In this document: one piece after another, positions 1 through 64,000 of the stretch
How the letters are laid out: the number at the start of each line of letters is the position of its first letter
Numbering within the stretch: position 1 is the stretch's first letter
Source: Marasmius tenuissimus
Lineage: Eukaryota > Basidiomycota > Agaricomycetes > Agaricales > Marasmiaceae
DNA: 64,000 bases
NCBI GenBank assembly: GCA_029532415.1
Contig: JAQOTA010000058.1
Span: forward strand, 124,001 to 188,000
Reading direction: 5' to 3'
The notes under the pieces: generated by a model
Seen by the model: only the letters and a program-made list of their open reading frames with translations
The model's database searches: none
Told to the model about the DNA's origin: nothing
Program-made: the position numbers and the translations under genes

Positions 1-2
1 CC

Positions 3-686
3 GCGCCCGCAACTGGGAAGCTACACGTTGCGAAAATCGCGTCTTACAATGAACTTCATGCTCACCGCCATCGCCTTCCAAGTCATACAACTCAATCACG
101 CCGAGCAAGAATGTTCTCAGAAGGATGTAACATACAAGGTGAGAGCATCACGGGGAAATCGCCGAGCTGAGAAATACCAATGGGCTCTTTCTTACCAGCT
201 GTCGATCAGCGCGACGATCCTGAAGCGTTAACTCCTGGTGCCCATCGTCGAACCTCTTTGCCCTTTCTCAATCGACCTGTCTATCGAAACACGCTCTTTC
301 CCTCTCCTACGTCCTCAAGAATCACTGGTTCGAAGACTCCTCAACGGAAAACTAGGTCCTTTACTATCAGCAGTCTACCGGTCATTCTTGTGACTAAAGC
401 CCAAGATAAACAAGGCGTGACGTTGAGAACCACTCTCGAGGACACAAGCAACAGCGAGACTCAATCAGAAGCCACGGATGAAAGTGTTGACCCGTTGGAA
501 ACAGAGCTACCAGAATTTGATCCTGGGTTCAGTTTCGTGACGCGCAAGCTTTCCAAGTCCGAGGAAGTCCTTATAGCCCCGAAGGATGTACTTCTGGAGG
601 CCATTGAGGATGATATGGAGGCTAGAGACGTCAGAGTCGACAGGAGAGCATTTCCTGAGACGGCCGAGGTACTCTCGGGCTTGTGA
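3..686 (+). CDS. 3' end of an unknown, probably disordered protein (partial)
   Basis: The gene runs in from the left edge. Exon 1 is 3-138 in frame 3, the intron is 139-198 (GTGAGA...CAG) and the last exon is 199-686, ending in TGA. The join keeps the frame (phase 1) and removes an in-frame stop. The visible 207 residues or so are rich in Ser, Thr, Pro, Arg and Glu, with basic stretches followed by an acidic C-terminal region (residues such as TDESVDPLETELPEFDP). I see no catalytic motif, membrane segment or zinc ligand set, and I do not recognise the family. It reads like the low-complexity tail of a larger protein whose folded part lies outside the window. The coding call rests on the clean splice and the uninterrupted 488-nt last exon. 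Confidence 0.55.
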
Positions 687-1720
687 TCCCCCCTCTGTCC
701 AAAGGCCGGTGATTCGACGCGTAACTGATGCTCGAAGTTGATGGGTCTCTGGACTTAACCTGTTCTCTTGGGTATGATGGGACTTTGTGATATTGTACTG
801 TGCTGCATTATATGATTTGGGATATGTACGGACGTGTGTATGCCTCTGATTTGACCCCGATATTCACTCTAACCGGGAAACGGTAGCCTATGGTGCCACT
901 TCAAGAACTCCGTAGCCTTCTGCAGCTTCGAAAGATACAGCTGCAGGTAGGAGCTGGTAGGACGGCGCAGGCTGAGGTACGAGTCGGCCCGTACGCCCAC
1001 GCATATAGGCGCCGTCGCCGTCGGGCCTTATTCAGTGACAAAAACAACTTAGGGCCTGCCCTTTCGACAGCTTTACTGCAGCACTGTCACCACGATTTCA
1101 TCCAGCTTCGCAGTATTCACTCTCTTGAACCACTATGCCTGGACTATACCACGTCAGAACAGTAGGCTACTTGGTTCGAATTCAACGTTGCAACTCAAGC
1201 GTCGATTGAAATACACCTCTTCGATCTGTTCTGCTATGAAGCGCTGTCAAAAGCTGCAAATGAGCAACTCGATCACGACTAGTATCCTCGAAGCGTTAGT
1301 ACCTCCGTATCATGAATGTACTGATCGAAATCCAACCTACCCCCACCTAAATGTCTTCTTTGTAGTTCAATTCAACTTACACTACGACGCTACCACGTCA
1401 GCGCCATCGGGGCCGTTGCATGACCCCGAGCCTGACCTAGGGCCCGAGCTCGCTGATGTAGCCTGACCTGAGGCATGAGTGCTGGGAGCGCCTGCAACAC
1501 ATTTCGGAAGGCAAGATTTGCGCTGGCGGGTGGCGGGTGTGTCATATCCGAACGGTAAGTTTCGATCATACTTATCCTCTTTACTTCCTCAACGCCTTTG
1601 CTAGGTCGCGCCGATCGTAAACACCCGTTGTCATATCTGCCTATAGGTGCACTATTTGAACCTCTGGGCCTCACTTGGAATGACCCCATACTACCCTACC
1701 TTCGTCGTCAGCCAGCTATC
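687..1720. other. Intergenic region upstream of the PDR transporter
   Basis: This 1.0-kb stretch lies between the unknown gene and the transporter start. It contains short overlapping open frames (for example 890-1165 and 1125-1466) with no recognisable protein family, no coherent splicing between them and an Arg-run artefact near 1000-1025; I do not call them genes. It also holds one copy (777-874) of a diverged direct repeat found again after the transporter. The transporter promoter must lie in its right half. Confidence 0.5.
777..874 (+). repeat. Left copy of a diverged direct repeat flanking the ABC transporter
   Basis: The block beginning ATGGGACTTTGTGATATTGT and ending GATATTCACTCTAAC aligns over its whole length, with small indels, to 6951-7064 on the same strand. 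Shared stretches include ATGGGACTTTGT, ATGATT and ACGGACGTG. It lies downstream of the stop codon of the unknown gene, just as the right copy lies downstream of the transporter stop codon. Confidence 0.6.
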
Positions 1721-4700
1721 ATGACTGAACCAACTCAACTCACTCCCTCGTCAGAGGAACCATTCACTCATACTGATACCTCCGATTCGACCGTATACTC
1801 AGAGATAGGTGCAGAAGCTCAAGGACAAGTCCGTCAACTGGCTCGCACCGTCACTGGAATATCTGCGGCACATTCTCAGTACGACCCTCAGCAAGACTCA
1901 GGTCCTTTCTCCGGTGACGTAGACCCCGCCTTGGACCCTCGGTCCGGGCAGTTCGACTACCACCGCTGGATTCGATGGCTACTCGATATCAGCAAACGGC
2001 AGTTGGATCCGAACTCTACCAGGACTGCGGGGCTTAGCTTCACGAATCTGAACGTTCATGGATACGGGAAGCCCACCGACCACCAAAAGACGGTTGGAAA
2101 TGTTGTATTGGATGCTCCCGGAATGGTGCGGGGGATGTTTGGGTCGCAGGGTCAGCGAATCGATATCTTGAGGGACTTCAAGGGTGTTGTGAAAGATGGC
2201 GAGATGCTCGTAGTCCTTGGCCCCCCTGGAAGGTGAGTCTCATTTCAAAATATGTCGCGGGATTGCAATGACAAATGTCCAAATCTCAGTGGGTGCAGTA
2301 CGTTCCTGAAAACCATCTCTGGGGAGACGCATGGCTTCTACGTCGATGAAGGTGCGCAGGTGAATTACCAGGGTACGTAGGATGTCATTCATGACTTTTC
2401 TCGATGTCTCACGTCTTTTTCCCCGTAGGGATTCCATGGGAAATCATGCACAAAGACTTCCGGGGTGAGGTCGTCTACAACGCCGAGAACGACGTGCACT
2501 TCCCCAACTTGACCGTTGGTCAAACACTGTCCTTCGCAGCGAAGGCTCGTACCCCACGAACTCGACTTCCTGGTGTCACCCGTGAGCAATGGGCGGAACA
2601 TATGAAGGACGTTGTCATGACTGTCTTTGGTTTGAGCCACACGGAGAACACCAAGGTTGGAAATGACTTCGTTCGTGGTGTTAGTGGCGGAGAGAGAAAG
2701 AGGGTTAGCATCGCAGAGGTGGCGTTGACTGGAAGTCCTCTGCAGTGTTGGGACAACAGCACTCGTGGTCTCGACAGTGCGACGGCCTTGGAGTTTGTCA
2801 AGACAGTTCGCCTTGCCACCAAATACGTTGGCTCGACTGCCATCGTTGCGATTTATCAAGCAAGCCAAGATATCTATGATGTATGTCTTTCTCTATCTTC
2901 TTACATTTGTCTCTCTAAATAACTCTCCACAGGTCTTCGATAAAGTAACCATTTTGTATGAAGGCCGACAAATATACTTTGGTCGAGCAGATGCGGCCAA
3001 GAAGTTCTTCGTCGATTTGGGATTTGAATGTCCCGAACGACAAACCACCGCCGACTTCTTGACGGTATGTCCGAATTTTTTTCAGTCTTCTGCCCCTGCT
3101 CAACTCTCACATTACAGTCACTGACGAACCCTGCTGAACGCAAAGCCCGACCCGGCTACGAGTCGAGAGTGCCCCGCACGCCCGACGAGTTTGTTAAGGC
3201 GTGGCAGTGTAGCAATGATCATAAAGCGCTTTGCCAGGAGATCGAAGATTTCAACCAGCGCTATCCAGCCAGTGCAGAACGAGTTGACCAATTTCGCTTG
3301 GGCCGGAGATTAATGCAAAGCAAGGGACAGTAAGTCGTGATGCCATTCAGATACGACCCACATCTCTAACCACTTTGTCAGGCGTCCCGAATCGCCTTAC
3401 ACCATTTCCGTCCCCATGCAGGTCAAACTGTGTCTCTGTCGTGCCTTCCAACGTTTGCGCGGCGATATGTCCATGGCCTTGACTTCGATTTTTGGGAATT
3501 TCATAATGGCCCTCATCGTCTCCAGTATCTTCTACAATATGCCGGTTGATACGAGCAGTTTCTATGGCCGCTCAGCACTCCTGTTTTATGCCGTCTTGAT
3601 AAATGCCTTCGCAAGCATGTTGGAGGTGAGCACCCTCCTTCCACTATGGCTCACTATTAACAGACCAAAATAGATATTTGCCCTATATGAACAACGCCCC
3701 ATCGTGGAGAAACACAGTCGCATGGCTCTCTACCACCCTTTCTCCGAGGCGATGGCTTCCATGATATCCGACCTTCCCGTCAAGATCACCACTGCCATCA
3801 CTATGAACCTCGTCCTTTACTTCATGACCAACTTGAGGCGGACGGCTGGGGCATTCTTCATTTATCTTCTATTCTCCTTCTCATGCACATTATGCATGTC
3901 CATGATCTTTCGGACCATCGGTGCCTCTGCCAAAACGCTCTCCGCCTCCATGACCCCGGCTGCGCTTATGATGCTCGCCCTCGTCTGTTACACGGGGTTC
4001 GTGATCCCCATTCGCGACATGCATCCGTGGTTCAGATGGATCAATCACATCGACCCTATCGCCTACGTCTTCGAGAGTATGATGTTGAACGAGTTTCACG
4101 GCATCGAATACCCTTGCGTGGCTTACATCCCCGCTGGTCCTGGATACGAGAATGTTGGCGGCACCGAGAGAATATGTTCGGTCACCGGTTCTGAACCTGG
4201 GCGAGCGTTTGTTCAAGGCTCAAGGTTCCTCAGCGAATCTTTCCGGTATGTGAAATCTCACATGTGGAGGTAAGGTCTTTGTTTCTATGCCTATGAATGC
4301 AAGCCATGCTAAAAACACGGCTCAGAAATTATGGGATTCTTATCGTGTTTATTATCTTCTTCATGATTACCTACCTCGCTGCGACCGAGTTCAACGAAGC
4401 TGCGAAGTCGAAAGGAGAGGTACTCGTCTTCCGGAGGGGCCACGTTCCTCTGTCGAACAGGAAGACGGACGACGAGGAAACCACTATCATCACCGCTCAG
4501 GAGAAGAGAGTGGTAGAGATGGACAGTGGTGACGGAGCTGGAATTATTCAGAAGCAGACATCAATCTTCCATTGGGAGGATGTTTCTTACGACATCAAAA
4601 TCAAGGGGCAACCACGGAGGATCCTTGATAATGTCGACGGGTGGGTTGAGCCTGGAAAGTTGACCGCGTTGATGGTACGCCAGACTTCGTCGTCTTCTGT

Positions 4701-6726
4701 GTTGCTTTGTTTTGATATGTTCACTCCTCGATAGGGCGCTTCAGGTGCCGGAAAGACAACTTTACTGGACACCCTTGCCAGTCGTGTTACTACGGGCGTC
4801 GTCACCGGCAGTATGTTCGTTGATGGCAAGTCTAGAGACGAGTCTTTCCAGCGGCAGACAGGATACGTCCAACAGCAGGATCTTCATCTGGAAACTTCAA
4901 CAGTACGCGAGGCGCTAATATTCAGTGCACGCTTGCGGCAACCACACGATGTTCCCGACAAGGAGAAGACCGAGTATGTTGACGAGGTCATTCGTCTGCT
5001 CGGTATGGAGAAATATGCAGATGCGGTAGTCGGTGTTCCGGGTGAAGGTACGAAGGCCCATGGTTGCCTTTTTGAAATAGTCTCTTAACTCCATTCCACA
5101 TAGGTCTCAACGTAGAGCAGCGCAAGCGTCTCACTATTGGTGTTGAGCTCGCCGCGAAGCCAGCCCTACTTCTTTTCCTCGACGAGCCCACTTCCGGCTT
5201 GGACAGTCAGACTGCCTGGTCTATCTGTACCCTCCTCCGCCGACTCGCAGACAATGGGCAAGCTATCCTCTGCACTATCCATCAGCCATCTGCTCTTCTC
5301 TTCCAGGAGTTCGACCGCCTGCTGTTCCTCGCTCGAGGTGGACGGACCGTGTATTTCGGCGATATTGGGAGGAACTCTCGAACCCTGATTGACTACTTTG
5401 AAGGACAAGGCGCCGACCCCTGCCCTTCGGAAGCCAACCCAGCAGAATGGATGCTTCATGTTATCGGAGCTGCTCCCGGCGCTACAGCCAAACGTGACTA
5501 TGCCGAGGCTTGGAGGCAGAGTCCGGAGTACACGGCGGTGAAGAAGGAACTGGCGTCCAAGAAGGAAACCTTGAGTGTCAAGCCTGCAGATCCGGCAGCG
5601 GCTCAGGCCTCGCACCGCGAATTTGCTGCACCATTCTCCGTCCAGCTTTATTACTGCTGGCGACGAGTTCTTGAACAATACTGGCGCACCCCTTCCTACA
5701 TCTACTCGAAACTACTTATGTGTATCCTTTCGGTATGTCTTTTTTTGTTCTTCATTTCACAGTTGCCGGCGATCTAAAGACGATTCAGTCTCTTTTTCTA
5801 GGATTCTCCTTCTGGAAGGCGGGCAACACCAAACAGGGTCTCCAGAACCAGATGTATTCCATCTTCATGCTGATGACCATCTTCGGAACCCTCGTCAACC
5901 AGATCATGCCCAACTTCGTCATTCAGCGTGCTCTCTACGAAGTTCGCGAACGCCCGTCAAAGGCCTACTCCTGGAAAGCATTTATGCTGGCTAATCAGAT
6001 CGCCGAGTTGATGTGGAACGCTCTTGCGAGCGCTCTCGTCTTCTTCTGTTGGTATTATCCCGTTGGTCTTTACCGGAACGCGGAGCCTACCGATGCAGTC
6101 ACTGAACGTGGGGGATTGATGTGGTTGTTCCTCCTTACCTTCCTCCTTTTCACCTCGACATTCACCCATATGGTCATCGCTGGAATTCCTACCTCCGAAA
6201 CTGCGGGCAACATCGCCGAACTCTTGTTCCTGTTCATTTTGTTGTTTTGCGGGTGAGTTTACCCGGAGACTTCGTCGTGTCATACGAGCTGAATGACTCT
6301 TGCTATAGCGTTTTAGTCTCACCAGACAACTTCCCTGGGTTCTGGATATTCATGTATCGTGTCTCGCCGTTCACGTACCTTATCGACGGGATGTTGGCCA
6401 CAGCATTGGCCAACGCCAGAGGCTACTGCTCGGACATCGAAGTCTCCGTAGTCAACCCCCCTGCGGGTCAGACTTGTGGGCAGTACTTCTCCACCTACCA
6501 GTCCCTCGTTGGTGGTAGTGTGCAAAATCCGGATGCAACTTCCAATTGCCAGTACTGCTCAATTGACGACACAAACACCTGGCTCGCTAGAATACCTTCC
6601 CGTTACGATCTGAGGTGGCGAAACTTTGGCTTGATGTGGGCGTATATTGTTTTCAATTTCGTCGCGGCGTTGTTTTTCTATTGGCTTGCGCGTGTTCCGA
6701 AGAAGTCCAAGGCGAGGAGCGTTTGA
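1721..6726 (+). CDS. PDR-type (ABCG) full-size ABC multidrug transporter
   Basis: Twelve exons join to 4404 nt (1467 residues), the usual length of fungal PDR pumps: 1721-2232, 2290-2372, 2429-2880, 2933-3064, 3118-3329, 3382-3625, 3674-4269, 4326-4674, 4735-5047, 5104-5732, 5789-6252 and 6309-6726. The order is NBD1-TMD1-NBD2-TMD2. NBD1 has the PDR-type degenerate Walker [14 protein letters not shown] (Cys for Lys), the signature [10 protein letters not shown] and a Walker B-like [12 protein letters not shown]2 has a canonical Walker [10 protein letters not shown], a degenerate signature LNVEQRKRL and Walker [13 protein letters not shown]. Each half ends in about six hydrophobic segments. 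Such proteins export hydrophobic compounds, including azoles and terpenoids, across the plasma membrane. Start choice: 1721 begins an acidic N-terminus typical of the family; an upstream in-frame Met at 1598 is less likely. It lies 9 kb from the terpene cluster, so a role in product export is conjecture. Confidence 0.93.
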
Positions 6727-6950
6727 AGTTTGAACAAGTCGGAAAGAGTTGTATTGCAGTCGCTACAGGTTATTATAGTTGTACTATGTATGATAATCCA
6801 TGTTCATATAAACTCTCCGTGATCCTCCCCGCGTTTATGCAAAGCTACTTCCTCGATGACTTCCGAAATTGCCACCGAGAGTTTCCGTTTTCGGGCATGC
6901 CAGTTCCATCTCATCCTGGGACCTGCCGGATTTCTCGTTCTTTGTGTACA

Positions 6951-7064
6951 ATGGGACTTTGTTATACTGTAATACCGCACTACATGATTCAGGATTATGT
7001 ATACGGACGTGGACATGTCACCATACAAACAGACTTGACAGACGACCTGATATTCAATCTGACG
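6951..7064 (+). repeat. Right copy of the direct repeat flanking the ABC transporter
   Basis: This block begins ATGGGACTTTGTTATACTGT and ends GATATTCAATCTGAC. It matches 777-874 in the same orientation with scattered substitutions and a roughly 15-bp insertion. It occupies the 3' flank of the transporter and ends only about 40 bp before the start of the NUDIX gene, so it also overlaps that gene's promoter. Confidence 0.6.
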
Positions 7065-7102
7065 GTGACCAAGTACCATACGCGCCGGTGGCGGCAACTC
7101 CC

Positions 7103-8280
7103 ATGATTCTTAGACCACTGCTCACAAGACCGCTACATCCCTTGCCCTTGCGGCAATTTGTCTCTTCATCATTCACCACCATCTCAGCACGCAATATCAG
7201 CCTAAAAGCAATGAGCCAAACCCCGAAGATCGTGTCCTCAACTGAATTATCACCTCAAGACGCCAAGTTAGTCTTATTACCCACTCTGCGAGGGCGCTGA
7301 ATCGATTCCACGGACTGCCCAGATGGATTACGCTGAAGAAGCTCAAGTATACAGACGCGGAAGGTAACGAACGCTTCTGGGAGTGCGCAGAACGGAAAAC
7401 TAGGAAGTCTACGGGAATTGACGGTACGTACGTTCGAGATCCGTAAATAGTTCATCTCACCTCTCTTTTCTCTTCCTCCCTCCAGCTGTCGCCATCTTCG
7501 CAGTAATCCGATCCAAGACGAATGCATTCCCTCCTTCAACCGTTGTGGTAGAACAATACAGACCGCCCATTGGCAAGTACATCATCGGTCAGTTTCGTCC
7601 TCAGGTTGATGTCCCTGGGTGCTGATTCTCTCAAGCAGAACTCCCTGCAGGTTGATTAACTCGCGGAATGATAACGTTTTAAGGCTCTAATGGATGTGAT
7701 GCTACAGGTCTGATCGATGAAGGAGAGAGCCCGGAGAGTACTGCCATAAGAGAACTGGAGGAGGAGACTGTACGTGATACCAATGATCACCTTCAAGTTC
7801 CTGGCATTCCTTCAAAGTTTCAGACACTAATGTCGTTCTACAGGGTCTCAAAGCCGACTCAGTGGTAGAATCCTCGCCCGTAGTCGTGTCTGATCCTGGT
7901 AGGGTTGTGTTTCGTTCATCGGTCTTCTTAACTGAGTCGCGTTGCAGGAATGACGAACGCCAACATGAAACTGGTTGTGCTGAACGTTACTCTAGAGGAC
8001 AAGCTAGAGCTACCGGAACAGAAGTTGGAACAGGGAGAGTTCATCGTCAGGAAAGTGGTGGAACTGAACAAGCTTTACGATGAGTTGAAAGGCAAGTCCT
8101 GAATGATGTCCCTGGCCCATACGTCTGTTCTAACCAATACATTCACAGAGTACGACAAGAAGGTATTAAAATTGCGTCTCTTGTACAGCGTTGACGCTGA
8201 CGATCGACTAGGGCTTCGTGCTGGACGCTCGTCTACAGCATTTTGCTGCAGGTTTCGCGTTAGGACAACGAGGAGTCTAG
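7103..8280 (+). CDS. NUDIX hydrolase, ADP-ribose pyrophosphatase type
   Basis: Nine exons give 723 nt (240 residues): 7103-7266, 7323-7423, 7486-7587, 7639-7650, 7708-7769, 7844-7898, 7948-8091, 8149-8162 and 8212-8280. The NUDIX box is intact: G-x5-E-x7-REL-EEE-TG-L, within GLIDEGESPESTAIREL followed by EEETGL. Upstream motifs DAKWITLKK and EQYRPPIGKYIIELPAGL match the YSA1/NUDT5 group, which hydrolyses ADP-ribose to AMP and ribose 5-phosphate. Starting at 7103 gives a basic, Ser-rich N-terminus that could target mitochondria; starting at the in-frame Met at 7211 gives a 204-residue cytosolic form. Exon 4 is only 12 nt and encodes the start of the ELPAG motif. The intron at 8092 uses a GC donor (AAAG|GCAAGT). 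The tail-to-tail neighbour ends at 8364. Confidence 0.9.
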
Positions 8281-8363
8281 TCCGTAGAAAGAAATTGACC
8301 AACATGATGTATATTAGTATTACAACTTCAGAGTTCCGTTACCGAGGGTGAAAGAGACGCGTC

Positions 8364-9223
8364 CTATGCCTTGGCTTCATTCCCAGCTTCCGTTGCCTGG
8401 CTTGCTGGTGCTGTTGTCGCTGTTGTCTCTGTAGCAGCAGCATCGCTAGGTTTGCTAGCGTCTGAATCCCGTTTGCGTCCAGTTCCACGGCCACCACCTC
8501 CGCCACCACGTCCTCGTCCTCCACCGCGACCGCCTCGTGACCATCCCCCAGATTCACGTTGAGGTGACTGAGACTCTTCAGCATCTGGACCATCCGTTTT
8601 CTTTCCCTTCCAATCACCACTTGGTTTACCCGAATCCCATTCTCTGCTCTGTACTTTGTCCATCTTTCTTTTCGCGTTCTGTTCTCGCGCTTTATCGACA
8701 CTCTCCTGCACTTTGCGAGTCTTCGCCTGCTTTACTTTCTCTTCTTGCTGTGTTTTCCGGAAAGCATCTTCATCAGCTTGGACATCCTGTTGTGTATTGA
8801 ATGTGAGTTCGAGATCCTACCGAGTAAAATCCAGGTTATTTTCGTACCAGTCTCCGTTGCTTGATCTTTTCGTTCTGCTGTCTTATACGTTCCATCCGTT
8901 CTGCTAGTTCTTCCTCAGTCAGTTTATCCTAGAACGAACAAGGTCAGTCGCGATGACTTGGCACGTAGAACAGACAATCTCACCCGTTGAGTTCCCCCAG
9001 TCTTGAACCTATCTGGATTAACATATGGCTTCTTCTTTGACTCTTTCCCGCCAGGAGACACGGGTGTTTCAGGCTCCTCAGCGCTTTCAGTCGTAGTTGC
9101 TGTGGGGGTCGCCTCGGCGGTAGCTTCCTTCTTCTCTGTCGTCTCTGCTGCTGCTGTCTCGTCCTTTATTGAGAGGTTGTTGAACTCAAGACCGAGTGAG
9201 TTGCCTTCTGATGTGTTGGCCAT
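8364..9223 (-). CDS. RGG-box, coiled-coil-like putative RNA-binding protein
   Basis: Three exons (8984-9223, 8848-8928, 8364-8786) give 247 residues. The N-terminal 50 residues are acidic and Ala/Thr-rich. A conserved-looking middle follows, with KKPYVNPDRFKTGGTQR, DKLTEEELAERMERIRQQ and a charged helical stretch, predicted helical to about residue 165. The C-terminal part is RGG-rich (SRGGRGGGRGRGGGG) and ends in an Ala/Thr tail. RGG boxes commonly bind RNA and are methylated on arginine; that is family knowledge, not shown here. I do not recognise a named orthologue. It is likely a small nuclear or cytoplasmic mRNA-associated protein. Confidence 0.75.
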
Positions 9224-11187
9224 CGTGAGGAAAGGAACGATCGCAGCAAGCGTTTAGAACACGATGATGGCAGTGGTGCGAATAGGAACGACTGCGAGGG
9301 CGCCTAGTATCCCCGCCTTGTTACCTGTTTAGCGCCCGTAAGCCGAATTCAATAACCGCCACATTCACTCACTCAGGTGTCGACCCTGGGTCTCTCCAGG
9401 TCTTTCCCTCCGTGTTGCTGTGTCTCCATCTTCTTTCATACTGTCAGACTCGAATGGAATGGAATGGTTATGTCTCTAATTCCAACTCTCCTAGCTTCGA
9501 GTCAGGCAAACCTTCGATAGCTTCTTCCTCAAGCAGTCGAATGGATTTCAATGGAAACGGCGATGGATTTATCCAAGAACGTCAGATGTCTGCGAGCAAC
9601 TCTTACGACTCACCCGGCGGTCATTTGAGTATCATTGTCTGTCACGGTCGATTCAAAGGACAAGTCCAAGTCACAGAGACCCCAGATAGTGTCGAAGGAC
9701 TCCGAGCAAGTTGTGCGTACGAAGGGGAGGATCCATGTCGCATTCCGACTTGCACACACAGCTGGGGCAAAAACCTATTTTGATGTGGAATATGGAGCAG
9801 AAATATGACGCCTTACCTTTCCGGTGAGTATTTTTGGGCCAAATATGCGGAATTCAATTCAGTTTCGACTATTTCCAGTCCAAATATGTGTTGAACTGTG
9901 AGGCGTCATATTTTTCTGGCATATCTTCATGCAAAAATAATGTTCACGCCCAGCTGTGACAGGTAACTTTCTCAGGCGGAGGATAGCATGCTCAATGGAC
10001 ATGGGAAACTTGGAAGGAGTGAAACCAATGGAGCTACATCTTTCGCAATCCGTACTTTGGAGACCACTAGGAACGATTTACTTGAGCTATGTAGAGTACC
10101 TGGGTCTATGTACAAAGCAATGGAGTGGTTCGGTACCTCAGGCAGCTCACAAGTTCAAGTTGCAACGAACCAGCCTGCCCTGGAGAATCATCGGCCGGGT
10201 TGTTCGCGCCAAACCCAGACAAGTCGGCGGCCAAAAAGTGCCTAGCTGTTTACAGATATCTTGGAAAAATTGATGGCCCTGGCCCCTGATAGCAAGTGAG
10301 TACAAGCACCGTTTGGCGTTCTGGCTTTCTAAGTGAGTACCACCGCAACGTTCTTGTGGCACCGCGCCGGGTAGGCACTGGATATGATATACTTGGACGA
10401 TCTGAGTCTAGAAAAGGCCTAGCGTTGTGGGACCCCCCCGGGCGGTTGCATACAGACTATGACCGGTGTATCTAACGGGACTTTTATGACCCAAGTAGGT
10501 TCTGTACGGTGGAACATCCAGATCTCCGTATATCGTTGTACGTAGCCTGTGGTCAGAACACATTCCGCGTATTCCCTATCATGACGGCGTGGGAACCGCC
10601 TTGATCACAAGGTGATGCGCTCAAAATCGGTCAACCACGGCATCGCGCGAAAGGTTTCAAGTTGCGAGAACTCGCACGGCGGAAAACTCACAGTGGCCGC
10701 CGTCGAGAGTCCTATTGAGATTTTTGACTACCACGTTATGTAGACGACAAGGAAAGTACAAGACTCCGTGGGAGCGATAGTGAATAAGACGGGACGCCTG
10801 AAGAATCTGAGAATTAACCGAGTCCGAGTAGGGGCCACTGTAGATTTAGTGCCAAGCAGAGGACTGACTCCGTCGAGCTCAGTCAAGGGTGCGAAAGGAG
10901 GAGCCCAAAGAGCTTAGACTCCGGAGTCCCAGCTTGAGGGTTTGTGCTACACGTACGACAGAGTCGCCGTTGTAACGATAGGATCGATCGATGTGCTCTC
11001 CAATGGCGGAACACAACCTAACATCTTTATATACCTTCAGTGTTCCAGCGACAATCGGCGGTACCATTGAGGGTATCGTGAATAGAGATAGATACTGTAC
11101 AACGTCACTGGCTCGTCCAACGAACGCAACATATGGTATGAATACCGTGAACCCTCGTTACCAGAGCACAGGAATTACCGGCGGCCG
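9224..11187. other. Gene-poor region with a MITE-like element
   Basis: Two kilobases without a convincing gene. A 123-residue open frame at 9412-9783 is Ser-rich and ends inside the left arm of the inverted-repeat element at 9757-9958, so it may be the remnant of a gene cut by that insertion. Open frames at 9956-10273 overlap each other in two frames and match nothing I know. From 10280 to 11187 I see nothing beyond the 3' flank of the membrane-protein gene. Confidence 0.5.
9757..9958. mobile_element. MITE-like inverted-repeat element, 202 bp
   Basis: The ends are a perfect 10-bp inverted pair, CACAGCTGGG at 9757 and CCCAGCTGTG ending at 9958. The inverted similarity continues imperfectly inward, with a perfect 13-bp inner block AAATATGACGCCT (from 9801) and its complement near 9900-9914. 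The arms are at least 60 bp, so most of the element could fold back on itself. A direct ACA flanks both ends and could be a 3-bp target duplication, although the CA-rich left flank makes the exact boundary uncertain. No coding capacity is present, as expected for a non-autonomous element. Confidence 0.6.
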
Positions 11188-12473
11188 CTACTGGTGTTGA
11201 ATGTGAGATTCCACGAATTTTCCTTCATTACAATCCCTTTCAGCCTGCCTTTCGACAGAACTGAGCTCATGCTCGTCCGAAGTCATACCGCTGTAAGTCG
11301 CCTCACTCACTCCGGCCACCCTGAAGCTAATGGTTTTGAAAGTGGTTGGGGCCGCGTCGTTCCTCTCCTTCAACGCCGAGACTGTCCAGATCGTAGCCAA
11401 TAGCAGGCATATAATCTCAAAGTAGATGTTGGTGATGAAGATGTATGCTGGAAAAGGAACCCAGATAGTAGCTGAGCACTGATGCGACCGGACGCGCCAA
11501 ATCGATACTTACCTCCCAGGTAGAAATTATGGATGTTGAACGCAATGGCGACCTGTATGATGCTGAAGACGCAAGGGAAGAAAAAGCTAGACAAGGCCCA
11601 GTAGAATAGTGTCTGGATCTTGTGTGTTGTTCGACTTCTGGCAGTCCCTGAAAGGATTGTTTGAGCGAAATTCATTATATTATTGCCCGTAGGGCCTGAG
11701 AACGGCAGTACTACCTTGAGTAAACACTCCACCTGTTGACCTTTCGAGTGCATAGCTCGCCCACAGTCGCCACAAAAACCAGCCAGAGGTGTAACTACGA
11801 AGCAGATATCGATCAGCTATTCTGATTGTGGCTCGGAGAAACGATAGTGCACATACCAGTTGTCAAACACTTGCAAAATCCATTCCACCTTCGTTGTAAA
11901 ACCGTGATCCCACAACCGCTGAAAAATAAGAATAGCCTCCGCATCGGTCTTGTGTGCGCTCTCCTTCGAAAACTGGACTATGAAGACCAGTAGGTTTGTT
12001 ACGCGTGCGACCTTGAAAATGACGATCGGAATAAATATGGCGGTGAAGATACGTTTTGGTGTGGCTCGAGGGGGATAGACGGCATAGAGTCTGAACGCGA
12101 GGATGCAGTCCATGAGGACGGGCAGCAGTATGAGCAACCCCACATAAGCCAACAAAGTATCCACAGGGAAAGCCTTGTTTGGGTCCAGGATTCGGCCAAC
12201 CTTCAGGAGGATCAGAATGCCGAGTGTCGAGATTGAGGATCAACCCACGTATATCTGCATGTTCAAAACTCCAACAACGAGGCCCATAATCACGGCAAAA
12301 ACGTTCATGAGGAAGATAGGTGACCTTCGAAGTGAAGGTGTTGACCAAAAGAAGAGGAGGATGAGCAGTGGTACGAGGGCGGCTGACCATACCGCGCCAA
12401 TAATGAGCAGGTTCAGTGATGGTGTAATGGCCTCGATGTAGATGTGAAGGGGATCGGACTGGCTCGAAGACAT
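11188..12473 (-). CDS. Seven-transmembrane protein, basidiomycete family (paralogue A)
   Basis: Five exons (12249-12473, 11857-12200, 11715-11794, 11513-11647, 11188-11447) sum to 1044 nt and 347 residues. Seven hydrophobic segments are readable, starting LNLLIIGAVWSAALVPLLIL. Other recognisable stretches are STPSLRRSPIFLMNV, MDCILAFRLYAVYPPR and a final helix IYFEIICLLLATIWTVSA, followed by a hydrophilic 60-residue tail. This is a GPCR-like topology common in Agaricomycetes, but no ligand or G-protein motif lets me assign a receptor class, and it is not an obvious STE3 pheromone receptor. It is a tandem paralogue of the gene at 13223-14503, with the first three exons exactly equal in length (225, 344 and 80 nt). 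Function unknown. Confidence 0.82.
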
Positions 12474-13222
12474 GTTGCGAACAGTCTGCTCACCAACTCG
12501 AGCGAGGCTTGGTTATAAGGCGTCACTGCTGGATGGAACGTCGGGAGAAGCAAGATGATATCAGCCGAGGTTCCCGTTGAAACTGATGTTGTACTTATAA
12601 CTATGCAGTAGAACCCCAAGTACTTGAAGCCGTGACAATTGACCGGGTTCACACACGAGTAACTGATGGAAGGCGAGCCTAAACCTCCAGTCAGTGTTTA
12701 TCCATCGTCCGACAGGGGACAATCAGGTTGGTCCGAGAGTGTCGTAGGAATCCTCAAAGTGAGAATTATGATGTGACCATAGTAAGTAACGCGGGAGTAC
12801 GCCAATCACTGACAGATCTTCGTGGTTGCTTGTGTGAGCCCGCATGGTCGATCATTTAATGGCCCACAAGAGCCTCCACTCCATTAAGACTTGAGCTTTA
12901 TGAGTTTGCTGATCGCTGTCGGTAATGTTACCACTTGCTTGTTGCCAGAAGATGGAAGGTTAAGACAAGAGCCTTCGCTGGATGTTTGATGGTGGTGAAC
13001 CTTCCATGATCAATCCCGTGACTGTCGATCTTTCCTCGGATCGTCGGCACCGCCGGTCCGAGCTCGCTGCTGTCCGTTCTAAATCCTGGAGAGTACCAGT
13101 TGGAAGTTGTTATTTGAGTATGTAGGTGCAAGTAATATACATCATTTTTAGGGTAGGTGAGCTGTATAAAAAGAGATAAATAAGCGTTTAACATTTCCGT
13201 ACAGCATAGGATAGTCGATCCA
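12474..13222. other. Spacer between the tandem seven-transmembrane genes
   Basis: A 749-bp spacer holding the promoter of paralogue A and the 3' flank of paralogue B. No further gene is visible. Short minus-strand frames here (12413-12652, 12928-13344) are extensions or shadows of the flanking genes. Confidence 0.5.
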
Positions 13223-14503
13223 TCACGGATCGTATCGGTATTGACCATTATTGGACTTTCCATCAGCGGAGTAACTTCCTGTCCGTACTTCATGGGCGAG
13301 GCGAATGTCGTGCAGCTCATGGTCGACGCTTGCAGTCGTACCACTCACAACGTGAGTCTCCCGGCTTGCCGCTCTGAAACTGATGTCTTTTAGGGTAGAC
13401 CCCCCGGCGGAGGACTCGTTGGACTTGTTCGCCGAGACTGTCCAGATCGTCGCAAGCATAACGCAAATGATCTCGAGGTAGATGTTGGTGACAAATATGT
13501 AGGCTAATTCGAACGGTCGGACAGTCAGTGGCTAGGGTTTCAACATCAACTTCCCTGGTAACTCACCTCCCAAAAAGAAGTTGTGGTTGTTAAAGACGAT
13601 CGCGACCTGGACTATGCTGAATATGGTGGGGAACAGAAAGGAAGACAGGGCCCAGAAAAATAGCGTTTGGATCTTCCTCGACATTCCGCCTAGAGTCGAA
13701 TGTAAACCTTAGCCACGAATCCTAGGATAACGATAATGAACTTTACCTGTGGAGCTCACTACCCCAGACGATCTTTCCATCGCGTACCCGCCCCATAATC
13801 GCCACAAGAACCACCCGGAAGTATAGCTATGCAAAACATTAGTGACAACAGACATCGATATAATTCATATGGTCACGGACGTACCAATTGTCGATCACCT
13901 GAAAGATCCACTCTATCTTGGTTGAAGGATTGGTGTCCCAGAGGCGCTGGAAGTTGGCGACCGCTGAACCGTTGTTATTCTGCGTCAAACCAGTTGAGAA
14001 CTTCACCAGAAAGACGATAATGTTCGTGAAGCGTCCGATTTTAAAAAGAACGATAGGGACGAATATGATGGCAAAGAGACGCGTCGATATTGTTCGAGGG
14101 GGGTAGACTGCGTAGAGCCTAAACGCAAGGATGCAATCCATGAATATAGGCAAGAGTATGATCATTCCAATATATGCCAGTAAAGTCTTTATCGGGAATG
14201 CAGCTCTTGGGTTCAGGATTTGCCCGACCTTCAAAGAATCAGCGGGCGTGAAGCAATGGGAAGTGGTGGGACACTCACATATAGCTTCAGGTTCATAATC
14301 CCAAGGACGATTCCAAGAACGACAGCAAAGACGTTCATGTAAAAGATCGGCTGCCTACGAAGGGAAGGTGTAGACCAAAAGAGGAGCAAAACGAACAAAG
14401 GTACGAGAGCAGCCGACCATACTGAGCCAATGATGAGCAGGTTCAGTGAAGGCGTTATACCCTTGATGTATAGATCGAGGGGGTCGGGCGAGCCTGAGGA
14501 CAT
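13223..14503 (-). CDS. Seven-transmembrane protein, basidiomycete family (paralogue B)
   Basis: Five exons (14279-14503, 13885-14228, 13747-13826, 13567-13689, 13223-13503) sum to 1053 nt and 350 residues. The protein begins MSSGSPDPLDLYIKGITP, nearly identical to paralogue A, and shares LNLLIIGSVWSAALVPL, STPSLRRQPIF, MDCILAFRLYAVYPPR and the last helix with ATIWTVSAN. Seven membrane segments are followed by a hydrophilic tail of about 75 residues that has diverged strongly from paralogue A. Exon 4 is 12 nt shorter than in A. Both copies are intact, so they are a recent functional duplication rather than gene and pseudogene. Function unknown; a receptor-like role is only suggested by topology. 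Confidence 0.82.
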
Positions 14504-15562
14504 TTCTAGGTTGAGGACTTAGTACCCGAGCCAAGCATTTACATATAGGCCGCAAGTCTATGAAATCGGGTGCTGATGTTCGTAACTTTTGGGTGACGGT
14601 AAGTGTCAGCCGTGTTTGAAGAGTATCAACGACTGTGAATGATGATCACTGTCAAATAGTGGCGCGTGCAGACTCTAATTCAGTCAAGGGTGAGCCGAAC
14701 CAGATAACCAGCTCGTAACTAACCACAGTGGGGTAAGATCGTTGACAGATGTGCGTTAATGGCTGTGGTATTGATAAAGGGAAACATCAAAGAAGCGCAT
14801 AGGTGAGATAATCCGGAGCACATACTATTTCGTCACACGATGTGCGATGGCGAGGGATATGCGATTTTGTCTAGAAAAAGGGGTTTCCACCAGTTCCCTG
14901 CTTCGGGAATTTTTTCTAAGCATATTAGAGTACCTATGAGTTTGTCATTAGCACCGCTAGCCCACAGGATAGAGGGAACGGGAATGAGAGCTGAAAAACC
15001 TCAGAATTTCATGTGTGATAAGGGCGTGACAGTTCAGGAACCATTGATTGATACATCGGATACAGAGGGACAAGTACATTTTCATTGGAAGCTATACTGG
15101 TAGAGTCTAATTACCAAATATAGGGGGAGAGGGGCCAGAGAGTGTGAGCTCAATGAGTGAAGGAAGCTGAGAGGGAGTTCGAGGAGTGATGTGGACACGC
15201 TCACAAAATGATCGCCATCAGGCCGCCGCGAGTGACAAACCGTGACCCAAAAATCTTGCAATTCTCGTGCCCATCTCGGTCGCTGCCCGACACTACGAGG
15301 GAGGAACATAAAATACTCAAAAAATCAGGTTAAGGTTTTTTCACTATATAAAATGTTTCTATCATGAAGAAACCGTGATAGCCGCTGCTCAGAGCCCGCG
15401 GAGAGAAATTTTCAAAAAAATCGCAATTCCGTATCCAAAATAGTAATCGGGACGAAGAAAATTCAATACTACGGAGTTAGGAGGGGCCGCTGGTAGAGTT
15501 TTGAAGTATAATATCGAGGTCCCGATCGATATCCCTATTACCCTAACGCTGGACTTTGTATT
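14504..15562. other. Intergenic region between paralogue B and the terpene synthase
   Basis: About 1.06 kb. The left half carries the promoter of paralogue B. The right half (about 15300-15500) is AT-rich with short A and T runs and forms the 3' flank of the terpene synthase. The open frame at 14840-15103 has no recognisable product. No RNA gene is visible. Confidence 0.45.
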
Positions 15563-16860
15563 CTACGCCTGGACAGACACTGTTCTAATCACAGGCAACA
15601 GCTCCACAACCCGATCCTTCTGTATCTGTGGACCCGCATCACGGAAGTACCTCCACGACTCAAAGCTCCAACATTCATTGGCGCGAATCCAGTTCCCTAG
15701 GCCGTCGACGTACCGCAAGGCCATACCGTCTATTTCTGGAGATCCGAAGGATGGCAGTCTCCTGGAGAGTGCGATGAACCTTGAAACTATGCTGTCATGC
15801 ATCGAAGTAATGTGGCTGATTGCTTCATCAAGGGAGAAATCGTGGTGCATCATAACAATGGACACAATGTTATGGGCTTCGCCCCGGGCTTGTTCGACGT
15901 TGTACGAGTACAGATCCTTTGAGCGGGACGTGGTCAGCCTTGGAGTTCACTTTCATGTAAGTAGGAAATTGTATGGCCCACATTCGCGAGAATAATCATG
16001 TCGACAGCACAAATACTGAGCTCGGCCAAAGGCTCAGTTTGTAGGAACGTCGGAGGAATGTCCATCTCCATGAGAAGAAGCACGAACATGGGCATCGCAC
16101 ATATGTCACCGCGTCGGAAGATCATGTAACTCTCTGGAGTGACTGTAGGGCACGGTTGCTATAATTCAGCGAATCGGAAGTGGAGGTCGAATACTTACGT
16201 TGATTCTCGGACCCACGAACTTCAGCCTGCTGAACCACAGAGAGGAGATAAGTCTCGAACTCCGTGATGAAATGCCTCTGACATGAATCGGTGAGCACTC
16301 GTTTAGCATTGTCCCAGAAGCTGGACATGGGATGATGAGTCTAGAGATAGTGGCCGGACGAAGTGTATACGTGAACATACGACTGTGTAATTGGACCTAT
16401 GATGGGCCCATCGGCAGGAGCAGGGCGATGGCCCCTTAATATGTCCATCACGATGCTCACCCACTCTTGAACCTCCGCGGGGTTCATGGCGTCTGTTCTG
16501 TCCTACTCACCATATGATTCAGAAAGGGGAAGATGATCATAGTTGCCGGGGACGTACATCAAAGTAACCCACATAGAACATGAGGTCGCAAACCACACGA
16601 CATCCCGCTGCAAAAAATTTCTGTAAGGACCCAAAAGGCGGTAGAGGCTGGAGTCAAAAACCTTTGGAAAGTTTCGGGAATCCAAGAGAAGCTAGTAGCG
16701 GTGGATCGAAAAGCTCGAAAGCAGCTTGAACTTTCGGTGTCATCGCGTTGAACCCGCGACTCCAAGCCATGGATTCTCGACGACATTCTTCGTAATGAGG
16801 GTTTATGGTTCTTTTCCATGGCCAGTATTGCAGGATATCGGGAAGGATGAAGGAAGGCAT
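15563..16860 (-). CDS. Sesquiterpene synthase (class I terpene cyclase)
   Basis: Six exons (16662-16860, 16558-16607, 16381-16502, 16199-16320, 15982-16142, 15563-15916) give 1008 nt and 335 residues, the usual size of basidiomycete sesquiterpene synthases. The N-terminus MPSFILPDILQYWPWKRTIN and NPHYEECRRES fit the family. The aspartate-rich motif is DDRTD (about residue 83), where many relatives have DE-x-x-D, and the NSE motif is intact as NDLYSYNVE. The C-terminal end has YVDGLGNWIRANECWSFESW followed by the RY pair (WRYF). The enzyme should ionise and cyclise farnesyl diphosphate with three Mg2+ ions in the cytosol; the product cannot be told from sequence. A 55-nt intron cuts exactly between the first and second Asp of DDRTD. 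It is in tandem with, and 453 bp from, the P450. Confidence 0.93.
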
Positions 16861-17313
16861 GATAGATGGAGAGAGAAAGGTTTCACTTGACTTGACAAGA
16901 AAACCAGTCCATTATGGAAGCTATTTGAACTTCTGGGCGACCTGTAGGGTGCAATCACATACCAAAATCGGACCTCCGGAGAATTTCTGAGTCTATCATG
17001 AATGCCTTATCGAACTTGGAGAGGCGGGGCCTCACCTACTGATGAACCAACCATTGGTTTGGCTTGGATCAGAGGGAAAGGCCTCTTCCATCGCCAAGCG
17101 AAAGAATGCGTGGGATGCTGTCGGGGAGCGGTAATTGAGTGTAGCACATGTTTTCGTTACGATGGACGGTTCGCCGCAAGTTCGTTGGGATGCACGCAAT
17201 AAGTTACGACCCACTGGGTTCCCGCGCTGATAATTGATCAATATCCATTCCGTACCTAGGATCGGACTACCCCAGAAAATTGAACCCGCGACTGCCGCAA
17301 AAGCCGATTTACT
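16861..17313. promoter_or_regulatory. Promoter region of the terpene synthase
   Basis: A 453-bp spacer between the terpene synthase start (16860) and the P450 stop (17314), both on the minus strand. It must contain the synthase promoter and the P450 3' end. I see no clear TATA box or repeated operator-like motif. Confidence 0.4.
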
Positions 17314-19568
17314 TTACAGAGGTGCTCTAGCCGTCACTATGATCGGCATGGCCTGTTTTCCGTTCACAGTCGGTGCTTCTGCCTGGCCCAACTTCCAGAC
17401 AACTTCGGCTTCCGAGGGGGAGAACTCGAAATTCTGTATTAGAACAGCGAGCAAAACCTCTGTGATAAAATGTTAAACACTATGCGGGGGTACGAGGATC
17501 ATAGCGCGCCACGTACTCATAGAGATTTCAGCGAACTTGTAACCACTAAATTGGATCGTTAGTTTTCTCATCCCCAGCCCTGAAGCGGCACTTACATGCA
17601 GCCTCGCGGTCCCCCGATGAACGACATCCTAAAGAGGAGTTGAATAAGTCCATCGAGAGACTATCGAAAATACTCACAACTTGGGATGCACCCCAGGAAT
17701 CTTCGAATTGACAACTTCGTCGGGCAATGGCTTCAACCACCGCTCTGGCTTCCATTCAGCGGCATCCTCTCCCCACACCGTGCGGTCTTGGTTGGCAGCC
17801 CTGACTCCAATATGTACAACCGTTCCTTTGGGAACAAATACCTCTGTAATGGGAGTGCCGTCGACGCCCGTCATAGGTTTGCTCAATGGGAGCACCGAAT
17901 CTTTCAGACTGGATCTTGTCAGCTGAGTCCGAGAACGAACCGTCCCCGACTCACGCTTCGCGACTAGAGGTGATCGCAGCAGGATACCTATCCGCAAAGT
18001 TGAATGGAGTTAGAACACCACCGGACTAGCTCTGGATAGACTACTCACATACGCAAAGTCTCGCGGGCGACTGCGTCCAGAAGGGGAAGATTGCACAGGG
18101 TTTCGTAGTCAAGATCGCCATCCACGCTGGCATTGTCGATCTCCGCGCGAAGACGGCCTTGGATGTCATGGTTTTTCGACAATTCTTGAAGACACCTGGC
18201 AACTGTAGTGCTTGTTGTATCAACTCCCGCAAAGAGGATCACATTCATCTGTCCTAAGAGCTCCTCTTCTGTCATCTGACCATCCTCGGAATCATATGCT
18301 TTCACTGAAGTAAAGTGTCAGCACCGGATCAACGATGCAAGGAGCAACCACTAACTGAGGAGACTAGTGAAATCTTTCCCTTGGCCGATCTGTTCCTTTA
18401 TAACGGAGTCACCCAATCTCAAACCCTCCTTTTTCTTTGCCAGAATAGCTTTCGTTGTTCCGTCCAGAATATCAACGAGATCCCTCGCCAAGCGTAAATC
18501 CGGGAGAGGAGCGTAGTCAATGAGTGTTCGGCGCAACCCTGGAGACATTGTGCGCATGAGAAGTGGTAAAATTTGCATAGGAATGATCATCCGTTTCGCA
18601 GCAAACCTTTGTAGTAGAGCAACGAGCGAAGCGTCAACAAGATTTTGCAAAGAAACGAGAGCGAGGCGACCCACAGCAACTGCTTCATCGCATGCAGCGC
18701 TTCCGGATCCGACTCTGCAAAAGAATGTCCCAAACCCGCCTGTCCAATAAATTCGAGAGCCGTTAATCCTAATATGGGCAGTATGTCGACTTCGGACGGT
18801 GTTTTTGGGGGCAGGTCTTTGGTCAGTTGCGACGAGGTCTTGAAGTCTACCATTAGTACTCGGACATTAAGGAATAGAGTGGGACCAACCTGATGGGCAA
18901 CACCATACAGAACAGGAAGAAGATCGCGAAGGCGAGACGGGGAAAATACTGGGTTCATAATCTTCCGAGATCTTCGATGGTGAGCACCTTCCTGAGACTG
19001 AGTATTGATCTGGTAAGAGGGTTGATTGAGCCCATACCAGTGGTGCTGACAAGGCAAGGTCCAAACATTAGGCGATTTGCCCTAGCGTAAATTCAGTCCT
19101 GGAGCCTCGATAAGATAGATGGTGCTCTTCACTGACGCAACGAAAGTTTCGGGCATGTTGAACGCGTCTACTTGAAAGAGAATGGCCTCCATCGCTGCAT
19201 GATCAAAGACATACAAGTGCTTTCCCTGAGCGATAGGTCAATACCCTCCAGAACACAGTATACCGGATGATATTCACCCCGAGAAGAGCGCGCAACTTGA
19301 CTACTTTCCCGTAGTTTTGCGTGAGGTCTGCATGAAACGCGTGGCCATCTTCTGAGATAAGTTGAGGTATATTACCTTCACAATGGATGAGAAGGAAGTT
19401 CAGCACATATATTCTGCTATAACACTCACCAAGGAAAAGACTTTCGGGTGGTGGTCCTCTCACGTTACGGAGAGAGGGAACTGTTCGCTGATAGAGATGT
19501 CGAGCTACCAGCCAGATACCTGTTGTTAGGAATACCAATACAGGTGCTGAAGACAAATGCTCGAGCAT
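17314..19568 (-). CDS. Cytochrome P450 monooxygenase, membrane-anchored
   Basis: Thirteen exons give 1611 nt and 536 residues: 19430-19568, 19278-19375, 19137-19225, 19038-19081, 18890-18987, 18675-18838, 18356-18606, 18049-18304, 17955-17987, 17678-17908, 17596-17628, 17517-17545 and 17314-17459. The N-terminal helix PVLVFLTTGIWLVARHL is an ER anchor, followed by the Pro-rich hinge RGPPPE. Catalytic motifs are all present: I-helix FAGVDTTSTTV, ExxR as ETLR, PERW, and the heme loop FIGGPRGCIGYKF with the Cys thiolate. It probably oxidises the sesquiterpene made by the adjacent synthase. The exon 4/5 acceptor is AAG (ending 18988), chosen because the CAG four bases upstream breaks the frame. 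The 51-nt intron 18839-18889 is frame-neutral and has a TACTAAT branch point. Confidence 0.93.
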
Positions 19569-19973
19569 GCTGGAGACGGGTGGTAGCAATGAAGGTTGCT
19601 TTGTGAAGGGAGATACATCGCATCCATGGCATTTCCGAAGTCCTTGGACACATGAACCAGAACGGTCTGCGTGAGCTTCTCGAATCGCGAACTGAACGCG
19701 CACGAACCAAGCCGGAAATGGCAGCACAGCTTCTACACGGTAATTGCCGGTCGAAGATTGTGGCCGCGGCTTCGCACGCTTTGATAGACTGTACGCAATT
19801 TCAGTCATCCATCATGTTCTGCGATTACGATTAACAATGGAAAGGACAATTTCTGATCAATTCATGGAGAAGAGGCTTAATCAGCTTGACCTGCAAGCCC
19901 CTACATTGTGTATTGCCTGCACGAGCGCGCTCTTCTCTCCTGCACCTCCACCTCCACCTCCATCAGTCCAAGG
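19569..19973. promoter_or_regulatory. Divergent promoter between P450 and oxidoreductase
   Basis: A 405-bp head-to-head spacer between the P450 start codon (19568, minus) and the oxidoreductase start codon (19974, plus). It includes a CCACCTCCACCTCCACCTCC pyrimidine-rich tract just upstream of the plus-strand start, typical of fungal core promoters. A shared promoter would allow the two genes to be co-induced. Confidence 0.5.
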
Positions 19974-21456
19974 ATGTTCGATTTTATCTCCAGAGTGTAC
20001 AATGTACGCGCTCTTATCCTGCTCAACACGTATCATCACTGAAGGTCTATCTACTCTAGATCTCTAATCCTCCTGCACCAGCCAAAGTAGACCCGGATGT
20101 GCGTCCGCTCAAGTTCGGATGCCTCGGTGCAGCAAAAATTGCCCCAGGTGCTCTCGTCAAGCCTTCAAAGTCACATCCAGAGGTCGCCCTATATGCAATT
20201 GCTGCCAGAGATCCACAGAGAGCAGAAGAGTTTGCCAAGAAACACGATTTTCAGAAGTCCTACGGTGGCTCTACAGCGTATCAAGGTGTGGCGGTTCACG
20301 GTTAACGCCATCCCTGCGACTAACGCATATCAAAACTCTAAGACCTGATTGATGACCCCGAAGTCGATGTGATTTACAATCCTCTTCCCAACGGTCTGCA
20401 TTTTGAATGGACTATGAAAGCCCTCAAGGGAGGAAAGCACGTTCTGCTGGAGAAACCCGCTACGGATACAGCTGATGAAGCATCACAAATATTTTCGCTT
20501 GCCCAGAAGAAAGGTCTTGTTGTCCTGGAAGCTTTCCACTATAGGTATGCCCTTGATATACTGTGCTTTTTGACGACTAATCTTTCCCAGGTTCCATCCT
20601 TCAGTCCAGCGTATCAAAGCTATTCTCGATAGCAAGGAATTGGGGGCTATCAAAAGTATATCTGCAGCTCTGAGTGCGCCCGACGGAACGGCCAAGGAAG
20701 ATGATATCCGCTGGAACTACGAATTGGGTGGCGGAAGCACTATGGATCCAGGATGTACGATTGCTAGCCTCACCTATTCCTCTAATGCTAAAAATCATAT
20801 CATTTCTAGCTTACACTGTCAACATTCTGCAGTACTTGGCATCTCCCTCAAAGTCGAAATCGGTCCTCAGTGCCACCGCCACGGTATTCTCCCCGCAACC
20901 TCAGCATAAGCAAATCGACAACAAGTTTTCTGCGACAATCGACGTCGAAAACGATATCCTGGGAGAAATATCTTCCGAGCTGAATGAGCCTCGTATCTTT
21001 GGCATCATTCCTCGTCTACCGAAACTCAAAGCCACCGTTCATTGTGAAGGCGGCACCGTCGAGATATTCAACTTTTTGATTCCTCACTTCTATCACTACA
21101 TCACCGTTTCACCGTCCGGTAAATCCAGTCGCGTCGAGAAGGCCTACAAATTCTCGGACGGCTCCAAAGGGGAGGAATGGTGGACGACCTATAGGTAAGG
21201 TTCAGCTCGCTTGACTTCGACAGCGGCTGACATTCCATCGTAAGATATCAATTGGAAGCTTTTGTCGACAAAGTCCGAGGACGTCAGCCTCAGACTTGGA
21301 TTGAAGGTCAGGAAACCATTGACGCCATGAAGTTAATCGAGGAAATCTATGCGAAGGTAATTCAGCTCGTCCTTGCCGTGTGCTATACTGATTATCCTAC
21401 CGCAGGACGGGTTCGGTAGTCGCCCTCACTCTAAGTATGTCTACCACGACGATTGA
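19974..21456 (+). CDS. Gfo/Idh/MocA-family NAD(P)-dependent oxidoreductase
   Basis: Seven exons (19974-20003, 20060-20285, 20343-20544, 20591-20754, 20810-21194, 21245-21356, 21406-21456) give 1170 nt and 389 residues. The Rossmann nucleotide-binding start is KFGCLGAAKIAPGAL; then come VIYNPLPNGLHFEW, the family motif EKPATDTADEA with its catalytic-region Lys, and AFHYRFHPS. The C-terminal half is the alpha/beta substrate domain. The fold matches dihydrodiol dehydrogenase or D-xylose 1-dehydrogenase relatives, which oxidise or reduce hydroxyl groups on sugars and cyclic diols. The first exon encodes only ten residues and was chosen because the splice yields an unbroken N-terminus (ISNPPAPAKVDPDVRPLKF). 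Position next to the P450 suggests it acts on a hydroxylated terpene or its glycoside, but it could instead be a catabolic sugar enzyme. Confidence 0.88.
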
Positions 21457-22194
21457 TGCCGTTCTAGAGCTTTGGGCTTGGATTTCTTGATTTTTCGGAA
21501 GCTGTAGCACGTCGTGTTCTTGTGAAGTGAATGAAGTTACCGCCCATTTTCCCAGAGGGCATGAACCCTGTTCCTTGTCGGGACCTTTGAATAATGTTTA
21601 TGACCCCGCTTATCTCCGTATGCTAATGACATTTGACCCGTTTTGGCAGTGTCGTGAAGCTCAACAGACTTTAACCGGTACTTGTGTAAAATGCGAAGTA
21701 CGTACTGTCATCAGATCGCGAGGGCTGCCCCTCACACCCCGAAATCAAAACAAGCATCTATGTATAGCCCGCAAAAGCTATGTTTGCGCAGTGGCTCTTA
21801 TACAACGCATGATTGTCCCTCAATACTGAGATCCAACCTCATGTACGCGTTTTCATCTGGCCTGACTCGACCACATCAAAGTCGAGCTGTGTTGAGCTAT
21901 GACGGTTTGAACTCCGATTCTATTCCTCCATGTCATATTACGTCCATGGCCATGACCACATTCACGGCGCACTCGGATTGAGTTGTACATTGCAGCGGGT
22001 GATGCGCGCATGCGAAGTTCGTACCTTTCACGAACCATCAATCGATCATTCCTGGAGCTGGAAACGACGATATTTCGAAATATTTTCTCATAGGAATAAC
22101 AGCCGTTGCGGACGCAAATCTGTTATCAAGCGGACCCCACAAGCGAACAAGTTGTGCGCCTTTCCGCCTCATTGACATTCCCCCATACATCCCC
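21457..22194. promoter_or_regulatory. Promoter region of the FAD-linked oxidase
   Basis: A 738-bp spacer between two plus-strand genes. Short open frames on both strands (for example 21527-21829) have no recognisable product. The start codon at 22195 is preceded by a C-rich pyrimidine tract (ACATTCCCCCATACATCCCC). Confidence 0.4.
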
Positions 22195-24152
22195 ATGCTG
22201 TCTCCGGGTCTCGTTCTCCCCTTCTTACTCACACTCGTCCCAATCGCACTGGGCGCTGACAGCAATACCACAGAAGTATGTTCTATGCTGAAGGAGAAGC
22301 TTACCAGTGCCTCTACGGTACGCTTCCCGGACGATCCTGGGTATGAACGCGGTGAGCCATCAGCGCAGCGCTCCCTCTTCGCGTTTCTGATGCGTCTTGT
22401 CAGACATCGCACATTTTGCGGTATCTGTACAGCAGAACTCAACGTGCTCGGTCGAGCCCGGAACTTCTCAGGACGTCGCCACTATCGTGAGTCTTATTTC
22501 CCGGGAATTCAACGCGAGAATAATTCTCATCCTCTGGTAGATACAACTTGTCGGCTCTTCCCGAGTTCCCTTCGCCGTACGTGTTTCTACGTGTTTTCAG
22601 TCTCGATGAGGGCCTATCTCAATTGCCACAGGTTAAGGGTGGCGGACATAATCTCAATCCGGGATTCTCGTCGACGCGTGGAGTACAGATCACTATGACC
22701 AACTTCAATCAAGTGTTTTATCAGCAAAATACCAGCACGGTTGACATAGGCTCTGGTCTTACTTGGGACGAGGTCTATTCGCAACTTGAGTCTTACAATG
22801 TCACTGTAGTCGGGGCTCGTGCGACGGGTGTGGGGGTCGCTGGCCTACTGCTTGGTGGAGGTGAATTTTTTATTTCAACGATTGAGTTGACCGTTTCTCA
22901 ACGTCGCCCGGGACATTAGGTTACTCCTATAAGACCAACCAGTACGGGCTTGCGGCTGACAATATCGTCGCAATGGAAGTGGTGCTTCCAGATGGCCAGG
23001 TCAAAACTGTGACCGCCTCCACTGACAAGGATTTGTTTTTTGCTCTTCGAGGAGGTGGAAACAACTTCGTTCGTATCCTTCTTCGTAATCTCTCGACGTG
23101 GCAAGTCCATCTCATCGCCTCACTAGGGGATCGTCACGAAGTTCACCTTGAAGGCTCATCCTCAAACAGCTGTTTGGGTAAGTCCGGAAACTACCAATGC
23201 CCAGTTCTGTCAAGAGGGTCTGACCCGACATACAGGGAGGATCGATCATATATCCCAGTACCGAATTCGACGCTGTTTCAGCCGCAGTGCTCAACTACAC
23301 CAGCAACAATGCCGACCCCAAAAGTGTAATTCAGTGTACTTTCGCGACTCTTCAAGGACAGGTATCACCAAGCTGATTCATATTCTTTCCGACCACTTCT
23401 AATCAAAGTCTTAGGGTATCATCATGGTCAACTTATTCTATGATGCCCCTGCATCTCCGGCTTCAGGACTATTCGATGCTTTCCTGACTATACCTTCAGT
23501 GTCGTCGGATATCGGCGTCCGTTCTTATTTGACACTCGTGGAAAGCGCAGGTACGGACGTAACAGCCAACATGAGGTATGATTGACCATTGCCTTGTCAT
23601 CTGAGTATTCGTGCTCAAGACCGTTCGTTTTCAGAGGACTCTACAACACCGTATCCCACACTGCTATCACCCCAGCTCTCATGCAGGTGTTGTTGAATGA
23701 GACTCTAGTAAGTATCTGCTCTTTGCAAGTGAAGCAACTTGAAGACTCAACGACGACCGTAGTCCTATGGTTCGCAGCTGCAGTCCCAAAGCCTTTTCCT
23801 CAACGGTTACGCCCTCGAGCCTTTCCTTCCTCAAGCCTACAAGCAGGGTGATACCGACACGGCCTACCCTCCTAACCGTAACGAAAACATCCATCCCATG
23901 AACGTATACTATGCCTGGACAGACGCACAGTCCGACTCGTTGATGCTCGAGACCTCTCACACGACGGTAGCCACCCTCGACCAATTCCTCGCGTCATCGG
24001 GAATACGTGCTTCAGCCAAATATCCGAACTATGCACTATACGATACGAAGGTGGAAGACCTTTACGGAGACAACCTAGCGAGATTACGGTCCATCAAGAA
24101 ACAAGTAGATCCCTCAGATGTCATGGGGCTGGCTGGGGGTTTCAAGTTGTAA
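22195..24152 (+). CDS. Secreted FAD-linked oxidase (PCMH/berberine-bridge type)
   Basis: Ten exons (22195-22351, 22404-22486, 22541-22576, 22632-22860, 22920-23068, 23127-23177, 23236-23361, 23415-23575, 23635-23707, 23763-24152) give 1455 nt and 484 residues. A signal peptide is clear: LVLPFLLTLVPIALGAD. The FAD-binding PCMH domain shows VPFAVKGGGHNLNPGFSST (the His is the likely covalent flavin site), GVGVAGLLLGGGYSYKTNQY and GGGNNFGIVTKFTL. The position of the second flavin-linking Cys in bicovalent relatives is occupied by ARATG, so attachment is probably single. The C-terminus has a BBE-like segment (LYGDNLARLRSIKKQVDP). Such enzymes oxidise alcohols, phenols or terpenoids with O2 and release H2O2. 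It is the last gene of the presumed cluster. Confidence 0.92.
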
Positions 24153-26784
24153 CTTGCCGGGCATATACGACGTGCTGTAGTACCATTTTCTCATGAGACC
24201 TAGAGCAGATAATTTATTGATGTAAGCCAACAAACTCGAATCGAAGACTGAGGAGACAAACCTTGATCATGGACTTGACCGAATCCGAGTGAAAAGATTT
24301 ACCCAAAGGTAAAGATAACCCAAAAATTGAACCAACCAGTCAGTGGTCACTACACACAACCTGCCTTCACCTGGCCAGAGAAACACACTCGCCACGTTAC
24401 ACACCACTCTCGAAGCAAAAAATGCTTCCCCCGCTAGAGCCATCGTAATCACAATGCTTCCACTCCTCCTACTCCAAACCAGCAGCTCACTTCCCGATCG
24501 AAACCGGGAGAATTCGCCGCCGACTACGCTCCAAGGCTGACTTCAATCATCCCAAAACCCATCCTGCTCCTCGAGAGAGCGAGTGACAAACAGGCAAGTT
24601 CACGGTAACTCCCCAACGGTGAACAACAACCATAGATTCATCTTCTCGCATCGACCGAAGCCGACACGCGCAGACCAGAGTCGCTCGTCGGTCCTCGATA
24701 CCATCAAATCCACAATAAACCCAATCGTCCTCTTGTACGAGCCAAGGACGCAACGTATCCAACACGGAAGACCCAGTAACATCCCTCCTCGGTATGGCGG
24801 CAGGAACTCCTAACTGACTAGCCTTCAGAATATCCACAAGTCGATTGCTGCAGTCAGTCAATGTGCATTGGGCGCGAGAACGAATCTCTATCATAGCACT
24901 CAAAGTGCCATGAATTCCAACACACAACCGGGGACAACATGCAGAACGACTGTGTTAATACCGTCCAACCAACAGACAGCTAGTTGAACAGCCGTTCATC
25001 CGGATCAACAGGACATTATGAGGCCTCGCAGAAGAATGGATAGGTTTAGGACAGTCCTTGGACAGAGAAGAGCAATCGAATGAATGAGATTGAGATAAGG
25101 AGGCGAGTCTTCGCAACTAGGATGCCTCTGCATAACAAAGCGTCCATGAAGCCATCCATGGCGTCGGTTGCACTTGAGTTAGTTAGAACAGGCCTCTTTT
25201 ATCACGGATGAGCGATCCTAAAGCACAACACAATGGGGGAGGGAAGCTTCAGCATAGGATCCATGAACTCCAGCCGTCCTTCCTGTCTTAGAAGGATCGG
25301 AAGTTGGGGGCGGATGGAAACACGTCCTGGTCAGCAACGAGCATGGCTCATAACCAAGTCAAAAACAGATGCTTGCCCATAGAAGGACCATGCAGGACAC
25401 CCGAAAGGTTCCACTAAGACTCGAGCCGTGCAGGCTAAATCGTCCCTCATGAATGCCAGAAAGAAACCGAGTTGGATCCGCATACGCACACCCTCCTGTG
25501 CGCTTCCCGTGGTTGCCCAGACACTCTGATCAGCCAGCCTACTCCGTAGCCAGACCGATTTCATATACGCGCGCCGGCGTTTCGAGTACCCGTCATCCTT
25601 CCTCAGCCACGTAGACGAGACAGGCTTCGGACAGGACGAGCAGGATACCCCAGGCTTTTGATCATCGGTAAAACGAAGCCTGGTTCGAGCCCGCCTTGAA
25701 CTCGACGAAACTGAAATCGAAGAGCGGCGGTACTCGCGAGGAGAGTCAGGAGACTCCGGCTGCCAACACTTGGTACGGAGGCTCTTCCGAAGGGAGCGGC
25801 GTACCAGGGCTCAGAAGAGACAAGAACACACCGATTAGCGGGCGAACGCCACGACGAGAAGAATCAAGTGTGCGAGCACTGGGTGAATGCGACGCAGCTC
25901 AGTGCGTCCGTACGGTATCCCAATATAAACCCTCGGCAGAGCCCCAGAAACTCGTGTGTTCGGAACTTTCTCGGCTCGACAGTGAACAACCTCGATGGTG
26001 CAGCGTCTCTAACACTCGCCCGTTCTAGATTTCTCCCCCCAAAGACTCCAAGCATTTCCGGCATCGCCTCCGCTGTGGTGAGAGAAGCTATCACCCGCCG
26101 AAGAGAGGGGCATTCGCTAACGCCTTCTTGTACGGAGGAGGGGGATGAGTAGCCTTCATGTGCCAAAGGGCCCCGCGGCAACACAGGCTGGAGTCTGTGC
26201 GGAAAGTGGGGGAAGAACTTCCAATATGGAGCATGAGTGCCGTCCGGAGGCGCCAGGAAGAGGTGTGGTGAAGAGCGTCATCGAAAGCGTAGGTCTCGAG
26301 GTGTGAGGGATGCAGTGGCTTTACAAGATCACGAGATTCAGCTGTTCTACGGGCGTTTAGCTCTTCATTGGATGAAAGCTCGCTTTATCCACCTCTAGAG
26401 CCCATAAATCACGCCTGAAGCCGAAAGAAAGCGCGTGGCATCCGTTAAACACTTAGGGTTAGATCTCACCAAATGGTGAATCGTTGCGGCTGGAGGAATA
26501 GGATGAAGCATGAAGAGAGATGTAAGAGCGGTACTGCTGGAAGGAGGTGCGAGACGGACTCGACAGCCAAAGGCATGGGTCTCATGGAGCAGAATCGAGT
26601 CGCTCGTGGATGAAGGTGGTGGTAAAGGAACAAGACACAGAAATTGGCACGCGTATTTCTATTGTGGCACGTGACTGTGGCAACATACACTGTGTCTCGC
26701 GTCGACCCTGATCCAAGCCAAGCCTGGTCCAAGCGCGCACTACCAGTACAACTGCCAGCTCATTGCAACTCAGAACGAAACATT
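24153..26784. other. Gene-poor region at the edge of the terpene cluster
   Basis: This 2.6-kb stretch lies between two plus-strand genes. Open frames exist on both strands (24547-24927 minus, 25331-25564 minus, 25696-26028 plus and 25864-26184 minus), but they overlap in opposite frames, have no recognisable motif and cannot be joined by good splice sites. No terminal inverted repeat, LTR or tRNA is visible. The right end should hold the promoter of the membrane protein at 26785. Confidence 0.45.
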
Positions 26785-27854
26785 ATGGGCAAACTCATAG
26801 GTCAGCTTGCAGTTGAACTCTCAATCTTGTGTACTAAATAGACTGTCTAGATGGGTTCCTACCCTGGGTCATTTTCCCCTCTCTGGCAGTCGCTGGATTC
26901 TATTGTATCATCTACCAGACCGAAGTCAATGGCCTTGGTGCTGCACTGAAGGAGCATTGCCCCGCCACAGTCGAGGATCCATTCCCTTTCAGGCTTACAT
27001 ACTCTGGAGTCGATGGGCTCGACGTCTTCCTTTGCGTCCTTGCGGCAACCTTTCACTCGGCATTCAACCCCAATTCATTGCAACTCCTCGCCTATTTCCT
27101 CACCCAAGCGACTCCAATTATTGTCTTCGTCTACCTTGACAGCGCCAGGCGCAGAAGCCATTTCACACTGCGCTTCCCAGTCATTTTTGTTTCCCTCATG
27201 CAACTGGTCAGCTTCGGAGCCACATTTTCCTTCTACTGGCTGCCTTTTATTACCACAGGCGCGGCCAAAGCAGTTGGAAGCAAAAACACAGTTGTATCTA
27301 AGGCAGATGCTGAGGCTATCGCCTTCGGCAACATCGTAGGAATCGCTCTCCCCACCGTCGGGATGTTGGTTTTACACAACCCGTACATGACGGTGATTTG
27401 GCAGTTCGTCCCAGTCCTGGCCTCCGTAGCGACCCTCATCTACCTCACATTCCGATCTCCCAAAAATCATCCCCAATCCGGATACAAAGACATCCGCAAT
27501 AACTACGTTATTGTTATGATTGTCAACATTGTGACTCATCTCGCTTTAGTTGGACCAAAGCTGGGTGATGTCGACGCACTAAAAGCGTTCCTCCTGCCAT
27601 CTCTCAGCATCAACACTTCCAATGCCAGCGTCGAGCGCTTAGTCCTCAGTCTCCTTCAGTGGGACTTGATATTCGGAGTGGGCGCGAGTCTGCTCGCCAC
27701 TCTCTGGTTCGCTCGAAGTGCACGGCAGCTTGTACTGCTGGTCATTTGGAATACCGTGGGGACAGTCCTCCTAGGCCCGGGAGCCGTCTTCGCGACAATT
27801 GCCCTATGGCGTGAATCCAGACTCCACCCGGCGGAAGGAAAGAAAAAACAGTAG
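26785..27854 (+). CDS. Polytopic integral membrane protein of a fungal secondary-metabolism-associated type
   Basis: Two exons, 26785-26800 (16 nt) and 26851-27854, give 1020 nt and 339 residues. The tiny first exon supplies MGKLI and part of a codon; the splice creates DGFLPWVIFPSLAVAGFY. About eight hydrophobic segments follow, ending with a membrane helix and a Lys-rich tail (EGKKKQ). The segment RLTYSGVDGLDVFLCVLAA followed by a helix and a basic loop (DSARRR) resembles the fungal multi-pass family that includes AtmA/PaxA-like proteins of indole-diterpene clusters; I make this comparison from memory and hold it loosely. It converges on SPT16 with 164 bp between stop codons. It could belong to the terpene cluster or be independent. 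Confidence 0.7.
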
Positions 27855-28018
27855 CTACGATACGAGTGAGACAAAGCCCTCTCTCTAAGATAGCTCGAAA
27901 TATGCTTGTATATCTTTGTATGTACGCGGAAAGGTATTACAACTATTAAAGTACAATGTACGCAATCCAAAGAACACGAGATCGAAAAGAACGTCCTAGA
28001 TACCAAGATGCGCTAGAT

Positions 28019-31000
28019 CTACCGCTTGCCCTTGACTTTTCCGTTCGTCTTCTTCCCGTTGGCTGGCGCGCCTTTCTTCTTCTTGGGTCGGTCGTCGCCC
28101 GAGCTATCATCAGATCCTCTCGCTTGCTTCGCGTCAGCCCGCTTCTGGTCGGCTGTAGAAGACACAGAGATGAATTGAGTAACGAATGGCGTCCACGAAA
28201 ATTACAACTCACCTCGAGCTGCTTTGCGCTCCAGTTCATCCCAATCATCCCCTAAAGACATGCTTAGGAAAACATCCGATAGTTGAAAGTAACCACGAAC
28301 CTTCATCACTATCCGACCCATCACCGAAGTCGGATCCACTGTCGTCGCTCGCACTGGCATCGGAGTAAGCACTCTCAGCTGCGCTGCTCTCCGATTCTTC
28401 AAAGGCCTCAGATTCAGCCGCGTATTCAGATTCCGTTTCGGATTCGTCCGACACATCACTCTATAGAGAGGGTCAGTCATAGTCCTGCACACCGACAACA
28501 TGTCAAGTATACCTGATTGCCCCCCGTGGTTCCACGCAAGAATGTCCATCCACCGCCCTGGAAGAACTCGTAAGGACTCTCGTTAATATGCTTCATGATG
28601 GGTCCCCAGTTCAAGTTGACGGGACCTTCCGCCATCGCGATATCAACCGAACTAGACAAACGGGAAACGTCGTTGAGCAAGCTTCCGGAAGAGAGATGGC
28701 AGAGAACTCACTCCAACCATTGTTTTACGTCGTCCATTTGCGAACTCTGTATTGAGTTGATGTGCAACGGGGCTTTCGTGAAGTCCTTGAAGATAAGGAC
28801 CAGATCGAACTGCTTGAGACTGTATTGCACACGTTCGAGGGATGCAATCTCAATGTCAGCCAGTGTGACCACAAGGAAAGGAGGATCCGTGAGATGAACG
28901 AGACAGTCTGTTGTAGGCTGCAGACGAGCGGAAGTTCTGAAGGGAACTCCCTCGAAAGAAAGCTCTCGGAACGGAATGTCGAGGTCAAGACTCTCACCAA
29001 GCTACGGAAGAGAAAACGTTACGACTATTGAGCAATGCCATAGTGTTGGGACTCACAGACGAAGATGCGGCCTCTGAGATCTTTTCAGCGAAGGTCTTGA
29101 CTTCTTTGTTCAGCATTTGCCTCCGCTTTCGTTCCTGTTGTTCCATCTCGATTTCATCTTCGTCTCCATATCGATGCTTCCGTTTACGATTGCCAGTCTC
29201 GTCGAATTGTACATCAGTCGCTTCACGGAAGAATTGGACGTCCTGTACAAAGAGTCAGAAGTCGGGATCATGCATGGGGTGTAACAACGAACAAGAGTCT
29301 TTTTCTTCCCAATCATGATGGGCGCTCTGAGATGCATGTGAACGATGACCAGCAACTCGTGATCGCAAGGTTGGAAGAATAGGTGCTTGACGTTGCTAAA
29401 GAGAACATCTTCACAAGAGTTAGACTGCGCGACAGCAACGTATGTACACAAGCCGCACGCACCGACTTTCTGGCCTAACGGTGATTGGTACCTGATACCA
29501 TTTTGGTGAATCTCGACTTCTCCAGGTAGCCTCTTGCCGTCGGGGGCTGGCCGTATGAAAGCTTCAGGCATCTTGACGGGTCGTCGGCCCTTCAGCTCAA
29601 TGAGTGAGCCTTGGTCAATAACGTCTGCCATTTCCTTCTTCTGTGCCTCTCGTTTGTTCACTTCCTTCTTGAGCTCGGTTATCTGTTTCTGAATGGTATC
29701 AAAACGGTGTCCATCCATTGATTTGTAAGATACAGAGCGAATAAATGTGGCGTCGGGGTCTAGGAATGGCTGTGGGCGATAACGCGTCAGAGTTTCTGGC
29801 ATGTTTGGTACGCAAAAGGGACCTACTGTGTCTTCTTTCCTGCCTGCCAACTGGCCGGGTGTCTGGAAGTTGATCCGAAGGTAGGTGTAGTCGCCCTCAT
29901 CGTTCTTGCTGACGTTCTTGATGGTGTTGATATGGAAGGGCACGGCGTACCCGTAAATAGGGAGGATCACAGTCAAGGCCTTTCGGTCTACCACAATCTG
30001 GAAGGCAGCAGTCAGCGTCGAATAGAATATGCAGATTGTGATGGATATTACCCTGAGTTTGTCAATATCAGGAGGCAACGCCCCGTCGCCCTTGTAGCTC
30101 TGGAATTTCTTCCAACCTTTTTCCTCCTTCTTGGTTCCACCCCCTTCTTCGGAGTATTTGGCCAGCCCCTCCGCCTGCAGCCTCTCGTGGAGTTCCCGCT
30201 GGTGTTCCGCCAGCTTCGCTGTAGCTGTGTGATGGACTTCATCCTGAGCCGCACGACGGTTGTTCCGAAGAACCTTTGTTCCAGCAGTCTTCTTAGCCGG
30301 CGAGCCGTTCGCGCGGGGCTGAGCCGAGGCCTTTTTCTTTTCGGACTTTTGAGGCTTTTCATCTTCGCTTTCGCCAGTCAGAAAAAACAGGCAATCCTTC
30401 GCCCCTTTCATGCCTTCGGTCATCAAAGCGGATTTGTCTGATCCGATTTTGATGGTATCGACAAGGTGCAAGGCATACCTGGCAAAACGTTTGAGAACGT
30501 GGGTAACGGCATTGAGAGAATACCACATACTGATCCTGTCCTTCACCTAGACCAGTAAACCCAAGCCCGAGGTTCAGCACCATGCCCTCCTTCAAACCTC
30601 TTGTATTCTTTCCGGAAAGTAGGTAAGCGGAGTCTCGGAATTCGACTCCAGTCTGGGTGGGTATAAGCTTCGAAAGAGCACTTTTCAGGACGATGACGTA
30701 CCCCGAATCCGATATTCTTCACGAAATTCTTTTCCAGGTCTGGCTTGTGACTCTTGATGTATGATACGGCATGTTGATACACGTCCCGGGCGGTGACGCC
30801 ATCCTTGGTGAAGGATAAGAGCTCTCCTTGCAGAGCGAAGAGGAGGTTCAGCTGAGCTTCTTGATCCTAGAAGGTGGTGAGGGGGCGTCACTTGTCAAGA
30901 TGACAAACAACCTACCGGGGTAGGATCAACAATGAAGGTGCGTCCAATGTTCGCACAATAACTCTTATACCGCATTCCGAAAGCGACAAGGAGGACACCC

Positions 31001-32170
31001 TTATGAGCAATGTTGTCTTCGGTGGACTCGGCGGTATAGCGTAGGTCGTAACCCGTTTTGGATGACCTGGATATGATGATGGGAGAGTAACAGAACTCCA
31101 CCAATTGCCAGTCGATCTGCAAAAGCTAAGCGTGAGTTCAAAGAGTAAGCAAGAGGAATTGAAGACACGCACGTCGTTCAGACCCTTCCCTTTACTCCAC
31201 ACTCTCATATCAGGTCCTTTGGCATCCGCTCCCTCCCCTGATCCCAGCCTACTCTCGATCTGTGCAGCAAGGTGTCCATGTGTGACTTTGCTCTCTTTGT
31301 CCAATATTGATTCCAGCCGCGGTCCTACGTGGTATTTGAGCAGCGTTGAGGTCAGGTTTGCCGCAGTTTGCATGACTTTCTACACGCAACACGCTGAGTC
31401 AGTAAGTTACGATAGGGTGAATGACTGGGGGCAGACCAGTTCGTCGTTGTCCTTCACAGACATGAAAGCTGAAACTGCCGGAGCCATATCGACAAGTTCG
31501 GGCTTCTGAAGTGCCTCTTTAAGCAGTTTGTCCCATTCAGTCATCAGTTTTCCTGTGTGCGCTTCCTTCGTCAATGTTCCGACCTTGCCCTTCTCGATAT
31601 AGAGCTTGAAGAAACTGGGGACCGCTTCATTCGGTGGTTCTTTTGCTTTCGCTTGCGCCAGGATTTCGACGGGGATAGTTCCTGAGGTACCTTTGATCTG
31701 GTCCAGGATTTTGGCTGATAAAGAGGCTAGTGTTAGGGAAGAACAGGTGCAATGAGGCAAGGGATACGCACCTTTCGAAGCCGAGCACAAGATCGTTATC
31801 TTTTCTCTTTGGAACAGGATGAAGGTAGAAGGAAACTCGTATCCAAGCAGCCATTGCTATGAGCGCGAAAAACGCGTAGAATGTCAGTGTTGCACTTTCC
31901 ACGAGCATTTACGCCGAAGGTGTGGGGAACGAACCTGCATTGATGTTCCTTTCCGCATTGGCTCATCTTCGCCAGCTGGATCCCCCGCTAATAGTAGCAA
32001 CGCTTCCACGTCCGCTATCGAGCTGTAGTCTTCGTCATTTTTCGCGCTCTGCAAAATGTGGTAAGTATCGTAGAGAACGTCCAGAACGAGCAGTTGATAC
32101 GCACATTCCAACCATCGTAGATTCTCTTGACTCTCGAGTTGAAAAGTCGCTTATTGAGCTCTACGAGCAT
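28019..32170 (-). CDS. SPT16: FACT complex subunit SPT16
   Basis: About fifteen exons encode roughly 1000 residues, the normal size of SPT16. The N-terminal lobe reads [18 protein letters not shown], then [14 protein letters not shown] and [16 protein letters not shown] catalytically dead aminopeptidase-like domain follows, with [32 protein letters not shown] and [13 protein letters not shown]. The middle part has [57 protein letters not shown] and the double PH-like region ending [19 protein letters not shown]. The C-terminus is highly acidic and Ser-rich ([20 protein letters not shown]) and then Lys-rich, as in all SPT16 proteins that bind H2A-H2B. With POB3 it forms FACT, which disassembles and reassembles nucleosomes during transcription and replication. 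It is head-to-head with the phosphoesterase gene, 174 bp apart. Confidence 0.95.
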
Positions 32171-32344
32171 TGAAGATGGTGGTGGTTGCGGTGAAAGATG
32201 AAAAATAACGCGACTGACTCCTGTGCGCGCTCGCGCCCGGTAAGTTGCGGAGTTTGAACTTTGTGTCCACTTTAGGAAACTAGCTTTGGACGCCGAAGCC
32301 CTTCACCTTCATTCTTTATCACACTACCATCTTAGCTCGTACCT
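32171..32344. promoter_or_regulatory. Bidirectional promoter SPT16 / phosphoesterase
   Basis: Only 174 bp separate the two divergent start codons (32170 minus and 32345 plus). The spacer includes pyrimidine-rich tracts toward the plus-strand start. No TATA box is obvious, which is usual for housekeeping genes. Confidence 0.5.
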
Positions 32345-35072
32345 ATGGAAGCAGCTCAAAATTTGAATATCGTGCATTTTAACGACGTGTATCGCGTTTC
32401 TCCTCAGAAACTCTCTTCTCAATCATCGGACACCATCGACGTTACTCAATTCAGTGCCTTGTTGGACGCGATCCGGAACGAATGGTCTGAACGCCCTGAT
32501 GGCAAGAAGGAAGGCCTCACACTCTTCTCTGGAGACTTGTTCTCTCCATCTGTGGAAAGCTCTGTTACTCGTGGAAGTCATATGGTAGGCACACTACCTG
32601 ATTTCAAGGTGTACTAATAAGCATCACAACCGAACCGGAACTGTTGCGGTTGTGTTAGGTTCCTGTGATGAACCATCTTGCACCGGACGTCTCTCTGACG
32701 GGTCAGTCGACTGCCTTGAAGTACTTTCTTCGATATTCTGTCTGACTACTGTGTCATATAGGAAATCATGACTTTGATTTCGGTGAGGCTTACACGTTGA
32801 GAATCGCTCAAGTCACAACTCCCTCACGAATCGCCCAGGGTACCCTCACCTGTCTAATCTTGTACAGGATACAAGCTTCGTCCGTACTAGCTCGCTTGAA
32901 TGATGTCCGCCTCTAATCATTTGAGACGCGTAGCCATGGTTGTTGAGCAACATCGTTGATACCACAACGTCAAAGGTTCCAGAGCACCTCAAGGAATTTG
33001 TGATCCTCGAAAGGGCAGGGATCAAGATAGGTTTCATTGGACTCGTTGAAAAGTAAGCACAATCAATCATCCTGAGCGCGATATCTCATTCGTTTATCCC
33101 AGAGAGTGGATTGCTACAGTTTCTTCGTGGCCACCCAATTTCAAGTATAAGGACATGCAAGAGACAGGTATAGAGCTCTCGAAACGCCTGCGGGACCCAG
33201 AAGGCGAATACAAGTGCGACCTCATTATTGCGTTGACGCATTGCAGGTGCGCGGTCTTTAGTAGGCTTCAGCATCACAGTCATCGTTGAGGCCTCCCCGC
33301 ATAGACTCCCCAATGTACTTCTCGTCATACATCCTCACAGGCGACTGCACGGCTGACATGGCGTATAGGACATCAAGTTAGCGAAGGACTTACTGGCACT
33401 ATCTTCTAGTGCGCAAGAGCAAAGCCCCATCGATAACATTCACGGTGTCGACATCCTTCTTGGTGGGCATGACCACATGTACTACGCCCCGAAGGGGGCG
33501 AATGAATGGGAAAACTATGACCGCTCCGAAATACCTCTTGGCTCGGAAGCGGACAACGGCGACGTTTTAATAGTGAAGAGTGGGATGGACTTCCGATACT
33601 TGAGCGAATTCACCCTTAGCTTAGTCGCTACACCCGAAGGAAGTGTTCGAACGAAGATCATCAGGTCTATCTCAGGTATAAAGTTCCGTTGAGCAACAAA
33701 TAAACTTCCGATCTCAACCGATTTTAGGACGAAGACATAATATCAAACCCGGAATGCCCTCATCGAAAGAACTGGGCAAACTGCTCGAAAAACTCCTATC
33801 GTCGGTCTCTTCCTCCTTGAAAGCACCTGTTTGCAAGTCCACAGTTGCGCTCAACCTCCGTTCGAGCATCATCCGCACAGAAGAAGTTCGTATTCCTCGT
33901 GCTTTTAGAAGACACCCCTTGCCGATTTACATTTGACTGCAGTCTGCTGGTGCCAATTGGTTTGCAGATATAATTCGCCACGCATATGACGACGCCCTTT
34001 GTATGAAAGGGGGTGGTGGTGCCGACGCTGTCTTCATGTGTGCGGGAACACTTCGCGGGGATTCGGAATACGGTCCAGGTGAGCTCGATTCAAGATTGTC
34101 TGTAAGTCCTGCCGGTTTTTTAAACCACGAGTGACTCTCAGGTATAATCACACTGGGTGATATTCTCGAAATACTCCCATTCGACGATCCCGTAGTCGTT
34201 CTGGAAGTGGACGGTGCTACAATCTGGGATGCCCTTGAATCTTCACTCGAAACCTGGCCCGCTCAAGAAGGGTACGCTTCGATTATTGTGCAGTATACCA
34301 TCAAGTGACCGTGTTATGCAGACGTTTTCCAGTGGTCTCGGGCATGAGGGTGTCCTGGGACTCCCGCCGTGAACCCGGCCAGCGCGTTCTGGGAGTTTGG
34401 CTCACGAAAGAGGCCGAGGATAGTATTCACAGCGATAGTGGTCAATCAACACCCAGAGTTGTTGACGGAGAACCCATTGCACGCTCAGATACCACACGCA
34501 AGTATAGGGTGGTGACACGAGAATACATGGCAGAGGGACACGACGGGTTCGAGGCCCTCAAGAGGGGAACTTACCTTGTCGACGATGAGACTGGCCAACC
34601 AATGAGTACTTTGGTCCGAAAATATCTATTAGGTGGGTTTCGAGTATGTACATTGTTGGCTCCTGAACTCAAACGTCACTCCTCGTGTATAGGCTCCCAT
34701 TTCGTCAAAAGGATGTCCAAGATAGTCGATCAATCCCACACGAGCCACCTCCAGGAATCTACCAGGACTGCTATCAACCGCGAAAAGGCGAGAAACGAAC
34801 GCGAAAACCGTCATCGCGGCTCTGCAGCTGCACAGAAGTGGAAGCATGCAGCCAACCTTGCTTTACGTTGGGCACGGTCGAGGACACACTACCAAGAACA
34901 ATTTCAAGTTTGTACGAGCGAGCATATGAGCGATGTTGATCCCTTCGATGGTAAATCCGTTCGAGTGGGAGGGGCATCGAGTAAGGAGACGGGTTCGTCT
35001 GACGGCGACGATGACCTGCTGGTTATTGAACCTGAAGTAGACGGAAGATTGAAGGATGAGGGTCGTGATTAG
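32345..35072 (+). CDS. 5'-nucleotidase-family metallophosphoesterase
   Basis: The gene has roughly ten exons; the first is 32345-32584. Calcineurin-like metal-binding motifs appear in order: LNIVHFNDVYRV near residue 8, LTLFSGDLFSPS near 63, GNHDFDFGE, ALTHCR, and GGHDHMYY. The C-terminal 5'-nucleotidase domain follows with GGGGADAVFMCAGTLRGDSE, LGDILEILPFDDPVVVLEV and DGATIWDALESSLETWP. The last 150 residues are charged, with a basic coiled-coil-like region and an acidic end. Enzymes of this class (UshA-like) hydrolyse nucleotides or related phosphoesters. No signal peptide is visible, so it is probably intracellular, like related fungal proteins of unclear substrate. The final exon ends at TAG 35070-35072. 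Confidence 0.87.
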
Positions 35073-35126
35073 GATGAAGATACCAAATTGGACTCGATAA
35101 AAGTAGTTCAGGATGTGTATGATGTC

Positions 35127-35773
35127 TCAGGCCTCAGGAATTGCGACTTTGGTGGGAGGATCCCCTGTGACGGATCTCAGGTAATGAGTTAACACACCGA
35201 CCCCACTGCCCAATCCCGCCCCTCCGAGGATGACTGGTGGAACAAATACTCAGGAAACTGTAGATTGACTTAGAGAGTCCAGACGCACGGTTATAGACCT
35301 TCGCTCGTTTCCATAGGATGGCTGGCGTGAGGACACTAAACAGAACGCCGCCTATTGTACTGTGATCCTCAACTCTTATACGATTCGTCTGTGAGCGAAT
35401 CGTGAGCACAACAAATCTCGTCGGGAGTTCCGGGAAAGCTCCTCACATCATAAGCAGTTTGGATGCGTTTGACTCTGACTCCTTCCTGAGACGAGGAGGC
35501 ATAACGCACATAGCCAACAGCAGCACCCCCAACAGCACCTGGAAAATTGTTCAACAACGCAAAGATTCGTTCCTATCATTCAGACTGACCTCCAACGCCT
35601 GCTATCCATGTCGAGCGTAGAAGACCATTGACCGAGAAAGCACCGCGACCTTTCCTCACTAGTATATACGCGGTGTAAAGAGGAGGGGCCAGGAGGGATA
35701 GATAACGGTAACCGGCATTTGAAGCTTTCCTGACGAGATATTCCGCGTCCTGGTGGTGGGTGGTGAGTTCCAT
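35127..35773 (-). CDS. Small glycine-rich membrane protein, conserved-looking, unknown
   Basis: Four exons give about 160 residues: the first begins at 35773, the second begins near 35541, the third ends near 35300 (CTATAACC|GTGCGT) and the last ends at TGA 35127-35129. The introns are clean and remove in-frame stops. The protein starts MELTTHHQDAEYLVRKASNA, then has the hydrophobic stretch YLSLLAPPLYTAYILV, and a Gly-rich segment (AGVGGAVGGAAVGYVRYAS) with spacing typical of packed helices. A further hydrophobic stretch (GGVLFSVLTPAILW) follows, then LILGGAGLGSGVGVLTHYL and a short polar tail. The repeated GxGxG/GxxxG patterns recall small mitochondrial inner-membrane proteins, but I cannot name it. 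It is head-to-head with the acidic protein, 102 bp apart. Confidence 0.7.
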
Positions 35774-35875
35774 GTCGAAGGGTGTGACTTTCAGTAACGA
35801 CCGTGACTCTCATTTTCTTTCCCCATCCACCACCAAAAACAGGTCTTGCGTTTACTCGAACGCTAGCACAAACAA
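35774..35875. promoter_or_regulatory. Bidirectional promoter, 102 bp
   Basis: Two divergent start codons (35773 minus, 35876 plus) are separated by 102 bp. The strip CATTTTCTTTCCCCATCCAC is pyrimidine-rich on the plus strand. The short distance implies a single shared nucleosome-free region. Confidence 0.5.
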
Positions 35876-38559
35876 ATGGCAACCGTTATGGAAGCCTTCG
35901 ACGCTCAGATGATGGACTATCACTACGACAGCGACGTTCAAATGCAGCCATCCCACGAGGGCTGGTTCCAGGATGAAGCCCTAATGGAAGATGATGGACA
36001 ACAGATACACGGTGAAACACAGAGCAACAACACGGAATACGAGGCCGTCGAGATTGACATGGAAGAAAACTACACGGAAGATGGCCAAAATCCAGAGTAC
36101 GAGATGGCAGATGAATCCGTTGATTACCCAGTCGGCGGTGTCGATGAAGAGGATGACATCGTCGCTGATGAATCAAATCCCCAAGAAGTCAATGTCAGCA
36201 CGGTCACTAGTTTCCAGGTCTCTGCGGAGGTCTTAACACCTGCCTCTACTTTCTCTTCGTTGCACGAACCTCATTCGCAACAGCAGGAGGCCAGTAGTTC
36301 CTCTTTTGACTCGAGTCATATTGGTGGTGCCACTGGCTTTTCAGAGACCGCTTCCGCCGTCCTGCCCGTTCAAACGGATCCGGAAACCGAAGTTCCTGTA
36401 GCTTCAGTCGCGGATGCCACTCAGGTCGAATCCGTAGCTATTGCGCACGATGATCGCACTATCGTCTCTGCAGACGAAGAGCAGGTTGCAATCGAATCAG
36501 CGGACCATATCAGACAGTCTGTGGAGGCAGGGGAAACTTGGCAAGGCGCGAGCCAGGAGGCACCTGCATCTGCGTATGAACAGGCCCAGACCAACGAGGA
36601 AACCTTGGTCAACGAAGGCGGCAGCCACTCGTTGGACGAAGAGAATCGTGCAGGGGATGGACTATCGAGCGAAGCTCACGCACAAGAATTTGTTGGAGAG
36701 GAACTTGTTGACGAACATGTTCCACTCCATCAAAGCGCCGAGTTGACGACTACAACCACGACGATTCTGCATACTGTTGCGGCTGCCGCTGAATCATCTC
36801 AACCTGCCGAACAACATGAGGCAGAAGCTACGCAAGACTCACTTGTCTCAGAAACTACGCTCGAGCCGCCTCCTGGAATCCTTCTATCGTTCTCCTCCTC
36901 AGGCCAGCAGGAGGTGTGTTTATTCACGCAACCAAACTACCCTGAAAGCTCGACTTCTGCCGCCGCCGCCCATCCCCACAGAATCTTGTTCGAACAAAGC
37001 CCTGCTCTTTACTATGAACCCTTATCTACAGTGTTTGAGGTCCTCCGCCATGATGAAACTGTTTCAAGCATAGGCGATTTTTCACATTCGGAACTTGTTC
37101 TTGACGCTTACGAGCTCCAACTTACTGTGTCTGAGGTGAGTCAGTCTCACGATAATACAAAGATGGACTACGTTACTTACTCCAGTTCAGGATAATATCT
37201 TTGCCCGCGAGACAAGTCTGTATGACCTTAATCAACTACATTTGGGCTCCGATTTTGCAGGCCCTCTTCGGCTGCGGCTCCAGGCCACATCGCCGCGATT
37301 TATCATCAGATATCGTCTATTGCAAGAGCAAATCTATCGCCTTGACCTTGCGGCACAAGATTATGGAGACGGAGAGAAAGAGCCTGAGCAATATGAGGGT
37401 GAGTGAAGAACCGCATTTCCATTCCAGATTCCTTACTTACTCAAAAAGCAGGCCATGGCACTGTCGAAGATCACTCCGCCGACCAGATTCCCCAGGCGGA
37501 AGGTACTACAGCTCACGCAGAAGAACTGACAACCGCAGAAAACACTGTCGAAGAATTGAACCATGACTACGATGAAGAAGGTGATGCCCAGGAGCAGGAA
37601 GAACAGGACGAAAATGACGACCACGATGGCAGTGAAACCTTGACGTCGAATGGAACTACGGAGGACATAGCACACGTTGAAGCGTCACACGATCAGCAGA
37701 CTGGACGAGACGCAACAGAGCAAGAAGAAGTGATCGAAGCCCTCGCGCTAGCACAGGACAACGACAACCAACCCAACGCGATTGAACGCGGTGGCGACCT
37801 TGCCGAAGCCTCAAACGCAAACTTACTGATAAACGAAAACGAGGGAACGGAGACGTACGAAGATCAAGGCGGATCTGTTGCCAACGCCGATCCTGATGAT
37901 GGTCAGTGTTTTTCCACAGCATCTTCTCAATTAACTCCAACAACAAACCCTAGGCTCTGATTCAGCTTCCAACCACGAACAAGGCTCGGAGATTCCTGAG
38001 CCAACAGCGGAGCATGAAAACTCGCACGCTGAGGAAGCAGGTGTGTTTTCGATCCGATCCTCGTCCAGACCTTTGCTGACAATTGTGTCAATCTAGACCT
38101 GCCCACTAAGGATCCTGAAGAAGAGGGAACTGCTAACGAGGTAGATAAACCCGACAGTGTGAATGGTACGTTTCTATACCAGTATTTAGACTTCCTGACC
38201 GGCGCTCATCGTTATTACTAGAAACAGAAGAGGACTTACAGAACATCTCTGAGAATGGGGATGAAGACTCACTCGAACAGAGTGATTACGCCGACGACTG
38301 GGACGATACATTTGAGGAAGATGAAGGCTTGGATACCACTTTCGAAGAACCGGAAGGACAGGAAATCGTTGCTGGTGACAGTAACGTTACGCTCTCGAGT
38401 AAGAGTTCGAAACGGTCTATTGACGAGGTCGATGGCGAGGACACCAATGATGAAGTGTTGTCTGAGATGGAAAGTCCTGGTATGTCCTCTTTCTTCTCTG
38501 TCATTCGACCCGCACAACTCACGCACGTTATAGGATCGAAGCGGTTACGAACGGCATGA
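35876..38559 (+). CDS. Large acidic protein with a conserved-looking core, unknown function
   Basis: About seven exons encode roughly 780 residues. Exon 1 (35876-37135) is an Asp/Glu/Gln-rich disordered region. Near its end and in exon 2 lies the only part that looks folded: PPGILLSFSSSGQQEVCLF, then ILFEQSPALYYEPLSTVFEV, LVLDAYELQLTVSEDNIF, LYDLNQLHLGSDFAGPL and FIIRYRLLQEQIYRL. The rest is again extremely acidic (DEEGDAQEQEEQDENDDHDG) with Ser/Thr, and the end is basic (GSKRLRTA). I do not recognise the family. The alternation of acidic tails and a short core recalls nuclear chaperones or transcription co-factors, but this is only composition. The last intron (38480-38533) is 54 nt and stop-free, so it could be retained without shifting frame. 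Confidence 0.78.
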
Positions 38560-38954
38560 AACCGCAACGTTGCACCAGAACGTAGCGGTCTTGCGGCTGG
38601 TTTGTTTTTTGTCAGAGGGTCTTTGGGCTCAAGGCTAAGTTGTCTCGCTCCACATTCGACTGATCAACGGTTCTGTTTCGACTCTTTTCATTCTATTTTG
38701 CTAACATTGACAGGCGTACTTTATTGTTCGTTAAGGTCGACGTATTGGGAGGAGAAATGTTCTTGGGAATGGCTTCTTAGACGACACACTGTTGTCAAAT
38801 ACCCTGTAGATGTACATACGCATAACGAGCGCGATGCATAACGTTCATCAATCCTTTTATGACAAGAGTGGCAGTTCCTGCGCAGCGCATGTGTTAGATT
38901 TGTTGGTAAAATCGCGCGCTAGTATTTGAACATTTGACTCTTTCTGCTGTGACC
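38560..38954. other. Spacer between acidic-protein gene and SCYL2-like gene
   Basis: A 395-bp spacer between co-directional genes; it holds a 3' untranslated region and the next promoter. No further gene is visible. Confidence 0.45.
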
Positions 38955-41900
38955 ATGTTCGCGGCAGCTACTTCGTTTTTCGCTCGCAGTGCTATCTCTC
39001 AATCGTATAACATTGGCGGTAGTGCGTCGTCTGGTCCCGGCAGTAGATCCTCGACCCCTGGTCCACAGAGCCCGGGACCAAGCACGAGCACTTTTGGATC
39101 CTCGTTTACACCAAGCATTGTCATTGGCCTATGGAAAGTGCAGAGTGCGACTCACAAAGTCACGAACAAACGTGTTTCAGTATGGACATTCGACAAGCGC
39201 GGACCAGATTTGGAGAGACTTGGACCTGCAGCAAAGGAGAGAACATTGGAAATTTTGAAGGCTGAGGTGCGTGCTCATTGCTGCCAACGGTGTTACCCAT
39301 CACTCATGCAATGCATAGGCCTCTGCTCTCAGTCGGCTGCGACACCCATCGATTCTGGGTTAGAACTTGCCCTTTCGTCGAGATAATCATTCTGAATGCC
39401 TTGCAGAGATGGTCGAACCTTTGGAAGAGACGCGAAATGAGTTAATATTTGCCACGGAACCCGTTATCGCGTCGTTGGACCTCAGCATACCAGGCGCAGG
39501 GAAACTTGCATCTCTGGTCGAGCTAGATGAAGTCGAAGTCAGCCTAGCTCCAATTCAGTTTCGATTCAAGTCCTGACGTCTATATTCTCTTAGATTCAGA
39601 AAGGCATCCTGCAAGTCTGCAAAGGGCTCTCATTCCTACACTCTTCAGCTCAATTGATACACTCCAACCTCTGCCCCGAGAGCATCATAATAAATCAATC
39701 AGTACGGCAACTGGATCTCTGCTATGTTGATTTGTCTGACTTCAATTTGTCAGGGAGACTGGAAGGTAGCAGGTTTAGGTCTGACGATACCCCTTCTGCA
39801 ACCAAATGGCTCGCCGACGCGCTGGGAGTTTCCAACATTCGACGGCAGAGTTCCCAGCTATATACAGAGGTCTTTTGATTACATGGGTGTGTTGTTCGCG
39901 GATTCATTGGTTCTCGATCTCACCTAGTACCCTTCGTAGCACCTGAATATGCCCTCGACGAGGTTTTGAACACTGCATCAGATTTGTATTCTCTCGGGTG
40001 CATCATTTACGCAGTACACTGCAAAGGGAGCCCGCCCTTCAAGACGCACGGAAGCCTCTCTGGCCTTCGAGATGATGCTGGAAGAGCGGTACCCGGTCTG
40101 GAACGGCTGGATCGTGACTTGCAATGTTGGTCTGCCTCAACCTTGCAGATATTTCTGCTCTCTGACCTCTTTTCTAGCTCTTCTCAGAAGCATGATCACG
40201 CGACATCCCTCTGGACGACCAACCCCATCAACTCTCTCATCCCACTCCTTCTTCTCGTCGTTACCAATCTCGACGCTAAACTTCCTCGACCGTTCGACCT
40301 TCACCGCCAAGACGAGAGAGGAAAAAATCTCATTTATGAAAGGGCTAACGACTGTACTGGACAAGTTCTCCGACGGGCTGAAGACCAGGAAAATACTGCC
40401 CTCCCTCCTCGAAGAGGTAGCATCACTCTATAGATAGCTGGAAAGGGATTTGCTTATTGATGAAAACACACATTTTACAGATGAAAGACACGCATTTACT
40501 TCCATACATTCTCCCGAATGTTTTCAAGATCGCCTCCGTTCTGTCTTCTTCGCAATTCGCTGCCATGGTGCTACCAAGTTTGAAACCTCTGTTCGCAGTC
40601 AAGGAACCACCGAACAACATGCTCACACTTCTTGACAATCTCCCTATGTTACAATCGAAGACCGACAAGAATACGTTCAAAACAGGTACTCGTATCCCGC
40701 TGTGCCCCTGGGGCTCGGAGACTGATACATCTCTGCAGAGGTTTTGCCGTTGGTGTATACAGCTCTTGAGTCGGAACACTCCGTAGTGAGTGTGCTCTAC
40801 CCTTCCAAGTGACGAAACACACACTAATCACCATTCTTTCGAAAGGTTCAAGAGAAGGCTCTGAAGATGGTTCCTGACTTGTGCGAGACCGTTGATTATG
40901 CTGAAGTACAGGGTGTTATGTTCCCCCGGGTCGCTGTAAGATTCTCATGCGCTCCTTGAAGTCTCATTGCTCAATCCCTAGCTGGTGCCTTCAGGTTGTC
41001 TGCCGCAAGACCCGGGTCCTCAGTGTCAAGGTTACTACTCTGGAGACACTGTTGAGCATGGTGAAGACTTTGGATACGGTACGTATTCTGTGCTCCTTTC
41101 TTCCTCTGCGATGCAGCGTTCATTCATACAAAACAGGCCAGTCTCACCCAGAAGATGGTGCCTCTTTTGGGGCAGATCAGGACCAAAGAACCTTCTGTCA
41201 CGGTAATGCTCTCGTGGCGCCCCTATTCTAGTAGCTGACCTCATTCTCAGATGGCTACATTATCCGTACACGAAGCTATGGGCTTCAAGGTTGATAGGGA
41301 AGCCGTCGCAACCCTCGTCTTGCCCCAGTTATGGTCCATGTCCATTGGCCCTAGTACGTGACCTCTTGTTTTCTAGTGAAACTTCATACTCAATGACTGT
41401 GGATAGTGCTAAGCCTGAATCAATTTCAACGATTCATGTCGATTGTTCGCAAGTTGGGAGACCGTGTTGAGAAAGAACATGCTCAGTACTTGCGCGATTC
41501 GCAACGCTTAGAGGATAGATCCACCTTAAATACGGACGGCGGAGTGAACATGGCTTCGTTCTCGGGGAACGTCGACTTCGAAAGCCTGGTCGGAAAGTCC
41601 TCGGGCGGTGAAAGCGCTCAGCAGAATGGTGCCTCCAGTACGGGAGGAGAAACTTCATGGGAGGACGATGTATGGGGTAGCATTCTCGGAGAGGTCAGTA
41701 CTCGTACATCCTCTATTTGACACGTGTGACTCATCGACATTCACAAACGGTAGAGTCCCTCGATACCCTCGTCTTCGGTTCAATCGGTCACATCGTCTCC
41801 TGTACCAACACCTGTGCAAACACAATCTCGACCACCTCTATCGTCGCCGCCCTCCAAATTCTCGCCACGAGCCCACCAGACATCTTTCCCCGCCGTGTCT

Positions 41901-42206
41901 CCAAACATTTCGCGCACGCCGTCGTCTTTATCATCATCCTTCTCCGCTGTACCACAAACGAAGCCGATTCAACCAACGCTCGGCTCCTCAATGTCGCCCA
42001 TGCCATCAATGTCGTCGGGTCCCCCATCGATGGGTATGATGTTTTCTCAAAACACGACTCCCCTGATGCCCATGACGTCGAGTCCACCTCCGCCTTCGAT
42101 GGTCCCAATGGGTGGTTTACTCGCACCGTCTCAGCCTACCGCCTGGAAGCCGACTCCCAACAAATCATCCAAAGATGACTGGGGAGACTTCGATCCACTT
42201 TCATAG
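38955..42206 (+). CDS. SCY1-like pseudokinase (SCYL2/PPK32 type)
   Basis: Many small exons encode about 890 residues. The N-terminus MFAAATSFFARSAISQSYNI and the kinase-like beginning SIVIGLWKVQSATHKVTN, KRVSVWTFDKRGPDLERL match the SCYL2 group. Catalytic residues are missing: the HRD loop is IHSNLCPESIII and the DFG position reads WKVAGLGLT, so it should not phosphorylate. The APEYALDEVLNTASDLYSLG segment is conserved. HEAT-like repeats follow (KDTHLLPYILPNVFKIASVL, VQEKALKMVPDLCETVDY, ATLSVHEAMGFKVD). The C-terminal 150 residues are Ser/Pro-rich and end in KDDWGDFDPL, a WDDF-like adaptor or clathrin-binding type motif. SCYL2 proteins act in clathrin-mediated traffic between the trans-Golgi and endosomes. 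Confidence 0.88.
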
Positions 42207-42244
42207 GTATCCGGAGTATCTTTATCCACAGACTTGCATTTAGA

Positions 42245-45200
42245 TTATTTAGTAGTTGCATCCACCTCTATCGGAACATTTGCATGAGAATGAACTGGAT
42301 AGGCGTTCTCGATCGAGTCATGGCCTCCTAATGCTCTTTCGTCGGTTTCGTGTGGAATGCTGTCTGGATCGATGTATAGATCCAAGATGCCTTTGAGAAC
42401 GGCCAGGGCACCAGCCTTCGAATAGACCTTGTTGCCTTCTTTACAACTCGGGCTCAAAACACCTGAAGTGAAGTGGGAGAACGTGAGGACGATTCGCAAG
42501 CGAAGGCATAGAGTTGACCTACACTTGGTGCATCCAGCCGTGCATCCGCATCTCTCTATCGCCGCGCGAGCTTTGTGAAGAATTTTGCTCGCTATTCGTG
42601 GCCATATTAGAACACTGTGCAAACCTGCGGATGGGTTCATGACCGGCTTACCGTTATCGAAAGCTTTTGCAGAGATTCCGGCGTGGCCAACCTGGTCGTA
42701 CACCACGATCCTGATCGCGGGGTCAGTATAGGAACACAACAGCCTTAGGGTACCTACCTCGCCGGCCTCTTTCTTTGCGATTCTTTTTTCAAGTACTCCT
42801 TCTCTTCCGCCTTGCACTCAGTCCGTAAATCTTGAGCCAGTGCAAATTGGTTGAGGAATGCATGTGCAGCCGAGTGTATAGCGGCAGCGGGCTTGATATA
42901 TTTATCACGGAGCAGTGGCAAGACGTGATTGGGAACGTCGATCCATAAGCCAGTGGTTTCCTGTTCCCAAGGGTCGTTCTCCAGGTCGACGACGTCCAGA
43001 ATTACGGTGTTGCTGTGCAATGGGGTTCATATTAGCATGTAATAATAACCACTCGCCTCGTCACTTCGACAAACCGCATCTTGTAGAAACCTGTGATAAT
43101 AGATATGAGATCAGGCTGTGCGCGAAGAAAGACCTTGAAACCAACCAAACACTTGGCAACGGATTTCAATTTCTGACAAAGGATCAGCAGACAGCGAGGC
43201 AATCGAAGGATTTTTCTTACTCCCATAGGATGCCCGATGAGGCGAGCCTTGTATTTCACGTATGCGGTACGTCTGGCACGCATTAACGTCTCTATAACAA
43301 ATTCAGGTCGCGGAAGCCCCGGAATGAGCACTAGACTTACTTGAAGTCCCGGGGTGTCGTCGTCCAATTTACGTCTGCCTGCACCAGACTTACGAGCTTG
43401 GAATCGTGTTGAATGTCTTTGACCTGGATCCCAGCGTGAGCCATACGTTGGCGCGAACAATAATAATCTTCCTACGATGAAGGTTTTCCCCTGGTGAAGA
43501 AACTAAGGGTACCGTTGAGAACCAAGATGGTATCAGAGAAGGATGGGCGACGCACAACGCCGCCTTCGTAAACCTCAAACAGTGCTCGTGAGATCTCGAT
43601 TTCCTCGAGGATCTTCTTGTCTGAACGAGTTATGTCTACTAGCACGTATCTAACCTCGCGTGCCCCTCCTGACGCAACGCATGAGCAAGACAGCAGAAGG
43701 GCGAGGAGAATTACCCACGGATTGCTATCAGTTGGGAGGGGGATGGAAGAAATTTCGGATTGGTGTGATACCTGAGAATCTTGGTGAGTGCTCCTCGTAT
43801 TTAACTAACTTGAATACACAACCAACCAGTTGTCTTTATCCTTCACGAGTTTTGTCTCGCATATCCCCTTCATCAGAGGTCCAAAGTAGGGAGCGTCCTC
43901 AAGGGAGATCGGCATTTCGTGTGCGGCACATTGCAGGTGAGCTACTCGCAACAGGGGTTCAATAAATGTAGCGCAGGATAGCCGACTGTGAGAGACGCAC
44001 ATTCCAGGATTTCTTCGCTGTGCAAGTCGATAACAAGATCATCGGTCTGTCCGTCAAACAGGTCCCCTGGGTTCTCTACGTAGTATCGGTCGACCGGTAA
44101 AGCTTGCGCAACAAAAATCACAAGTGAATCTTTCTGCCGACGGCCTGCTCTTCCCGCTTGTTGTTTCTGTGACAGGTTTTCCAGTCAGACGATTTCAACG
44201 AAATGAAGGTGACCTACAAAACTGGCAAGAGTGATAGGGAATCCCAGCATGATAACGGCGTCAAGGACGCCGATATCGACTCCGAGCTCCAAAGCATTTG
44301 TGGCAACGATGCCAAGTAATTGGCCGGTAAAGGCATCGTGCTCTATCTTCCGTCTATCCTCGGGGCTATATCCTGACCAAAACGAGCAACCATTAGCCGG
44401 TAGAAAACTTGGTTGAGCGAGAGGCCCGACCTCCGCGGTATGCATGAACTCGCTCGAGTATGTCGTGTCTTCCCTCAGCACTTAGTTCCGTGCGTAGAGT
44501 TTTCATAACCTGTCATTTCCCAGAAAATCAATATAGAATCTAAAGTAGGCAAGCGTGTCTCACCAGTTCGCAAACTTTACGGAACTGGAAGGGTATGTTC
44601 AGCTCAGCAGACAAACAGAGCCGAATCGCACCCACCTTGCAGAACAGTATCACCCGTAATCCCCTCTTCATCAAAAACCGCATCAGGCCCGTCGCTTCAT
44701 GCAACGTACTTGCTTTTCCCATTGCAGTATCCAACTCATCAACGTACGGAGAGCTCCATATGACAAATTCCTTAGAACCAGCAGGCGAACCGTCTTCTGT
44801 TACAGCTTCTACTTCATCGGGAGGAATCCCGAATATGTTCTCCATGTGACTCTTCGGGTTGGCAATCGTCGCACTACACGAAACGAAACGTGCCCGGCGA
44901 TCTTACAAAGGTCAGAGACTCATGAAAGGATAGACTCCGAATGAGCCAGCTCACTTCCAAGCGCGGCACATATGCGACGGAACCGTCTCATGATCAATGC
45001 TACATGACTGAAACCGCGTCAATCCGCGTCCAGGGAGAAAGAACATAAGATTTCACCTTCCCATAGTACCAGAGTAGTAATGTAATTCATCCACGACAAA
45101 GAGCTACCAGCAGGTACGTGTTGTCGGGAAGTGACGCGACATGAGAGGTTTGTAGTTTCCGTACCTTCAGAGACTTCAAGAACCTGTAGACTCAAGTAAA

Positions 45201-47127
45201 ACCTCGGAACGCAGAAAGTATTTCGGTGACCACACACCTCCTCCAAAGTTCTTCGTGAGGGAGAACAGATGCATTGAGCATATCCTGCTCAACATCATGT
45301 ATCAAAGGGAGCATTTAGACACAACGGAGGTGAATGAATACGGACGAAATTAGTGAATATCACTGAGGCAGTCTCTCTGATCCCTCGCCGCTTTTCGGTC
45401 GGCGTGTCTCCATCATAGGTTGCAACCTACCAGGCCTTCAGTGACGAGTTGGGCACGAAGGTAGACAACCCACCTCAATGTGTTCAAGTCCGGGACAGGC
45501 ACTCAAGAGTCTCTCAAGTGAAGCTTTTTGATCTTGTGCGAGGGCCTTCGTCCCGTCATTTCGAGTCTTTTCTGAGTCGAGGAATGACAGGCTTACCTTG
45601 GTGGGATAGACAAAGATCGCAGTCGACGACGGGTTCTCCTCCAAGAATCGTAGCAGGGGTACCTACAGGGTTTTAGCCTTCGAGTAGAAGTCTCCCAGAG
45701 AGCATGGAACCGACCTGGTATATGACTGTTTTCCCCGAAGCAGTACTCGTCGAGACAATGACGTGCCGGCCACTGGAGAGAGCTTTGATTGAGGAAACTT
45801 GGTGACTGTACAATGAACTGATGCCACGGGAGTCTCGGAGTGCTTGCTGGATATTGCGCGAGAGTTCAATTTCCGCTAGGATAGAGTGAGCGGGCAGCGA
45901 AGTTACAGAGGATCTTAAAGTAACTACCTGTCTTCCCTTCTCTCGATTCGATACTTTTATGCTCGATGATCTGGTCTTTGTACCAAGTTTGATTCGTGAT
46001 TTCATTGAGGACTTCATTCACGGACGGTCTGTTCTCGGGGTCGGGAATCGCAGTATTTAACGGATCCTCAAGTATCAATGAGCATGAAGGGTTAGCTTTC
46101 TTCCCTGGATGAACAGGTATGTGGTCCCGTGCAGCTGTCAGGAGCAAGGCGACAGGGTCGTCTGGAGAAGCTGTGGCCGAAAGCAACCTATGAAGAAGAA
46201 AAGCCTGATCAAAAACCTCATCGATCTTTCTGCAAGGATCATAAGCTAACTCTGTGACCGCTTTTACGTATCTCTCGTTTCTCCTCTCAATAAGTTTCTT
46301 GGTCGCCGCAGGTGTTCGCGTCGGGGCAAGTGAAGATCTGAACAACTAAAGATGACTCTCATCATTGGCGGGGCAGCAGAGGAGACAGCGCACTGCTCTA
46401 TATTCCCACTATTGACGCTACCCCAAGTCTCTGCAAATTCCAGCGTTAAGACATGCTCCCCTTCGTCCAAGCTTGACATTGCGCGTTTCAGACGCTCGGA
46501 ATGTTCGGAGAAATCAGGCTCATTAGATCGAGAGGTCGACGGGTCGTTGACGCGTACTGAAGAACTTGGGACATAAGCAAACTGTATTACATCTGGTAAA
46601 AGTGCTCTGAAACGAAGGTTCAGCTGGGTGTGACGCGTATCATAATTCTCGTACTTGAGTTCAGCGACTTTGTTGAGGTCGAGGGGTCTGAGAAGAATGA
46701 GATACGGCGTAGACCAGTTTGGACGAATCACGTACTCTTTGGTGATGTTTTCGACAGAAGAACGGATAGTGTGAAAGGAGGTGGCCAGCTGTTTCCTGGA
46801 CGTGACGAAGGCGAGGACCGTATTCAACGCCTTCGAAGAGGAGTCAGGTATCACGCCCCCAAGAAATTACAACAAACTCACTTTGTAAACCTAAACCAGC
46901 CGCCCAGATAAGATATTAGATACCCTTTGATATTGAGAGTTACCTTGAATAACTTGAACACAAGCGTTGAGTTTGTGTCCCAGACTTGGAAGTTGATGTC
47001 AACTGACCGAATGGAAGTAGTCGGGCCAATCTGATGAGTGAACATCATCAGACTTGGACTTGCGTTGCTTTTTCTTTGTTTGCTTCTCCTGTCCTGAGGT
47101 TGTCCGAGCTTTCCGTTTCGAAGACAT
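42245..47127 (-). CDS. HRQ1: ATP-dependent DNA helicase HRQ1 (RecQ4-like)
   Basis: A long multi-exon gene of about 1100-1200 residues. The N-terminus is a basic nuclear-type segment (MSSKRKARTTSGQEKQTKKK), followed by FKLFKALNTVLAFVTSRKQL, typical of HRQ1. The helicase core shows the Q-like segment GISSLYSHQVSSIKAL, Walker A TSTASGKTVIYQ (about 45720-45770), a DEAH-box variant VVDELHYYSG (about 45066-45110), SCSATIANP and motif VI QAGRAGRRQKDSL (about 44110-44180), with VATNALELGVDIG before it. The C-terminal MZB/DUF1998 region carries cysteines in CGCTAGCTKC and SPSCKEGNKV for a zinc site. HRQ1 unwinds DNA 3'-5' and acts in crosslink repair and telomere maintenance. It starts 93 bp from the divergent TRAPPC13 gene. 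Confidence 0.93.
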
Positions 47128-47220
47128 GAATGTTTGGGACAAGAGTGACTCAAGCGCCCGTGAGTATTGAGATGCGTTTGATGGGCGCTAATGTGAACCC
47201 TTACCAGTCCAGTAACCACC
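47128..47220. promoter_or_regulatory. Bidirectional promoter HRQ1 / TRAPPC13, 93 bp
   Basis: Start codons at 47127 (minus) and 47221 (plus) are 93 bp apart. The plus-strand start has a good context (CCACCATGG). Both 5' untranslated regions must be very short or overlap. Confidence 0.5.
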
Positions 47221-49301
47221 ATGGCGTCGAGTGAAGGACAGACAGCACATTTACTCTCATTGAAGGTCATGCGAGTGTCGGTTTGTTGCTCATCTGTATG
47301 TACTGGGCTCATGGCTGATAGAATTGCCAGCGGCCAACGATAGCAAGTGCATGGCAGCCATTCTACTCATCTTCTCCCTCATTCTCTGCCCATTCGACGC
47401 AATCCATATTATCCCTACAAGGCAAATCACCACTCCCAGGTCATCCAAAGACTCTACGAGATCTGACCCACGCCACCGAACTCTTGACATTGCCATCGTC
47501 TTTTGGATCCATCCAGCTTGGGGAAACATTTTCGAGCTGTCTTGCCGTCAATAATGAGTCCGCAACGGACGTTGAAGCCATAACTTTGAAGGTCGAAATG
47601 CAGACGGTAACATCGAAGGTTACATTGGCAGAGTTTGGAGGGCCTAACTCTCGGCTGTCCTCTGGAGATACGCTCGAAGACGTTGTGCATCACGAAATAA
47701 AGGAACTAGGGCAGCATGTCCTTGCATGCACCGTTTTATACCGTATGCCTGGGATTCAGCATGGCTCTAGCACTCCAGAGGATGGTAGCGATCCTAGTAT
47801 CGTGTCATTCAGGAAGTTCTACAAATTTGTGGTACGAAACGCGTCTCCTTTGCTTCGATTGCCTTCCTTGACACCAGGTTCCCAGGTAACCAACCCTCTT
47901 TCTGTGAAGACGAAGGTTCACGCACCTAGATCACCATCAGCACTGATCCAACCGGAAGAGCGCGATAAAGTCTTTTTGGAGGTTCATATCCAGAATCTTT
48001 CCCCAGACCCGATATGGTTTGAAAGCATGCGATTTGAGGCGGTTGAGGGATGGAACGTCCAGGATACTGACAAGCGACACGGGGGCGAGGATTTATTCTC
48101 TGGATCGACTGCCCTCATGCAGCCACAGGATATGCGCCAGTACATCTTTATTTTGCGCCCCATTACAGCTCCATTAGAACCTGTCGTTCACACACCAGGA
48201 ACTATCATTCCTTTAGGTCGTCTCGATCTTTCATGGCGTTCTTCTTACGGGGAGCCTGGTCGTCTTCTTACTTCCATGCTCTCGCGTCGGATACCACTTC
48301 CTCCGCAAACACCGCAAGCCCCTGCATCAGCTCTCCCCTCATATCTGAAGAGAGGTACTGCCCCCGGATCGTCCCCCGCTCGCCCAAGGTCGCCGCAGCT
48401 TTCTCAATCTCGACCCAGTTCACCCACTCCTCTTGCCAATAACCAAAGACCCGCCTCCCCTCTTCCCATGCGAAGCAGAACACAATCTATCGATCCAGCT
48501 AGGACCCAATCACCCCCTCCCTCGCTACCACCATTACAGCCACGCTCGAACAACATAGAGGTAAACCTCGTAGGTCGCAGTATCCCACGCGAATCTATCT
48601 TCGCAGGGGAGGAGTTCGTGATTTCTTTTACCCTTACTCTATCATCAATACTCCCCCCGGAGAGACGAGGTCAATATCTGAGGCTGGCATTAATCTTGCA
48701 GCATACCTTTGCCCAACATAACAATGCGGTTATCCCCGTCCCAACTGCTCCGCCGAAGGCAGTTCCCGAAGCTTCCACTCCCCGAGCTAACTCTCCGGGC
48801 TTCTCGACCCCTTCACCCGTATACACCACTTTCAACTACGCTCTGGCTTATCAGAAATTGGCAGCATCGTCAGCGCAAACACCTGTCACATCTCATGAGA
48901 ATGACAGTGAAACCACCCTCCAACAAATCGGTCACGACAAGCCTCCTTCATTGCCTCCCCCACATTATGATCCAGATGACCCAAAGCGTCGGCGAATAAC
49001 AGGCGGTATTACTTTCACGGGATCATCGGCAATCGTTCTTCCGCATCTCGATCTCAAAGAAGTAGGTGATGGGGGTGAACCTGCTCTCCATCCACGAGTG
49101 TCCGCAACACATGATTTCGAACTCTCTTTCATCGCGCTGCGTAAAGGTTTTCAGAATATCGGCGGACTCCGATTGCTATTATCTGAAGAGACGTACAGGG
49201 GGAATGAGCAGGAGAACGAAGATTCACAAGATGCGAAGTCATCGTCGACAATGCAGATACTGAAAGATTGGGACGTGATAGCAGAGGTTTGGGTTTCATG
49301 A
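47221..49301 (+). CDS. TRAPP complex subunit 13 (TRAPPC13/DUF974)
   Basis: Two exons, 47221-47280 and 47331-49301, give 2031 nt and 676 residues. The N-terminus HLLSLKVMRVSRPTIASAW is the family hallmark, then ATELLTLPSSFGSIQLGETF and SSCLAVNNES. Two immunoglobulin-like halves follow (LACTVLYRMPG, FRKFYKFVV; later VNLVGRSIPRESIFAGEEFV and HDFELSFIALRKGFQNIGGL). A Pro/Ser-rich disordered insert of about 130 residues sits between them, longer than in animals. TRAPPC13 belongs to the metazoan-type TRAPPIII complex that activates Rab1/Ypt1 in ER-to-Golgi traffic and autophagy. The long uninterrupted second exon is unusual in this intron-rich window. Confidence 0.92.
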
Positions 49302-49421
49302 GTGATTCCGAGTGTTTCTGTAGATTAGTTTAGTATAAGTACATCGATACATATCAGGATGTCACTTGCGCAGTGAATGCAAAGATGGATACAGGGAAGA
49401 ATGTATGTATGTGTAATTGAG

Positions 49422-50076
49422 CTATGATCCTTCTGCGACAGCCTTTGCTTTTGCTTCCTCTCGTGCCTTTGCCTGTTGCAAGGCTTCTTGCTGCTTGATT
49501 GCGGCTTTCATCTGTCTCTGCCGTCTACTCCGTCCTTTGCCGCGTTTGGCACCGTCGACAACCACGGGTTCGTTCAATCGCTTTTTTCGTAGAGCAACCT
49601 GTTCAGCACGCTGCTTCTCCCGTTTCTTGTCTCGTTTACGGAGGGTTGTCATCGATCCCTTCAAGAGTGTTCCATACTCGCGATGGAAAGCCGGGAGTTG
49701 ACCGGACGACACCTGTACGCCAGTTAGAATCAAATGTCAAGAAAAAGTGAGTGACACGCACCCGCGTCGAGAATTTGACCTGTCCTCCGTCCGTCGCACG
49801 AATCAGACAAGGGTACTCTGCATCTTCCGCTTCACTCTTGGGTTCCATATTTACATCGTCTTCGTGGGTCACTGCAAAAGGCGCAAGTTGTGAGATGATT
49901 TCCCGGATCGAGGTGACAAACTCACATCGCTTATGAGTTAACCATATCGAGCCTTGATTTTTGGTATCCTCAAACAATGCAGCCAGCTGTTTGAGAAACT
50001 AGAGAGCGTTGAGATGAGCATAATGTAGCTGAAAATACTGATCGGCACGTACAGAGTCGTTGTCGACCAGCTGCAT
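49422..50076 (-). CDS. SRP14: Signal recognition particle subunit SRP14
   Basis: Four exons (50053-50076, 49926-49998, 49762-49871, 49422-49712) give 498 nt and 165 residues. The start MQLVDNDSFLKQLAALFEDT is typical of SRP14, followed by GSIWLTHKR, PCLIRATDGGQVKFSTRVSS and LPAFHREYGTLLKGSMTTLR with KRDKKREKQR. The C-terminal 70 residues are a Lys/Arg/Ala-rich extension, as in many fungal forms. With SRP9-like partners it binds the Alu domain of the 7SL RNA and arrests elongation on ribosomes translating signal sequences. Exon 1 encodes only eight residues. It is divergent from the siroheme gene. Confidence 0.93.
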
Positions 50077-50359
50077 GGACCTAAGAGAAGACAACGACGA
50101 AGGTTTGAAGAAAGTGCGCGGTCTAATTTCTCCACCCAACTCCAGGTCGGAAGGTACAAACCCAACTGGGAAGGTATCTCTCACACTCCACGTGGATATG
50201 TCAATTCTTTCTCCGCCGCGGCCTCAGAGTCACTCACTCGATGCTCAGAATGACGAGCTCGAGTTCGTTTTTACTAATTTATTCTCGTACTCATACAAAA
50301 AGGACACGAAAATGTCAGTCAGGAAGTGCAAGTCTTCTCGTTCACATTCTTCCCCAACC
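50077..50359. promoter_or_regulatory. Divergent promoter SRP14 / siroheme gene
   Basis: A 283-bp spacer between the SRP14 start (50076, minus) and the chosen siroheme-gene start (50360, plus). The plus-strand reading frame stays open back to 50060, across SRP14 exon 1, so an upstream start (for example MSVRKC at 50312) cannot be excluded. Confidence 0.45.
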
Positions 50360-52254
50360 ATGGGCTTTCCAACCCCCCAGAGCGGTGCCTCCTTGATCCT
50401 CTCCTTTCGGCTCGAGAAAAAAACAACAATATTGCTTGGATCTGGCGCGTTGGCCGCATCTCGTGCATTTTCAGCACTAGAAGCAAACTCAAAGGTCGTG
50501 GTACTCTCCAGAGGAGGTCGGGCCACAGCTTGCGAAGAAATTCAATGGAGAGCCGATGAAGGTCAACTCTCGATACTCGATCTGGATTCTCTACCAGGTT
50601 CCTCGACAGTCACGGAGGAGGACAGAGATGCAGAAGCGATCGAGCACTACCTAGCAACTACCAACGACTCCATCACCTTCTTTTGCATCACGGATACTAT
50701 CTCAGGTTCATCGACGAGACGGACTCGACATTCAGCCGAGAAGATTCATGGTTTATGCAGGGCTAGAAACATTCTCGTCAACACTACAGACATTCCCGAG
50801 CTCTGCGACTTTTCATTCACGTCAACACACCGATTCGAGAATCCTTCGGGATCGAAAACGTCGTTGCAGGTTGGCGTTACCACGAACGGACAAGGTTGTA
50901 GACTGGCAGGTCGGGTGAGGAGGGATATTGTGGCAAAGTTGCCGAAGGAGGTTGGCGTTGCGGTAGAGAAGGTCGGAAGAATGCGAGAATTGGCCAGAGA
51001 AGAGAGCACTCCACAAGCGAAAACCAAGGATGGCCCAAACACGGAGGCAGACTACGGGGAGGATTGTTATGAGGATAGTGGGGTCTCCACGCCAAACAGG
51101 CCAGTCCCCCAGCGAACCGCATCGGAGAACGCAGCCGAACGCGCGAGACGACGAATGAAATGGGTTGCCCAAATCAGCGAATATTGGTCAATTCATCGGC
51201 TCGCGACGTTGACGGACGAAGAGAGTCGAAAGATCTTGTCAGGAAACGACATGGAGGAAGGCAACGGGTTTGACTTCGTGCCGTCTGAGTCGTCATTACA
51301 TTCCCTCGCGCTTTCCCGAAAGGGCCGTATCCTTCTCGTTGGATCTGGTCCCGGACATCCCTCTCTTCTCACCCTTGCTACCCATACCGCGTTGACCAAA
51401 CTGGCGGATTTGGTACTGGCAGACAAGCTAGTTCCAGATGCTGTCCTCGCTCTCATCCCATCTCATGTGGAGGTTCGCATAGCGAAAAAATTCCCAGGTA
51501 ATGCAGAAGGGGCCCAAAACGAGATGATGGAGGCAGCGGTGGAAGCGGCGAAACGTGGATTGACAGTTGTCAGAGTAAGTTTTAGTCCGTTCATGGCAAA
51601 TCCAATCTCTGAAATGTTTGGCAGCTCAAACAAGGAGATCCGGTTGTGTATGGTAGGGCGGGAGAAGAGGTTTTATACTTCCGGGAACGCGGGTTCGAGC
51701 CAATCGTGATCCCTGGCGTGAGCTCCTCAATAGCGGCGCCAACGTTCGCCAACATACCCGTGACCCAACGAGGTGCGGCCGAATCCTTTTTCGTGTGTAC
51801 TGGCGTCGGACGGAAGGGAAAAGAAGTACAGTTGCCGGGATATGAGAGGGGGAGGACCCTGGTGATTCTCATGGGTGTCGCCAGATTGTCACAGGTCGTT
51901 TCAACTTTGCTGGACCCATGCGGAGAATTGGGCGGGCGTCGTACCGGGAAAGCCTACCCACCCCACACTCCAATAGCCATCATCGAGCGTGCCTCCATGC
52001 CTGATCAGAGGGTGCTGGAGTCGACACTTCAAGACATCGTGACAGCGCTGAACAGCATGGGAGAGCAACGACCTCCGGGAATGATCATTGTAGGATGGGC
52101 AGTGTTGGCCCTGTGGGGGAAGGGTAACGTAGATGTACTGGATGAGGGGGAAGAGGAAAACGATAAGAGAAGAGTTACGGAGTGGCTAGGGGGGCCGAGT
52201 GCTCCAGGATGGCGCGTAAGAGAAGGAATACAGGAAGGATGGGAAAGCCTTTGA
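50360..52254 (+). CDS. Siroheme biosynthesis: uroporphyrin-III C-methyltransferase with N-terminal Met8-like domain
   Basis: Two exons, 50360-51574 and 51625-52254, give 1845 nt and 614 residues. The N-terminal half is Met8-like: a Rossmann start KTTILLGSGALAASRAFSAL, then NILVNTTDIPELCDFSF and RRDIVAKLPKEVG, with MKWVAQISEYWSIHRLATL. The C-terminal half is an SUMT/tetrapyrrole methylase: GRILLVGSGPGHPSLLTLAT, LADLVLADKLVPDAVLALIP, RLKQGDPVVYGRAGEEVLYF, IVIPGVSSSIAAP and TLVILMGVARL. It methylates uroporphyrinogen III toward precorrin-2, needed for siroheme in sulfite and nitrite reductases. The N-terminal domain suggests it also handles the dehydrogenase or chelatase step, as in bacterial CysG; whether it is active I cannot tell. 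Confidence 0.9.
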
Positions 52255-52342
52255 TACCCTGTGCAGTGACATATAGAGTTAGCGGGACATCATACTTTGA
52301 CCTGGACCGAATATTATTTACCTGTCGTTGGCAGCCTCATGA

Positions 52343-53255
52343 TCAGTCTCTTCCGTTGGCCAGCTTATCAAATGCATCTCTAATTCTCAGGATGAAACCG
52401 TAGATGTCCCCGGACGTATTAAGATTGTCTACCAATGATGGAAGGACCGGCAATGGAGGAGATGTTGTCAAGACTTCAAGATGGACTGTCAGCACAATGG
52501 CACTCATGGGAACGAAACGGGGACGTGCCTTTGTAGAGAGAGGGCTGTGAAACGTCAAGAATGAAGCTAAACTCCCGTTCCAAATCCGACTCATCCACTC
52601 TGGTGAACCGTATGAGCAGCTGGTCCTTCTCTACCCCCTCTATCACACAAGCTAACAGCTGTTGACAACTTTCTAGTTCCGGGGAAATACGAGCGGCATG
52701 CGAGGTAAGTGTCATTCGTTCCTTGTTCCGTTCTATACGAGTACAGTCAGAGTATGATTGAGGAGAAAGGAAAGGAGAACACACCCCGTCGGAGATTCGC
52801 TACAATCGCTCGATACTCTTCGATTTGGGCATCCACTGAGGAGGATCTATCGTTCAGCGCAGTCAAATCACGCTTTCTCTTTGCGACCGATGCCTCAGCC
52901 TCCCTTCTTTCTCCCTGCTCTCTCGCAAGTGCTGGTTTCAACACGTGTCAGACTCGACGGGAATAGTAAGACGGTAATGTTACGCACTTTCATTCAACTC
53001 GATCTCGAGGACCTTGCAGTTGTTCGTTTCCGTTTCTACCGCCTGGACTTTTTCCTGAAGCTTTTTCTTCTCCGCAGCACCGCGTGCTCGCCGATCTGAT
53101 ATCTGCGCTATCGAGTTGTTCTTGTAGGTGGAAACTGCTTTCAGAAATTTCTTGGTATCCCGTTCATACGCGTCAAGCTTGAGGTCTATGTGAGGATTTG
53201 GTTGAGAAAGAAGACCCGTGAGGTCGATTTGAGGGACCCGGCGAATTTGGGACAT
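52343..53255 (-). CDS. SPC25: Kinetochore protein SPC25 (NDC80 complex)
   Basis: Four exons (52988-53255, 52785-52931, 52529-52732, 52343-52473) give 750 nt and 249 residues. The N-terminal two-thirds is a long charged coiled coil (AAEKKKLQEKVQAVETE; RREAEASVAKRKRDLTAL; IEEYRAIVANLRRERN). The C-terminal globular RWD-like domain reads LLIRFTRVDESDLEREFSF, ILDVSQPSLYKV and a closing LPSLVDNLNTSGDIYGFIL. This layout and the final motif fit SPC25, which pairs with SPC24 and anchors NDC80 to the inner kinetochore. The last intron uses a GC donor (AAAG|GCACGT at 52528), the only one that restores the conserved join SLYKVLTTSPPLP. It is head-to-head with the RNA-dependent RNA polymerase gene. Confidence 0.88.
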
Positions 53256-53584
53256 GGGTGTCGGTTGCAGGGTCAATGAGATGGTGGGCAAGTGGAAATG
53301 ACAGAAGTTGACCCGCGTTGACAATGATTCTGAAACGCGATATAACGATCACGTGGTGTTGATTTAATATATCTCTAAACTCGGACTGAGACTTGAGCTT
53401 GACCACAGCTGTTCACCATCGTCTTGTTCGCTGGAACTGGTCGCTGGTGTCGCGTGTTCTTGGTCTGGCAATAGGCAAGACCTGTGCCAGCTGAGCAGGC
53501 TCTCTACGTTCCCTTTCTCCATACCTATCTTTACACCTGGTTCTCCTTTTCCGAATTCGACACTATCTAAATAATCTATTGATC
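53256..53584. promoter_or_regulatory. Divergent promoter SPC25 / RdRP
   Basis: A 329-bp spacer between start codons at 53255 (minus) and 53585 (plus). It has CT-rich stretches on the plus strand (CGTTCCCTTTCTCCATACC). If the polymerase starts further right, this region is longer. Confidence 0.4.
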
Positions 53585-56500
53585 ATGAATGACACTTATC
53601 CAATGTCTTCACAGGCCGTGAGCACCTCTTTTGGACATCTCTGATAGTTCTACTAGATCGATGCTGATATACCGATTATCAGACGGAGTACTTCAGCGAT
53701 CACGAGCTGGAGTTCTATCTTCAGGTTCCCACCGACTCCCAAATCCTTCGTGGATCGACAAGTTTGCCTGGTGAAGTGGAACAATCTCGTCTTTTCGACG
53801 CATCGCACTCATTCGATCTTAGGAGATATTGACGACGACGATAGCATGAAAATCGACGACCCTCCCGCAAAAAAGGAATCAGCGCGTCAAGCCCCCCGCC
53901 CGACAGGCGCGACGAGGGATCATACCTGCGGGAAAGGTAAACTTTAAGCTTGGGGGACCCGTGAATACATCTTAAATCTTGCTTTAGGTCCCACCGGCGT
54001 ATCATCAAATCATCGTAAATATCTCACAGTGGTGGTCACACGAAATGTCTTCTGAATTATTGGTACAGGGTGTGGTGGCGGTGGGGAGACGGGAAAAGGA
54101 AAGATCAAGAGTGCGTACCAGGTTTTCCCGCTGTCTGCTTTGACTGACCGACCTCAGGACTCGTCCTAGAGGTCCCAAAGCCCTTGACACCCAAAGGTAA
54201 CGATCCTCAAAGTCGACATCCTCCCGCCCCTTGCTGACATTACTGTCAATTTCATCAGTCGATGCGTCTGGTGAAAGCTACATTCATCGCCATTGCAGCG
54301 CTTTCGTTAACATCATTTAAAGTCTCGAATGATCTCAGCCCTATAAAGCAAGCTAAGGGCAAGGAACGGGAGATAATCATCGATCGATATTCTCCTCGCG
54401 TTCCCGAGCCGCCTCCCCGACCTCAAACAATCTCTACTCCCTCCAGGATGAGGGATGAAGAAGGCATGTACCTCACGACCCGTGTGTATCGCGTTCCTGA
54501 GTATGGAGCACGTTCATCTCTTTATAACTAGCAACGAAGATACTCCAAAGTGTAGTGTCACGAACGGCGCAACAGTCTCCGTTCCCAAGTACTCCTACCA
54601 GGGGTCATCACACCGTCACGCCCAAAAGTATGTGGCCTCTTTCTGCCGCCACCACCTAGCCTAACACCTTCTTAGCCACCTCGTCGACGCGCTTCAAGTC
54701 CAGCAAGAGGGTCCGTTGCCTCAATGACATGTCTATCGACCTTGACTGATGTATTGACCTAGTATCCCGATGCGATACCTATCGAATCCGACTCGGACGA
54801 CCCGAATGGTAAGTGCTTTAGCGATCTTGATAACTCGCTTTTATTGAATGACCCTACAGAGGATGCAGAAAGTGAGTGCCGCCACTATCTTGGTCGTATT
54901 GGCGTCCTCAACACTGTATGCTAGTTACGTTTGCTACCGACTCCTCCTTCGTTTCCACACAGGAGAGGAACTTCGATCCCGTTCCTGACAGCAAAGGGAC
55001 GTCAATGAACTCAATAGGTAGCGTGAACTCACCGAGCACACGCAAGCGGCCACCAAGTCCCACCAGGGATTCCCCACGGGCAAACAAGTCTCCGCGTACT
55101 CCTGCTCACCGCTCTCCGATTTCGCGCCCCCTGGCTCTCGCTCCGTCTTCCGAGGCGCCTGAGGTTGTCGTTTGCAAACAGTTCAACCCACCACAACCCC
55201 TTGATTCCCTACTAGAGCGGGTGTGGAAGACACCCATGCTCTCTCCCCACGTCATCGCCCATTTTCCAGAACTCCAGCCTTTATTCGACGACCCTGCAAG
55301 AGGTGTCGGTTGGGGCGTACAGTGGACATTGGTACGCGGGGTAACGAGAGGGGACTGGACCGTGTCGGACATCATAAACAAAATCGACAGGTTGTCTGGG
55401 CCTGACGGCGAGAAACTGCACCTCGTGTCGTCCATCATGAGGGAACGGGATTCGAAGAGTCTTGATAACGCTATTGGGTATAGTCTTATGCCTCTCATCT
55501 AGTATTCGACGTTTCACTGAAACACACCTTAGGCAAGAACTCGATAGAGAGCAAGCGGCGATCATGGAAAACAAAGGTCGTGGCTTGGGCCTTATGGGTG
55601 AATGGCACGGTGCTCAGAACTGGTACGGCGGCGGAGTCCAGTTTGTTGCTACGCTTGAGCAGACCAGGGACAGGAAGTATGAACTCCATCTCGAGCCGAT
55701 CGAAATGAAGCGCTCCAACCGCTACTCTCGGCTACTAGGGTCGCGCCGAATGCTTCAGATTCGCCTCCAGGTGAATCTCCACACCCCAGAAGACAAGGAC
55801 GCCCTCATAGCCTTCCTTTCCAAGAGTTTCGTCCTGAATGGACGAATCTTCCTTCCCATACCCCCAAAGGATAACGTCCTCTATGCGATCGAAGTCAACG
55901 CTGACTATGGACGTGAAAGTCAAGCGAAGTTAGGCGACCATTATCGATGGACCCTCGGTCAATTTCTTGATTGGCACAACTGCGTCGAGGGCAACGACAA
56001 CCAGGTTTGTCCCACACGGCGTGATAACGAGGACTTCCCGCTAACTTCTTGGGTAGGCTGTTGCCAAATTCTTTACGCGAATAGCCTTGGGCCTCTCGGT
56101 ATCCGTACCTGCGCTGGAGTTTGAACCAGATCGGATTCTATACATAGATGATGAAGGTGTGGCCCTCTCTTCACCATTCGCACACATAGAAACTCAAATT
56201 TTCATTAATTTTCCAGTGGCCAGAGATTGCTCTGTTCGCAGCGTGGACAAGCCACCCGCGGAAAAGGTCTTAACCGACGGGTGTGGATACATCAACAGGG
56301 CAGCATTGGCTGCGATAGCCAAACATCTCGGGTTTTCGAAGATACCTGCCGCTGTTCAAGGTCGTATCGCTGGTGCAAAGGGACTATGGATGCTAAAACC
56401 AGACGACGAGGACCCTGTACCGACGATATGGATACGTCACTCCCAGAACAAAATCAATTGTCGTACACTTGATCGGGCCCACTGCATCTTTGAACTACTC

Positions 56501-58874
56501 TCCACCTCGCGCCCCTCCTCTACAATTTCGCTTTCTCAACAAAGTGTGATGAACTTATGGTTCAACGGCGTAGAAGTTGAGACTCTCATCAGGTTGATGG
56601 AAGATGGTTTGAAGGAGCTGGTTGAATCGCTGACGTCTTGGGGAAAGGAAGCCACCGACATGCCACGGCTCTGGGATACCATAAACCAGCTGAACGGGGT
56701 CACCACCAGCCGGGTCTCCAAGGTTGCCGCTGGCAAGAGCCGTGCTGTAGGGATAACAGGAAGGGAGTTCTCATCGAGCAAAAGCAGTTTCTATGGAGAC
56801 TCCCTAGGCTCAGGCAAGGCGAGCGAAGCAGGTAACAAGGCTGACTCTGGGATCGAAGAGAGTAATGGTAGCCGGGATCCCCACTCCGGTCGTACGTGAC
56901 TAGTTCTCTCCAGACGATTTTTGCTGATGTTCTCCTTGCCCCCTTTGCGACTCTCAGTTCCGAAAGCCTGGGCAGAGGTGGCCATGGAGATGTTGCAATC
57001 GGGTTTCTTCCCGTGCGAAAATAAGTATTTGGCTGACAAGATCAAATACCTCCTCAAAAGCGCCGTGGAGAAATATATCGAAAAGTGTCACATACCGCTT
57101 TCAGAGGGCCATGGGTTCGATTGCCTTGTCGTGCCAGGTTAGCCGATATCTCTCAGTCCGATGCAGTCTGTGAGTGCACTAACATCTACGCTCCCAGATC
57201 CCTTCGGAGTTCTTGCCCCCGACGAAATCTACTACCGACCGTCAGAAGGTTTCGTCAACCCTGAGACGATGTTGACTGAATCGGTCTTAACAGGGGAGGT
57301 TTTGGTGAGACTCGGATTTCCTATGCGTCGTAGTCATCAATTAACAATCATCTGCAGATTGGGCGGTAAGATCCAAGGGTGTCTAACGTCGAGGGAAAAG
57401 GACTGATTCGAAACTTGCTCAGATACCCGGTCCGGTTGCCTTCGGATATACAGAAGGTAAGATTCAGTACTAGTAGAATCCTGAAAGCCTTGCTCAGTAA
57501 TTTGTCACAGGTCAAAGCGGTCGACAAGCCAGAGCTTGGGAAATGGCAAGATGTTATCGTTGTGCCCATACAACCGATATCAGATGAGCACAAGGGGCTT
57601 ATGAGCTTCATGAGCATCCTTGGTGGAGGAGGTGAGGGGCCTCTGATTACTATCGACTATATATTAAAAATTCATGCCTTTTTACAGATCTCGACGGCGG
57701 TATGTTCACCATCATCTTGTAATGACGCTCTAGATCTAACTGAGACTCCCACCAGACAACGCATTCGTCATCCGCCATCCCAAGCTTGTCCCGCCTTTTG
57801 ACAAGAAGCCACTTACTCTACCCCCGCCCGACCTTGATGACAATTTTCAGTCGGAGAAGATACGAACGACAGCCTTCGCAAAAGATATACGGCGCCTTGT
57901 TGACAACAATAACATTATCGATGCCCAGAGAGAGTTCTATCGCGTTGCTCTTTCTGGCTTCACCGACAGCAAAGTCGGAATCTACTCCGTTTGGTGCGAC
58001 AATGCCGTGGCGGCGCACGGTTACGACTCCCCACAGGCGATTCGGTTGGCACACATGTAGGTGGCTCAGTTCCAAGATGCATTAGTCTGACCAATGCTCA
58101 TTCTCTCAAGCTTCACCGCTCTCCTCGACGGAGGCAAGACAGGTGTCCTTCTGAAGCCCGGCGTCAAGAAAAAGGACGACGAAGCTGACAGGAAGATCAA
58201 GGATCGTCCAAGCCCTGGCTTTATCTTAACAATCCTTCGAAAGTTCGGGAAAAGGCTTAGCAATGACGCGCTCGCCCAGTACGACAGGAGAATCGATCAG
58301 CTCAGTAAAAAGCCCTCTCCCGACGACCCCCTCCTCCTACCTCTGAAGAGTGTCGAGGCGTTGATCACACAGGCGAAAGCTCGATCTAAACGCACTCGCG
58401 CAAGAAGAGTGTCTTTGCAAGGTAGAGAGAAATAAGCCTTCCACGTGTGATCGATGCAGGAAGCAGATCATTGCTCAAGCCAAGTATGGCCACCTCCGTG
58501 GAGATTTTGAGTGCGTGAAACGGCGCGTCGATGAAATCTTCGGCCAATGGATAGCTAGCTTTTCGAAATCTTCAGCCTCTATGGAACCAACCTCACCCTC
58601 CAAGAGAGCGAGAGACCGTGCTCAGATCCAAGCCTCGAAAAACTCCGTGACATATAATTTCTCCCAACCCATCGGATATCAATCCGATTTTTTCCCTGAA
58701 GACACAGTAAAAGTGGCCTACGCCTATTCGAAAAGCCTGGCTTTCGGGTTTGAAGTCGCATTCCAGAGCCTTACTCACCTCAAAGCCACGACATCCCATG
58801 GTGGTGCCGTATCGTCTACCAGAACCTTTGACGGTCTTCGGAACATGGGCGGCGCTGCGCGCAAGCTCTTTTGA
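53585..58874 (+). CDS. RNA-dependent RNA polymerase of RNA silencing (QDE-1/RDR type)
   Basis: The secure part runs from about 54894 to the stop at 58874. Recognisable stretches are GRGLGLMGEWHGAQNWYGGG, RSNRYSRLLGSRRMLQIRL, KVLTDGCGYINRAALAAIA, FGVLAPDEIYYRPSEGF, YPVRLPSDIQKVKAVDKPEL, the catalytic loop GGGDLDGDNAFVIRHP (57622-57791) and LDGGKTGVLLKP. The three Asp of DLDGD bind the catalytic metal. Upstream, a chain of short phase-consistent exons from the ATG at 53585 encodes a disordered N-terminus; that start is less certain. The catalytic motif is split by two introns, leaving a 12-nt exon (57688-57699); another 12-nt exon lies at 54860-54871. These enzymes make double-stranded RNA for Dicer in quelling and DNA-damage-linked small RNA pathways. 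Confidence 0.88.
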
Positions 58875-59494
58875 TTCCCCTTCTTGGTCATCTTTCCTCC
58901 TGTCTCCGATTGTCATTTACTTCTCTGTGATATCCGTCGTCCCAATTCCTTGTCCATCTACCTCTGCTCTCGCGCATTGGTTCCAGCGTTACCCATCTCT
59001 TTTGATCCCCTCGTATCTTGTTGTATCTTTATCACACCCACGGATTCGCGAAACCTACCTTCCCGTTCTCGTTTCAAATGTATCATATCTAGACTCTTCC
59101 TCTGTCTTGTGGACCAAGTGTGAAGCGCATCAAGAACTCGTCAAGAAACCCAGACCTCAAGTCCATCATCAACCTCAAGTTTGAAGACATGGTGTGCAAT
59201 AAGATCAATTCGACCGTGTGATGTGGCGCAGCTAGTGCGGCGACAGTTGAACTCGAGATGGGCGTCGAGTCGAGTTATGCAAGATCTCCGAGCTCCCGAT
59301 GTTTTGGAGACACCGACATTGCAAAGACTTTTGCTTCTGCTGAGCTCGAATCTGTTGCTGTACTGCCATGTGAGGCGCCCTGTAACTTAGTAGCTGCTCA
59401 AATTTGACTTGAAAGGAGAAATTGAGCGTGCGAACCAGCCGTCGATTCGCTCAACCTCTACCTCCATGTCTTCCTCCTGCTCTACATAGTGCCT
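58875..59494. other. Spacer between RdRP and BMT2
   Basis: A 620-bp spacer between co-directional genes. A 144-residue open frame (58750-59184) overlaps the end of the polymerase in another frame and is judged a shadow. The right end holds the BMT2 promoter. Nothing else is visible. Confidence 0.45.
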
Positions 59495-60497
59495 ATGCCT
59501 AAAGCACGTAAGAAGAAAGCACCAATAACGGCTTCCGGCTCAACGACGACGTCTAGTAAACCACAAAGCAGCCGCGGCGTCATACGAAAATTCCATGTAC
59601 TAATCAAACGGCAAGCCCAACTACAGAGCAAGCTGGATGGCGGGAACGGCAGTGCAAGTCTTGTCCAAGAATTGGTGGATATACAGAACGAAATCGAGGA
59701 GCTTGGAGGGCTAGACAGTTACCAACGTATGTCTACCATCGGGCAAGGGAACGATCGCGGAGGTGGAAGCGAGAAGGTGCTCATCCAGTGGTTGAAGGAT
59801 GCTGAGATGCATAAATCAGGGAAAACTTACAAGTGTGTACCACGAATGCTGCTCGTTGACGTCTTTCGGAGATTCATAGTCACTAGATTGTTGGAAGTAG
59901 GCGCACTAAAAGCTGACAATTATGCCTCCTGCACGTCATGGATCGAAACGACACCCATCGACCTAAATTCACGACATCCTTCAATTCTGGAGCAAGATTT
60001 TCTGCTCATGGACGAAGAGAAAAACGCGGAAAAGTGGGATATCATCAGCATGAGTCTCGTTGTGAACTTTGTACCAGACATCACGGATCGAGGTGTGCTC
60101 AGGCATCGTGAAACAGGTGCATTCTCTGACTATCCTTAGGTCGAATGTTACGCCTCGCTCACCGTATGATTGTACCCGACGGTCTTCTCTTTCTCGCGGT
60201 ATGATTCTGGAGAAGCTCTCGCATTCACAGCGCAGTCCTCTGATATCGACTTCCCAGCTCCCTCTTCCATGCCTCACGAACTCCCGTTACCTCAATTTCG
60301 AGCATTTCAAAGACCTCATGAACTTCATCGGTTTTGAAGAAATTCACACCAAGTGGAAAGCTGGCGGAAAAATGGTATACTGGCTTTACCGAAGGTCATC
60401 GGCGACTTCAAGCGGGACTTCTACACCGGACAAGTTCAAAAAGAAAGGTGTTCTGAGATCAGGGAATAGGAATAACTTCGCAGTTCTGCTTCGTTAA
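59495..60497 (+). CDS. BMT2: 25S rRNA adenine-N(1) methyltransferase BMT2
   Basis: Three exons (59495-60092, 60140-60198, 60258-60497) give 897 nt and 298 residues. The N-terminus is basic (MPKARKKKAP), as expected for a nucleolar protein. Family motifs are IEELGGLDSYQRMSTIGQG, DRGGGSEKVLIQWL, IDLNSRHPSILEQDF, the SAM-domain strand IISMSLVVNFVPD and GRMLRLAHRMIVPDGLLFL, and FIGFEEIHTKWKAGGKMVYW near the end. BMT2 methylates one adenine in domain IV-region helices of 25S rRNA; that is family knowledge. The start was moved from an apparent GTG at 59489 to the first ATG in frame. Confidence 0.9.
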
Positions 60498-60852
60498 CCA
60501 GCTCTTTCGATTCGCTGTCCGACTGTCAAAGAGGTCACTCCCGACGTCCAACGAAACACCGTCGAACAAAGTGTCACGACCTCTCGTGGTGCATGGTACC
60601 AGGCTCTAGATGGCTCGTCCAAGAGGTCCATAACGCGAGGAGGGATCTAAGTTGCTACACAGCGGAGAGAGGATATAGAAGAAGAATTCGTATATCGGTA
60701 ATCGTTATCATTAATGTAAGTTACATATGCTTGGTCAAATCGTCCGATTGCTCCAGGTATACTAAGAAATGGCGTGGCGTGAATCATCTAGACATTATGG
60801 CGATGAATCTCTGATACAGAAGGTTGGAACAGGATAAGGGGGAGGCTGGTAA
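60498..60852. other. Convergent 3' spacer BMT2 / V-ATPase H
   Basis: A 355-bp spacer between two converging stop codons. It contains only 3' untranslated sequence as far as I can see. Confidence 0.45.
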
Positions 60853-62719
60853 TCAGACCGAAACCCATGGCTGGCTGACAAGTAGTTGAACAGACATCAG
60901 TGCGCGGTAGCGAACATCCGAGTTCTCGTGGCTCATCAACTCCATGACACGCGCCTTGCCTCCCAGGTCTGTGACCGGTCTAGGTAGAAGGAGAAATATC
61001 TAGTCAGAGATGCCTTCGTATCGTGAAGGATCATAAACGTACTTTTTGCCTCTCTCGTAGTGCTTCACGTACTGTCCGATGTCGTGAGCGGCGACCGCCA
61101 GCACACTGGGATCGGGTGACTCCTTCAACAAGCGGATGAGAGTCCTAAAGAAATCAATACATATCAGAGAGGGAGAACAAGATACGGTCCGTCCTGACGC
61201 ACTTGAGTTGCTCATAGTCCTTATCGTTCAACTTCGTTGCATTCTCTTTCCAGAAATCATCAGATTCATGTACGGGTGTCCATGAAAGGTGTCCGGATGC
61301 AAGCTCGGAGGTATACTCATCGTAAGTCCTATTCCCAAACAGGTCAAAGAAGCCGAATATAAGTGTGAGGAGCGACATACGTGAGACTTTGGAAGTTGGC
61401 TGCAAGCTCGTCCCTTAAGAATTGAACATCCTCCACGATGTCCTCATCTCCCCACTTCCTGGTGCAAAGGTTCTTGGCGAAGGGAAGAAGCTGGGCAACC
61501 AACATGGCTGGGAGATTTGCACTGGGGGCTTTGATGACAAGGTTCTTCGAGGAAGATTAGATTAAAGAACCCGGTATTGGAACTGTACGCACTCTGAAGG
61601 CAGCTACGATCACTCGGATAACCTTCTCCTTCGCGGCTGCTTGTGCTACACTGACGAGGAGGGGTATGATATCGAACTTCCTAATCGATAGCAAAGCGTT
61701 GAATTAGACAAGGATTCCGTGGCCTGAAGACAAAAATCTGACTTGTTGATCTCCTCTGCGACGTTTTGCTCGAAGGATAGGAGCCATAGGCAAAATGCTA
61801 CTTGATAACTCATCTGAGGACCAGGCTTGCGTTTGAGTATGTCGACAAATCTGCGCGTGGATGAGTCGAAGTACGGCACGACAACTAGAGCTTGCCTATA
61901 CCCTTTGATGATGCTCGGGATCGCCCAAATCGCTTGTCGGCATTCTGGGCGTGCTAGGAGCGCTTCCAAGCATTGTACTCCAACGTCGTGCTTGTGGGGT
62001 GAGGACGACTGGACCATGGTAGCGAGGATGTTCAAGAATGGTTGTAACAGCCGAGGTTGCAGGGGTTTAGGCTCCGAGCTAACGAGATGAAAGGCTGAAT
62101 AGGGAGTTGCGGGGAAATTCTGATGATCATTCCGTACCAAAAGAGGACAGTCAGAATCTGTGCAGCTTTCAATTGCATGAATTCATCTTGCATGTCCAAG
62201 GTTCTGTTCAAGTATGAGAATACGAATTGAAGAGAGTGATGCGGCGGCGCACCGAAGAAGAGGAACGTATGGCAACTCCGAGTCAGTTTCCGAAGCTCTG
62301 GTGAAGAGCGGTATACGTTCATCATGATCTGCCCAAATCGAGGTCACAATCCATCCAAAATATGGTTATCGACGTCCTTCATACCTGCCAGGGCATCGGC
62401 TATAAGGACCAGAATTGATTGCATGGTATCGAGCCTCTGCAATTTCTTTAGCAGCCGAAGATACAGCAAGGCATATGTTTGTCCATCTGAGAGAAGAAGA
62501 GACTCTATCTTGGCCTTGGGCTGCCTGTCGACCTTCTTGATGAGTGAGAGCTCCTCAGAGGTAATGAGATCGGCGCGTTGGTAGCCCTTAAATTGAAGCT
62601 GAATACCGGAGATAAACGCCTAACAGAAACAGCAAGCTCACCTCCCATGGTACTGGCTTTGATCTGATCTTGGAAGAAGTCTCATCGAGGTAAGAATTGG
62701 AGACCAGGGAGACCGACAT
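60853..62719 (-). CDS. VMA13: V-type proton ATPase subunit H (VMA13)
   Basis: About eight exons encode roughly 430 residues of HEAT/armadillo-like helices; exon 1 is 62642-62719 and the stop codon is at 60853-60855. Recognisable stretches are LVSNSYLDETSSKIRSKPVP, WEGYQRADLITSEELSLIKK, DGQTYALLYLRLLKKLQRL, MSYQVAFCLWLLSFEQNVAE, FDIIPLLVSVAQAAAKEKVI, RVIVAAFRVLNLAIK, GHLSWTPVHESDDFWKENA, VAAHDIGQYVKHYERGKK and DLGGKARVMELMSHENSDVR. Subunit H bridges V1 and V0 and prevents ATP hydrolysis by free V1. It is divergent from the mL46 gene. Confidence 0.93.
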
Positions 62720-62872
62720 TGTGGAGGAGAGGGTGAGCTTGAAGAATGCAACGATGACGGAAATGGAAATGCCGCCTATCATAAATGGTATTAATTTCTC
62801 ACGCGCTCACATGGCTACCGTAACTTTTTCGAAGAGTCTCCGGTCCTCACTCAACGCTCAACTAGAGAGGCA
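62720..62872. promoter_or_regulatory. Divergent promoter VMA13 / mL46
   Basis: A 153-bp spacer between start codons at 62719 (minus) and 62873 (plus). An alternative upstream plus-strand ATG at 62811 opens a 33-codon frame that ends at a TGA just before the donor site, so it could act as a short upstream open frame overlapping the real start. Confidence 0.45.
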
Positions 62873-63917
62873 ATGTCCTCAATGTCATCGTTATGTAGAG
62901 CTCAGCTGAATGGTGAGCTCATGTTGCCTTCTACTACTTCTTGAATACTTATGATTCATCGCCCCAAAAAGCTCGGTTCTGTGCGAGAACTCTGGCAACT
63001 CACGTTCCTCCAAATCCCGTCGCTTCGACCTCTACACCTCCATCACCCCCTACGAAGGCTCAGAAGCCGACAATAGGAACAGCAATTCTTTTGAATCGCT
63101 CTCCCATCATCACCCGCTCACCGACACCTTTCGAACGCGCCTACTATTCGTACCAAGCGCGTCTACGGCGTGCGCTGCACAACCCGTTCCCATATGACTT
63201 TTACTTCAAGCAAGGGTCTATTCTCGAAACTCGTTTCAACATGGAAGAGCGTAAACGTGAAAAAATTGCTTTTGGTCCCACCTTCGGTATAGATGATGAG
63301 TTGGACAAGGAAAAGGCCGCTGCAAACCAGGCTGCTGCTGAACAACTCGCGGAGCAAGAGGGAGAAAATGAAGCGATGATGCCAAGGGTTCATCCATCTG
63401 ACCCCACACGGGACACGAAAAGTTTGGATCGGAAAGGAAAGAGGAACATCTATTGTTTGCTCCAGGATACGGACGGTGCATGGCGTTTCCCTCACGGGAA
63501 TCTCGTCAAGGGAGAGCTGTTGCATCAAGTGAGCTGGCTACTTTCTTGCCCATGATTCAGAGAGACTGACATTGTAACTCCAGGCTGCGCATCGAGACTT
63601 GTACGCGCGATGCGGGGACCGCATAGACGCGTGGATTGTTAGTCGCAACCCGATTGGGATGTACAAACCCGAACCAAAACTGTCAGCAAAGGGAACCCCA
63701 CTTCCCGAGGTACTTTCTTCGACTTTTCCTCTCTTTCCAGTCATTGACCGTTTTTCAGGAGGTGTCGTTCTTCTTCAAGGCTCACATAATGGCAGGTCAA
63801 GTCCGTCTCGACGAAGAGAAGACGAAAGACTTTGCATGGCTTACGAAACAAGAGATTGAGCCTTTGGTGACCAAACACTACTGGGACGGTATCAAGGATA
63901 TGCTTTCAGACTATTAA
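62873..63917 (+). CDS. Mitochondrial large ribosomal subunit protein mL46 (MRPL17/MRPL46)
   Basis: Four exons (62873-62912, 62972-63528, 63584-63709, 63759-63917) give 882 nt and 293 residues. The splice creates a mitochondrial targeting sequence, MSSMSSLCRAQLNARFCART, rich in Ser and Arg. The mature part shows IGTAILLNRSPIITRSPTPF, ERAYYSYQARLRRALHNPF, FYFKQGSILETRFNMEERKR, IYCLLQDTDGAWRFPHGNLV and the NUDIX-fold remainder VSFFFKAHIMAGQVRL with DFAWLTKQEIEPLV at the end. mL46 is a structural protein of the mitochondrial 54S subunit with a degenerate NUDIX fold. The gene is complete, 83 bp from the window edge. Confidence 0.92.
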
Positions 63918-64000
63918 TAGCTTAATCTCATTACATCTTTGTCGAGTAGAATCTCGATATAATTCGACTTTCCTCATACGGTTGGATTGAAAACTCCCTG

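What the first reader, a model, noticed from the sequence alone, without database searches (positions are those of the whole stretch)
15563..24152. Candidate sesquiterpenoid gene cluster: synthase, P450, Gfo/Idh/MocA oxidoreductase and secreted FAD oxidase
Four adjacent, intact genes form a chemically sensible pathway. A class I sesquiterpene synthase and a P450 are in tandem on the minus strand. A reductase/dehydrogenase shares a 405-bp promoter with the P450, and a signal-peptide FAD oxidase follows. Terpene synthase plus P450 plus oxidoreductase is the usual core of basidiomycete sesquiterpenoid clusters. The Gfo/Idh/MocA plus secreted BBE-type oxidase combination is not one I recall with a named product, so the pathway may be undescribed.
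Basis: partly seen in the sequence, partly recalled or inferred. Interest (0 to 1): 0.85.

Follow-up and report, generated by a model that had tools for sequence, protein, structure and literature searches.

The report
Conserved mushroom sesquiterpenoid gene cluster
Four neighbouring, intact fungal genes look like an assembly line for a sesquiterpenoid (a 15-carbon natural product), and three of the four also sit on shared contigs in other mushroom species, so this looks like a real, inherited cluster whose product is still unknown.

Summary
The window lies in Marasmius tenuissimus. All four genes exist at the stated coordinates and are intact: sesquiterpene synthase (STS, 335 aa), P450 (536 aa), Gfo/Idh/MocA oxidoreductase (389 aa) and BBE-type FAD oxidase (484 aa). 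The P450-oxidoreductase gap is exactly 405 bp. Comparison supports the cluster reading. The STS falls in a clade of 13 proteins (SH-aLRT 100), sister to the delta6-protoilludene synthase DbPROS. In 4 of these species (5 contigs) the FAD oxidase's clade is there too. The three gene trees agree in their main branching. The P450 lies inside the cluster, but its orthologues were not searched. The STS clade lacks the Phe three residues before the Asp-rich motif (Gly/Ala/Val in 13 of 13; Phe in 81 of 97 others), so its product may not be protoilludene. Against: the closest relative, AFHP31, has no listed partner genes; several species have only part of the set; no shared promoter motif was found. 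Product unknown; a new member of a known kind.

The parts
15563..16860 (-). Class I sesquiterpene synthase (STS), 6 exons, 335 aa; DDRTD and NDLYSYNVE motifs, C-terminal RY
   Evidence: model; PF19086, E 1.3e-39; 100% to AAF712_012112; PDB 8h72 protoilludene synthase, E 6.1e-93; tree; predicted fold
17314..19568 (-). Cytochrome P450, 13 exons, 536 aa; N-terminal hydrophobic anchor, AGVDTT, ETLR, FIGGPRGCIG
   Evidence: model; PF00067, E 4e-56, on 427 of 536 aa; best longer match elsewhere in the genome 41%; intron shared with paralogues, by my reading
19569..19973 (.). 405-bp divergent intergenic region between P450 and oxidoreductase starts
   Evidence: no word of 10 or more bases shared with the other two cluster upstream regions beyond chance
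19974..21456 (+). Gfo/Idh/MocA oxidoreductase, 7 exons, 389 aa; Lys of EKP and Tyr of GxY kept
   Evidence: model; PF01408, PF22725; PDB; homologues; tree; residues
22195..24152 (+). BBE-type FAD oxidase, 10 exons, 484 aa; flavin His in GGGHN kept, no Cys for a second flavin bond; hydrophobic N-terminus like a signal peptide (by eye)
   Evidence: model; 100% to PM082_012737; PF01565, PF08031; tree; PDB; residues

Best explanation
It is a sesquiterpenoid biosynthetic gene cluster inherited in marasmioid, mycenoid and related mushrooms. Shown: the four intact genes; the synthase's place in one clade next to delta6-protoilludene synthase; the contig sharing and agreeing trees of synthase, oxidoreductase and FAD oxidase in other species. 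Inferred: the synthase ionises farnesyl diphosphate with its DDxxD/NSE magnesium site and closes it 1,11 by way of a humulyl cation, as described for clade III; the changed residues before DDxxD make a product other than, or besides, delta6-protoilludene. The membrane-bound P450 hydroxylates the hydrocarbon. The FAD oxidase, in the secretory pathway, takes an (allylic) alcohol to an aldehyde or ketone with O2, as EriM does in erinacine making. The NAD(P) oxidoreductase acts on a ketone, vicinal diol or lactol of the oxygenated terpenoid, using its Lys/Tyr pair. The order of the last two steps is a guess.
For: Intact genes. Clade of 13 STSs with SH-aLRT 100, sister to DbPROS with 99. 9 of 9 clade STSs, against 0 of 12 other listed STSs of the same 7 species, share a contig length with an oxidoreductase-clade protein (Fisher p 3.4e-6); FAD clade 5 of 9 against 0 of 12 (p 0.006). 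None of the 89 distinct contig lengths of the 93 NCBI-listed STSs outside the clade is shared with the oxidoreductase or FAD clade. Control: none of 70 contigs of the common-form oxidoreductase and none of 93 contigs of other FAD oxidases is a clade-STS contig. Two of the shared contigs are only 49.8 kb (Lentinula aff. detonsa) and 61.6 kb (Dendrothele bispora). Agreeing branching in the three trees. Active-site shift in the whole clade; the residue lies in the same predicted helix, 66-86, as the Asp-rich motif's start. Role of F76/F77 in the active cavity of pentalenene synthase (PMC10045451, passages). FAD oxidase EriM makes an allylic aldehyde in a basidiomycete terpenoid pathway (PMC12843870, passage).
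Against: Contig identity is inferred from equal contig length; distances and gene order in relatives were not seen, and some shared contigs are 1.5-10 Mb long. P450 orthologues were not searched. Marasmius sp. AFHP31, whose STS is 89% identical, has no oxidoreductase or FAD oxidase among the 120 listed for each. Mycena kentingensis STS P0009 has no listed partner. In M. fiardii the FAD oxidase is on another contig; M. venus has no listed FAD-clade hit; Paramarasmius palmivorus has a FAD-clade oxidase without a listed clade synthase or clade oxidoreductase. The oxidoreductase clade holds 36 of the 48 tree rows and only 9 of these, besides the window's, share a contig with a clade STS, so that gene also lives without a detected synthase. 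One out-of-clade STS and one out-of-clade FAD oxidase of M. galopus share a contig (806,592 bp), so chance sharing occurs. No shared promoter word. Which published LnSTS enzyme, if any, the C. nuda protein P0005 is remains unknown; two of those make delta6-protoilludene.
Confidence: 0.75

Rival explanations
1. Core cluster only: synthase, P450 and oxidoreductase form the pathway, and the FAD oxidase is a neighbour from the large secreted AA7/BBE family that acts on sugars or other compounds.
For: By my grouping of 63 exon matches, 37 other places in the genome carry related FAD oxidase pieces. The FAD clade is on another contig in M. fiardii and not listed in M. venus.
Against: The window's FAD oxidase is in an 11-protein clade (SH-aLRT 100) that shares contigs with the clade synthase in 4 species and with the clade oxidoreductase in C. 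nuda (19.1 kb contig).
Confidence: 0.15
2. The clade makes plain delta6-protoilludene, and the cluster is one more protoilludene-type pathway.
For: Sister in the tree and best PDB match is DbPROS, a delta6-protoilludene synthase (PMC10608071 table passage). Two L. nuda (= Collybia nuda, synonymy recalled) clade III enzymes make it (PMC9948225, passages), and P0005 may be one of them.
Against: Phe at -3 of the Asp-rich motif, present in DbPROS, is Gly/Ala/Val in all 13 clade members; in the window -4 is also non-aromatic.
Confidence: 0.4
3. Chance neighbourhood: an orphan synthase-P450 pair next to two unrelated redox genes.
For: The genome holds many P450 and FAD oxidase genes; AFHP31 lacks listed partners; one chance-like contig sharing in M. 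galopus.
Against: Contig sharing in 7 other species with within-species and common-form controls, and agreeing trees.
Confidence: 0.05
4. The oxidoreductase is a sugar enzyme (D-xylose dehydrogenase-like) that makes or recycles a sugar for a glycosylated product, not a terpenoid-modifying enzyme.
For: Best PDB relatives are sugar 3-ketoreductase and kin; UniRef names relatives D-xylose 1-dehydrogenase; it occurs in many Mycena species without a listed clade synthase.
Against: No glycosyltransferase family appeared in the 45 distinct flanking ORF pieces scanned with Pfam (only part of the flanking ORFs). Dihydrodiol dehydrogenase, which acts on non-sugar diols (recalled), is also among the PDB hits.
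Confidence: 0.2

Closest known systems
DbPROS, delta6-protoilludene synthase of Dendrothele bispora (PDB 8h72)
   Same: Clade III synthase, like length and metal motifs; the only row in my tree that I know to be characterised, and sister to the clade; best fold match, TM 0.93
   Different: Phe before the Asp-rich motif replaced by Gly; one residue fewer just after the NSE motif. D. bispora also has its own member of the new clade, P0039
Armillaria gallica Pro1 (armillyl orsellinate) cluster
   Same: Protoilludene synthase next to P450 genes (PMC7778616, passages)
   Different: [quoted passage not shown] no Gfo/Idh/MocA or BBE-type gene is named in them
Erinacine (eri) cluster of Hericium erinaceus
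   Same: Basidiomycete terpenoid cluster with P450s, NAD(P) oxidoreductases and FAD oxidases; EriM oxidises to an allylic aldehyde (PMC11969743 and PMC12843870, passages)
   Different: Diterpenoid, UbiA-type cyclase, glycosyltransferase; EriB/H called short-chain dehydrogenases
Lepista nuda LnSTS enzymes (LnSTS-01, -02 protoilludene; LnSTS-04 pleostene)
   Same: Same species (now Collybia nuda; synonymy recalled) as P0005, which lies in the clade
   Different: Which LnSTS, if any, is P0005 could not be told; the words 'gene cluster' do not occur in that paper's main text

Membership tests
Class I (clade III-like) fungal sesquiterpene synthase | DDxxD-type Asp-rich motif | tested here: met
   DDRTD at 83-87
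Class I (clade III-like) fungal sesquiterpene synthase | NSE triad NDxxSxxxE | tested here: met
   NDLYSYNVE at 218-226
Class I (clade III-like) fungal sesquiterpene synthase | All-alpha class I fold | tested here: met
   Model pLDDT 93.5, nearly all helix; the 50 Foldseek matches shown are terpene synthases by their titles, best 8h72
Class I (clade III-like) fungal sesquiterpene synthase | Groups with clade III enzymes | tested here: met
   Sister to DbPROS, SH-aLRT 99; DbPROS was the only row that I know to be characterised
Delta6-protoilludene synthase | Makes delta6-protoilludene from FPP | not testable with these tools
   Needs an enzyme assay
Delta6-protoilludene synthase | Phe at -3 of the Asp-rich motif as in DbPROS (my own criterion) | tested here: not met
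   Gly80 in the window
Fungal biosynthetic gene cluster | Core and tailoring genes adjacent | tested here: met
   Four genes in 8.6 kb
Fungal biosynthetic gene cluster | Linkage kept in relatives | tested here: met
   Same contig: STS + oxidoreductase in 7 other species, + FAD oxidase in 4 of them; P450 not tested; distances not seen
Fungal biosynthetic gene cluster | Co-regulation | tested here: inconclusive
   No shared promoter words; expression not testable
Microsomal cytochrome P450 | ExxR, I-helix AGxDTT, haem-Cys motif, N-terminal anchor | tested here: met
   Motifs in the model, by eye; PF00067
Gfo/Idh/MocA oxidoreductase | Catalytic Lys of EKP and Tyr (roles recalled) | tested here: met
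   K123 in 32 of 34 clade rows (2 gaps), Y209 in 33 of 34 (1 gap)
BBE/AA7 FAD oxidase | FAD_binding_4 and BBE domains, flavin His | tested here: met
   PF01565, PF08031; H98 in 11 of 11 clade rows and 108 of 108 others
BBE/AA7 FAD oxidase, bicovalent type | Cys for a second flavin bond (position recalled) | tested here: not met
   RGGGNNF; no Cys there in 11 of 11 clade rows

The most novel reading that the evidence does not exclude
The clade's synthase, with a pocket that has lost an aromatic side chain next to the Asp-rich motif, makes a sesquiterpene skeleton other than protoilludene. The Gfo/Idh/MocA enzyme and the BBE-type oxidase work as a pair on a lactol or hydroxy-aldehyde of it, giving a lactone or dialdehyde class of products shared by marasmioid and mycenoid mushrooms and not yet assigned to genes.
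Probability: 0.25. Interest if true: 0.65.

Novelty: new member of a known kind. Interest (0 to 1): 0.45.

Why it matters
A terpene cluster read from one genome is a guess from adjacency. Here contig sharing of three genes is seen in several species, with within-species controls, which makes this a good target for pathway work. The clade-wide loss of an active-site aromatic residue gives a single, testable idea about why its product should differ from that of the neighbouring protoilludene synthase. The Gfo/Idh/MocA member is not named as a tailoring enzyme in any sesquiterpenoid cluster in the passages that I saw.

Tried and rejected
P450 frameshift: noted, rejected; the error was mine (missed phase-2 splice donor). 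No base was changed.

Shared promoter motif: 8- to 12-mers in the three upstream regions. The STS/P450-oxidoreductase pair shared 11 8-mers against a shuffled mean of 6 (11 of 200 shuffles as high) and 4 9-mers against 1.6 (21 of 200); from 10-mers on nothing stood out. Shuffles were of two-base blocks, so only a rough control.

A larger cluster: Pfam scans of 45 distinct flanking ORF pieces (not every ORF of the window) found a PDR/CDR ABC transporter on the left and SPT16 and other housekeeping genes on the right, but no further terpenoid-tailoring family. The transporter stays an open possibility.

Literature: searches listed no paper that I recognised as describing this gene combination; the library holds open-licence papers only, and I opened only some of the listed papers. 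'Gfo/Idh/MocA' cannot be searched in that form; 'gfo idh moca' and 'MocA' were used. Seen as 'find' passages only: PMC10608071, PMC9948225, PMC7778616, PMC11969743, PMC11109268, PMC9501842, PMC10045451, PMC10563020, PMC12843870, PMC8581569. The rest were seen as listings. PMC9501842, a review of basidiomycete sesquiterpenes, has no occurrence of FAD, dehydrogenase or oxidoreductase in its main text.

Rows dropped: the STS tree used 110 of 120 listed proteins (fragment P0014 and P0112-P0120 left out) plus the DbPROS part printed. The oxidoreductase tree used 48 of 120 listed; P0210 (59% identical) was not in it, may belong to the clade, and counts as 'rest', which used 118 of 120 rows. The FAD tree used 47 of 120 (all 11 clade rows, every third other; the two-domain P0250 left out). 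All trees are quick ones, drawn from the midpoint. In one search the label 'linked' was put on P0001 and P0002 as well; for P0002 (AFHP31) linkage was assumed and not found, and P0040, on the M. fiardii contig, was unlabelled. The counts do not use that label. Contig lengths in those calls were typed; metagenome rows were left out, save one oxidoreductase-clade row.

Structure of the synthase: asked, not ready in seven later calls, collected; fold search. It agrees with the sequence result and adds little.
Full report
What is there. Exon by exon, the window encodes four complete genes at 15563-24152: a sesquiterpene synthase (minus strand, 335 aa), a P450 (minus, 536 aa), a Gfo/Idh/MocA oxidoreductase (plus, 389 aa) and a BBE-type FAD oxidase (plus, 484 aa). 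The 32 introns are all GT-AG and 46-68 bp long. The intergenic region between P450 and oxidoreductase is 405 bp. The synthase and FAD models match public Marasmius tenuissimus proteins AAF712_012112 and PM082_012737 at 100% over 100%; the oxidoreductase matches AAF712_012114 (partial) except for one residue by eye. The locus numbers 012112 and 012114 leave one number between them, where the P450 would lie. The window's contig is 1,730,079 bp long, the longest-contig length also listed for P0001 and P0241, so the organism is M. tenuissimus. This species is reported as a cause of cacao thread blight (PMC8581569, passages); nothing here ties the cluster to disease. The predicted synthase structure (mean pLDDT 93.5) matches DbPROS 8h72 best (TM 0.93, 46% identity).

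Is it a cluster? Protein searches were run for three of the four genes (three allowed); each lists the best 120. The listed relatives carry contig lengths. In four of them, on five contigs (D. bispora, M. crocata, M. polygramma, two of M. sanguinolenta), the FAD oxidase does too. Within these seven species 9 of 9 synthases of the clade share a contig with the oxidoreductase clade and 0 of 12 other listed synthases do (Fisher p 3.4e-6); for the FAD clade it is 5 of 9 against 0 of 12 (p 0.006). Of the 93 NCBI-listed synthases outside the clade (89 distinct contig lengths), none shares a length with either clade. None of 70 contigs of the common-form oxidoreductase and none of 93 contigs of other FAD oxidases is a clade-synthase contig. 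One out-of-clade synthase and one out-of-clade FAD oxidase of M. galopus share an 806,592-bp contig, so single coincidences occur on long contigs.

Trees. In the synthase tree (111 rows) the window lies in a clade of 13 (SH-aLRT 100), with DbPROS as sister (99). The oxidoreductase clade (36 of 48 rows) and the FAD clade (11 of 47 rows) are set apart from the other rows at SH-aLRT 100. In the three trees the Collybia nuda proteins stand apart, the Mycena proteins group together (with Roridomyces in the oxidoreductase tree), and M. tenuissimus joins a group with M. fiardii, D. bispora and Lentinula (SH-aLRT 95, 96 and 95). That is what joint inheritance of linked genes would give. The trees are quick ones and unrooted.

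Against. Marasmius sp. AFHP31 has the closest synthase (89%) but neither partner among the 120 listed for each; absence from annotation and true loss cannot be told apart. M. kentingensis has a clade synthase and no listed partner. M. fiardii has its FAD oxidase on another contig, M. venus has none listed, and Paramarasmius palmivorus has a FAD-clade oxidase and no listed clade synthase or clade oxidoreductase. M. oreades has a clade oxidoreductase and no listed clade synthase or FAD-clade oxidase. The oxidoreductase clade is wider than the synthase clade: of its 36 tree rows 9, besides the window's, share a contig with a clade synthase. The lists are cut at 120 hits and the search needs shared exact words, so absences are soft. 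P450 orthologues were not searched; the P450's place in the pathway rests on position and on the lack of a close paralogue (41% in the best longer match elsewhere in the genome). No shared promoter word was found.

How it may work. The synthase keeps both metal motifs. Clade III enzymes are described as closing FPP 1,11 through a trans-humulyl cation (PMC10608071, passages). Position -3 from the Asp-rich motif is Phe in 81 of 97 synthases outside the clade and in DbPROS, but Gly (10), Ala (2) or Val (1) in the clade; position -6 is Tyr or Phe in 13 of 13 against Asn in 79 of 97. In the model both Gly80 and Asp83 lie in helix 66-86. In pentalenene synthase F76 and F77 line the cavity and contact the prenyl tail, and F76 changes alter products (PMC10045451, passages); that these stand at -4 and -3 is recalled. 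So the clade's product may differ from protoilludene; this is inference. The P450 has the usual motifs. The FAD oxidase keeps the flavin His and lacks the Cys of the bicovalent type; EriM, an FAD oxidase of the erinacine pathway, makes an allylic aldehyde (PMC12843870, passage). The oxidoreductase keeps Lys123 and Tyr209; by name its PDB kin act on sugars and on dihydrodiols. I put most weight on P450 hydroxylation, oxidation by the FAD enzyme and a redox step by the oxidoreductase, in unknown order.

Compared with what is known. Clade III synthases with P450s are a usual core of basidiomycete sesquiterpenoid clusters (recalled). The Armillaria Pro1 cluster has P450s, a GMC enzyme and a methyltransferase (PMC7778616, passages); the eri cluster has FAD and NAD(P) oxidoreductases but makes diterpenoids (PMC11969743, passages). 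Searches of an open-licence library listed no paper that I recognised as describing this combination; subscription journals are mostly not covered. Filing: a new member of a known kind, with a possibly new product.

Noticed in passing
window 1559-6723 (+): Pieces of a PDR/CDR-type ABC transporter about 9 kb from the synthase; could export the product, not tested.
   Followed up: partly
window 11200-14520 (-): Two tandem, similar membrane-protein genes (by eye) with faint STE2 pheromone-receptor similarity below the Pfam cut-off (E 0.0015 and 0.0063).
   Followed up: partly
window 26838-27854 (+): 338-aa membrane-protein-like reading frame 2.7 kb beyond the FAD oxidase, no Pfam match, no second copy found in the genome.
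   Followed up: partly
G000:C65 about 9.9-18.4 kb: Another synthase and FAD-oxidase-like exons about 7 kb apart; may be a second cluster.
   Followed up: no
G000:C26 about 97-182 kb: Three FAD oxidase paralogues (34-55% identity in matched pieces) within about 85 kb of a synthase.
   Followed up: no
G000:C18 595-619 kb: Four terpene-synthase exon matches within 24 kb, perhaps an array of synthase genes.
   Followed up: no
Mycena venus, contig 1,540,880 bp (P0137, P0150): Two oxidoreductases of the cluster clade on the contig that holds the clade synthase.
   Followed up: no
whole genome: PMC11109268 (passages) reports a pyr4-like cluster in M. tenuissimus GH-37 with a homologous one in a Psilocybe; not located here.
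   Followed up: no
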